NCBI RefSeq assembly: GCF_004005945.1
Contig: NZ_SACS01000027.1
Coordinates: 1-48,295, forward strand
Reading direction: 5' to 3'
Source: Rheinheimera riviphila
GTDB taxonomy: Bacteria; Pseudomonadota; Gammaproteobacteria; Enterobacterales; Alteromonadaceae
DNA: 48,295 bases
Shown here: piece by piece, positions 1 through 48,295 of the stretch
How positions within the stretch are numbered: the stretch's first letter is position 1
How the letters are laid out: every line of letters starts with the position of its first letter
Program-made: the position numbers and the translations under genes
The notes under the pieces: model-generated
Seen by the model: the letters and a program-made list of their open reading frames with translations, nothing else
Database searches by the model: none
Told to the model about the DNA's origin: nothing

Positions 1-7
1 TATTTGC

Positions 8-42
8 GTAGGGCGTACTCACCGCGTTAGCGGTAGTACGCC
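8..42 (+). repeat. REP palindrome, GGCGTAC stem class
   Basis: A GTAG head (8-11) is followed by the stem GGCGTAC (12-18), an inner ACCGC/GCGGT pair and the closing arm GTACGCC (36-42). It has the same class and head as the copies flanking the RAYT gene near the right end. Beyond it, CTGGCGTAC at 69-77 can also pair with the right arm GTACGCCAG (36-44), so a decayed second half may be present. Confidence 0.8.
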
Positions 43-89
43 AGTTTAAAGACTGCTAGCTGACTTCGCTGGCGTACTGATATCAAAAT

Positions 90-545
90 TTAGAGAATGG
101 AGTTTCTACTTTCAGAGCGACCTGCGAGACCAAAAAATAGCCGAACACTGGGATATGTCAGAAACAAACCCAGAAATACCACGCCAACACCGAGCTCGCG
201 GCAAAAACCTGTTGTTTTCACATAAGTTGCTAGCTGACTCAGATAATTGCGGGAACTTGGATCGGAAATCAGGTTGTCACAACTATTGGACATGACAGCA
301 TCGGCCCCCCAAGTTGCCATACCGATTCCCATACCAAGTATCATGATTGCGTGACCTATCACCTGACCGCTGGCTTTCGCCACGCCCGCACGAAAATATG
401 CCGACCACCAGATGATCAGCAGCGAGATCACACACAGATTAAAAGCGATGCCAGCCATCACTTTGCGCCAGGACCACGGGTCAATGAAGATGGTCTTACC
501 CACGACAGCAAGCAATATCATAAAAGCCAGAAAAAACCATTTCAT
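90..545 (-). CDS. Hypothetical small membrane protein
   Basis: I do not recognise this protein of about 151 residues. It is mostly hydrophobic, with about four candidate membrane segments: residues 3-20, 30-50, 62-82 and 118-138. A soluble loop between the third and fourth contains a Cys-Asp pair (SNSCDNL) and a second Cys (TGFCREL). The ATG at 545 is preceded by AGGTG about 10 nt upstream. A GTG three codons earlier (554) is the alternative start. It lies alone between a REP copy and the DUF6436 gene, with no operon partner in view. An integral membrane location is inferred from hydrophobicity only, and no function can be assigned. Confidence 0.55.
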   Translation of the reverse strand: MKWFFLAFMILLAVVGKTIFIDPWSWRKVMAGIAFNLCVISLLIIWWSAYFRAGVAKASGQVIGHAIMILGMGIGMATWGADAVMSNSCDNLISDPSSRNYLSQLATYVKTTGFCRELGVGVVFLGLFLTYPSVRLFFGLAGRSESRNSIL

Positions 546-695
546 AGAATGCACACACCTGGAATGTGGCTATAAGTTCGCAGCGATTTAAAGATCAATA
601 GCAACGAGCTGTGGTTGATGGGATGATCGGTATTTTATAGATATGTATGTCTTTGTCACGTTCCTGTTTACCAAACCAAAGTACCGTCATGCACC

Positions 696-1214
696 TCAGC
701 TACGCAAACAGCGGCAAGTCACAGTCTCGCTATTTAACCAGCTCGCCGGTGTCTGAAGTTTTTGCTGCAGTACCTGATCAAGCAGCGATTCGCCGATACT
801 ACAGGCCGGGCCGCTGGCGTAGGGGCCACTGTAAATAAGCTGCTTGTTCCGAAGCACAATCATCATCGGGGTTGCCGGAACTGCAATGCCGGCTTGTTGT
901 AATTGCGTTGGGTTGAACGCGAGTTGCCGCAGCTTAGGTAGTTTGGTCAGCGTCGGTTGCAATTGTTGCAGATGATTTTCGGCCAAAGCGGCACAGCGAC
1001 AATTCGGGTCCAGCACATTTAACAACAGGGTTTCACCGCTGCCGGCACCGCTCAGGCGCAGCAAAGCAGCCAGTTGTTGCGGATGCTGCTGCAGCTGTAA
1101 TTGCGGGTCAAATTCGCCAACATCAGTCTGCCCCAATCGAAATAACAACACCGAACTTGCCAGCAACCAGAGCAATAACAGCGCCCAGCCAATGCGCAGT
1201 GAACTGAGCTTCAC
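696..1214 (-). CDS. DUF6436-type membrane-anchored thioredoxin-like protein
   Basis: A 172-residue protein with an N-terminal membrane anchor or uncleaved signal (about residues 10-27) and a periplasm-facing thioredoxin-like domain. Visible motifs are DPNCRC (Cys72/Cys74), where a thioredoxin active site would sit, VPATPMM (about 113-118) resembling the cis-proline loop, GPYASGPAC (Cys138), and a terminal CRC (Cys167/Cys169). This pattern matches my memory of DUF6436, whose function is unknown. The active-site pair is CxC rather than CxxC, so ordinary oxidoreductase chemistry is not assured. Its start overlaps the stop of the upstream chemotaxis receptor by 4 nt (ATGA), indicating translational coupling and possibly a shared sensory role. 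Confidence 0.7.
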
Positions 1215-2704
1215 TGACTAAACCTGTTCGCTTCTTCTTGCAGCAATTGACTGATATTGCTGACCTGATCGGCACTTTTTAACACCTTTTGCCCTTGTGC
1301 GTACTGGCGTTCACTCATCTGGCTAAGCTGTTGTACGCTGCGGTCAATTTGTTGGCTGGACTGGTCTTGTTGCTGCAAAGTGGCGGTCATTTGTTGGGCT
1401 GTGCGTTCAACATGGCCCGCTTGCTGGCGGATGGTGTCGAGCACAGTATCACTTTGTCTGGCATAACCGATGGTAGTTTGAATTTGCGTTAGACATTGAT
1501 CAACCGCCTCGACCGAATCCTGGCTGGCTTGCACCAACCTCGCAATCATCTGTTTGATTTCATTGGTAGAACCATGGGTTCTGGAGGCCAAAGTGCGCAC
1601 TTCATCGGCGACCACGGCAAAACCCCGGCCTTGTTCACCAGCGCGGGCGGCTTCGATGGCAGCGTTGAGCGCCAGTAAATTGGTTTGTTCGGCGATGCTT
1701 TGAATTACTTCCAGCACCGATTTGATTTCGTTGGTGGACACGGCCATCTGATGCACTTTGTCCCTCGAACCTTGCAAAGTGCCGGTCAGGGTGTCAATTG
1801 AACCTATAGTGGCAGTGACCGCCGAGCGCCCGGCATCTGCTGAGTGACTGGCCTGACCGACCGTTTCCAGCATTAATTGTGACAACCGCACCGCTTCGGT
1901 GATCCCGGCCGACATCTGCTGCGTGGCATCGGCAATTCTATCCACCGCCTGTTGCTTATTCGCCAGATTGTCGGTCAGCTGATGGCCTTCTTCAAGCAGA
2001 TTAGAACTTTCGAGGCTAAGTTCGCGGACCGAAGATTCAATGGTATTCACCGTTTGCGCCAGGGTACTGAGCACCCGGTTAAACTTGTTGACCAGCTTAG
2101 AATTAATATCCTGAGCGCGGCTGGAAATGGCAATTTTTTGGTCCGCGCTCACCAGTTGCTCGGTGACAGCAAACAATGCCTGACCTTCCATGCCCTCCCG
2201 CAAGCTACGTTTACAGATGACGATCAGCACCGCCGCTTCAATCACCACATACAAAGCGTGGATGACCACAATACCAAGATTGGCATCGCGCTGTGGTACC
2301 AGATACACCGGCGAGCCGTTGAACTGCAAATACATAAACAGCAGATGATGCACCGCAATCACCAGCGCCGCCGCCAGGATCACTTGCCAGTCGCGAAAGG
2401 CGATGAGCAGCGCCAGCAGCACAAAAATGCCAAAATGCAGTTCAGTTTTGCCCAGCGATAAATGGATATGCAAAGCGGCAAACAGCATAAAACTGATACC
2501 AAAAGCCAGCCGCGACAACAGCTGATCGCCAAAACTGCGATATAAAAACCATGGCAACACTAAAGACGGCAGTCCGACCAACAGCGCCGGTAACCAGCCT
2601 GTAAACAAGGCCGCTAACAGCAGGGTCAACAGGAATAACGCAAGATTCACCAGATTGGCGATCAGAAAGGCTTGTTGGCGAAAGGGCAGGATCATTGTGG
2701 TCAT
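1211..2704 (-). CDS. Methyl-accepting chemotaxis protein with multi-TM sensor
   Basis: A receptor of about 497 residues. The first 175 residues form about six membrane helices rich in conserved-looking histidines ([22 protein letters not shown]) and an RDW motif. They replace the usual periplasmic ligand domain. The rest is a cytoplasmic signalling coiled coil whose hairpin tip contains the canonical [19 protein letters not shown], the CheA/CheW contact region. I start at the ATG at 2704, which has GGAG 6 nt upstream; an ATG seven codons earlier has poor spacing. It is cotranslated with the downstream DUF6436 gene. No other che genes are nearby, so it presumably signals to a remote chemotaxis cluster. 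The stimulus is unknown. Confidence 0.9.
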
Positions 2705-2851
2705 AAAGGCTCCGGGTGCAGGCATTTTCCATCAGCCATGACGCTCAAATGCGGTTTTTTCTTAAATAGAAATAAAGTGTCGGCTCTACGTTCTTAGTAT
2801 GGCCTTGGATCGGCAACAGGCCTGGATATTTTGTCGGGGTGAAGGGTGAAG

Positions 2852-2891
2852 ATTGCATGGCTGCCACCTGACTAAGTGACAGCCATGCAAT
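2852..2891 (-). terminator. Hairpin just after the subtilase stop codon
   Basis: A perfect 12-bp inverted repeat, ATTGCATGGCTG (2852-2863) and CAGCCATGCAAT (2880-2891), with an extra CAC/GTG pair inside the loop. It sits 6 nt past the minus-strand stop of the S8 peptidase. No T-run follows, so it may be a weak intrinsic terminator or a 3' mRNA-stabilising stem. Confidence 0.45.
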
Positions 2892-2897
2892 GAGGAG

Positions 2898-5800
2898 TTA
2901 TATCCGTTGCTCTATGCAGCTCGCAAATCGCCGCCGCCATCCGCTCACGGCAAGTAATAATAAGGCACTCCAGCCAACGCTGCCTCCACCGGAAGAACCT
3001 TGTTCAGCCGGTACCGGTTTGTTCACCAGATTTGAAACCGTGGGATCGGTATTACGGCTAAATTCCTGCAACGCAGTTGCGCCATCGTTATCACGGTCTG
3101 ACGCCGCATCACCAATGTCCAGCGGGTTTAAGCTGTATTTGACTTCCCAGCCGTCCGGTAAAGTATCGCCGTCAGTGTCCGCTTTGGTTGGATCGGTTTT
3201 GGCGCTAAATTCCTGCAGATTGGTCAAACTGTCCTGATCCGGGTCTAATAACGCATCGGATTTGTCGAGTGGCTTGAGCCCGTATTGATGCTCAAAACCA
3301 TCAGCGATCCCATCAGTGTCGGTATCCGCCTGATGCGGAAAGGTCATCAGTTCAAGCTCCAATATGTTGCTTAAACCGTCGTTATCCAGATCACCTTGCC
3401 GGTCATCTTTATACAGATCAAGCCGATAGCGCAATTCATCGATATCGCTGATACCATCGTTATCGTCGTCAGGGTCCTGAGAATCCGGGATACCGTCTTT
3501 GTCGTGGTCCAACAATAATGCTGTTTCCGGCTTTGGACCTACGATTGCCGCATTGTGGAATACCGATTCCAGACTGTTACCATTGTTGTTTTTGATGGTA
3601 TAGCGGATCGAAGCAAGAGCAGCAGTGTCCGGCAAGGCAAATTCACCCCGGAATACCGGCAGCGTCTCCGCATTTGGTGTCGTGAGCTGCATGCTCAGAG
3701 GCAACCATTGACCTTGATAGTGAATTTCGGCGCTGACCGCATCAATCTTATAGCCACTTACTTCAAAAAAGCCGGTGCCTTGGCTGATCAGCTGACTTGG
3801 TTGGTTGTCATAGCCGAGCCGAACCTGACTTAACAACATGTCGTGATTGTAATTTTTTGCCAACATTATCATGCGACTGGATGATGTGGTCTGTTGATCC
3901 AATAATGCGGTTGTATACTGAATTTCAACTTCGTAACGATCGCAGACATTTTCAAAGGTAAACGAAAATTCTGTCGACTGCCGTTTGCTACCGGGCTGAT
4001 GGTCGCAGCGCAGCAGAGAATAGTACTGTACTGGGTCTTCTGCTGATGTCCGGTGTTCGATAAAACTGCCATAGATATCTCTAAGCGGGTGAACGCGAAC
4101 CGTAAAATTGGGGACACCACCATAAAGATAACCAAAAAAATTCGCCCAATGCGGCAGGGTCGTCAAATACTGTTGACCTTGTGGATTGACGTCGTAGGTG
4201 ATTGGTTTATCAAGAGAAAGGCCAAACTGATTCCACTGCGAAAATTTTGAAATGCCGTGTTGACCGCTAAAACGCCAGTTGCTGCCCGACACACTTTTTT
4301 TATAATCATTGGCATCGACCCATACCTGAAACAATCCCACGCCATAATAGGGGATCGAAGATGCAGCGGTCCCATAGATACTCAGTGTCGCATTCTGATT
4401 TGCAGCAACTAAAGCAAGTCTGCTGCCATAACCGACAGTAGCGGATCTGTCTTCCCTGGCGAGGTTATAGCCGGTTAATTCACGAATAATGATGTAGCTA
4501 AAACTAAGACTCTGCGGAAATGGTGCTGCGCCCACCTGTGTCACCAAGCGGTTTTGGTTTTTGGCATCAAGTTGGATGATTTCGCCACTCTTCATACCGG
4601 TGTATCGCTGCGACCAGCTATACAGCTGAATATCGTCCGGTTTGGCACGGGTATCTTGCCAATAAGCGGCAACGGCTAACTGAAACTTGTCGGAAAATGG
4701 CGAGATCAGCAAAGACTGCCCCTGGGTCAGCTGCGGACCGGAAGTTGTGCCCCAGCTGTTGTCTCCGAGGAAACCATTCATTTGCAAGAAATAAACCGGC
4801 TTAGACTGATGCCTGATTTCCAGCGCATGGACACCGCCGATAAGAGATTCCAACGGTACCGGTGAACCGTCACGGTCGCTGATGGACTCTAAATAGATTT
4901 CATGAATTGCCGTAGCAGGGTCGATAGTTAGCTTTTGTTGCTGATTAATCTCTTGTTGTTCTTTCACCACAATCCGCTGTTTTGCACCCATCGCATAGCT
5001 GGCGATGAAGTCAAAAGTGCCGGTTGGCATCCGCAATCCCATCCCACCCCAGGCGCTGCCGTTAAAATACCTGTTGCCCGCTTCATCATAAATTTGCAGT
5101 TGATTGATGTAATCGGTGCTGTCAATTTCAAGCGAATGGTAGGCCAAAAAGGTCAGTGCAAGTCGGTAATTCGTTTGTTCATTGCGGATATTCAGCGACA
5201 AATCTTCGACCACATTGCCATTGGCTGGCATTTGATAAATTGCGGGGTCAACAGTCAATTGGATCTGGACTTCCTGACTACCACCGGCTGTCAGTGCGAT
5301 AGTACTGGCTGGTATCATCGTTAATTTAACGCCTACAGGCAGCGTTGGTTGTTCGATTCGTACAGTGGTACTGGTTGCAGCTGTATTGTGGATGACCAAC
5401 GCTTGTTGTTGTACCCACAAGGCTTTGCTGCTGTCCAGCTTACCAAATGAAATCGACTGCGGACTGAAGGTCAAAGTCGCATTGGCTGCGGCTAGTGCGT
5501 CCAAGCGGCCGCTGCCTTGCGCAGCCAACGGTTGTTGTAAATCTTTGGCGCTGTTGACCAACAACGATTTAATTTGTGCCGGTGTGCGGTTTTTTTGCTG
5601 TTGTTTTAATAATGCTGCAGCACCTGCCACATGAGGTGCCGCCATCGAAGTCCCACTTTTATAGGCATGCTGGTTGTTCGGTGTCGTTGAGTTAATGAAG
5701 TCACCAGGCGCAGCGACATCAGGTTTAAACACCAGATCACTGGCGCTGGGGCCGCGCGAACTGAAATCTGCCATCTGATCAGCCTGGTTACTGGCACCGA

Positions 5801-6914
5801 CGGTAATTGCCAATTCGGCGTTACCCGGCGAGCCAACTGCATTGGGCTTTTTACCGTCATTACCTGCAGAAATAACCACGACGATACCGGCACGCGAGGC
5901 GTTATTCGCGGCAATCGTTGATAAATCATCAAGGTCACCTGGCCCACCCAGACTCAGATTCACCACATCCAGCGCGTCCTGGGTCAGCGGGTTTTGGTCA
6001 GGATCAGCGGCGCGTTCTAGTGCCTGAATGATATAGCTGGTAGGGCAATATTGTGCACAAACCCGATAGGCGTATAAAGTTGCTTCTGGTGCCACGCCTT
6101 TAACCTTGCCATTGGCCGCGATAATACCGGCGACATGGGTACCATGACTGTCAGTATCTATAGGATCAGCATCGTTATCATAAAAGTCATAACCACCGGC
6201 AACTTTACAGCCATCACCAAAACAACCGCCCAGATCCGGATGGGTGTAGTCAATACCGGTATCAAGGACCCCAATCCGGATCCCGGTGCCGAGTAATAAT
6301 TGGCTTTGAAGATTGGTCTTTTTCCAAACCAGATCAGCGCCAATCAGTGGTACCGATTTATCCAGATGTAGCTGCAGTTCGCGATCCGGATGGACTTTCC
6401 TTACACCGGGCACAGCGGCAATTTTGGCGAGATCTTGAGGTTTGGCGGCAACAATCAGAGTGTTGACCAGGGTATGAGTGCTGGCAAACGTCTCGGTAAT
6501 CAGGTCGTTGTGTTGGAGTTGTCCGACTAGTTGCTGTTGTTCAGCCTGTGCCTGACGATCCAGTTGTAACAACACCGGTGCAGCGATTGCTGCCATAACG
6601 GGTGTCGTAGCGACACGGCTGGTGTTATCTATTTGTAATTGTGTTAGCTGTTGCAGTTGTATCTGTTCGACTTGTTGCAGTAACGTCGGTCCTTCGAGTT
6701 CGATGATATATCTTTGTTGGCCGTCAGGTAGCACCCTCAGGGGTTCTTGCACCACTTCACCGGCTTTTGTCTTAATAAGTCGAAAATGCTCGGTCGGCTG
6801 CTTGGTTTGCTGAAAAATACGGCTATTCGATGGTTGCGCCTGGCATACGAAAACAATGGACAGTAGCGCCAAAATAAAACTACGTTGTAGCAAGTTGTAC
6901 TCCATTACGGCCAC
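2898..6914 (-). CDS. Secreted S8 (subtilisin-like) peptidase with GlyGly-CTERM
   Basis: A 1338-residue exported subtilase. In order: signal peptide (about 5-26); an inhibitor_I9-like propeptide with a Gln-rich helix (about 65-180); the catalytic domain with Asp218 (VLDTGID), His257 (SHGTHVAG), oxyanion Asn352 (SAGND) and Ser423 (GTSMAAP); a long beta-rich region; five or more acidic DxDxDG repeats typical of thrombospondin type 3 calcium sites (about 1165-1300); and GSSGGGSVGWSALLLL-hydrophobic-WRRR, a GlyGly-CTERM signal for rhombosortase processing and surface or type II delivery. The tail runs about nine residues past the RRR cluster, longer than usual. The GTG at 6914 has AGG 7 nt upstream; an ATG at 6905 is the alternative start. 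It is monocistronic. The substrate is unknown. Confidence 0.93.
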   Translation of the reverse strand: MAVMEYNLLQRSFILALLSIVFVCQAQPSNSRIFQQTKQPTEHFRLIKTKAGEVVQEPLRVLPDGQQRYIIELEGPTLLQQVEQIQLQQLTQLQIDNTSRVATTPVMAAIAAPVLLQLDRQAQAEQQQLVGQLQHNDLITETFASTHTLVNTLIVAAKPQDLAKIAAVPGVRKVHPDRELQLHLDKSVPLIGADLVWKKTNLQSQLLLGTGIRIGVLDTGIDYTHPDLGGCFGDGCKVAGGYDFYDNDADPIDTDSHGTHVAGIIAANGKVKGVAPEATLYAYRVCAQYCPTSYIIQALERAADPDQNPLTQDALDVVNLSLGGPGDLDDLSTIAANNASRAGIVVVISAGNDGKKPNAVGSPGNAELAITVGASNQADQMADFSSRGPSASDLVFKPDVAAPGDFINSTTPNNQHAYKSGTSMAAPHVAGAAALLKQQQKNRTPAQIKSLLVNSAKDLQQPLAAQGSGRLDALAAANATLTFSPQSISFGKLDSSKALWVQQQALVIHNTAATSTTVRIEQPTLPVGVKLTMIPASTIALTAGGSQEVQIQLTVDPAIYQMPANGNVVEDLSLNIRNEQTNYRLALTFLAYHSLEIDSTDYINQLQIYDEAGNRYFNGSAWGGMGLRMPTGTFDFIASYAMGAKQRIVVKEQQEINQQQKLTIDPATAIHEIYLESISDRDGSPVPLESLIGGVHALEIRHQSKPVYFLQMNGFLGDNSWGTTSGPQLTQGQSLLISPFSDKFQLAVAAYWQDTRAKPDDIQLYSWSQRYTGMKSGEIIQLDAKNQNRLVTQVGAAPFPQSLSFSYIIIRELTGYNLAREDRSATVGYGSRLALVAANQNATLSIYGTAASSIPYYGVGLFQVWVDANDYKKSVSGSNWRFSGQHGISKFSQWNQFGLSLDKPITYDVNPQGQQYLTTLPHWANFFGYLYGGVPNFTVRVHPLRDIYGSFIEHRTSAEDPVQYYSLLRCDHQPGSKRQSTEFSFTFENVCDRYEVEIQYTTALLDQQTTSSSRMIMLAKNYNHDMLLSQVRLGYDNQPSQLISQGTGFFEVSGYKIDAVSAEIHYQGQWLPLSMQLTTPNAETLPVFRGEFALPDTAALASIRYTIKNNNGNSLESVFHNAAIVGPKPETALLLDHDKDGIPDSQDPDDDNDGISDIDELRYRLDLYKDDRQGDLDNDGLSNILELELMTFPHQADTDTDGIADGFEHQYGLKPLDKSDALLDPDQDSLTNLQEFSAKTDPTKADTDGDTLPDGWEVKYSLNPLDIGDAASDRDNDGATALQEFSRNTDPTVSNLVNKPVPAEQGSSGGGSVGWSALLLLAVSGWRRRFASCIEQRI

Positions 6915-7193
6915 AAGATAGCCTGTTTTGTTAATATGTTTGAGTAAAGTGATTGTAATCTTAACCGAGAGGCAATTTAAGGTAAAATTTTTTCAGGCTC
7001 AACAAGGAAATTGTCGCGGTAGTTCAGGGCAATTCAGCGCTTAAGTTCACAGTGTCAGAATTGCCTTAACGCTTTCCAAAGCAATAATTCTTCCTATAAA
7101 CAATCAATTACAATTGTTTTGGCCCAGATCGCATGACGCAGAATTCTGGCTATGCTTTAATCAGCCATATACCCTATATGCTGGTTTCTGTTG

Positions 7194-8168
7194 ATGTTGA
7201 GTCAATTCCCTGATCGCCAACAACATGCTGAAAAAAAGCCTCAGTCGTTGCTAAAAGCTTGTGGTGGGAAGCTGCTGTTAGGGGGCGCTGCATGTTTGTT
7301 GTGGCTATCAACTGTTCAGGCACAAGAGCCCATTCAAATCAAAAAACAAACCAGGCAAGTACAGCCTATGTTGTGGCTGACCGATGCTGTAAATAATCAA
7401 CCGGTGTATAAAACCAGTCAGCCGGTGGATGTCAGTGGCGCGACTTTACAGCTGATGTTACCCAAGTTGGCGCAGTATCAAATACAAACCATGGTGGTAA
7501 ATAACCAAAGGGCGATGGACTTGTTAAAAGCCCGGCCCAATGCTTGCGCGGGCAACAAAATTATCACTTCAGAGCGGCTGAATAACAGTTATGCCTCGAA
7601 GCTGCCGCAGGTGGTGTTTCCGGGGCTGCGGATTTTTAGCAGAGCTGATTCTGTGGCAGCCAAGATCATGGCCGAAATGCTGGATGCACAAGGCCGGATC
7701 AGCGTACGAAAGGTGTTGCTGGAGGCGCATAAATTAAGGTTTGTGGTGGTCAGTGGCCGCAATTATGGCGCTGAACTGGATGCGCTGATTGAGGCGCCAC
7801 AATGGCAAAACCGCTTTTGGCAACGTGAGGCGGACGATATGGCCGCCGGGGTGGTGGATATGGTCAGAACTGGTCGTATTGATCTGATGCTGGAATATCC
7901 TAATGTGGCTGCGCATTATCAAGCACAGCAAACGGATGGTACCAAGCTGGTCAGTTATGCCATCGCTGAATCGCCGGCCTTTTTACTGGGGCATATCCTG
8001 TGCTCGCGCACTGCCCAAGGCAAGGAAATGCTGCAACAGTTTGATGCCGCGCTGGCCGATGTCACCAAAACCAAAGCTTATCTGGACGCCCATTTACGTT
8101 GGTTTGCCCCAGATTATCATGCGGAATTCCGCAAGATTTACAACCAGGTTTATCACACCAGCTTTTGA
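7194..8168 (+). CDS. TIGR02285-like periplasmic substrate-binding-type protein
   Basis: A protein of about 324 residues. A basic N-terminus and hydrophobic stretch (about 27-44) end at VQAQE, a likely signal peptidase I site, so a periplasmic location is expected. The remainder looks like a type 2 periplasmic binding fold related to SBP_bac_3. Features include a Cys pair (PNACAGNK and HILCSRT), a hinge-like FVVVSGRNYGAELDAL, and VDMVRTGRIDLMLEYPNVA, the motif style of the TIGR02285 family. That family has no established ligand. The start is ambiguous: TTG at 7191 is directly followed by ATG at 7194, and neither has a clear Shine-Dalgarno. It is followed by a 163-bp gap and an RND operon on the same strand; a functional link is not shown. 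Confidence 0.7.
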   Translation: MLSQFPDRQQHAEKKPQSLLKACGGKLLLGGAACLLWLSTVQAQEPIQIKKQTRQVQPMLWLTDAVNNQPVYKTSQPVDVSGATLQLMLPKLAQYQIQTMVVNNQRAMDLLKARPNACAGNKIITSERLNNSYASKLPQVVFPGLRIFSRADSVAAKIMAEMLDAQGRISVRKVLLEAHKLRFVVVSGRNYGAELDALIEAPQWQNRFWQREADDMAAGVVDMVRTGRIDLMLEYPNVAAHYQAQQTDGTKLVSYAIAESPAFLLGHILCSRTAQGKEMLQQFDAALADVTKTKAYLDAHLRWFAPDYHAEFRKIYNQVYHTSF

Positions 8169-8331
8169 ATACTACCTTGGCTCATACTGCTTCGCCTTCG
8201 TCGTTTTAAGGAGGAAGCCGCGTTGGATCCAGCTGGTTGCAATTAACCCACCGCTCGTCCCATCAGTTCCAAAGTTCCCAACATCGCTTCATATACTGCA
8301 GGCTGAAATTTCTTAGATGCAGGACAAGGTG

Positions 8332-11300
8332 ATGGATTTAACCCGCGCCAGTTGTAAAAACCCGGCCGCTACCTTAGTGGTGGTGGTGTTGATTGTGTTG
8401 TTTGGCGCTTTGGCCTTGCTGAAACTGCCGATCCAGCTATTGCCGGATTTAGATCGGCCGCAAATTTTTATCAATAATGGCTGGCGCTCGGCAGCGCCGC
8501 AGGAAATGGAAGCCACCATTATTGAGCCGCAGGAAAATACTTTACGCGCCGTGCCTGGGGTGGTGGAAGTGCAAAGCGAAGTTGGTGCCGGTTTTGGCTT
8601 TATCAGTCTGACCTTTGAAGTCGGGCAGGACATGCAGCGGGCGATGTTGGACGTAATCAACGCGCTGAATCAGGCGCCACCCAGGCCACGTGAAGCAGCC
8701 GAGCCGGTGATCACGGTGGGCAGTGGTCGCGGCAGTGTGGCTTCGTTACTGATTAAACAAATGAACCCCAATGCGCCGGATGATTTTGGCCCTTATCTGA
8801 AGTTTATCCGCGACAACATTGGCCCGAAGTTTCGCGCTATTCCCGGGGTGTCCAATGTCGATTTAGCCTCAGATTTACCGAAAGAGCTACACATCACTTT
8901 TGACCCCTACAAAATGGCGGCGCTGGGTATTACCATCGACCAACTGCAATCGAATATCAATCGCAGCAGCAATGTTTCCGGTGGTTTCGCCGATGTTGGC
9001 CGCCGTCAGTACACAGTGCGCTTTGAAGGTCAGTTTAACGAGAGTGATTATGGCCGGATGATTGTGTCTTACAATCAGGGACGACCGGTGTATCTGTCGG
9101 AAGTTGCTACCATTGAAGTTGGGATGCCGGAGCAAGCCGGTTTTACCAAACGCAATGGTTTTCCGGCTTATTACCTGACGCTGGAGCGCGGTGACAACTC
9201 CAATACCGTGGCCATTCTGGATCAGGTGAATCTGGCGATCACCGAATTAAACCGCGATCTGCTGCACCCCAAAGGCCTCGAAATTGAACTCAGTTTTGAT
9301 GCCTCTATTCACATTCGCCGCGCGCTGGCGCTGGTCAATTCCAATCTGTTAATGGGGGTGCTGCTGAGTCTGATCACGCTGTGGTATTTCCTGCGCGGCT
9401 GGAAAGCGACCTTGCTGATTGGCCTGACCATTCCGGTGTCGTTGTTGGTGGCGATTTTGGTGTTGCAAGCGATGGGACGCAGTCTGAATATTGTGTCGCT
9501 GGCCGGGTTGGCATTTGCGGTGGGGATGGTGCTGGATGCCGCGATTATTGTGCAGGAAAATATCGTGCGGTTGCAGCAAAGTGGCATGGCGCTGCGTCAG
9601 GCGGTGCTCAAAGGCTGCGCTCAGGTGAAAGGGGCTTTGTTCGCTTCCACCGTGACCACTGTGGCAATTTTCTTACCGGTGCTGTTTATGCAAGGGGTGG
9701 AAGGGCAGTTGTTTTACGATCTGGCGCTGACGCTGGCCGTGGCGGTGGCAGCGTCGATGTTGGTGGCGTTAACGGTGATCCCGGTTGCCAGTTTACGCTG
9801 GTTTCAGCAAGCGCCAGAGCAAGGTGATCCGCTGCAGCAGTTGTGGCGTCGATTAGCGACAGGCGTTAACCGGCTGACCGGAACTTTGCCCAAAGCGCTG
9901 GGCTGGGCCGCGCTTTTGGTGCCAGGCGCGGCCTTGTTGGTGATGTTACTGCTACCGAAAGCGGATTTCCTGCCGCAGGCCAACTCGGACGGTATTTTCA
10001 CCGGCTTTCAGCTGCCGCCTGGTGGCAATATCAAAGTGATGGAGCAGGAAATTGGCCAGTTATTGGTGCAGCGGCTGAAACCTTATTATCAGGATAAAAA
10101 GTATCCGGCGATCAAAGGCTATAACCTGTCGATGTTCCCGGCCTTTAATGTGCTGTTTATCTACCCGGAAGATCCGCGGGCGGTTGAGGATATGCTGACC
10201 TTGCTGCGCACCGAGATTCTGAAAGATTTACCTGATACCACCTCTTTTAGTTTTCGCGCCTCTTTACTGAATTTTGGCTTTAATTCCGGCCGTGAGATGT
10301 TTCTGGATTTTCAGGGGCCAGACACTGATTTACTGATGCAACAAGCCGAACAGGCGATGACGTTGCTGCAACAAAAACTGCCGGAAGCCACCATTCAGGC
10401 GCAACCTGGACTTGCCCAAAACCAGCCGGAGCTTCGCATCGTGCCGGATGAGCTGAACATCGCCAAAGCCGGGGTTGATCGCTTTACCGTGGCCAATGCG
10501 GTGCGGGCGGTGACCGATGGCATTTATGTCGGTGAGCAGTTTGACGGCAATGAGCGGATGGATATTATTCTGCGTGCCGCGCCCTGGCTGACGCCGGAGC
10601 AATTGCAGGCGACACCTTTATATACCGGTCAGGCCGGTGTGCAAACCATTGGTCAACTGACCAGTATGCAACGTTCGGTTGGGCCGACCAATCTGCTGCG
10701 GGTGAATGGTTTGCGCACCGTCAGTCTGCAAATCACCCCGCCTGCCACCATGGCGTTGGCCGATGTGATGCAGCTGGTACAGACTGAAGTGGTGCAACCG
10801 CTGCGCTTAACTGCCGACGAAAATCTGACCATTGGCTTTCGTGGCAGTGCTGATCGGTTGCAAGCCGCCATCAGCACCATGGCTGCGAATTTTGTGATCG
10901 CGGTGTTGATCCTATTTTTACTGATGGCGGCGATGTTTAAGTCGGTGCCAGCCAGTGCGCTGGTGATCCTGACGATGCCGATGTCGTTGCTCGGCGGGGT
11001 GATTGCACTGCGCTTGTTAAATCTGGTGACGTTCCAGGCACTGGATTTACTGACGATGATTGGTTTTATCATTCTATTGGGGCTGGTGGTGAACAATGCC
11101 ATTTTGCTGGTGGAGCAATATCGCAGCAATCTGCAGGATGGCCTGGATCTGAATGCTGCTATCGATGCCGCCATTCAAATCCGTGCCCGCCCCATTTACA
11201 TGAGTACCCTGACCACCATTGTCGGCATGTTGCCATTGATGTTAGTGCCAGGCGTTGGCACCGAAATTTACCGTGGTCTGGCGACCGTGATTGTCGGTGG

Positions 11301-11448
11301 TATGACGTTCAGCGCCATCTTCACTTTAGTCCTGATGCCATCTTTGTTGCGGTTAAGCGCCTGGCGTTTAACTGCAGCCCCAACGAACACCGCCGCTACA
11401 AAAACCGCAGCTACAAAAAACGGAGTATTCAATTATGAAAACCTTTAA
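8332..11448 (+). CDS. RND-family efflux permease (inner-membrane subunit)
   Basis: An AcrB-type proton/drug antiporter of about 1038 residues with two repeats of one plus five membrane helices and two large periplasmic loops. Family hallmarks are LPIQLLPDLDRPQI after TM1, VGMVLDAAIIVQENIVR in TM4 with a proton-relay acid, and the second-half counterpart LLGLVVNNAILLVEQYR. I start at MDLTRAS (8332), with AGGACAAGG just upstream, rather than five codons earlier. The C-terminal tail is Thr/Ala/Lys rich and ends by overlapping the adaptor gene by 14 nt. The order permease-then-adaptor is the reverse of the common arrangement. No outer-membrane factor lies nearby, so a TolC-like partner elsewhere is assumed. 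The substrate is unknown. Confidence 0.93.
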   Translation: MDLTRASCKNPAATLVVVVLIVLFGALALLKLPIQLLPDLDRPQIFINNGWRSAAPQEMEATIIEPQENTLRAVPGVVEVQSEVGAGFGFISLTFEVGQDMQRAMLDVINALNQAPPRPREAAEPVITVGSGRGSVASLLIKQMNPNAPDDFGPYLKFIRDNIGPKFRAIPGVSNVDLASDLPKELHITFDPYKMAALGITIDQLQSNINRSSNVSGGFADVGRRQYTVRFEGQFNESDYGRMIVSYNQGRPVYLSEVATIEVGMPEQAGFTKRNGFPAYYLTLERGDNSNTVAILDQVNLAITELNRDLLHPKGLEIELSFDASIHIRRALALVNSNLLMGVLLSLITLWYFLRGWKATLLIGLTIPVSLLVAILVLQAMGRSLNIVSLAGLAFAVGMVLDAAIIVQENIVRLQQSGMALRQAVLKGCAQVKGALFASTVTTVAIFLPVLFMQGVEGQLFYDLALTLAVAVAASMLVALTVIPVASLRWFQQAPEQGDPLQQLWRRLATGVNRLTGTLPKALGWAALLVPGAALLVMLLLPKADFLPQANSDGIFTGFQLPPGGNIKVMEQEIGQLLVQRLKPYYQDKKYPAIKGYNLSMFPAFNVLFIYPEDPRAVEDMLTLLRTEILKDLPDTTSFSFRASLLNFGFNSGREMFLDFQGPDTDLLMQQAEQAMTLLQQKLPEATIQAQPGLAQNQPELRIVPDELNIAKAGVDRFTVANAVRAVTDGIYVGEQFDGNERMDIILRAAPWLTPEQLQATPLYTGQAGVQTIGQLTSMQRSVGPTNLLRVNGLRTVSLQITPPATMALADVMQLVQTEVVQPLRLTADENLTIGFRGSADRLQAAISTMAANFVIAVLILFLLMAAMFKSVPASALVILTMPMSLLGGVIALRLLNLVTFQALDLLTMIGFIILLGLVVNNAILLVEQYRSNLQDGLDLNAAIDAAIQIRARPIYMSTLTTIVGMLPLMLVPGVGTEIYRGLATVIVGGMTFSAIFTLVLMPSLLRLSAWRLTAAPTNTAATKTAATKNGVFNYENL
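11389..11418 (+). repeat. 15-bp tandem repeat, two copies, in RND permease tail
   Basis: ACCGCCGCTACAAAA is followed directly by ACCGCAGCTACAAAA, in frame, encoding TAATK twice. It lies in the disordered cytoplasmic tail just before the adaptor's Shine-Dalgarno, so copy-number change would lengthen the tail without a frameshift. Confidence 0.7.
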
Positions 11449-12556
11449 TTTGCTGATGCTGGCCATCGCTATTGGCACCTTGTTGCAAAGCCCATTGCTG
11501 CTGGCGGCTGAAGACGCTGCTGAAGTGAAACCAGAAGTACCACCAAAAGTAGTCAGTGTGGCGCCGGTGCGTTCGGTCGAAGTCAGCCCGCAAATGATGG
11601 TGTCGGGTCAAGTTTACAGCCGTTTTCAGTCGAATTTAAGCGCCGGTGTCGACGGCCGGTTGGACTGGATCGCTGAACCTGGAAGCACAGTTGCTGCCGG
11701 TGATGTATTGGCGCGACTGGATGCCAAGCCCTTGCAACTGCGCGCCAACGAATTGCAGGCGCAGTTAAAACGCTCGCAAATTAATGTCACCCGTTTAGGC
11801 AAAGAGCTGGCGCGACTTACCACATTGGTCAGCAAACAGCTGATTTCGCAAACCCAGCTGGAACAAATGCAGGCCGATTTTGACTTGGCAAGCGCGGATG
11901 TCGAGCTGGCACGGGCATCGTTGGCGCAGTTGCAGGATCAACTGAGCCGTACTGAACTCAAAGCACCGTTTGCCGGGGTGGTCAGTAGCCGCGCGCATCA
12001 GGTCGGTGAAGAAGTCAGTCGCAGTGAAACCTTATTGCAGCTGGTGAATTTAACCGATCTGGAAGTGCGGGTATTTGCGCCTTTGGGTTACGCCTCTTTT
12101 CTGACGCCGGGCCAAAGTTTACCGGTGTATCGGCAGCAAGGTGAAACCAGTCTGAAATTAACCTCGGTGATCCCGGTGTCGGATGTACGTTCACAAACCT
12201 TTGAAGCCAGGCTGCTGATTGACGCCAAAGTAGCCCGTGAATTTCAGGTCGGGCAATTGGTCAGCGTGGCTTTACCCACCGCGGCTGCGGCGGTGAGTCA
12301 TGTGGTGCATCGCGACGCGCTGGTGCTGGGGAAAAATCAACATGCGGTATTTTTGGTGCAGCAGGATGCGAACAACAATTCAGTTGTGAAGCGGGTTGCA
12401 GTGGTGCCGGGTCAGGGCCAGGGTGAATGGTTGCAGGTTGATGCGCCGTTACGCCAAGGCGCCTTATTGGTGGTGCGTGGCGCCGATACGCTCAAAGATG
12501 GCGATAAAGTGCGGCTGTTGTCGGATAAAGAGTTTACGCTTGCCGGTAGTCAATAA
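11435..12556 (+). CDS. RND efflux periplasmic adaptor (membrane fusion protein)
   Basis: A 373-residue adaptor. The signal peptide (about 1-24, ending LLLAAED) is followed by a beta-barrel/lipoyl first half (SAGVDGRLDWIAEPGSTVAAGDVLARLD), a helical hairpin (about 95-165, with QLISQTQLEQMQADFDLA), the second lipoyl half (LKAPFAGVVSSRAHQVGEEV) and a C-terminal barrel. It bridges the RND permease and an outer-membrane channel. The start has GGAG about 9 nt upstream and lies inside the permease gene, so the two are translationally coupled. The stop overlaps the end of the convergent reductase gene by 23 bp, leaving no space for a conventional terminator between them. Confidence 0.92.
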   Translation: MKTFNLLMLAIAIGTLLQSPLLLAAEDAAEVKPEVPPKVVSVAPVRSVEVSPQMMVSGQVYSRFQSNLSAGVDGRLDWIAEPGSTVAAGDVLARLDAKPLQLRANELQAQLKRSQINVTRLGKELARLTTLVSKQLISQTQLEQMQADFDLASADVELARASLAQLQDQLSRTELKAPFAGVVSSRAHQVGEEVSRSETLLQLVNLTDLEVRVFAPLGYASFLTPGQSLPVYRQQGETSLKLTSVIPVSDVRSQTFEARLLIDAKVAREFQVGQLVSVALPTAAAAVSHVVHRDALVLGKNQHAVFLVQQDANNNSVVKRVAVVPGQGQGEWLQVDAPLRQGALLVVRGADTLKDGDKVRLLSDKEFTLAGSQ

Positions 12557-13736
12557 CGGACATTGCGGCGGATGGAGATGGAGACAAATTGTCTTCATCG
12601 GCCGCTGCTTCAGCCGCTTCGCCAGGAAAGGCAAGCTGCAAAGCGGAGGTTGCCTGCACGCAGCAGCTCAGTACTTCATCGGCGCCCACACTAAATTCAC
12701 TGTGCAGCACGTTGCTGCAGCTGCCTTCGATGACTCGCAGGGCACAAGCGCCACAAGAACCGCCGCGACAGTCATAGGGTACTTTCACGCCACTGGCTAG
12801 CAGCGCATCCAGCACTGAACTGTGGCCTAAGCTATTAGCTTGCGCCGATCCCAGGGTGATGGCAAAACTTTGGGTACTGTGGGCTGCGCTAAACAGCTCG
12901 TGCCGTACCTTGCGACAACCTATATCCGCTAAACCCTGTTCCAGCGTCAGCACCATCTCGGCGCTGGCGCAGATCAGATATTCCGCTTGCTTGCCGCCAA
13001 GCTGCGCTAACTCTGCCGCGGTAATCCGACCATGACGACCAGGCCAGTTGCCATCGGGCTGGCTAAGCACCGGCAAATACTGCAACTGAGTTTGGGCGGC
13101 GAAACGCCGTAATTTACGATGTTGGAGTAAGTCATGACGCTGGCGCGCCTGATACACCAAAGTGACCGGACGTTGCTGGCGCAGTGCGCTATTGATCATC
13201 GGCAACAGCGGCGTAATGCCAATACCACCGGCCACCAGCACCAGGGGTGTTGCTTTGAATGGTTGCCGGGACAGCCGAGCCAATAGATTCCGCAGACTAA
13301 CCGCCGGTCCAAAATGACCTTTTGGATAACTGCAGCTCAACAATTGCCCCTGGCTTAGGTTCTGGGCTAATAGCGGCGTCAGCTTGCCACCTGCTTCAAT
13401 TTTGATCGCCAGCATATAATAGTGGCGTTGCTGGCAGTCGCTGACCAGCGAATAGGCCCGGCTTAGCGGCTGTCCTTGTTGATCCTGACTAAATAATTGC
13501 AGATGTTGGCCGGCTTTAGCCTTGGGTAATAGCTGGCCACTAGGGTGGCGCAGCCAAAGTTTTAGCACATTACCTTGCCGGCGCAGCCGGTACAATTCCA
13601 GCTGCTGTTGTTGTTTTTGCCGGCGCTGACGATAACGGCGACGCCAACCGTCCTGAATGCCATAGGCCAGATACAGGCTTAGCCCGACAATGATCAGCAG
13701 TATCATGGCAGTTGACGACATAGCAGTGAACGACAT
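12534..13736 (-). CDS. Membrane-anchored FAD/NAD(P) oxidoreductase with C-terminal 2Fe-2S ferredoxin domain
   Basis: A 400-residue protein. The N-terminal membrane helix (about 10-25) is followed by a highly basic Arg/Gln stretch. Then come an FNR-type FAD domain (SRAYSLVS, about 93-100), an NAD(P) domain (LVLVAGGIGITPLLPM, about 160-176) and a plant-type ferredoxin domain with CRGGSCGAC and a later Cys (EVLSCC), the four iron-sulfur ligands. It would pass electrons from NAD(P)H to an unidentified acceptor, as in the hybrid-cluster-protein reductase, vanillate reductase and flavodoxin reductase families. GAGG lies 5 nt before the ATG. A possible Fur box lies about 90 bp upstream. Its 3' end overlaps the convergent adaptor gene. 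Confidence 0.87.
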   Translation of the reverse strand: MSFTAMSSTAMILLIIVGLSLYLAYGIQDGWRRRYRQRRQKQQQQLELYRLRRQGNVLKLWLRHPSGQLLPKAKAGQHLQLFSQDQQGQPLSRAYSLVSDCQQRHYYMLAIKIEAGGKLTPLLAQNLSQGQLLSCSYPKGHFGPAVSLRNLLARLSRQPFKATPLVLVAGGIGITPLLPMINSALRQQRPVTLVYQARQRHDLLQHRKLRRFAAQTQLQYLPVLSQPDGNWPGRHGRITAAELAQLGGKQAEYLICASAEMVLTLEQGLADIGCRKVRHELFSAAHSTQSFAITLGSAQANSLGHSSVLDALLASGVKVPYDCRGGSCGACALRVIEGSCSNVLHSEFSVGADEVLSCCVQATSALQLAFPGEAAEAAADEDNLSPSPSAAMSVIDYRQA

Positions 13737-13826
13737 GGTGGCCTCAGCAGGATCCGATCAGCATGCGGATCGGGCATTTATCGGGAACAATCAAGAGCGG
13801 CTATTTTAGCAATTTTCTATTTTAGT

Positions 13827-13845
13827 GCAATTGAGAATTGTTATT
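13827..13845. promoter_or_regulatory. Possible Fur box upstream of the reductase
   Basis: An AT-rich 19-mer (GCAATTGAGAATTGTTATT) contains the perfect inverted repeat CAATT-GAG-AATTG. It matches 12 of 19 positions of the classical Fur consensus by eye and lies about 90 bp upstream of the minus-strand reductase start. It is a candidate only. Confidence 0.3.
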
Positions 13846-14482
13846 ATTTGATGTGTGTGAGTGGTTACTACGCTGCTAAGGCTTATTTTTAGGCGATTTT
13901 CTGCGATGGCAGCGGTGAATGATCTGCGGATCTGGCGGTTATTGCAGGTTTTTTAGCTTGATTTTGATCATTGCCGTGAATTTACTGCCAGATCGGGATC
14001 TTTGCCGTTGATCTACGTCCCAGATCTGTCGTTTTCAGCAACTTATCTGGGTACTCGCCAAGCCGCAGTACGCCATCCACCGAGCCGCAAAAATCCGGCT
14101 GCTTGGTTACCCGAGGCGCAGGGTCGTTTTTGCAGCATTCTATTCGTAATCCCAGCCATAAACCCAGGGGCCGTAAGCCAGCAGTGCTTGTGACTTGTAA
14201 CCCCGTTGACGGTTTTTCCAGATTAGCGCCATTAGCGTATACAAGAAAAATCTAATTAGATCAGTGATCTAAAGATCCTGCTGTCACAAGTTTGCCCGAA
14301 GCAGCGTCCATCGCAGTCGCGCGGGATTGATCTTGGGTTATGCGTAACGTTTTTGCGCCAAGCTCGCTTCAAAAATTCTGCAAACAATCCTGGATCACCA
14401 TTTTTTACCACTTTTTTTAAAGTCACTGCGCTAAGCCGCGTGGTTATTGGCTTTTATTCGATCATTGAAGTGGGGTTTTACC

Positions 14483-14512
14483 TTGACAAGGCCGAATTCA
14501 GCGCCCTAAACT
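14483..14512 (+). promoter_or_regulatory. Sigma-70 promoter for the dcw cluster (mraZ promoter)
   Basis: A perfect -35 hexamer TTGACA (14483-14488) is followed after 18 nt by TAAACT (14507-14512), a fair -10. The expected start site near 14519 places the MraZ boxes directly at the beginning of the transcript region, about 125 nt before the mraZ start codon. Confidence 0.6.
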
Positions 14513-14521
14513 GTATCATTG

Positions 14522-14546
14522 TGGAGATTCGTGGGTGAAAGTGGAT
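14522..14546 (+). promoter_or_regulatory. MraZ operator: three TGGRN boxes at 10-bp spacing
   Basis: TGGAG (14522-14526), TGGGT (14532-14536) and TGGAT (14542-14546) are separated by exactly 5 nt each. This is the layout known for MraZ binding upstream of mraZ in E. coli and other bacteria (TGGGN repeats with 5-nt spacers). It supports autorepression of the cluster by MraZ. Further TGGAT/TGGGA copies at 14568, 14600, 14614 and 14635 are not on the 10-bp register. Confidence 0.7.
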
Positions 14547-14552
14547 CTTTAC

Positions 14553-14619
14553 CGGATCGATCTTCACTGGATCATCGATTTTTATCGGATCAGTCTTACT
14601 GGATCATTCGCACTGGATC
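14553..14619 (+). repeat. Imperfect direct repeat, about 33-bp period, GATC-rich
   Basis: CGGATCgatCTTcACTGGATCATcG starting at 14553 reappears as CGGATCagtCTTACTGGATCATtCG at 14586, followed by a third partial CACTGGATCG (14611-14620). It lies in the mraZ 5' leader and accounts for several of the clustered GATC sites. Confidence 0.6.
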
Positions 14620-14644
14620 GTCAATACAACAAAATGGGATCAAC

Positions 14645-15115
14645 ATGTTTCGTGGATCATTTGCTCTAAGCCTGGATGACAAGGGCCGGTTGACGCTTCC
14701 AACGCGTTACCGCGATAGCCTGTTGTCTGAAACTGGCGGCGCGCTGATCTGCACCATTGATCACAAAGATCCTTGCCTGTTGTTGTACCCGCTGACCGAG
14801 TGGGAAGAAATCGAAGAAAAATTGAAAAGGCTGTCCAGCTTTAACCCGCAGGAACAACGCCTGAAACGGTTGTTATTGGGCCATGCCACCGATTGCGACA
14901 TGGACAAAAACGGCCGTATTTTATTACCAGCCACCTTGCGCGAGCATGCTCACCTGAGCAAAAGCCTGCGCCTTGTCGGCCAATTGAACAAATTTGAGAT
15001 CTGGGACGAAGAGACCTGGCATCAACGGGTTGCCGAAGACATGGCCACCGAAAAAGAAATGGCCATCGCCGGCGACGCCGAACTTTCAGAACGACTACAG
15101 GATCTTTCATTGTAA
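14645..15115 (+). CDS. mraZ: MraZ, transcriptional regulator of the dcw cluster
   Basis: 156 residues, the usual family length. The two AbrB-like SpoVT motifs are visible: [23 protein letters not shown] at the N-terminus and [20 protein letters not shown] (about residues 78-97). MraZ assembles as a ring and represses its own operon by binding repeated TGGGN boxes, which are present just upstream. The reading frame stays open far upstream, but family alignment fixes the ATG at 14645. The stop overlaps the rsmH start (TAATG), so the two are coupled. Confidence 0.96.
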
Positions 15116-16056
15116 TGACGCAGCAAGCACACATTTCCGTCTTGCTGAACGAAGCAATCGACGGCCTCAACATTCAGCCCGGCGGAATTTACCTTGATGG
15201 TACTTTTGGCAGGGGAGGGCATAGCCGGGTCATTCTGAGCAAGCTCGATACCGCTGGCCGATTGTTCGCCATTGATCGTGATCCACAAGCAATTAAATCT
15301 GCGGAAGAATTTGCATCTGACAGCCGTTTTCATATCAGCCACACCGCTTTTGCTGAACTGGGCAATGTTGCAACTGAGCAAGGGATCAGCGGCCAGATCG
15401 ACGGCATTTTGCTGGATCTTGGCGTGTCGTCACCGCAACTGGATGACGCTGAACGTGGTTTTAGCTTTATGCGTGATGGTCCGTTGGATATGCGGATGGA
15501 TCCAACCTCTGGTATTTCCGCCGCTGAGTGGCTGGCGAAAGCCGATGTCGAACACATTACTTTTGTGCTGCGCGAATACGGCGAAGAAAAATTCGCCTGG
15601 AAAATCGCCAATGCCATCGTTAACACCCGTGCTGAGTCACCGTTGACCCGCACCAGCCAACTTGCAGCACTCATTGCAGCCACGGCACCAAAAAGTTTTA
15701 AAGAGAAAAAACACCCGGCGACCCGCAGTTTTCAGGCGATCCGCATTTATATCAACAGCGAACTGGAGCAGGTCAAAACCGCTTTAGACGCTGCGCTCGC
15801 GGTATTAAAACCTGGTGGTCGGCTAGCGGTGATCAGCTTTCATTCGCTGGAAGATCGGATGGTGAAACAGTTTATGCGGTTGCACAGCAAACCTCCGGCC
15901 GTGCCAAAAGGTTTGCCGCTGACCGAAGCGCAACTGAAACGGCATTTGCCACTGGCGTTGGTGGGCAAAGCCATTATGCCGTCGGATGCTGAGCTGGAGC
16001 AAAATCCACGGGCTCGTAGTGCCGTGCTGCGCATCGCACAGAAGAATCCGTTATGA
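15115..16056 (+). CDS. rsmH: 16S rRNA m4C1402 N4-methyltransferase RsmH
   Basis: 313 residues, the normal length. It N4-methylates C1402 of 16S rRNA using SAM. Visible motifs are [13 protein letters not shown] at the N-terminus, the SAM loop GTFGRGGHS (about 30-38), [10 protein letters not shown] (about 101-110) with [14 protein letters not shown], and [15 protein letters not shown] (about 239-253). It starts on the last base of the mraZ stop codon and its end overlaps ftsL by 4 nt. Confidence 0.97.
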
Positions 16057-16361
16057 GTAGCATCAAACTCAACAAACTGATTTTACAAGACATTGGCAAC
16101 CATAAGCTGCTGTTTGTGGTGTTAGTGATGCTGGTGTTGTCGGCGATGGCGGTGGTGGAATTTACCCACCAGAACCGACAGCTGACCATCCAACAAGACA
16201 AATTATTCCAACAACGCGACGCTTTAGAAATGGAATGGCGCAATTTACTGGTAGAACAACGGGCTTTGTCTGAACACAGCCGGGTTGAGGAGATTGCCCA
16301 GTTGCAACTCCAGATGGTTCGACCAACCGGGCAGCAGGATATAGTGGTGGATGAGCCATGA
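16053..16361 (+). CDS. ftsL: Cell division protein FtsL
   Basis: 102 residues with a short cytoplasmic N-terminus, one membrane helix (about 19-39) and a periplasmic coiled coil ([27 protein letters not shown] region). FtsL forms the FtsQLB subcomplex that activates FtsWI septal synthesis. Identification rests on topology, size and position between rsmH and ftsI, since the sequence itself diverges quickly. It overlaps both neighbours by 4 nt (ATGA). Confidence 0.93.
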
Positions 16362-18091
16362 GCAGACAAGCGAAAAACCGTAAACACCCAACCGTGATCA
16401 GCTGGCGCTTTGCCTTTGTGGTGCTGTCGTTGTCGACGGTATTTTTTGGTTTGGTTGCCCGTGCTGCTTATTTACAAGTGGTCGAGCCGGATATGCTGGT
16501 GGAACAAGGTGACTTGCGTTCGCTGCGGGTGAAATCGGACGAAGTGCTGCGTGGCATGATTTTAGACCGCAACGGCGAAGAGCTGGCCGTCAGTGTGCCG
16601 GTCGAGTCTGTGTATGCCGATTCGAAAGTGGTAATGCAAGCCAATGCCAAAGGGGATAATCGTCGTTGGCATGCGCTGGCAGAAATGTTGCAAATTACCC
16701 CGGAGCAACTGACTAAAAAAATCGCCACCGATCCGAAAAAGCGTTATGTCTATTTGCAACGGCACGCCAGTCCGGCGACTGTCGATTACATCCGCAAATT
16801 AAAAGTACCCGGCATTTATTTTAAACAGGAATCCCGTCGCTATTATCCGGCCGGTGAAGTGGCAGCGCATATTTTAGGTTTCACCAACGTTGATGATCAC
16901 GGTGTTGAAGGCGTGGAGCGGCAGTTTGATCAACAGCTAAAAGGTATTGATGGCCGCAAAGTCATCCGCAAAGACGCCAAAGGTCGCGAAATTGAAGTGT
17001 TGGAACAAACTGATGCCACTCAATCGCGTAATTTGCAGCTGAGTATCGACCAGCGCATTCAGGCGGTGGCCTATCGTGAACTGAAAAAAGCCGTGCTGAC
17101 CTATGGCGCAACTTCTGGCTCTATCGTGCTGGTTGATGTGCATACCGGTGAAGTGTTGGCGATGGTCAACAGCCCTTCTTATAACCCGAACAATAAAAAA
17201 GGCACTGCGGTGCATCGCTTCCGCAACCGCGCTATTACCGATACTTTTGAGCCAGGCTCTACCATTAAACCTCTGCCAGTTCTGGCGGCACTGGAAAATG
17301 GCACTGCGGACTTGAATACCATTATTCCAACCGGACATGGCCCGATCCGGGTCGGCGGTGGTCGTGTAGTGGACGTCACCGGCAATGGCGATCTGGATTT
17401 AAAAGGCATTATCCGCCGTTCCAGTAACATCGGTGTGACGCGGTTAGCACTGAATATGCCACACGAAGATTTGCTAAAAATGTATTACGACATGGGTTTG
17501 GCTGAAGATACCGGCCTTGGTTTATTAGGCGAAAGTGCTGGTCAGCTGCGTGAACGCGCGCGTTGGTCGGAGCATGAACGTGCCACTTTATCCTTTGGTT
17601 ATGGTTTATCCGTCACCGCTGTACAGTTGGCGCGGATTTATGCAGCCATTGCTAATGGCGGTACAGTGCGGCCTTTGACCATTTTAAAAACTGACAATCC
17701 ACCACCGGGTGAGCGTGTTGTTGCCGAACATAATGCCGATGCGATGGTCGAAATGTTAGAAGCGGTCACTGAAAAACGTGGCACCGGCACCCGCGCTAAA
17801 GTAGCAGGTTATCGTGTTGGCGGTAAAACAGGTACTGCGCAAAAAGCCATTGCCGGTGGTTATGGCAGTGATTATATCGGATCCTTTGCTGGTATTGGCC
17901 CGATTTCTCAGCCACGACTGGCCTGTGTGGTCATTATCAATGAACCTAGCGGCGACTATTACGGTGGCGGTGAGGTAGCCGCGCCGGTGTTCAGCGCAGT
18001 GATGGGGGCTGCGATGCAGCTCCTCAACCTGCCCCCTGACGGCAATGACAGCCGCATCTCAAAAGTGACCGGAGGTCCAGATGCAGGTTAA
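16358..18091 (+). CDS. ftsI: Septal peptidoglycan transpeptidase FtsI (PBP3)
   Basis: 577 residues. A single N-terminal membrane helix (about 17-39) anchors a periplasmic PBP dimerisation domain (GMILDRNGEELAVS, about 66-79) and a transpeptidase domain with SxxK (Ser301-Thr-Ile-Lys304), SSN (RRSSNIGVT) and KTGTA (GGKTGTAQK). It crosslinks septal peptidoglycan with FtsW and is a beta-lactam target. The C-terminus beyond the transpeptidase domain is short. It overlaps ftsL by 4 nt and murE by 11 nt. Confidence 0.97.
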   Translation: MSRQAKNRKHPTVISWRFAFVVLSLSTVFFGLVARAAYLQVVEPDMLVEQGDLRSLRVKSDEVLRGMILDRNGEELAVSVPVESVYADSKVVMQANAKGDNRRWHALAEMLQITPEQLTKKIATDPKKRYVYLQRHASPATVDYIRKLKVPGIYFKQESRRYYPAGEVAAHILGFTNVDDHGVEGVERQFDQQLKGIDGRKVIRKDAKGREIEVLEQTDATQSRNLQLSIDQRIQAVAYRELKKAVLTYGATSGSIVLVDVHTGEVLAMVNSPSYNPNNKKGTAVHRFRNRAITDTFEPGSTIKPLPVLAALENGTADLNTIIPTGHGPIRVGGGRVVDVTGNGDLDLKGIIRRSSNIGVTRLALNMPHEDLLKMYYDMGLAEDTGLGLLGESAGQLRERARWSEHERATLSFGYGLSVTAVQLARIYAAIANGGTVRPLTILKTDNPPPGERVVAEHNADAMVEMLEAVTEKRGTGTRAKVAGYRVGGKTGTAQKAIAGGYGSDYIGSFAGIGPISQPRLACVVIINEPSGDYYGGGEVAAPVFSAVMGAAMQLLNLPPDGNDSRISKVTGGPDAG

Positions 18092-19607
18092 CCGACTCGA
18101 ACCCCGACTCGAAGCATGGTTATCCCCGTTTAAAGCGACTGTCGAAGGACAGTCGCTTTGTGCGTTAGAAAACCGGCCAGAAATTTTACCGGGGGCGCAG
18201 CTGTGCATTAACAGCAAGCAGTTGAAAGATGGTGATATTTTTCTAGCGTTACCGGGCATCACCTGTCACGGCAATCAGTTTATCCACGCCGCCTTGCAAC
18301 AAGGTGCAGCCTTGGTGATCACCGATCAGCTACTGCCAGCGCAAAACGATTTGCAGTACGATCCGCGGGTGTTGTTGTGGCCAGATCTGGCTGCTGTACT
18401 GCCGGCTGTGGTCAGCCGCTTTTACCTGGAAGCGGCCAGTCAGTTAAAACTGGTTGGCATTACCGGCACCAATGGTAAATCCAGCACCGCGATTTTTGTG
18501 AATCAGCTTAGCCGGTTACTCGGCGAGCGCGCGGCGGTGATCGGCACCTTGGGGTTTGGCGAATTTCCAACTTTCACACCACTACAAAACACCACACCAC
18601 ATCTAGTTGATTTACATAAAATATTCTCCGGGATGCGCGCGGCGGGCTGCCAGTTAGTGGCGATGGAAGTATCGTCGCATGCGCTGGTGCAAGAACGGGT
18701 GGCCGGTTTAGATTTTGCGGTGGCGGTGTTTACCAATTTAAGCCACGACCATCTGGATTATCACGGCACCATGCAGGCGTATTTTGAAGCCAAAGCCATG
18801 TTATTCCAGCCAGAACTGGCCAAAGCAGCGGTGATTAACGTCTCCGATGAATACGGTAAAAAACTCGCTGCCAGTACGCCGTTGCAAACACTGGCTTACG
18901 GCCGATTGGCCGATTGTCAGGGTTTTACCCGTTATCTTGGTTATGACCAGCTACAAACCGATGGCCATGGTTTTCGCTGTCAGTTGCATAGTCATTTAGG
19001 TCATTTCCAGCTGCATATTCCGCTGCTGGCCGAATTTAATGTGCAAAACGTGTTGGCAGCGATGGGCGCCCAGTTGCTGCTTGGACATGGTTTGAGCGAT
19101 ATCATCAAAGCGGTATCGCGCCTTGTGGCCGTGCCGGGCCGGATGGAGCAATTGCAATTTCCGGATGAGATCAGTGTGGTGATCGATTACGCCCACACGC
19201 CGGATGCGCTGCAACAAAGTTTAGTCGCGCTGCGCCAGCAAAGTCGTGGCCGGCTCTGGTGTGTGTTTGGTTGTGGTGGTGATCGGGATAAAGCAAAACG
19301 TCCGGTGATGGGACGCATAGCCGAACAATACGCAGATCATGTTATCATTACCGCCGACAACCCCCGCACTGAAGCTGTGATCGATATCTGCAATGATATT
19401 GCCGCTGGTATGGTGACCGGCGCCAACTGCCAAATTGAAACTGACCGAGAGTCTGCCATTAAGCTGGCGCTGATTGAAGCGCATGCCGGCGATATGATTT
19501 TGGTCGCCGGTAAAGGTCATGAGTCTTATCAGGTGATTGGTTCCACAGTGCGGGATTACGACGAACGTAAATTTATCAATAGTTTATTGGCGGAGATGTG
19601 CCGATGA
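18081..19607 (+). CDS. murE: UDP-MurNAc-L-Ala-D-Glu:meso-DAP ligase MurE
   Basis: 508 residues. It adds meso-diaminopimelate to UDP-MurNAc-dipeptide. The Mur ligase P-loop GITGTNGKSSTA is near residue 128, and the central region has FTNLSHDHLDYHG. The C-terminal DNPRTE carries the DNPR signature that selects meso-DAP rather than lysine. The start lies within the end of ftsI (11-nt overlap), and the stop overlaps the murF ATG. Confidence 0.97.
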   Translation: MQVNRLEPRLEAWLSPFKATVEGQSLCALENRPEILPGAQLCINSKQLKDGDIFLALPGITCHGNQFIHAALQQGAALVITDQLLPAQNDLQYDPRVLLWPDLAAVLPAVVSRFYLEAASQLKLVGITGTNGKSSTAIFVNQLSRLLGERAAVIGTLGFGEFPTFTPLQNTTPHLVDLHKIFSGMRAAGCQLVAMEVSSHALVQERVAGLDFAVAVFTNLSHDHLDYHGTMQAYFEAKAMLFQPELAKAAVINVSDEYGKKLAASTPLQTLAYGRLADCQGFTRYLGYDQLQTDGHGFRCQLHSHLGHFQLHIPLLAEFNVQNVLAAMGAQLLLGHGLSDIIKAVSRLVAVPGRMEQLQFPDEISVVIDYAHTPDALQQSLVALRQQSRGRLWCVFGCGGDRDKAKRPVMGRIAEQYADHVIITADNPRTEAVIDICNDIAAGMVTGANCQIETDRESAIKLALIEAHAGDMILVAGKGHESYQVIGSTVRDYDERKFINSLLAEMCR

Positions 19608-20986
19608 TCAGCCTTCATTTAGCTGAAATTGCTCCTGCGTTAGGCGCCCGTTTACAGGGTGCTGATCTGGCGATTTCAGGTGTCAGTACTGACAGCCGGC
19701 AAGTCAGTGCCGGTGATTTGTTTATTGCGTTAAAAGGTCCAAATTTCGATGCGCACCATTTTATCGCTGACGTGGTTGCCAAAGGCGCAATCGCCGTGGT
19801 GGTGGAGCACGAAGTGGCTGATTGCACGGTGCCACAACTGCTTGTTGCCGATACTAAATTGGCACTTGGCCAGTTAGGCGCGTTGGTGAAAGCCAGACTG
19901 GCGCCAAAAGCGGTGGCAGTGACCGGCAGTGTTGGCAAAACCACCGTCAAAGAAATGATGGCGGCTATTATGTCGCGCATTGGCAACGTGCTGGCCACCG
20001 CCGGCAACTTTAATAATGAAATCGGCGTACCGCTGACGTTATTGCGGCTGGAACCAGACCATCAATATGCGGTGATGGAGCTTGGTGCTAACCACCTGGG
20101 CGAAATTGCCTATACCACTTCTTTAGTCAAACCTGATGTGGCGATGATCACCAATGTTGCCGCAGCACACCTGGAAGGTTTTGGCGATTTGTTTGGGGTC
20201 GCGCGGGCCAAAGGTGAAATTTATACCGGTTTATCATCGAACGGCCTGGCAATAGTGCCGCTGGACAGTGAATTTCATAGTTATTGGTTACAGCGGTTAA
20301 CCCATCTGAAAGTGCACACTTTTAGCATGGAGCAGCAAAACGCTGATTTTTATGCGGAAAATATTATGCTCGATAGCCAGGGTTGTGCCGGTTTTAATAT
20401 GCACACGCCTTATGGTCAGCGTTTTATTCAGTTGGTGCTGCCGGGCAAACACAATGTCAGCAATGCGCTGGCGGCGGCGGCCGCAACCCTGGCCCTTGGT
20501 GCCAACATGACCGATGTGCAGTTAGGTCTCGCGGCAATGAAGCCGGTGAAAGGCCGGATCAACGTGCATCAACCACGCGAAAATCTGCGGATTATTGATG
20601 ATACCTACAATGCCAATTCGGAATCGGTGAAAGCCGCGACGGATTTATTGGCGTCTTATACCGGCACCCGCATTTTAGTGCTGGGTGATATGGGCGAATT
20701 AGGCCCGGACGCGCGGTTGTACCATGAAGAAGTGGGCATCCATGCCAAACAGGCCGGAATTAATCAGCTGTTCACGCTCGGCGTGTTATCTCAGAACGCC
20801 AGCGAGCAATTTCATGCCCAGGGTGCGCATTTTAGTTCGCGTCAGCAGCTGGTGACGAAGTTAACGCCGTTTTTAAATCTCAATACCGAAGTGTCCATTC
20901 TGGTGAAAGGCTCACGCAGCGCCAAGATGGAGTTAGTTGTCCAGGACTTGCTAGAAAGATGTCAGCAGGAGACAAGCGCATGTTAG
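19604..20986 (+). CDS. murF: UDP-MurNAc-tripeptide:D-Ala-D-Ala ligase MurF
   Basis: 460 residues. It joins D-Ala-D-Ala to complete the UDP-MurNAc-pentapeptide. Visible features are the P-loop [14 protein letters not shown] (about 104-117), [24 protein letters not shown] and the C-terminal [12 protein letters not shown] choose the ATG at 19604, which has GGAG 8 nt upstream and overlaps the murE stop as ATGA; a GTG two codons earlier is less likely. The stop lies inside mraY. Confidence 0.97.
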
Positions 20987-22062
20987 TTTGGTTAGCCGAG
21001 TATCTCACTCAATATATCAATGCGTTTAACGTATTTAGTTACTTAACCTTCAGATCCATTTTGGGCATTCTGACAGCGTTATTCTTAAGCCTGTATTTCG
21101 GCCCAAAACTGATTGCCGCTTTGCAAAAGCTGCAAATTGGTCAGACCGTGCGTGATGATGGTCCGCAAAGCCATTTCTCTAAAAAAGGCACTCCGACCAT
21201 GGGCGGGTTGCTAATTTTAGGATCGATTGCCGTCAGTACGCTGCTGTGGGCCGATTTATCCAACAAATACGTCTGGGTGGTGTTGTTTGTGCTGGTCAGC
21301 TACGGCTGGATTGGCTTTGTCGACGATTACCGCAAAGTGATCCGCAAAGACCCCAAAGGCCTGATCGCGCGCTGGAAATACTTCTGGCAGTCGGTGTTTG
21401 CCATTATCACCGCCTTTTTCCTGTACGCCACTTCGGACCGTCCGGCTGAAACCAGCCTGATTGTGCCTTTTATGAAAGACGTGTTGCCGCAACTGGGCCT
21501 GTTTTTCCTGGTCACCACTTATTTTGTAATGGTGGGTTTTAGTAACGCCGTCAACCTGACCGATGGTTTAGATGGTTTGGCAATCGTACCCACCATTATG
21601 GTAGCGATGGCGTTTGCCATTATCGCTTACGTCAGTGGTAACGTGGTGTTCGCCAGTTATCTGCATATTCCGCATTTACCGCTCACCTCCGAATTGGTGG
21701 TGGTCTGTGCCAGCATTGTCGGCGCCGGGCTGGGCTTTTTATGGTTTAACACCTATCCGGCGCAAGTGTTTATGGGCGATGTTGGCTCGTTAGCGCTGGG
21801 CGCCATTCTGGGCGTGATTGCGGTGCTGGTACGCCAGGAAATCGTGCTGATTATTATGGGCGGCATTTTTGTGATCGAAACGCTGTCGGTCATTCTGCAG
21901 GTGGGTTCATACAAACTGCGTGGCCAGCGGATCTTCCGGATGGCACCCATTCACCACCACTATGAATTAAAAGGCTGGCCGGAGCCACGGGTCATCGTGC
22001 GCTTCTGGATTTTATCGATCATTTTTGTGTTAGTAGGTCTTGCGACCTTAAAACTGCGTTAA
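20980..22062 (+). CDS. mraY: Phospho-MurNAc-pentapeptide translocase MraY
   Basis: 360 residues, the same length as E. coli MraY, with ten membrane helices. It transfers phospho-MurNAc-pentapeptide to undecaprenyl phosphate, making lipid I. Visible motifs are the Asp pair [18 protein letters not shown], and the [11 protein letters not shown] histidine motif near the C-terminus. AGGAG lies 8 nt before the ATG at 20980. It overlaps the end of murF by 7 nt. Confidence 0.97.
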
Positions 22063-22075
22063 TCAGGTGCATGGC

Positions 22076-23425
22076 ATGACGAAGTTGTTTCAGGGCAAAA
22101 AAGTAGCTGTATTGGGGTTAGGCCTGTCGGGTCTGGCCACGGTGCGCTTTTTGCTGAAACAAGGTGTGAAACCAACGCTGATGGATACCAGGTTAAAAGT
22201 CAGTGGCCTAGACGCTGTGCCCGCGGAAAAAGTCGATGGCATTTATTTAGGTGAACTCGATGCCAACCGCTTGGCGAAGATGGATGTGATTTTGGTGAGC
22301 CCTGGTCTTGATTTATCGCATCCCGCCATTCGTTTTGCCGCAGCGCAGGGCACGCAACTGATTGGTGATGTTGAATTATTTGCTTTAGTGAATCAAAAAC
22401 CAGTGCTGGGCATTACCGGCTCCAATGGTAAATCGACCGTCACCACTTTAGCGACTTATATGCTGGAGCAAAGTGGCATCAAAGCGCTGGCGGCCGGTAA
22501 TATTGGTTTGCCGGTGCTGGACGCGCTGGCCGAAACTGAGACTGAAGTGTATGTGTTGGAGCTGTCGAGTTTTCAGCTGGATACCACCTATAACCTGCGT
22601 TTAGTCGCGGCCTGTAATCTGAATGTGACCGAAGATCATCTGGACCGGCATGGCTCGATGGCGGCTTATGCTGCCGCCAAACAACGGATTTTTCAGCATG
22701 CGGCGTTGGCGGTTTATAACGCTGACGATGCGCTGACTATACCTCAACATCAGCCTCACTCTCAGCCACGGCAGCTGCAGCAACAACAGGCGCTGAGCTT
22801 AACCGGCAGCGATTATGGCGTGGTTGAAGTGAAAGGCGAGCGCTGGTTACAAGTGGCTGGTACGCCGCTATTGCCAGTGGCAGAAATGTCGTTGGTTGGT
22901 AAACATAACCAATTTAATGCGTTAGCAGCGGCAGCGTTAGCGCTGGCGGCTGGCGCTAGTCGCGAAGGCGTAGCGTCGGCGCTTCGCACTTATCAAAGTT
23001 TGCCACATCGTTGCACTTTGGTCGCCAATCAAAACGGCATCCGTTTTATCAATGATTCTAAAGCCACCAATGTTGGCGCCACTTTAGCGGCGATTGCCGG
23101 ATTGCGCTCTGATGTTCCCGGTAAACTGATTTTAATTGCCGGCGGTGATGGCAAAGGCGCTGATTTTACTGAACTTGCTGCGGTGTTAAAGGCGCAGGTG
23201 GATGTGCTGATCACCCTTGGCAAAGATGGTCCGGCCATTGCTGCATTGGTGCCGGGTTCCATAGAAGTAGCGGATTTAGCGGCGGCGGTGAAAGTTGCTA
23301 CAGGCTTGGCGAAAACCGGCGATTTAGTGTTGTTATCACCTGCCTGCGCCAGCCTCGACATGTTTAAAAATTACGAAGAGCGGGGCCGGTTATTCGCCGA
23401 GCTGGTGCAGAAGGTGCTGGTATGA
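22076..23425 (+). CDS. murD: UDP-MurNAc-L-Ala:D-Glu ligase MurD
   Basis: About 449 residues. It adds D-glutamate to UDP-MurNAc-L-Ala. The N-terminal Rossmann fold reads VAVLGLGLSGLATVRFL, the P-loop GITGSNGKSTVTTL, the central motif NVTEDHLDRHGSM, and the C-terminal domain FINDSKATNVGAT and LSPACASLDMFKNYEERG. The ATG at 22076 has AGG 8 nt upstream and is preferred to a GTG three codons earlier. The stop overlaps the ftsW start (ATGA). Confidence 0.97.
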   Translation: MTKLFQGKKVAVLGLGLSGLATVRFLLKQGVKPTLMDTRLKVSGLDAVPAEKVDGIYLGELDANRLAKMDVILVSPGLDLSHPAIRFAAAQGTQLIGDVELFALVNQKPVLGITGSNGKSTVTTLATYMLEQSGIKALAAGNIGLPVLDALAETETEVYVLELSSFQLDTTYNLRLVAACNLNVTEDHLDRHGSMAAYAAAKQRIFQHAALAVYNADDALTIPQHQPHSQPRQLQQQQALSLTGSDYGVVEVKGERWLQVAGTPLLPVAEMSLVGKHNQFNALAAAALALAAGASREGVASALRTYQSLPHRCTLVANQNGIRFINDSKATNVGATLAAIAGLRSDVPGKLILIAGGDGKGADFTELAAVLKAQVDVLITLGKDGPAIAALVPGSIEVADLAAAVKVATGLAKTGDLVLLSPACASLDMFKNYEERGRLFAELVQKVLV

Positions 23426-24621
23426 AGCAACTGGCACTGAATTGGTTGAGCAATATCGGCGATGATATCGCCCATTGGTGGCAAGCCGAAGATGGTATTA
23501 GCTACGACCGGTTTTTCTTCACCTTAGTAGTATTGCTGTTGTGCGTTGGTTTTGTGATGGTCACCAGTGCGTCAGTACCGGTGGCGGAACGGTTGTTTGA
23601 TAACCCACTGCATTTTAGTATTCGTCACGGCATCTACATGTTGATTGGTTTATCGCTGGCTTATGCCGTGCTCAATATTCCAATCCAATGGTGGCATAAC
23701 ACCAATTTATTGCTGCTGGTGGTTGGTTTACTGGGCTTGATTGCAGTGCTGGCGGTCGGTCGAAACGTCAATGGCAGTACCCGTTGGTTGTATCTCGGGC
23801 CTATTGGTATTCAAACGGCAGAACCGGCTAAGTTATTCTTTTTTGTCTATTTATCCAGTTATCTGGTGCGTCGCCACGACGAAGTACGGGAAAACTTAAA
23901 AGGTTTCTTAAAGCCGCTGTTTATCCTGTTTGCCTTTGCTGTGCTGCTGCTGATGCAACCGGATTTAGGCACAGTGATCGTGATGTTCGGCACCAGCGTG
24001 GTGCTGCTATTTTTAGCTGGCGCTAAGCTGTGGCAATTTTTCGGGCTGATTTTTACCGGTTTGATGTCGATTGCAGTGCTGATTATTTACAGCGAATACC
24101 GCTGGCGGCGGGTAACGTCTTTTCTCGATCCCTGGGCCGACCCTTTTGGTAGTGGTTATCAGCTGACCCAATCTTTAATGGCGTTTGGCCGCGGTGGTTG
24201 GTTTGGCCAAGGCTTAGGCAATTCGGTGCAAAAGCTTGAGTATTTGCCCGAGGCACACACCGACTTTATTTTGGCGGTGATTGCCGAAGAAACCGGGTTG
24301 TTTGGCGTGATGATGGTGATGTCGCTGCTGTTTTTGCTGTTTGTCCGCGCCTTGTGGATTGGCAAAAGGGCGCTGCAAAAAGGTTTAAGTTTTCACGGTT
24401 TTCTGGCGTATGCGCTGGCGATCTGGATTGGTTGTCAGACGTTCGTGAACGTTGGTGTAGCTACCGGCGTGTTGCCGACCAAAGGTCTGACGCTGCCATT
24501 TGTCAGCTCTGGCGGTAGTAGTCTGATTTTAATGCTGATTGCCGCGGCCATTATTCTGCGGATTGATTTTGAAGTGCGCCTCAAAGGCAAACATGCCATT
24601 AGCGGAGGTCCGCATGATTAA
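23422..24621 (+). CDS. ftsW: SEDS-family septal glycosyltransferase FtsW
   Basis: 399 residues with about ten membrane helices. It is the lipid II polymerase partner of FtsI. SEDS hallmarks are GRNVNGSTRWLYLGPIGIQTAEPAK, RRVTSFLDPWADPFGSGYQ, LPEAHTDFILAVIAEETG and the C-terminal LPFVSSGGSS. It overlaps murD by 4 nt at its start and murG by 8 nt at its end, and a strong GGAGG for murG is embedded in its last codons. Confidence 0.97.
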   Translation: MKQLALNWLSNIGDDIAHWWQAEDGISYDRFFFTLVVLLLCVGFVMVTSASVPVAERLFDNPLHFSIRHGIYMLIGLSLAYAVLNIPIQWWHNTNLLLLVVGLLGLIAVLAVGRNVNGSTRWLYLGPIGIQTAEPAKLFFFVYLSSYLVRRHDEVRENLKGFLKPLFILFAFAVLLLMQPDLGTVIVMFGTSVVLLFLAGAKLWQFFGLIFTGLMSIAVLIIYSEYRWRRVTSFLDPWADPFGSGYQLTQSLMAFGRGGWFGQGLGNSVQKLEYLPEAHTDFILAVIAEETGLFGVMMVMSLLFLLFVRALWIGKRALQKGLSFHGFLAYALAIWIGCQTFVNVGVATGVLPTKGLTLPFVSSGGSSLILMLIAAAIILRIDFEVRLKGKHAISGGPHD

Positions 24622-25702
24622 TAGCAATGGACCTACTGCTTTAATTATGGCGGGCGGCACCGGTGGCCATATTTTCCCGGCGCAGGCGGTCGCGAAGTTA
24701 TTGCATGCACAAGGCTGGACCATTCACTGGCTTGGCACTGCCGATCGGATGGAAGCGAAATTAGTCCCTGGTTTTGGCTGGCATTTTCACGCCATTCAGG
24801 TCGGTGGTTTGCGTGGCAAAAGTATCAAAGCACTATGGAGTGCGCCGTTGATGTTATGGCGTTCAATTTGCCAGGCGCGCAAAGTGATTCAGCAGGTACA
24901 ACCACAATTGGTGCTGGGGTTTGGCGGTTACGCCAGCGGCCCAGGTGGATTTGCCGCCTGGATGAAAGGCATTCCGCTACTTATCCATGAACAAAATGCG
25001 GTGGCTGGGACCACCAACAAATTGCTGGCGAAATTGGCGCAGCGGGTGATGGTGGCGTTCCCAACGGCGTTTAGCAGTCTATCGCAGCGGCAAGTGTTGG
25101 GAAATCCGGTACGCAGTGAGTTAATTGGGCTAAAAACTGAGATTAATTTCAGTAAAGGCTTAAATATTTTGATCGTCGGTGGTAGTTTAGGCGCTAAACC
25201 ACTGAATGATATTTTACCGGCGCAGCTGAAGCAGGTCGCGGCTTGTGGGCCTGTTCAGGTCAAGCATCAGACCGGCCAGGCGATGTTAACGCAAGTGCAA
25301 CAAAGTTACGCGGACGCGCCGGCATCGCTGCAAGTGGAAGTGACTGCTTTTATTGAAAATATGGCGGAATCCTACCGCTGGGCTGATGTTGTGATCTGCC
25401 GTGCTGGCGCTTTAACCGTCAGCGAAGTGGCTTGTGTCGGTGTTGCTGCCATCTTTGTGCCACTGCCAAGTGCAATTGACGATCACCAGACGGCGAATGC
25501 CAACTGGCTGGTACAACAAGGCGCTGCTATGTTGTGGCCGCAAATAGATTTAAATAATGAGAAGTTAGTGTCGCTGCTGCAAAGCTGGTTGCTTGATAAA
25601 ACGCCGCTTGCGCACATGGCACAACGGGCACGTTCTTGTGCCATCGACGACGCGGCCGAACAGGTCGTGGCGGTTTGTCGACATGTGATAGGGTTGAAAT
25701 AA
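24614..25702 (+). CDS. murG: Lipid II synthase MurG (GlcNAc transferase)
   Basis: 362 residues. It transfers GlcNAc to lipid I on the inner face of the membrane. Visible features are the N-terminal glycine-rich loop [36 protein letters not shown], the C-domain [11 protein letters not shown] and the UDP-GlcNAc-binding [11 protein letters not shown]. The frame is open 75 nt further upstream inside ftsW, but GGAGG 6 nt before the ATG at 24614 and the family N-terminus fix the start. Confidence 0.97.
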
Positions 25703-25703
25703 T

Positions 25704-27197
25704 ATGAATACAATGACCAGGCCCCAGGAAAAAATCGCCATGCGCCGGGTGGAACGCATCCACTTTGTCGGTATTGGCGGGGCTGGCATGGGCGGTATTG
25801 CCGAAGTGCTGCTGAACGAAGGTTACAAAGTCTCTGGATCTGATTTAGGTCTTAATCCGGTGGTTGAACGCCTGACCTCATTAGGTGCTGAAGTCTGTTT
25901 TGGCCATGCCGCCGAAAATATCAAAGGCGCCAGCGTCGTCGTAGTTTCCAGCGCGATTAAAGCCGAAAACCCGGAAATCGCGGCTGCACTTGAGCAACGC
26001 ATTCCTGTAGTTCGCCGGGCGCAAATGCTGGCCGAACTGATGCGGTTTCGCCATGGTATCGCCATCGCAGGTACGCATGGTAAAACCACGACCACTAGCT
26101 TGGTAGCGTCTATTTTCGGCGAAGCCAACACCGACCCAACTTTTGTGATCGGTGGTTTACTCAATTCCGCCGGTACCAACGCTAGGCTCGGTGCAGGCCG
26201 TTACCTGATTGCCGAAGCTGATGAAAGCGACGCTTCGTTCCTGCATCTGCAACCAATGGCCGCCATCATTACCAATATCGAACCTGATCATATGGAAACC
26301 TATCAGGGCGATTTTGAAAAAATGAAAAGCACCTACCTCGAATTCTGCCATAACCTGCCATTTTACGGCGTGGTGGTGGTGTGTATTGACGATCCGGTGG
26401 TGCGTGAGCTTATTCCACAAATTGGCCGCACTGTGCTGACCTACGGTTTTAGCGACGATGCCGATTATCGCATCAGTGATTTCAGCCAGGCCGGTACCCA
26501 AACCGCTTTTGTAATTACTGACCCAACCGGCCACAGCCGTCAGGTTTCGCTCAATCTGGCCGGTCGGCACAACGCCTTAAACGCCACCGCAGCTTTTGCC
26601 ATTGCCAGCGATGAAGGTATTGCTGAATCGGCTATTTTAAGTGCTTTTGCCAAATTCGAAGGCATCGGCCGGCGTTTTCAGCAATATGGTGAATTTGACA
26701 CCGGCCGCGGCAAAGTGCTGCTGGTCGATGATTATGGTCATCATCCAACTGAAGTCGCTGCCACTGTCGCCGCTGCGCGTAACGCCTGGCCAGAGCGCCG
26801 GTTAGTGATGGCGTATCAGCCACACCGTTACACCAGAACCCGTGATTTATACGAAGATTTCGCCCAGGTACTGTCCACCGTCGACACCTTGCTGCTGCTG
26901 GAAGTATACAGCGCCGGCGAAGCGCCGATTGCCGGAGCGGACAGCCGCAGTTTATGCCGCAGCATTCGCGCCCGTGGTCAGTTGGACCCGATTTATGTAG
27001 CGCAACCGGCCGATTTAGCTGCCGCGCTGGCTGACGTATTACAGGACGGTGATGTGCTGTTGACGCAAGGCGCCGGCAATATTGGTGCGCTGGCTAAACA
27101 ACTGGCGGCACAACAACTTCAGATTTCGTTATTAAAAGCCGGATTAAAGGCTGAGTTAAAGCCTGAATTAAATACAAGGACCCAAAATGAGCAGTAA
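25704..27197 (+). CDS. murC: UDP-MurNAc:L-Ala ligase MurC
   Basis: 497 residues. It adds the first L-alanine to UDP-MurNAc. The Rossmann loop reads [17 protein letters not shown], the P-loop [14 protein letters not shown], with [33 protein letters not shown] and YQPHRYTRT. It starts one base after murG. The Shine-Dalgarno is weak, and ATGs at 25713 and 25740 are possible. The C-terminal 20 residues are a low-complexity [12 protein letters not shown] tail from a 12-bp tandem repeat, running into ddl by 11 nt. Confidence 0.97.
27131..27178 (+). repeat. 12-bp tandem repeat at the 3' end of murC
   Basis: Units ATTAAAAGCCGG, ATTAAAGGCTGA, GTTAAAGCCTGA and a decayed ATTAAATACAAG follow one another in frame, encoding [12 protein letters not shown]. 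The last unit runs into the ddl ribosome binding site. Confidence 0.65.
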
Positions 27198-28098
27198 TTT
27201 TGGCAAAGTCGCCGTGATGTTCGGTGGTACTTCAGCCGAGCGCGAAGTGTCATTAAAATCAGGCGCGGCGGTACTCAAAGCGTTACAAAATCAAGGCATC
27301 GATGCCCACGCTTTTGACCCGAAAGAACAGGATTTAACCCAGCTGAAAGCCCTTGGATTTGAGCGGGTATTTATTGTGTTACACGGTCGTGGTGGTGAAG
27401 ACGGTACCATGCAAGGCGCGCTGCAACTGGCTGGTTTCCCTTATACCGGTAGCGGTGTGCTGGGGTCGGCGCTTTCGATGGATAAAATCCGGTGTAAGTT
27501 TCTGTTCAGCGCCCATGGCTTGCCAACAGCGCCCTTTGTAGTGGCAGTGAAAGGCGAAGCCATCGACCACGATGCTGTGATAACCCAGCTTAATGGCAAA
27601 GTGATGGTGAAACCGGCCAACGAAGGTTCCAGCATTGGCATGAGCGTCGCCACCAACGGCGATGAATTAAAAGCCGCGCTGGAACTGGCGTTCCAATATG
27701 ATGCAGCAGTATTGGTCGAGCAGTGGATCCAGGGCCGGGAATTTACCGTGTCGATGCTCGACGGCCAGGCGTTACCGGTGATTGAAATGCGTACACCACG
27801 CGCTTTTTATGACTACGAAGCCAAGTATCAATCGAACAGCACTGAATATCTGTGTCCGGCGCCGTTAAGCGCTGAGCAAACGTTATTGCTGCAACAGGCC
27901 GCTGTCGCTGCATTTAAAGCAGTGGACGCTAAAGTTTGGGGCCGGGTGGATGCAATGATGGATGAAGCAGGCAATTTTTACCTGTTAGAAGTGAACACAG
28001 TACCGGGCATGACCGAAAAATCGCTGGTGCCGATGGCGGCTAAAGCCGCCGGTTACAGCTTCGAGCAACTGGTTCGTAAAGTGTTAGAGCAAAGCTGA
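27187..28098 (+). CDS. ddl: D-alanine--D-alanine ligase (DdlB type)
   Basis: 303 residues, an ATP-grasp enzyme making D-Ala-D-Ala for MurF. Visible features are [17 protein letters not shown] at the N-terminus, [13 protein letters not shown], the flexible loop [11 protein letters not shown] (about 138-148), [14 protein letters not shown], and the metal-binding [14 protein letters not shown] near the end. AGGA lies before the ATG, which is inside the murC tail. The stop overlaps the ftsQ start by one base (TGATG). Confidence 0.97.
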
Positions 28099-28862
28099 TG
28101 ACGATAGTACGCAGCAAGCAAAAAACACCATTCACCCCGGCTTTTGTCGGTGGGGTGCTGTTTTTTCTGCTGTCGTTATGTTTAGTGATCTGGTTTGTCA
28201 GTCGGGTTGTGGTCTGGGTGCAGGATCAACAAAATGCACCAATCCGCCAAGTGAAGCTGTACGGGGACTTTGGGCATATTCAACCAACAAAACTCCATCG
28301 TACTTTGCAGCAGGAATTTGTCGGAAATTACTTTAAGGTGAACGTTGATCAGGTGCAGCAGTTCCTGCAGCAACAACCCTGGGTATATCAGGTAGCCGTG
28401 CGCAAACAATGGCCTGATACGCTGGTGGTTGTGGTGACGGAGCACAGTCCGGTGGCGATTTGGAATTTAGAATATTTGCTGAACCAAAGAGGTGAGGTGT
28501 TTAAAGCACCCATTGCACAGCTGAATGCTAAATTACCGCAACTGGCCGGCCCAAAAGGCAGCGAGCAGGATGCCCTGACCATGTTCAGTCGAGTTCAAAG
28601 CCTGTTAACATTGCACCAGTTTGAAGCAGCAAGTTTATCGGTATCTGATCGCTTCGCCTGGCAATTAAAGCTCAGCAATGGCATCGAATTAAAATTGGGG
28701 CGTGAAGACACGCTCAAACGGGTACAGCGGTTTATCGATTTGTACCCTTCTATCAGTAAACATAAACCCGAAGCGATCGAGCAGGTCGACTTACGGTATG
28801 ACACCGGTCTGGCGGTTCGTTTCGCCCCAGCGCCAGTGCAATTAGAAAAGAGAAAAGCATGA
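28098..28862 (+). CDS. ftsQ: Cell division protein FtsQ
   Basis: 254 residues. One membrane helix (about 17-38) is followed by a periplasmic POTRA domain (IRQVKLYGDFGHIQPTKL...FKVNVDQVQQFLQQQPWVYQVAVRKQWPDTLVVVV) and the beta domain with IELKLGRED. FtsQ links ZipA/FtsA-stage proteins to FtsL/FtsB and the septal synthase. It overlaps ddl by 1 nt and ftsA by 4 nt, as expected for the tightly coupled ftsQA pair. Confidence 0.96.
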   Translation: MTIVRSKQKTPFTPAFVGGVLFFLLSLCLVIWFVSRVVVWVQDQQNAPIRQVKLYGDFGHIQPTKLHRTLQQEFVGNYFKVNVDQVQQFLQQQPWVYQVAVRKQWPDTLVVVVTEHSPVAIWNLEYLLNQRGEVFKAPIAQLNAKLPQLAGPKGSEQDALTMFSRVQSLLTLHQFEAASLSVSDRFAWQLKLSNGIELKLGREDTLKRVQRFIDLYPSISKHKPEAIEQVDLRYDTGLAVRFAPAPVQLEKRKA

Positions 28863-30094
28863 CCAAGTCGTTAGATCGGGAACTGATCGTTGGTTTAGAT
28901 ATCGGCACTTCGCAGATCAAAGCGCTGGTGGGCGAAATTACTGCAGACAATCAGCTGAGCATTGTTGGCGTTGGTACCCATATCGCCCGTGGCATGGATA
29001 AAGGCGGCGTTAATGATTTAAATCTGGTGGTGCAGGCGGTACAACGTGCCATCGATGAAGCCGAGCTGATGGCCGATTGCCGGGTATCGTCGGTGTATTT
29101 AGGCATTACCGGTAAGCATATTCGTTGTCAGAACGAAAGTGGCATGGTGCCAATTAACGACACCGAAGTCACCGCCGAAGATGTGGCGAACGTGATCCAC
29201 GCCGCTAAATCAGTGCCCATTTCGGCTGAACGGCGGTTATTGCATGTGTTGCCACAAGAATTTTCGGTGGATATGCAAGAAGGCATCAAAAGCCCGATTG
29301 GCATGTCCGGTGTGCGGATGGAAGCCAAAGCGCATATCATCACCTGCGCCAACGACATGGCGAAAAACATCGAAAAATGTGTTGAACGTTGTGGGCTGCA
29401 GGTTGACCAACTGATCTTCAGTTCGTTGGCATCGAGTTATGCGGTGCTGACCGACGACGAAAAAGAGTTGGGCGTCTGTGTGGTGGATATGGGCGGTGGC
29501 ACCATCGACATTTCTATCTATACCAATGGTGCACTGCGCCACACCGCGGTGATCCCGGTGGCTGGTAATCAGGTCACCAGCGATATCGCCAAAATCTTCC
29601 GCACGCCAATTGGCCACGCCGAAGAGATTAAAATTCAGTACGCCTGTGCACTTCGGAGCATGGTCGGTAAAGAAGAAAGTATTGAAGTGCCCAGTGTTGG
29701 CGGTCGTCCGGCGCGCAGTATGTCGCGGCACACGCTGGCCGAAGTGGTGGAACCACGTTATCAGGAATTATTTGAACTGGTGCTGGAAGAAGTGCGTGCC
29801 AGTGGTCTGGAAGAACAAATCGCCGCTGGTGTGGTGTTGACCGGTGGTACTGCCAAAATGGAAGGTGCCATCGAGTTCGCCGAAGATATTTTCCAGATGC
29901 CGGTCCGGTTAGGTTTCCCGACCAAATTAAAAGGTTTAGCAGAATATGTACAGGATCCGGCCTATGCCAGCGTGGTAGGTCTGTTATTGTACGGCAAAGA
30001 TGTGCGGCAGCAGCAGAAAAAGGCAGGCGCAGCACGGGAATCAGTCGGTGGATTACTGCGAAAAGTCACCAGCTGGTTTAAAGGCGAATTTTAA
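28859..30094 (+). CDS. ftsA: Cell division protein FtsA
   Basis: 411 residues, an actin-like ATPase that tethers FtsZ to the membrane. Visible features are the phosphate-1 loop VGLDIGTSQIKALVGE, the 1C subdomain after residue 85, the phosphate-2 loop CVVDMGGGTIDISIY, the adenosine motif GVVLTGGTAKMEGA, and a C-terminal amphipathic membrane-targeting helix (GGLLRKVTSWFKGEF). A 97-nt gap precedes ftsZ. Confidence 0.97.
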   Translation: MTKSLDRELIVGLDIGTSQIKALVGEITADNQLSIVGVGTHIARGMDKGGVNDLNLVVQAVQRAIDEAELMADCRVSSVYLGITGKHIRCQNESGMVPINDTEVTAEDVANVIHAAKSVPISAERRLLHVLPQEFSVDMQEGIKSPIGMSGVRMEAKAHIITCANDMAKNIEKCVERCGLQVDQLIFSSLASSYAVLTDDEKELGVCVVDMGGGTIDISIYTNGALRHTAVIPVAGNQVTSDIAKIFRTPIGHAEEIKIQYACALRSMVGKEESIEVPSVGGRPARSMSRHTLAEVVEPRYQELFELVLEEVRASGLEEQIAAGVVLTGGTAKMEGAIEFAEDIFQMPVRLGFPTKLKGLAEYVQDPAYASVVGLLLYGKDVRQQQKKAGAARESVGGLLRKVTSWFKGEF

Positions 30095-30146
30095 GAGAGA
30101 GAGTCACCCGGAGTTTTGAAAAATCAGTTGGTTAACAGAGCTGAGG

Positions 30147-30176
30147 TTTCAAGGATAACGGGGATTAGCGTATAAA
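30147..30176 (+). promoter_or_regulatory. Possible ftsZ-proximal promoter
   Basis: TTTCAA (30147-30152), an 18-nt spacer and TATAAA (30171-30176) lie in the only sizeable gap inside the division genes. The -10 is close to the ftsZ Shine-Dalgarno GGAGAG, leaving a very short leader. This is a weak call. Confidence 0.25.
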
Positions 30177-30191
30177 AACGGAGAGAGAGCT

Positions 30192-31409
30192 ATGTTTGAG
30201 TTAATGGAAAACCACAGCGAAGAAGCTGTCATTAAAGTGGTCGGTGTTGGTGGTGGCGGCGGCAACGCTGTTGAATATATGGTGGCCAACAACATCGAAG
30301 GCGTCGAGTTTATCGCTGCCAATACCGATGCGCAGGCGCTGCGTAATTCATCGGCCCACGTCACTTTGCAGTTAGGTGCCAACGTCACCAAAGGTTTAGG
30401 TGCCGGTGCCAATCCGGAAGTCGGTCGCCGCTCGGCGGAAGAAGACCGCGACACCATCAAAAAGACCATTATGGGTGCTGACATGGTCTTTATCGCTGCC
30501 GGTATGGGCGGTGGTACGGGTACCGGTGCGGCGCCAATTGTGGCGCAGGTCGCTCGTGAATTAGGCATTCTGACGGTTGCTGTTGTGACCAAGCCATTTC
30601 CTTTTGAAGGCAAAAAACGTTCTAACTACGCCGACGAAGGTATTGCTGAGCTGTCCAAACATGTCGACTCTTTGATCACCATTCCAAACGACAAATTATT
30701 AAAAGTATTGGGCAAAGGTACCAGCCTGCTTGATGCGTTCAAAGCAGCCAACAACGTATTGTTAGGCGCAGTGCAGGGTATTGCGGAGCTGATCACCCGC
30801 CCTGGTCTGATTAACGTCGACTTCGCCGACGTGCGTACCGTGATGTCAGAAATGGGTACCGCAATGATGGGTACCGGTCGTGCTTCAGGTCCGGATCGCG
30901 CGGAAGAAGCTGCTGAACAAGCGATTTCCAGCCCGTTACTGGAAGATATCGATTTATCAGGTGCCAAAGGCATTCTGGTCAACATTACTGCTGGTTTGGA
31001 TTTAACCATCGAAGAGTTTGAAATCGTTGGTAATGCGGTGAAAGCTTTTGCTTCTGAAAACGCCACCGTTGTTGTAGGTGCGGTGATCGATCCTGAGATG
31101 TCAGACGAACTGCGGGTGACAGTCGTTGCCACCGGTATTGGTGCTGAGCGCAAGCCAGACATCAGCCTGGTGCATGGCCATCACCGTGCTGCTGAACCGG
31201 TGCGTGCGCAGTACAACAGCCATTCAGCCAGCGTTTATGGCAATGCGGGCACTGTCTATGGCAATGCCGGTAACGCCGCGCGTGAAATGCGTGAAGCGAT
31301 GCCTGCGATGGCGCCGGTTGAGACGGCACAAAGCAAGCCACAGGCAGATAATAAAGCCAATATCGATATTTTTGATATTCCGGCGTTCCTGCGTAAACAA
31401 GCAGACTAG
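30192..31409 (+). CDS. ftsZ: Cell division GTPase FtsZ
   Basis: 405 residues, the tubulin-like Z-ring protein. Visible features are [15 protein letters not shown], the G-box [27 protein letters not shown] with the T7-loop region, an unstructured linker (about 320-390), and the C-terminal peptide [14 protein letters not shown] that binds FtsA, ZipA and ZapD. GGAGAGAGAG lies directly upstream of the ATG. A small hairpin with a T-run follows the stop. Confidence 0.98.
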
Positions 31410-31430
31410 TCTCCATACCGAGACTTTTCT
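31408..31430 (+). terminator. Short hairpin with T-run between ftsZ and lpxC
   Basis: AGTCTC (31408-31413) pairs with GAGACT (31420-31425) over a 6-nt loop, and TTTTCT follows. The stem starts at the ftsZ stop codon. With only 6 bp it is probably a partial terminator separating ftsZ from lpxC. Confidence 0.45.
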
Positions 31431-31468
31431 GCCCGCAGGGTTGTGATATCGGGGCTGTGACCCGGGCA

Positions 31469-31497
31469 TTGGCAAGGTTGTTAACATATGCTATGCT
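31469..31497 (+). promoter_or_regulatory. Sigma-70 promoter for lpxC
   Basis: TTGGCA (31469-31474), a 17-nt spacer and TATGCT (31492-31497), with a start site expected near 31505, about 40 nt before the lpxC ATG. Together with the upstream hairpin it suggests lpxC has its own transcript. Confidence 0.5.
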
Positions 31498-31543
31498 TCG
31501 CCGCCGTTTGGGTTTGTTCAAATATTGAACAGGACGAGAAAAG

Positions 31544-32455
31544 ATGATTAAACAACGTACTATCAGTAAATCTATCAGCTCTATCGGAGTGGGTTTGCAC
31601 AAGGGTGAGAAGGTTACGCTAACTCTCCGGCCTGCACCTGACAACACAGGTATTGTGTTTCGTCGTGTTGACCTGGATCCAGTGGTAGATTTTAAAGTAT
31701 CACCGGAATTGGTAGGTGATACCGTGATGTGTACCTGTTTAATCAACCCAAATGGCGTGCGGTTATCCACCACCGAACATTTAATGGCTGCAGTGGCTGG
31801 CCTTGGCATCGACAACCTGTTGGTTGAAGTAGATGCCGCCGAAATCCCAATTATGGATGGCAGTGCCAATCCATTTGTGTACCTGCTGCTGGAAGCAGGC
31901 GTCAGCGAACAAAAACTGGCGAAAAAATTCATCAAAATTAAAAAAACAGTGCGGGTTGAAGACGGTGACAAGTGGGCTGAATTTAAGCCGCATCACGGTT
32001 TTCGCATTGATTTTGCCATCGACTTTGACCATCCGGTCATTTCAGAGACCAAACAACGGATGAAACTTGATTTCTCTGCTGCCCGGTTTATTAAAGATAT
32101 CAGCCGTGCCCGTACCTTTGGTTTTCTGCAGGATATTGAATATCTGCGTGCCAATAACCTGGCGTTAGGTGGCAGTTTTGACAACGCCGTGGTGCTGGAC
32201 GAGTTCCGGGTATTAAATCAGGATGGTCTGCGGTACGACGACGAATTTATCAAACACAAAATTTTGGATGCAATCGGTGACTTATATATGGCCGGTTACA
32301 GCATCCTCGGCGAGTTTAAGTCTTACAAAACTGGCCATGCCTTAAATAACCAGCTGTTAAACGCGGTCTTGGCCGACCAGGAAAACTGGGAATTTGTCAC
32401 CTTTGACAAACCAGCACAGTTGCCAATTTCTTATCTGGCGCCACAGCTTGCTTAG
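31544..32455 (+). CDS. lpxC: UDP-3-O-acyl-N-acetylglucosamine deacetylase LpxC
   Basis: 303 residues, the committed zinc-dependent step of lipid A synthesis. Visible features are [18 protein letters not shown], the zinc ligand motif STTEHLMAA (about 77-85), [18 protein letters not shown], and the second ligand set [13 protein letters not shown] (about 236-248), followed by the catalytic GHALNNQL. The C-terminal tail is short; in E. coli the tail is an FtsH degradation signal. It ends before a strong terminator. Confidence 0.98.
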
Positions 32456-32472
32456 ATAATCGCATAAAACGC

Positions 32473-32510
32473 AAAAGGCCAGAGGTCCGCTACTCTGGCC
32501 TTTTTGTTTT
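32473..32510 (+). terminator. Strong intrinsic terminator after lpxC
   Basis: AAAAGGCCAGAG (32473-32484) pairs with CTCTGGCCTTTTT (32493-32505) over an 8-nt loop, with T-rich sequence continuing to 32510. It ends the dcw/lpxC transcripts. The A-run on the left arm also gives T's on the other strand, though the nearest minus-strand gene (dciA) ends 230 bp away. Confidence 0.85.
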
Positions 32511-32566
32511 TATGAAGATTTGGATTTTGTCACGCGACCATCGGCAGTACGGCTAGGGCTCACTGA

Positions 32567-32694
32567 TATACCCGTCATCCTTGAAGATGCGGGGTTGTTG
32601 CCTTCGCTCGCTCGCCCCAGTCACATAGGACAACTATGCTCCTGGGGTCTCACTCACTTGTCGCCTACCCGAATCTTCAATGATTTTGGGTATA
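32567..32694. repeat. 128-bp interrupted palindrome (possible non-autonomous mobile element)
   Basis: The two ends are complementary with a few mismatches: TATACCCGTCATCCTTGAAG on the left and CTTCAATGATTTTGGGTATA on the right. Inside is a second pairing, CCCCAG..CATAG against CTATG..CTGGGG, around a 5-nt loop (GACAA). It lies alone between the lpxC terminator and the end of dciA. It has no coding signal and differs in sequence from the REP copies. Confidence 0.65.
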
Positions 32695-32704
32695 AACGAA
32701 TGAA

Positions 32705-33181
32705 CTATGGCTTTTTGCCCGCCGATGCCGCCAAGCGTTTTAAGCTGGCAGCAAGCTGGGGATCGGCGCCTTCGGCCGCGGCCAGTAAATAAGCGCCGGC
32801 TTGCTCTGACATCTGTCGTTGCACCGCGGCTGTGGTTTGATTCTGCGCTTGTTGATAACTCAGATCAGAGTTAGGGGTCAGGTCGATATCCAGACCGGCC
32901 AAATCAGGCAAGATTTTTTGGCGGAAATTGTCTAGAATGGCCGCTCTTTGCATTTTAATGCGGGTGGCCCAAGCGGCAGAACCGCACAAAATTTGTACCC
33001 GGCCAGCCTGGATGCGGCTGACCTTGCAGAAATATGGTTTTTCCAGTTGCAGGATCCGGATTAATTCGGTATTAAGTTGACGCACTATTTCTGTCTGCTG
33101 CATGCCTTGCAACCAACTCTGTGAAGTGTTTTGTTGCAACAACGCAGTGACGTCGACAGGTTTGCGTGTATAGCGGGCCAT
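32705..33181 (-). CDS. dciA: DUF721/DciA family protein (replicative helicase loader candidate)
   Basis: 158 residues. The N-terminal DUF721 domain contains VTALLQQNTSQSWLQGMQ, LNTELIRILQLEKPYFCKVSRIQAGRVQILCGSAAWATRIKM, typical of the KH-like DciA fold that interacts with DnaB. The C-terminal 60 residues are Ala/Gln rich and probably disordered. Position beside secA matches DciA genes of Vibrio and Shewanella type genomes. It is divergent from the M23 gene with only 29 bp between start codons, so their promoters must overlap each other's coding regions. Confidence 0.85.
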   Translation of the reverse strand: MARYTRKPVDVTALLQQNTSQSWLQGMQQTEIVRQLNTELIRILQLEKPYFCKVSRIQAGRVQILCGSAAWATRIKMQRAAILDNFRQKILPDLAGLDIDLTPNSDLSYQQAQNQTTAAVQRQMSEQAGAYLLAAAEGADPQLAASLKRLAASAGKKP

Positions 33182-33210
33182 AACTCACAACAACCAGAAA
33201 CTGAGGTCCC

Positions 33211-34167
33211 ATGAGTCTACCAGTTTTTTATCGCGAGCAACATCGCAGCCATAGCTTTGGGGCCACTCCCCGGCAATGGGCGGTGACCGCGGTATTGTTG
33301 TTCTGTATTGCGATGGGTTTAGGGGCTGCGGCAGGCCGGTTATGGACTGATGCCAGCCAGCAAGTGTTGCCACTTTCAGCAAATCCAACAGTGGATGCGG
33401 CGCAAGTCGAAGCCATCCGCTTGCGGGCAGAGCACCAGATTGCCGCGCTCACGGCCAAAGTGGCGTCGTTACAAGCGCAGGTCAACCGCTTAAATATGGT
33501 GGGCGAGCGCCTGATTGATGCAGCTAATTTATCGCTGGATGAATTTGATCTACATGCCGCACCGGCCATTGGCGGACCAGCACAAACCCCCACTGAAATT
33601 AGTCTGGCTGAGCTGAATCATGTGCTGCTGCAGCTGACTGACCTTGAACAAAATCTGCAATCTGAACAAACCCGCTTTGCCTTACTTGAATCTTTGGATC
33701 TGAATCACAATATTGGTAATAACAGTCAGCTGTCTGGTCGGCCGGTAAAAAGTGGTTATCTGTCGTCAGGTTTTGGTGTTCGCAACGACCCGTTCAGCGG
33801 CCGTCCTGCGGTGCATAAAGGTGTCGATTTCGCGGGTGATGAAGGCGATCCGGTTTATGCTACCGCCGGTGGCATCGTTACCTGGGCTGGCGAGCGTTTT
33901 GGTTATGGCTTAATGGTTGAAATTGAACATGCCGATGGCTACCGTAGCCGGTATGGACATGCCAAAACGGTGAATACCGAGATTGGCAGTCTGGTCAGCA
34001 AAGGCCAGCAAATCGCAACTTTGGGGAATACCGGTCGTTCGACCGGACCACATGTGCATTACGAAGTGTTAAAAGATGGTCAGCAAATAGACCCGATGTT
34101 GTTTGTGAATCGTCGGACGAAAAACTTATATGGCTCTGCCAGGACTGCGCGCCAGTCTCAACAATAA
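33211..34167 (+). CDS. M23 (LytM) family metallopeptidase, membrane-anchored
   Basis: 318 residues. A cytoplasmic lead of about 23 residues and one membrane helix (about 24-42) precede a periplasmic coiled coil (about 65-95) and a C-terminal LytM domain. Zinc motifs are visible: HKGVDFAG (first ligands), YGHAKTV and GPHVHYEVLKDGQQIDP. All ligands are present, so it may be an active murein endopeptidase rather than a degenerate EnvC/NlpD-type activator. GAGG lies 5 nt before the ATG. It occupies the slot between lpxC and secA where E. coli has secM. Confidence 0.88.
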   Translation: MSLPVFYREQHRSHSFGATPRQWAVTAVLLFCIAMGLGAAAGRLWTDASQQVLPLSANPTVDAAQVEAIRLRAEHQIAALTAKVASLQAQVNRLNMVGERLIDAANLSLDEFDLHAAPAIGGPAQTPTEISLAELNHVLLQLTDLEQNLQSEQTRFALLESLDLNHNIGNNSQLSGRPVKSGYLSSGFGVRNDPFSGRPAVHKGVDFAGDEGDPVYATAGGIVTWAGERFGYGLMVEIEHADGYRSRYGHAKTVNTEIGSLVSKGQQIATLGNTGRSTGPHVHYEVLKDGQQIDPMLFVNRRTKNLYGSARTARQSQQ

Positions 34168-34182
34168 AGTGGTACTTGGACA

Positions 34183-36894
34183 ATGTTTGGAAAACTTTTT
34201 ACCAAATTGATTGGTAGTCGCAACGATCGTTACCTGAAAAAACTTCAGAAGACGGTTGACCAGATCAACAGCATGGAAGGTCAGTTTGCTGCACTGTCCG
34301 ATGAGCAGTTACAAGCGAAGACCGCTGAGTTTAAGCAGCGTTTCACCGATGGCGTGACGCTGGATGATTTGCTGCCAGAAGCCTTTGCCACGGTACGCGA
34401 AGCCAGTAAACGGATTTTTGGCATGCGCCATTTTGACGTACAGCTGCTGGGTGGTATCGTGCTGCATCAGGGGAAAATCTCTGAAATGCGCACTGGTGAA
34501 GGTAAAACCTTAACCGCGACCTTACCGGCGTACCTCAACGCGCTGAGCGGTAGCTCAGTGCACGTCATTACCGTCAACGACTACCTGGCGAAACGGGATG
34601 CCGCGACCAACGAGCCACTGTTCAGCTTTTTAGGTCTGACTGTTGGCGTGAACGTACCTGGGATGCAACATCAGGAAAAGCAGCAGGCGTATGCCGCTGA
34701 TATTACCTACGGGACCAACAACGAATTCGGTTTTGACTACCTGCGCGACAACATGGCGTTCAGCATGGCCGAACGGGTGCAACGCGATTTAGCCTTTGCC
34801 ATTATCGATGAAGTGGATTCAATCCTCATCGACGAAGCCCGTACCCCGCTGATCATTTCTGGTCAGGCCGAAGATAGCTCTGAACTGTACCGTCAAATTA
34901 ATACCGTGGTTCCAATGCTGGAACGTCAGGAAAAAGAAGACGAAGAAGGTCAAATCGGTGATGGTCATTTCACTATCGACGAAAAAGCCAAGCAAATTTA
35001 CCTGACCGAACTGGGTCAGATCCGGGTGGAAGAAATTCTGCTGGAGCGTGGCATGATGGCTGAGGGCGAGTCGTTATTCTCGGCCAGCAACATCACCTTG
35101 TTGCACCACACTTATGCTGCTCTGCGCGCGCACAACCTGTTTAAGAAAGACGTGGATTACGTGATCAAGGATGGCCAGGTGGTCATTGTTGATGAACACA
35201 CCGGCCGGACGATGGAAGGCCGTCGTTGGTCTGACGGTCTGCACCAGGCGATTGAAGCCAAAGAAGGTGTGCGTATTCAGAACGAAAACCAGACGCTGGC
35301 ATCGATTACCTTCCAGAACTACTTCCGTTTGTACCAGAAGTTGTCAGGTATGACCGGTACCGCCGATACTGAAGCATTTGAATTCCAACAAATTTATGGC
35401 CTGGAAACCATAGTGGTTCCAACCAACCGGCCGATGGTCCGTAAAGATATGCCAGATTTGGTGTACTTAACTGCGGAAGAAAAATATCAGGCCATCATTA
35501 AAGATATTCTAGAGACCCGCGATGCCGCGCGTCCGGTGCTGGTGGGTACTGCTTCGATTGAAAGCTCGGAATATCTGTCGACTTTGCTGCACAAAGCGAA
35601 AATTCAGCACCAGGTACTGAACGCCAAATTCCACGCCAACGAAGCACAAATTATTGCTGAAGCTGGCCGGCCCGGCGCTGTGACGATCGCCACCAACATG
35701 GCCGGTCGTGGTACCGATATCGTGCTGGGTGGTAACTGGCAGTCTGAAGTTGCTAAATTAACTGCTCCAACCGACGAGGAAATCAGCGAGATTAAAGCGC
35801 AGTGGCAGTTACGTCATGACGCGGTGATTGCTTCCGGCGGCTTGCATATTATTGGTACTGAACGCCATGAATCACGCCGTATTGACAACCAGTTGCGTGG
35901 TCGTGCTGGTCGGCAGGGTGATGCGGGTTCCAGCCGTTTTTATCTGGCGCTGGATGATGCGTTAATGCGTATTTTCGCCTCTGACCGCATGGCGGGCATG
36001 ATGCGTAAACTCGGCATGGAAAATGGCGAAGCGATTGAACATCCGCTGGTGAGCCGCGCAATTGAAAACGCCCAGCGTAAAGTGGAAGCGCGCAACTTTG
36101 ATATCCGTAAACAACTGCTTGAATTTGATGATGTTGCCAACGATCAGCGTAAAGTGGTGTATGAGCAGCGGAACGAATTGTTAGTCACTGACGACATTAC
36201 CGAAACTGTGGCTGCTATCCGCCATGATGTGGTGCAATCGGTGCTTGAGCAATATATTCCACCGCAGTCGCTGGACGAAATGTGGGATATCCCAGGCTTG
36301 GAAAACCGCTTCCGTTCAGATTTCGCGCTGGATATGCCAATTGCCAAATGGCTGGCTGACGACAACAAGTTGTTTGAAGAGCAATTAAAAGAACGTATTC
36401 ACGAAGTGGTGGAAAAATCTTACCAACTCAAAGAGGAGATGGTAGGTGCGCCGGTGCTGCGTCAGTTCGAAAAAGCAGTGATGTTGCAAAGTCTGGACAC
36501 GCACTGGAAAGAGCATTTGGCGGCAATGGACCATTTGCGTCAGGGCATCAACCTGCGTGGTTATGCACAGAAAAACCCGAAACAAGAATACAAGCGTGAA
36601 GCCTTTGAACTGTTTTCAACCATGTTGGATCAGTTAAAACTGGACGTGATCGGTGTATTGAGCCGCGTGCAGATCCGCGCCCCAGAAGATGTTGAAGCAG
36701 TCGAAGAGCAACGTCGTAAAGCCGATGCGATCCCGATGGAGTTTCAGCATGCAGAAGCTGAGCATATCGGTGGTGAAGTACCGGCAACGCCAGCTGGCCC
36801 GGTATTTCGCGAAGCAGAAAAAATTGGCCGCAACGACGTATGTCCATGTGGCTCAGGCAAAAAGTATAAACAGTGTCACGGTAAATTAAGCTAA
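34183..36894 (+). CDS. secA: Preprotein translocase ATPase SecA
   Basis: 903 residues, the usual length. It drives export through SecYEG. Visible features are the Walker [18 protein letters not shown] (about 102-118), the DEAD-like [30 protein letters not shown], the NBD2 motif [31 protein letters not shown], and a C-terminal zinc motif [14 protein letters not shown]. It follows the M23 gene after 15 nt. No SecM arrest sequence was seen upstream, so translational control by SecM is unlikely. A terminator follows. Confidence 0.98.
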
Positions 36895-36925
36895 GCATTA
36901 TTGACCGGGTAATATTAAAAGCAGT

Positions 36926-36954
36926 AAAAAGGCAGAGTTTTCTCTGCCTTTTTT
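36926..36954 (+). terminator. Intrinsic terminator after secA
   Basis: AAAAAGGCAGAG (36926-36937), a 4-nt loop TTTT, then CTCTGCCTTTTTT. It lies 31 nt beyond the secA stop and 30 nt before mutT, so mutT needs read-through or a promoter in this short gap. Confidence 0.85.
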
Positions 36955-36983
36955 AATTCTGGAACAACTTGATGGGACAAATC

Positions 36984-37394
36984 ATGCAATCCACCAAAAA
37001 ACTGATCCATGTGGCTGTTGGCGTGATCCAGCGTGACGAGCAGATTTTTATTAGTAAAAGACCTGATCAGCTGCATCAGGGCGGGCGCTGGGAATTTCCG
37101 GGCGGTAAAGTTGAGCAAGGCGAAACCGTGGTCGCTGCATTGACCAGGGAGTTAATGGAAGAAGTAGGATTGCAGGTGCTTGATGCAACACCACTGATGC
37201 AACTGGAATACGCTTATCCAGAGAAAACCGTGTTACTCGATGTCTGGTTGGTCAGTCAGACCGAAGGCCTTGGCGAGGGCTTAGAGGGCCAGCAAGTGGC
37301 GTGGGTGCATTTTTCCGAACTTAGCAATTATCAGTTCCCGGACGCCAATCAGCCAATTTTGGATAAAGTGTTAGCGTTGTATCAGGCTCAGTAG
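36984..37394 (+). CDS. mutT: 8-oxo-dGTP diphosphatase MutT (Nudix)
   Basis: About 136 residues. It hydrolyses 8-oxo-dGTP to prevent A:T to C:G transversions. The Nudix box is visible as GGKVEQGETVVAALTRELMEEVGL (about 39-62). The N-terminus KKLIHVAVGVIQ and the motif RWEFPGGK match E. coli MutT, and secA-mutT is a conserved neighbour pair. GGGA 7 nt before the ATG at 36984 favours this start; an ATG at 36972 and a TTG at 36969 are alternatives. There is no MutT/thiamine-synthase fusion. REP copies follow at once. Confidence 0.92.
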   Translation: MQSTKKLIHVAVGVIQRDEQIFISKRPDQLHQGGRWEFPGGKVEQGETVVAALTRELMEEVGLQVLDATPLMQLEYAYPEKTVLLDVWLVSQTEGLGEGLEGQQVAWVHFSELSNYQFPDANQPILDKVLALYQAQ

Positions 37395-37420
37395 GGCGGA
37401 CTCAGCGCAGCTAGTCCGCC
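37391..37420 (+). repeat. REP palindrome, GGCGGACT stem class
   Basis: A GTAG head (37391-37394) is followed by the stem GGCGGACT...AGTCCGCC. The head overlaps the mutT stop codon. The sequence is identical over 30 nt to the copy at 37513. Confidence 0.8.
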
Positions 37421-37450
37421 ATTGAGCTGTGAAATTGCATATGATCATTC

Positions 37451-37486
37451 GGCGCACTACCGCTGTCGCGGTGAGTGACGCCCTAC
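37451..37486 (-). repeat. REP palindrome, GGCGCACT/GGCGTCACT stem variant, inverted
   Basis: Read on the minus strand it starts with GTAGGGCGTCACTC. The arms are GGCGCACT and AGTGACGCC with an inner ACCGC/GCGGT pair. The flank gcaaatat beyond the head is shared with the REP at window position 1-8, extending the conserved block outside GTAG. Confidence 0.75.
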
Positions 37487-37512
37487 GCAAATATCTGAAT
37501 TAATGCGAAAAA

Positions 37513-37542
37513 GTAGGGCGGACTCAGCGCAGCTAGTCCGCC
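37513..37542 (+). repeat. REP palindrome, GGCGGACT stem class, second copy
   Basis: It has the same 30 nt as 37391-37420 in the same orientation. The two direct copies enclose an inverted copy of another class, making a three-element cluster between the convergent mutT and yacG genes. Confidence 0.8.
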
Positions 37543-37552
37543 AATGACATGA

Positions 37553-37789
37553 CTAATCTTTAAAAAATCCATTCTCTTGTGCCATTAACGCATCATCGAG
37601 CGCTAATAAATCAACATCGCCAAGCCCTGCTTCAATCGGACTGGTATCGGGAATACGGCGGCTGTCGCTGGCCCATTCCCCTAAGTCAATGAGCCGGCAG
37701 CGATCGCTGCAAAAAGGTCTGAAGGCGGCGTCTGGCCCCCAAATGACGGTGGTTTGACAGGTCGGGCATTTCACGGTGATTTGGCTCAT
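37553..37789 (-). CDS. yacG: DNA gyrase inhibitor / zinc-binding protein YacG
   Basis: 78 residues. It has the YacG four-cysteine zinc site CPTC...FCSDRC and the following [16 protein letters not shown]. In E. coli YacG binds GyrB and inhibits gyrase. The ATG at 37789 gives the family N-terminus ([11 protein letters not shown]); an upstream in-frame start at 37813 would add eight unlikely residues. It is last in the pilA-to-yacG minus-strand block, and REP copies lie just past its stop. Confidence 0.92.
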
Positions 37790-37882
37790 AGCGGACTTCT
37801 GGTAGCAACACATATGCCCGGCATTATACCTGAACTTGCAGCAGGATGGCCGATGTCTTCAAAGTGGATGACCGGTGCTGTA

Positions 37883-38629
37883 TTAACAACAAGCCAGCTT
37901 GAAGTGAATGTTTTTGTCGGAAGTTGCACGTCCCTGGGTGTCACACAGCTGCATAAAGCGAATGGCGTAGCGGTATTTATTGCCACTAATCGTCGGGTAA
38001 CAACCATATTCCAGTGGGTAATTTAAGCGTAGTAATTCAAACTGTTCGGTATTGCTTTGGTAATAGCCATTGTCGGCAACCACGCTTTGAAACTGGCCAC
38101 GTTCGCGAATAAAGGTCAGTACAAAACTAATGGCGCGCTCGACCAGTTGCAGCTGACCAATCCAGTCTTGTGCCGATTTTTGCCGGACTTCCAGCGGTTG
38201 GGTGTACCAAAAATGCAATTGTGGTAAATCGAAATAGCAGGTGCCGCCAGGAATAAAAAACCGCTGTCGCAGCGGTCCTAAAAACTTGTCATCTTTTAAC
38301 ACGTTGGCGAATTTTGATCCGCGGATCAATTCACTTTGCAGTCGAACCGCTTGTTGTAGCATGGTTTGCAGGCTGTCGTCGGAAATCGATGGATGGCGGG
38401 ACCAGCCGACTAAGGCACTTTCACAGCGTTCGACGTCTTTGATTAAATCAGGGCGGATATCATTGCGGTCTAAAACTTCAATCAGTGCGAACAATGAGGT
38501 GAAAAAACCAAGCTGCTGCGATTCATTGCCAAGTGCTAACTGATGATTGACCTGCGCAAACAAATACTCAACCCGCAAATAGGTTCGGACTTTTTCATTC
38601 AGCGGATGTTCGTAGAGCAGTTCAGTCAT
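37883..38629 (-). CDS. zapD: Z-ring-associated protein ZapD
   Basis: 248 residues, the family length. The start MTELLYEHPLNEKVRTYLRVEYLF and WSRHPSISDDSLQTML, IPGGTCYFDLPQLHFWYTQP and NGYYQSNTEQFELLRLNYP are characteristic of ZapD (formerly YacF). It crosslinks FtsZ filaments by binding the FtsZ C-terminal peptide, which is intact in this window's ftsZ. The coaE-zapD-yacG arrangement is the usual one. The stop-to-yacG gap is about 93 bp, and the Shine-Dalgarno is weak. Confidence 0.95.
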   Translation of the reverse strand: MTELLYEHPLNEKVRTYLRVEYLFAQVNHQLALGNESQQLGFFTSLFALIEVLDRNDIRPDLIKDVERCESALVGWSRHPSISDDSLQTMLQQAVRLQSELIRGSKFANVLKDDKFLGPLRQRFFIPGGTCYFDLPQLHFWYTQPLEVRQKSAQDWIGQLQLVERAISFVLTFIRERGQFQSVVADNGYYQSNTEQFELLRLNYPLEYGCYPTISGNKYRYAIRFMQLCDTQGRATSDKNIHFKLACC

Positions 38630-38689
38630 AGTTGCAGTTCACCAGAATAACGCAACGGGCCGCGTTTCGGCCCATCAGTTAACATAACC

Positions 38690-39313
38690 TTAAGTCAGCG
38701 ATTTAGCTAGTTTTTCTGCCGCCAATGCCAAATAAACTTGGTGCAGTTGCCGAACTTTTTCCGGTAAAGCCGCAGCATCCTGATCATTGTTGATAATCTG
38801 GTCGGCCAGTTGTAGTCGCTGTTGGCGGTCACATTGGGACGCCATAATGGCCGCAACTTGTTGTTGGCTGACTTTGTCACGCAAACTGGTGCGTAAAATC
38901 TGTGTTTCCGGTTGAATATCAACCACCAGCAGCTGGTCAACCACGCGGGTTAACCCATTTTCAATCAGCAGCGGCGCCACCAACAAGGCATAAGGCGAGC
39001 CGGCGTTTTGCAACTGCAATAGCATTTGTTGTCGGATCAGCGGGTGCAGCAGTTGATCAAGCCAGCTTTTAGCTGCGCCATCGCTGAAAATCCGCTCGCG
39101 CAATAACGGCCGGTTTAAGCTGCCGTCCGCTTGCAACATCTGAAGCCCAAAATGCGTTGCAATCTCGGTTAAAGCCGGTTGTCCGGGTTCAACCACTTGC
39201 CGGGCCACCACATCGGCATCCACCAGTACGATACCCAAATCAGCAAACAGATTGGCAACAGTGGTTTTACCACTGCCAATACCGCCGGTTAACCCCACAA
39301 TAAACTTGCTCAT
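38690..39313 (-). CDS. coaE: Dephospho-CoA kinase CoaE
   Basis: 207 residues, the normal length. It phosphorylates the 3'-hydroxyl of dephospho-CoA, the last step of CoA synthesis. The P-loop GLTGGIGSGKTTVANLF is at residues 7-23, followed by DADVVARQVVEPGQPAL and the lid region RTSLRDKVSQQQVAAIMASQ. The frame is open 81 nt further upstream into pilD, but the family start is MSKFIVGLTGG at 39313. It follows pilD after 32 nt in the same direction. Confidence 0.95.
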   Translation of the reverse strand: MSKFIVGLTGGIGSGKTTVANLFADLGIVLVDADVVARQVVEPGQPALTEIATHFGLQMLQADGSLNRPLLRERIFSDGAAKSWLDQLLHPLIRQQMLLQLQNAGSPYALLVAPLLIENGLTRVVDQLLVVDIQPETQILRTSLRDKVSQQQVAAIMASQCDRQQRLQLADQIINNDQDAAALPEKVRQLHQVYLALAAEKLAKSLT

Positions 39314-39345
39314 CTGCTGCTTATATACCGATAGTTCCCTGGCGT

Positions 39346-40248
39346 TTACAGGCCAAGGGTTGCCAGATAAGCGGCGGTGATTTGCTCGCCCCATAACATG
39401 GCGATAAAGCCGGCGGCGGCGATATAAGGGCCAAACGGAATGGCGTTATTTTTGTCTTTCCCTTGCATCGTTAACAGCAGAGTGCCAATCACCGCACCCA
39501 CTAACGACGATAACAAAATAATCAGCGGTAATTGTTGCCAGCCTAGCAAAGCACCAAACACCGCTAAGAGTTTAAAGTCGCCAAACCCCATGCCTTCTTT
39601 GCCGGTCAGCAATTTAAACAGCCAATACACTGACCATAACGACAGGTAACCAAAAGCAGCGCCGGTAATGGCGGTCGTGGCATCGACGGTGCTGATGCCG
39701 GCTGCAGCCGCCACCAGCGCCAGCCACAACAACGGCAATGTCAGTTGATCCGGCAACAGCATTTTGTCGATATCGATAAAGATCAGCGCGACTAACATCC
39801 AGGTCACCACGAGATACAACAAACCAAGACCGGTGGCGCCGGTTTGTGTCGCCACAGCCACCGATACCAGAGCAGTAAAGAGTTCGACCAAGGGGTAACG
39901 TTTTGGGATGGCGGCCTGGCAATACCGGCAACGGCCTTTGAGTATCAGCCAGCTGAGCAATGGAATATTATCCAGCGCGCTGAGCTGATGCTGACAGACC
40001 GGGCAACGCGAGCGGGGCATCGCCAGATTAAACACCGGTTGTTTCGGGTGTTCTTTTTCCGGTTCGAAGTATTCTTGATACTCCTCCTGCCAGCTTTGCT
40101 CCATCATTTTCGGCAGGCGGTAAATCACCACATTGAGGAAACTGCCGACACAGAGGCTGAATATAAACACCAGTACAGCATACCAAAACGGCGACGCCTG
40201 GAAAAATGCGCATAACAGTTCAAAACTTTGTCCGAAACTTTGCATCAT
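39346..40248 (-). CDS. pilD: Type IV prepilin peptidase / N-methyltransferase PilD
   Basis: 300 residues with about eight membrane helices. It cleaves the prepilin leader and N-methylates the new Phe1. The cytoplasmic loop has the two Cys pairs CPVC and CRYC (about 72-100). The aspartyl protease sites are in FIDIDKMLLPD and GMGFGDFK. It would process the PilA encoded here and type II pseudopilins. The start overlaps the pilC stop (ATGA). Confidence 0.96.
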   Translation of the reverse strand: MMQSFGQSFELLCAFFQASPFWYAVLVFIFSLCVGSFLNVVIYRLPKMMEQSWQEEYQEYFEPEKEHPKQPVFNLAMPRSRCPVCQHQLSALDNIPLLSWLILKGRCRYCQAAIPKRYPLVELFTALVSVAVATQTGATGLGLLYLVVTWMLVALIFIDIDKMLLPDQLTLPLLWLALVAAAAGISTVDATTAITGAAFGYLSLWSVYWLFKLLTGKEGMGFGDFKLLAVFGALLGWQQLPLIILLSSLVGAVIGTLLLTMQGKDKNNAIPFGPYIAAAGFIAMLWGEQITAAYLATLGL

Positions 40249-41471
40249 TTGATAACCGAACCCAGTTGGAAGATTGGTAAGTACATCGCAACTATCAAAC
40301 CGCCGATAACCACGCCTAATACCGCCATAATCAGTGGCTCTAACAACGCCGTTAACCCGTCCACCGCGTCATCGACTTCCTGTTCGTAAATATTGGCCAC
40401 CCTTGCCAGCATATCGTCCAGGGAGCCTGATTCTTCGCCAATCGACACCATTTGAATGACCATTTCCGGAAAGCGGTTGGTGGTTTTCATTGAGCTATAC
40501 ATTTGGCCACCGGCAGAAACGTCGGCCCGTACTTCCATAATGGCATTTTTATAAATTTCATTGCCAGCGGCGCCGGCAGCTGATTCCAAGGCTTCAATTA
40601 ATGGCACACCGGCGGCAAAAGTGGTGGATAAAGTTCGGGCGTAACGGGCGACAGCCGCTTTGTTGATAATCATCCCCATCACCGGCATTTTCAGCGCCAT
40701 GGCGTCGACAGCGGTTTTGAACTGCAGATTGTTGTTATAGGCTTTTTTAAACAAAAACAAACCGCCCATGATAGCCGCAAGGACGACCCACCAGTAATCC
40801 TGCATCCATTCAGATAAGCCAAGTACGAACAAGGTAAATGGCGGTAATTCTGCGCCAAAGCCGGCGAAAATTTCCGCAAATGAGGGCACCACAAAAATCA
40901 ACAAAATCGCCGTCACAATCAAAGCAACGACCGTTACCGCTATCGGGTAAAACATCGCTTTTTTAATTTTTGATTTTAGCGCTTCAGCTTTTTCTTTGTA
41001 GGTGGCGACCCGGTCGAAAATGCGATCCAAAGCACCGGATTGTTCACCCGACTTCACTAGGTCACAATACAGTTCGTCAAAATACTTCGGGTGTTCACGT
41101 AGTACTTCTGACAATGGGATACCGCTTTGTACTTTGACCGACACTTTTTGCATCAGATTGCGCAGAGATTTTTTTTCAGCGCCGGAGCTAATTAAATCAA
41201 TGGATTGTACCAAAGGCACACCAGCAGCCAGCATAGTTGCTATCTGACGGGTCAACACTGCAACGTCTGCAGCGGTGATTTTTGCATCGCCACCAAATAA
41301 ACTTTTTGCTTTACGCTTCACCAGCGAAGGCGTTACACCCTGCTGGCGTAGCATCGCTTTGGCTTCATTAATCGAGTTCGCGCGCAGTTCACCTTCGGTT
41401 TTTTTCCCGCGCCGGTTTACACCTTTCCATTCGTAGGTATCTTGCTCTTTTATTTTTACTTGTGGAGCCAT
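40245..41471 (-). CDS. pilC: Type IV pilus inner-membrane platform protein PilC
   Basis: 408 residues. It has two T2SSF domains, each with membrane helices: the first around LTRQIATMLAAGVPLVQSIDLI and the second around YARTLSTTFAAGVPLIEALESAA. It couples PilB motion to pilin insertion. The N-terminus (YEWKGVNRRGKKTEGEL) is the usual PilC lead. It is 48 nt downstream of pilB and overlaps pilD. Confidence 0.97.
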   Translation of the reverse strand: MAPQVKIKEQDTYEWKGVNRRGKKTEGELRANSINEAKAMLRQQGVTPSLVKRKAKSLFGGDAKITAADVAVLTRQIATMLAAGVPLVQSIDLISSGAEKKSLRNLMQKVSVKVQSGIPLSEVLREHPKYFDELYCDLVKSGEQSGALDRIFDRVATYKEKAEALKSKIKKAMFYPIAVTVVALIVTAILLIFVVPSFAEIFAGFGAELPPFTLFVLGLSEWMQDYWWVVLAAIMGGLFLFKKAYNNNLQFKTAVDAMALKMPVMGMIINKAAVARYARTLSTTFAAGVPLIEALESAAGAAGNEIYKNAIMEVRADVSAGGQMYSSMKTTNRFPEMVIQMVSIGEESGSLDDMLARVANIYEQEVDDAVDGLTALLEPLIMAVLGVVIGGLIVAMYLPIFQLGSVIK

Positions 41472-41519
41472 GACAAAATCCTTCAGTCAGCCAGTGTACT
41501 ATTTCAGGCTGCGGTTTAA

Positions 41520-43208
41520 TTAAACGTTAGTCACCCGGTTGATTTCGGCCAGGCTGGTTAACCCAGCCGCTGCTTTTAACAAACCCGATTGCCGTAAATT
41601 ATTGACTCCTTCCAGTTGTGCTTGTTTGGCAATTTCCAGTGAGTTGTCACCTTGCATAATTTTCTCAGCGATAATAGCCGAAATGGGCATCACTTCATAA
41701 ATACCGACCCGGCCTTTGTAACCGCCAGTGCAGGAATCACAACCCACCGGTTTACATAGTTTCATCGTTGGCAATTGTGCCGGGGTAAAACCTTGTTTTA
41801 ACAGTTCCGCTTCGGGCAAAATTTCCGGGGTTTTACATTTTGAGCAAAGCCGCCGCGCCAGCCGCTGCGCAATAATCAGACTGACCGAACTCGCCACGTT
41901 ATACGCCGGCACCCCCATATTCAGCAAACGGGTCAGGGTTTCGGGTGCTGAGTTGGTGTGCAGAGTGCTCATCACTAAGTGACCAGTCTGCGCCGCTTTA
42001 ATCGCAATCTCCGCAGTTTCCAAATCTCGGATTTCACCGACCATAATCACATCAGGGTCTTGCCGTAAAAATGATTTTAGCGCTGACGGAAAAGTTAAAC
42101 CGGCTTTAGGGTTCACCTGTACCTGATTGATCCCAGGTAAGTTAATTTCCACTGGATCTTCAGCAGTGGAAATATTAGTTTCTTCAGTATTTAATATGTT
42201 CAACCCAGTATACAAAGAGACCGTTTTACCGCTACCGGTTGGCCCCGTCACCAAAATCATCCCTTGCGGTTGTTCCAGTGCGGTTAAATACAGCTTCTTT
42301 TGTTGTTCTTCATAACCCAGAATATCAATCCCCAGCATGGCGCTGTCGGAGTCTAAAATCCGCATCACGATCTTTTCGCCCCACAGCGTGGGTAAGCTGC
42401 TGACCCGAAAATCGATCGATTTTTTCTGCGATAATTTGAGTTTAATCCGGCCATCCTGTGGCACCCGTTTTTCGGCGATATCCAGGCGCGACATGACTTT
42501 GAGCCGGGCCGATAAGCGGGTGGAAAGCGCCACCGGCGGCGAGGCGACTTCATGCAAAATACCGTCAATTCGAAACCGAATGCGGTAACTTTTTTCATAA
42601 GGCTCAAAGTGTAAGTCCGAGGCGCCTTTGCGGATGGCGTCATGTAGCATTTTATTGATAAAGGTAATAATTGGGCCGTCTTCGGCTTCGTTGCTGTCGT
42701 CGTCATCACTGGCTTCCGACAACCCCATCGAACCTAAGTCCCAATCGGTATTGGAAAAACTGTCACTGGACTTTTGGTCAAACACCCGGTCAATCAGTTT
42801 ATGCAGCTTGTCGTATTCAACCACCACCAGTTCTGCGTGTAAGCCAGTGCTAAATTCAAAATCTTCTACCGGTTGCATATCGGTCGGGTCAACCACCGCC
42901 AGAAATAGCGTGCGATTGCGTTTAAACACCGGCAACACCTGATGTTTACGGATCAGCTTTTCGTTACGTTCTTGTTCCGGCACATAGTCCAGATCGTAAT
43001 AATCTAAATCCAGCAGGCTATGCATGGTAAAGCCTGCCGCTGCCGTAGCGAGCGCTTGGGGGGTTAACAATTTTTCAGTGATCAGAAAGTCGGCGACGGT
43101 TGAGTATTGATGGTTTTTTTCTGCCGCCAGCTTGGTGCAATGCCCGGCATCAATCAGGCCAGCCTGACCTAAACGACGAAGAAGAATTGATTGCAGATTA
43201 AAAGCCAT
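41520..43208 (-). CDS. pilB: Type IV pilus assembly ATPase PilB
   Basis: 562 residues, the hexameric extension ATPase. Visible features are the N-terminal MshEN/T2SSE domain (about 1-150), Walker [16 protein letters not shown], the Asp box and Walker [13 protein letters not shown], the His box [11 protein letters not shown], and a zinc tetracysteine CSKCKTPE...CDSC. It is separated from pilA by about 150 bp that include the pilA terminator, so pilBCD may have its own promoter. Confidence 0.97.
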
Positions 43209-43320
43209 AACGCCAATACATCCATCTTTCAGATATCAATAAGGAAAAACACATAGACTTGATTATGACAGCGAAGCTTTAGAATTCAATAGTTTGTTGA
43301 AATAGGCTTTAGCAGATAAC

Positions 43321-43341
43321 AAAAAGGGCCCGCAGGCCCTT
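43321..43341 (-). terminator. Intrinsic terminator after pilA
   Basis: On the minus strand AAGGGCC-TGCG-GGCCCTTTTT: a 7-bp GC-rich stem, a tetraloop and a T-run. It lies 19 nt past the pilA stop. It likely limits read-through into pilB, giving much more pilin than assembly proteins. Confidence 0.8.
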
Positions 43342-43360
43342 CATTCACTTAAATCAAGAC

Positions 43361-43768
43361 TTAGCCTTGGCAAGTTTTTGGTGCGTATTTAACTTTGTCA
43401 GCAGCAGCTAAATCTGTGCTACACGCCCAAACACCAGTAGTTGCATCACGAGCCCAAGTAATAATATTACCGTCAACCTGAGTTGGTGCATTTAAAATGG
43501 TGCAAGTAATTGTTGATGCAGTAGTACCGATAGTACAGTTACCAGTAGTAACTTGCAGACCAATATCAGTAGGGCCAGTCACATTGCCACCACTATTTAA
43601 TAATGTTTCAAACGCAGTTTTACCCGCAGAAATTTCAGATAAACCAGCAGTGACTTTCGAGCTTGCCTGGTAGCTCGAGTAAGCTGGCAGTGCTACAGCA
43701 GCCAGGATACCGATGATCGCCACAACGATCATTAATTCAATTAAAGTAAAACCTTGATTACGTTTCAT
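43361..43768 (-). CDS. pilA: Type IV major pilin PilA
   Basis: 135 residues. A six-residue positively charged leader (MKRNQG) precedes [24 protein letters not shown], the class IVa pilin N-terminus with Glu5. Cleavage is after Gly6 by PilD. The globular part has four cysteines: two near the middle (NCTI, ITCTI) and a C-terminal pair (WACS...KTCQG) forming the usual D-region loop. GGAG lies 8 nt before the ATG. A sigma-54-type site lies about 210 nt upstream. Confidence 0.96.
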
Positions 43769-44189
43769 AGTACTTCTCCAATTTCCAATTTGAGTGTGTA
43801 GAACCCGGGGGGCTGTTTTCTATTCTGGCCATTTTTGAGCGTTACGCAAGAAAAAAATGCACATTTGTAAATATTTATTTTTCATTCATGTAAGTCAATG
43901 AAATAAAACATTATTTTTGCTGTTTTTAGTGCGTTTAAAGAGCCGTGGTTGCAAACTGGTTTGAACTTTGTATATATAGCAATAACCTTGCCACTAGATA
44001 TTAAGCTATTGAATAATATGAATTATTAAAATTACCCATAATAGGTGCTGTTTTTTGATGAAAAAGCCATAAACCTTATTTTTAACAAGGTTGGCATTAA
44101 ATTTGATATTTGGCTGACTTATCCGATGAGCTGCCTGGTACAACTTCTATAAATGCAGCCATCTGGATGGGTGAAGCTGATGTTTAGCA
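43769..44189. other. AT-rich pilA upstream region without genes
   Basis: No coding signal is seen on either strand. The region contains the pilA Shine-Dalgarno, a long AT-rich leader and the sigma-54-type site, and upstream of that AT-rich sequence where an activator such as PilR could bind. From 44187 it gives way to the REP cluster. Confidence 0.5.
43978..43993 (-). promoter_or_regulatory. Sigma-54 (-24/-12) promoter candidate for pilA
   Basis: On the minus strand TGGCAAG-GTTA-TTGCT. It matches TGGCACG-N4-TTGCW with one mismatch and has the required 10 nt between GG and GC. The predicted start site is near 43966, giving a leader of about 200 nt. PilA transcription by RpoN with PilR is well known in Pseudomonas. 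Confidence 0.5.
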
Positions 44190-44212
44190 AGGGCGGATTC
44201 ACCGATTCCGCC
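44187..44212 (+). repeat. Degenerate REP, GGCGGA stem
   Basis: The head is GCAA instead of GTAG. The stem is GGCGGA (44192-44197) and TCCGCC (44207-44212). It probably is a decayed copy of the GGCGGACT class. Confidence 0.5.
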
Positions 44213-44257
44213 ATCGCGTCAGTGTCACGATTGAGTCGTTATGGCAGTCCAGCGATT

Positions 44258-44287
44258 GTAGGGTGGGTCAGCGCAGCGCCACCCACC
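44258..44287 (+). repeat. REP palindrome, GGTGGGT stem class
   Basis: A GTAG head (44258-44261) is followed by the stem GGTGG and closing CCACC arms around TCAGCGCAGCG. The inner AGCGCAG core is shared with the GGCGGACT class, while the stem arms differ in a compensated way. Confidence 0.75.
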
Positions 44288-44314
44288 AGAGAAAGATGAA
44301 GGGTACAATGAATC

Positions 44315-44344
44315 GGCAGATGGCGCTTTGCTTATCTGCCCTAG
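44315..44344 (-). repeat. REP palindrome, GGCAGAT stem class, inverted
   Basis: On the minus strand it starts with CTAGGGCAGATAAG; the head is CTAG rather than GTAG. Arms GGCAGAT and ATCTGCC are perfectly complementary. It faces the GTAGGGTGGGT copy 27 nt away, in the inverted-pair arrangement of a REPIN, although the two stems are of different classes. Confidence 0.65.
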
Positions 44345-44365
44345 GTTCGGTAACTACCCATCCGG

Positions 44366-45780
<1,415 letters not shown>

Positions 45781-45786
<6 letters not shown>

Positions 45787-46419
45787 TCACTTCACTCTGC
45801 ACTGACAATAGAAGCACAGCATAAACAGCGTGACGCACAATTGCAAAAGCTACCCACCATTACTATGCGGCCCTGTACCCATTGGGACGAACGACCGGAC
45901 GGCACTGCGATCAGTTTGCTGGTCATTCATAACATCAGTCTGCCACCAGGCCAGTTTGCGACGCCGCATCCGGATAGACCTTATATAGATGATTTTTTTG
46001 GCGGGCGGCTCGACTGCAGCGCGCACCCTTATTTTGCCCATTTACAAGGGGTGCGGGTGTCGGCGCATTGCGTGATCTACCGCGATGGCCGCGTTTGGCA
46101 ATACGTTCCTTTTGAAAAACGCGCCTGGCATGCCGGAGTCAGTCAGTATCAGGGGCGCGAAAAATGTAATGATTTTTCGATTGGTATTGAACTGGAAGGC
46201 TCCGATGACGAGCCTTTCACGCCGTTACAATATCAAGCCTTAATAAAGCTGTGTGATGCTTTAATTCAACAATATCCGTTATTGTCAGTGCAGACGATAG
46301 TGGGGCATAGTGACATCGCGCCGGGCCGTAAAACGGATCCGGGTCCGGCATTTAACTGGTCAGACTTTCTGGCTGATTTAACGGCTTTGCAGCATGCTGG
46401 CCGCACTCAACTGGAATAG
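45781..46419 (+). CDS. ampD: 1,6-anhydro-N-acetylmuramyl-L-alanine amidase AmpD
   Basis: Up to 212 residues. This cytoplasmic zinc amidase cleaves anhydro-muropeptides during wall recycling and so lowers the inducer for AmpR-controlled beta-lactamases. Visible features are SLLVIHNISLPPG (first His ligand), VSAHCVIYRDGRVWQYVPFEKRAWHAGVSQYQGREKCNDFSIGIELEG, and GHSDIAPGRKTDPG (second His and Asp ligands). The start is uncertain: TTG at 45781 gives an N-terminus of family-like length but overlaps the divergent protease gene, while the first in-frame ATG at 45865 looks too short. It is followed by ampE after 12 nt. Confidence 0.93.
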
Positions 46420-46431
46420 GGAGCAAAAATT

Positions 46432-47454
46432 ATGACCTTAATCAGCATGTTAATCGCACTTATTATTGAAAGGCTGGCCGTTCGTACCAAAGCCTGGCAG
46501 TGGGTCAGTTATGTACAACCTTATTTGCAGGTGTCGCGGCAAGGGCCGTTGGCCGGGTTGCTCAATAGCCAGTTTGGCATGGTGTTGTGGTGGTTGTTGC
46601 CAGCCATTGCCGTGGCGGTGGTGTTGTTGGTGGTTGATTTCTGGTTACTGACTTTGTTGGTCAATACAGTGGTGTTGCTCCTTTGTATTGGCTGTTGGCA
46701 TTATCGGCAACTGTATAAACAGTATCTGAATGCGGCCGAGCGCCAGGATCAGGAAGCGGCGTATCTGGTGATGCTGCAAATTAATCAGCATGCCGGCATC
46801 ATTTCGGACGAACTGAGCCACGGCCAACGGCTGATTTGGTTGAATTTTAAATATTATGCGGCGGTATTATTCTGGTTTGCTTTGCTGGGGGCTTTTGGCG
46901 CCATTGCTTATGCCATGTTACGTCAGTTGGCAGAGCCTGTGACTTATCTTGACCTTGCTGCTGTGAAAACTTCGACTGAAACCGCCAATGCTACTGACAA
47001 TGAAGTTGCTGCTGATGCTGCTTTGGAAACCGCTTCTGATTTAGATAGTGCAGAGCAAACTGCTTCGACAGGAACTGCTTTTGAACAATCAACAGCCCAG
47101 TCTGCTTTCACCACATCCAACGCCAGCAACCTCGACCAGCAACAGCGGATCCAAGGGTTTGCCGCCGACCTCAGTCATTGGGCAGACTGGCTGCCGGTAC
47201 GATTGTTTGGTTTAGGTTTTGCGCTGGTCGGGCATTTCTCCAAAGCTTCAGCAGCGCTGATTGCTTATCTGGTCGACAGCAGCACTCCGGCTGAAATTGT
47301 GCTGGCAGATATCGCCAAAGCGGCCGAGCCATTGCCAGATGAGCTGCGTAACTGCAACAGCGAAGTTTGTTCGTTAGTGCAGCTGTCAAAACGCAATATT
47401 CTGTTTTTCCTGGCTTTAGTGGCGGTATTAACCTTAAGTGGGTTGTTGTCGTAG
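46432..47454 (+). CDS. ampE: AmpE, membrane protein of the ampDE operon
   Basis: 340 residues with about four membrane helices: residues 1-14 (partial), 43-80, 142-165 and 320-338. AmpE is a membrane sensor-like protein of unresolved role in beta-lactamase regulation. The family start TLISMLIALIIERL and the motif RLIWLNFKYYAAVLFWFALLGAFGAIAYAMLRQL are visible. A Ser/Thr/Ala/acidic low-complexity insert (about 178-242) makes it roughly 55 residues longer than E. coli AmpE. GGAG lies about 8 nt before the ATG, directly after ampD. Confidence 0.9.
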   Translation: MTLISMLIALIIERLAVRTKAWQWVSYVQPYLQVSRQGPLAGLLNSQFGMVLWWLLPAIAVAVVLLVVDFWLLTLLVNTVVLLLCIGCWHYRQLYKQYLNAAERQDQEAAYLVMLQINQHAGIISDELSHGQRLIWLNFKYYAAVLFWFALLGAFGAIAYAMLRQLAEPVTYLDLAAVKTSTETANATDNEVAADAALETASDLDSAEQTASTGTAFEQSTAQSAFTTSNASNLDQQQRIQGFAADLSHWADWLPVRLFGLGFALVGHFSKASAALIAYLVDSSTPAEIVLADIAKAAEPLPDELRNCNSEVCSLVQLSKRNILFFLALVAVLTLSGLLS

Positions 47455-47469
47455 CTTCAATTGGACCAA

Positions 47470-47504
47470 GGCGTACTACCGCTGACGCGGTGAGTACGCC
47501 CTAC
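47470..47504 (-). repeat. REP palindrome, GGCGTAC class, inverted, upstream of RAYT
   Basis: On the minus strand GTAGGGCGTACTCACCGC, then the loop and the closing arm GTACGCC. It is nearly the same as the copy at position 8-42. It forms an inverted pair with 47533-47562. Confidence 0.85.
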
Positions 47505-47532
47505 TTTTTCCGTATAAATTCATATCTTTACC

Positions 47533-47562
47533 GTAGGGCGTACTCGCGGAAGGCAGTACGCC
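47533..47562 (+). repeat. REP palindrome, GGCGTAC class, upstream of RAYT
   Basis: GTAG head, then GGCGTACT and AGTACGCC arms around a shortened CGCGGAAGGC centre. With 47470-47504 it makes a head-to-head REPIN-like pair separated by 28 nt. Confidence 0.85.
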
Positions 47563-47679
47563 GGGATAAAAAAACGCCCATCAACATATACTTCACATTT
47601 AATTACTTCTACGCACTGGCGGATCAGCGCAAGCACTTCATACTTGTTGCTTCGAACCTGAACTCACGGATGAATTCAA

Positions 47680-48219
47680 ATGGACTATCGCAGGCAATGG
47701 CGACCCGGTGGTTGTTATTTTTTTACCCATACCTTGTTAGATCGCACTCAAACTTTACTCTCGGATCAAATTGAAATTTTGCGAACGGCTTTTCGGCTGG
47801 TGAAAAAACGTTATCCATTTTTCATTCATGCCGTGGTGGTATTGCCAGATCATTTCCATTGTTTGCTCGAGTTACCGCAAGGGGAGCATGACTTTGCTAT
47901 CCGTTTTCGATTGATAAAAATGTATTTTTCCAGAGCATTGGCTATTCAGGAACCCCGTAATACATGCCGCATACGGCGACGTGAGCGTGGCATTTGGCAA
48001 CGCCGGTATTGGGAGCATCTGATCCGCGACCAACAGGATTTTCTTAATCACATCAATTACATTCATTGGAATCCAGTTAAACATCAGCTGGTGAAATTGG
48101 TCTTAGAATGGCCTTATTCCAGTTTCCATAGTTATGTGGCATTAGGCTGGTATCCGTTAAATTGGTGTGGTGACACTCAAAACAGCGGTTTTATAAACAT
48201 TGGCGGCGATGATGGCTAG
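47680..48219 (+). CDS. REP-associated tyrosine transposase (RAYT, Y1/HUH family)
   Basis: 179 residues. It is a single-domain HUH endonuclease related to IS200/IS605 TnpA. The HUH motif is His58-Phe-His60 in VVVLPDHFHCLLELP. The probable nucleophile is Tyr127 in INYIHWNPVKH, with further conserved-looking RYWEH and WPYSSF. RAYTs cut single-stranded REP hairpins beside a GTAG head and are domesticated single-copy genes rather than ordinary insertion sequences. REP copies of one class flank it closely on both sides (47470-47562 and 48255-48290). All motif residues are present, so it appears intact. Its promoter probably lies in or next to the REP pair. Confidence 0.92.
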   Translation: MDYRRQWRPGGCYFFTHTLLDRTQTLLSDQIEILRTAFRLVKKRYPFFIHAVVVLPDHFHCLLELPQGEHDFAIRFRLIKMYFSRALAIQEPRNTCRIRRRERGIWQRRYWEHLIRDQQDFLNHINYIHWNPVKHQLVKLVLEWPYSSFHSYVALGWYPLNWCGDTQNSGFINIGGDDG

Positions 48220-48254
48220 AATGCTGGAGTTGTTGTGAGAGCGCATTTAGTCAC

Positions 48255-48290
48255 GGTGTACTGCCGCTGCCGCGGCGAGTAGCGCCCTAC
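48255..48290 (-). repeat. REP palindrome, GGCGTAC-like, inverted, downstream of RAYT
   Basis: On the minus strand GTAGGGCGCTACTCGCC, closing with AGTACACC. It has mismatches in the outer stem relative to the other GGCGTAC copies. It sits 35 nt past the RAYT stop and the window ends inside its conserved flank (gcaag). Confidence 0.75.
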
Positions 48291-48295
48291 GCAAG

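Follow-up and report, generated by a model that had tools for sequence, protein, structure and literature searches.

A RAYT gene at a shared chromosomal place and an abundant family of GTAG-tagged REPs in Rheinheimera riviphila

Rheinheimera riviphila carries, in one copy and at one place, an intact gene for a domesticated, single-domain REP-associated tyrosine transposase (RAYT A) together with an abundant family of GTAG-tagged REPs (class A), and we consider it highly probable (about 90%) that this RAYT acts in trans on that family as its own. The DNA analysed here (the window, 48,295 bp) is the whole of contig C34 of a 4.75 Mb genome (G000). RAYT A lies at its right end (47680-48219, + strand), and the other open reading frames (ORFs) of the window include the mraZ-to-ftsZ cell-wall/division cluster, secA, type IV pilus genes and ampD-ampE.

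The RAYT A gene is an ORF without internal stops that encodes 179 aa. Its product scored 179 bits against NCBIfam NF047646 (REP_Tyr_transpos, REP-associated tyrosine transposase; cut-off 80) and 24.5 bits against Pfam Y1_Tnp (cut-off 23), and residues 2-167 matched TnpA-REP of the E. coli REPtron (RAYT group 2; PDB 4er8, E 2e-41) with the HUH motif and the tyrosine aligned. The HUH motif reads HFH at residues 58-60 (47851-47859, +), while Tyr127 (48058-48060, +), within NYIHWNP, aligns with Tyr115 of the E. coli protein. The accessible text of PMC8266576 describes Y115F as a catalytic mutant of TnpA-REP, and from this alignment Tyr127 is presumed to be the catalytic residue of RAYT A. By its family-specific score and as a Y1 HUH transposase with one presumed catalytic tyrosine the protein is a RAYT, which bears out the intact HUH tyrosine RAYT proposed in an initial annotation of the letters. 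Compared with E. coli TnpA-REP, RAYT A has 13 more residues before the IWQRR stretch. The E. coli protein has a C-terminal Gly-Glu that contacts GTAG, according to the same portion of PMC8266576; none was seen on inspection of the RAYT A tail, which ends SGFINIGGDDG. An acidic C-terminus without Gly-Glu is also found in many RAYT relatives.

RAYT A is flanked by inverted REPs. Upstream, a long T-type REP (47470-47504, -; GTAG head, 8-bp stem, bulged C, 5-bp upper stem) stands head to head (CTAC...GTAG, heads 28 nt apart) with a short T-type REP (47533-47562, +), forming a REPIN that ends 117 nt before the gene; the pair had been described correctly at first, apart from a spacing of 118 nt. Downstream, a degenerate long REP (48255-48290, -) starts 35 nt past the stop codon, again where the initial annotation had placed one. 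As single-stranded DNA, the two upstream REPs gave much better folds than their dinucleotide shuffles did (z -6.2 and -4.7; 0 of 200 as good), and the downstream copy had no clear advantage (z -1.3; 24 of 200 as good). Thus the three like copies originally proposed could all be located and the first two fold strongly, but the third is worn and folds poorly; it probably opens a REP array that is interrupted where the contig stops. Further REPs in the window are a T type of the long form at the left end of the contig (8-42, +), two short G types (37391-37420, +, fold z -3.9; 37513-37542, +) and, between these, a long type with a second bulged base (37451-37486, -). Positions 46800-48295 had no Rfam match at E values up to 1. 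The window has REPs at its two ends (8-42 and 48255-48290), as have contigs C24, C31, C41 and C42 at their starts, and REP arrays very probably broke the assembly at these contig ends.

Among 40 window ORFs (at least 90 aa, little overlap), RAYT A alone had a Pfam transposase domain, in agreement with its description as the only transposase in the window. A congener (G013) carries an orthologue with 92% amino acid identity and the same neighbours, in the order ampD-ampE-RAYT-REP array-pdhR; there a REPIN precedes the gene, and an array of four long REPs at 122-bp steps lies behind it, followed by pdhR (L038). In G000, contig C28 carries pdhR and its start matches the G013 sequence, so contigs C34 and C28 very probably adjoin. 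Comparison of the orthologues gave dN 0.036 and dS 0.203 (NG86) or 0.038 and 0.163 (YN00); the resulting dN/dS of about 0.2 indicates purifying selection on RAYT A. In each of the two species examined, G000 and G013, RAYT A is present in one copy at the same place, and the available part of PMC8049555 describes RAYTs as single-copy genes that are inherited vertically. The single-copy status first assigned to the gene therefore holds for RAYT A itself but not for the genome, in which a second, different RAYT (C26:543242-543745, 54% identical) has its own REP class. Two further Y1_Tnp proteins of G000 (L005, 110-1006, -, 299 aa; L006, 739-1764, -, 342 aa) scored below the NF047646 cut-off for RAYTs (78.6 and 37.4 bits against 80).

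With inverted REPs on either side in the manner of element ends, RAYT A and its flanks might be taken for an IS200-like, self-mobile insertion sequence. We rejected this explanation, to which we give next to no weight: one copy was found, it occupies the same ampE-pdhR place in two species, and REPs without the gene outnumber the gene by more than 150 to 1 under covariance model R1 (below).

To describe the family, 36 distinct REPs were aligned, picked from 64 in fetched stretches of G000 and G013. In the class-A hairpin, GTAG precedes a stem of 8 bp, after which one C on the 5' side is left unpaired (alignment column 14 in all 36 REPs) and pairing resumes in an upper stem of roughly 3-5 bp. 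Stem pairing held in 96.2% of cells against 86.6 ± 0.9 in shuffles, and covariation was seen as two-sided changes in 41 cells against 12 ± 3 (0 of 500 shuffles as high in either case); these values lean towards pairing, as the 64 REPs came from a both-arms pattern. Neither the number of pairs that change on both sides (4 against 3.5 in shuffles) nor that of further pair types (7 against 6.5) showed an excess. Four of the 13 hairpin pairs change on both sides, six are invariant and three depart by unpaired cells only. The types of class A differ in the middle pair (T-A, G-C or C-G), in length and in a second bulged base, so that what was initially treated as one class is a shared GTAG-hairpin family of several types (T, G, bulged long).

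The fetched stretches of G000 contained 84 distinct REPs in 34 clusters, 11 of them single. Neighbouring REPs within 400 nt were inverted in 45 of 50 pairs (27 head to head, 18 tail to tail; five in the same direction), and arrays of 5, 8 and 13 REPs stood at contig starts. Identical full-length REPs recurred in up to 6 different downstream contexts. These elements are thus GTAG-tagged palindromes of 20-40 nt in many copies, as expected of REPs, with an intergenic position seen in the window; the predominance of inverted doublets in the fetched stretches is that of REPINs, and the imperfect palindrome with its bulge and adjacent GTAG is that of group 2 REPs. Assignment of the G type to an orphan REP class without a RAYT was rejected on account of its head-to-head pairing with T and long types and its presence beside two Pseudomonas RAYTs (below).

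The abundance of these REPs follows the presence of RAYT A. RAYT relatives were searched in 60 genomes, a close relative being one with E below 1e-40; nine of the 22 genomes of the genus have one, and RAYT A itself is found in two, G000 and G013. The 12-mer of the T type, GTAGGGCGTACT, occurs exactly 60 times in G000, 13 times in G013, and once each in 9 and never in 11 of the other 20 genomes (reversed control: 0 in G000, 0-2 per genome). The 12-mer of the G type, GTAGGGCGGACT, occurs 44 times in G000, 8 times in G013 and not at all in the other 20 (reversed control 0-2). Covariance model R1 (E 0.01), which is biased towards G000 and G013 as the sources of its REPs, matched at least 156 sites in G000 and at least 89 in G013; in the other 20 it gave 1-12 matches in 12 and none in eight. 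Since 150 candidates were scored per genome (of 2628 in G000, 2236 in G013 and 952-2206 in the others), the R1 counts are lower bounds, above all for G000. The best R1 match outside the RAYT-A genomes had E 1.4e-10 (G017). Matches were also obtained in hosts of class-C RAYTs, whose REPs share the architecture (G012, 12; G004, 7; G010, 6), and in genomes without a close RAYT (G001, 8; G002, 6; G005, 5).

By both the exact heads and R1, the class is therefore neither absent from the rest of the G000 genome nor equally common in relatives without RAYT A, being abundant in only two of 22 genomes. Taken together, the family models, this co-occurrence and the presence or absence of single REPINs (below) support the link between RAYT A and class-A REPs drawn in the initial annotation. 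The accessible portion of PMC3686654 reports that REP number depends on the cognate RAYT, and the high copy number in two of 22 genomes agrees with such dependence; G000 and G013 are possibly sister species, in which case a single phylogenetic event could account for the co-occurrence.

The association between RAYTs and GTAG hairpins extends beyond the genus. Among the best 80 of 568 confirmed RAYT loci, all from named genomes, 72 had a GTAG hairpin within 250 nt, 46 of them on both sides; for the same 80, 163 hairpins were found in 39 kb near RAYTs against 27 in 305 kb farther off, or 4.16 against 0.09 per kb. This enrichment, albeit in the best 80 of 568, and the restriction of class A to RAYT-A genomes make it very improbable that the REPs are merely transcription terminators or mRNA stabilisers and stand near RAYT A by chance, a role that would otherwise suit hairpins lying between genes in the window, with one REP pair starting 15 nt past the ampE stop. 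Two RAYT relatives contain internal stops, L062 (G048:C1:1412914-1413330) and L047 (G057:C1:1252608-1253093); GTAG hairpins lie on both sides of the former and one lies at the latter.

At two Pseudomonas loci (L075 and L103), RAYTs 60% and 56% identical to RAYT A are flanked by REPs with GTAGGGCGTACT and GTAGGGCGGACTC heads, the T and G types. Their heads are the same as those of class A, whereas the upper stem and loop differ. The sequence GTAGGGCGKACTC occurs 16 and 28 times in the respective genomes, against 0, 0, 0 and 1 times in four others searched (L126, L119, L128 and L067). A tree of RAYTs (90 rows of 91 proteins, the short L046 being left out) has RAYT A on a long branch and does not place it. 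RAYT A was not joined with the Pseudomonas pair in this tree. Constraints holding it with that pair (AU p 0.21), with five Pseudomonadaceae rows, with class C or with B+E were not rejected (AU p 0.21-0.33 over the four). Tentatively, the T and G specificity (GTAGGGCGTACTC, GTAGGGCGGACTC) common to RAYTs of 56-60% identity might reflect joint movement of a REP/RAYT pair between distant hosts, or might have arisen twice.

Within the genus there are at least five REP classes, each beside its own RAYTs. The second RAYT of G000, on C26, is flanked by class B REPs, GTAGGGTGGATAAGCG. The class B sequence GTAGGGTGGATRAG is found 8 times in G000, twice in G013 and not in the other 20 genomes; with up to 2 mismatches, the class B 16-mer gave 23 matches in G000, 17 in G013 and 0-3 in the others (reversed control 0-3). 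G013 has one RAYT match and none to RAYT B, so its class-B REPs look like leftovers. Class C flanks the RAYTs of G010, G012, G014, G015 and G004, class E that of G003 and class D that of G018. Copies of the class-C pattern number 2-7 in the five host genomes, compared with 0-3 in the 17 remaining ones; class E, at up to 1 mismatch, has 5 copies in G003, 3 in G018 and 1 in G002 (reversed control 0-3). Among classes A, B, C and E, which were counted, class A is the most expanded by head counts. The genome-wide count of RAYT genes and REP classes envisaged at the outset thus found class A abundant, but also a second RAYT with a different REP class. REPs resembling that class occur in the window as well: a worn pair at 44258-44345 (GTAGGGTGGGTCAGCG... 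and a hairpin headed by CTAG) sits between the pilin and quinolinate phosphoribosyltransferase genes. One class-C REP is found at the same place in eight species of the genus (L220, L223, L224, L226, L229, L231, L233 and L235), of which five lack a close RAYT at E below 1e-40; this REP is a candidate for co-option by the host.

The comparison of G000 with G013 revealed both shared and differing sites. Among 52 stretches of G000 and 21 of G013, eight places, that of RAYT A included, carried REPs in both species; a large part of the family thus predates the split between them. Of 17 G000 sites without such a match, 12 were taken, and for 10 the flanks could be located in G013; drawn from sites not matched as shared, this sample is biased towards difference. 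Class-A REPs were present in G013 at five of the ten (L204, L206, L209, L212 and L213), and at the other five they occurred in G000 only (none in G013 at E below 0.01). One of the latter, L211, is a clean empty site in G013 (17 nt against about 200); L208 and L210 have class-B pairs instead of class A, with one weak match (E 0.014) at a class-B hairpin of L210; and L205 and L207 have other sequence in place of the class-A REPs. The longer G013 sequence at L207 and L205 resembles another repeat family (GCGGCGAAACGCTTTTAAAA-like), a piece of which is also carried by L008 of G000. The presence or absence of single REPINs could thus be compared as had been suggested, between two species rather than strains, and the five differing sites of ten show gain or loss of REPINs, without direction or agent. 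Identical REPs at different sites, together with these five, make spread since the species split likely.

The same observations bear on whether RAYT A is instead retained because it serves the host in a way that does not involve REPs, such as the processing of single-stranded DNA, with class-A REPs as fossils of past activity. Purifying selection and the fixed place would suit such a function, present movement being only inferred, and so would the eight places common to both species and the class-C REP described above, a case of a REP maintained in genomes that lack a close RAYT. Against it stand the identical full-length REPs in up to 6 contexts and the five of ten sites that differ between the species; on balance we regard this explanation as unlikely.

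RAYT-driven copying of REPINs in trans is the most likely mechanism, with the confidence given above for the system and less for activity today. By homology with E. coli TnpA-REP, REPs would fold into hairpins with the 8-bp stem and bulged C when their locus is single-stranded, and the RAYT would bind the GTAG head and stem. Tyr127 would then nick beside the hairpin while the HUH histidines coordinate a metal ion, and REPINs, as inverted pairs, would be copied or transferred to intergenic sites elsewhere. The REPs beside the gene would be substrates rather than the ends of a gene-carrying unit. Binding, cleavage and present mobilisation of REPs by RAYT A are thus proposed by analogy, and cleavage by E. 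coli TnpA-REP depends on GTAG and the bulge according to the literature consulted (below).

The main features fit published RAYT/REPIN rules. As far as descriptions of the E. coli system were available, its REPs (y, z1 and z2 in BIMEs) likewise carry GTAG immediately ahead of a hairpin that is imperfect and bulged in mid-stem, and occur as several types in inverted pairs and tandem arrays; arrays of REPs also adjoin the gene there. The class-A bulge, one unpaired C following the 8-bp stem, contrasts with AA/GC in E. coli, and the stem sequence differs. The RAYTs of Pseudomonas fluorescens SBW25 form another group (group 3). By its description in the accessible part of PMC3116915, the SBW25 genome also has inverted REP doublets and tandem REPIN clusters, and each REPIN group is clustered beside a RAYT. 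Between them, the parts consulted of PMC2817692, PMC3116915, PMC3686654, PMC3733652, PMC8049555 and PMC8266576 record RAYTs with inverted REP flanks, dimorphic REPs, BIMEs and REPIN arrays, a REP number that depends on the cognate RAYT and decays once it is lost, and E. coli TnpA-REP cleavage that requires GTAG and the bulge. The class-A REP is not described in these parts.

These results extend the RAYT/REPIN system to another host genus, in which the repeats have been strongly multiplied. The 22 genomes, with five RAYT/REP classes whose copy numbers vary widely and with sites at which REPINs are present or absent between two species, offer a small natural comparison that would help in studying why a REP family expands.
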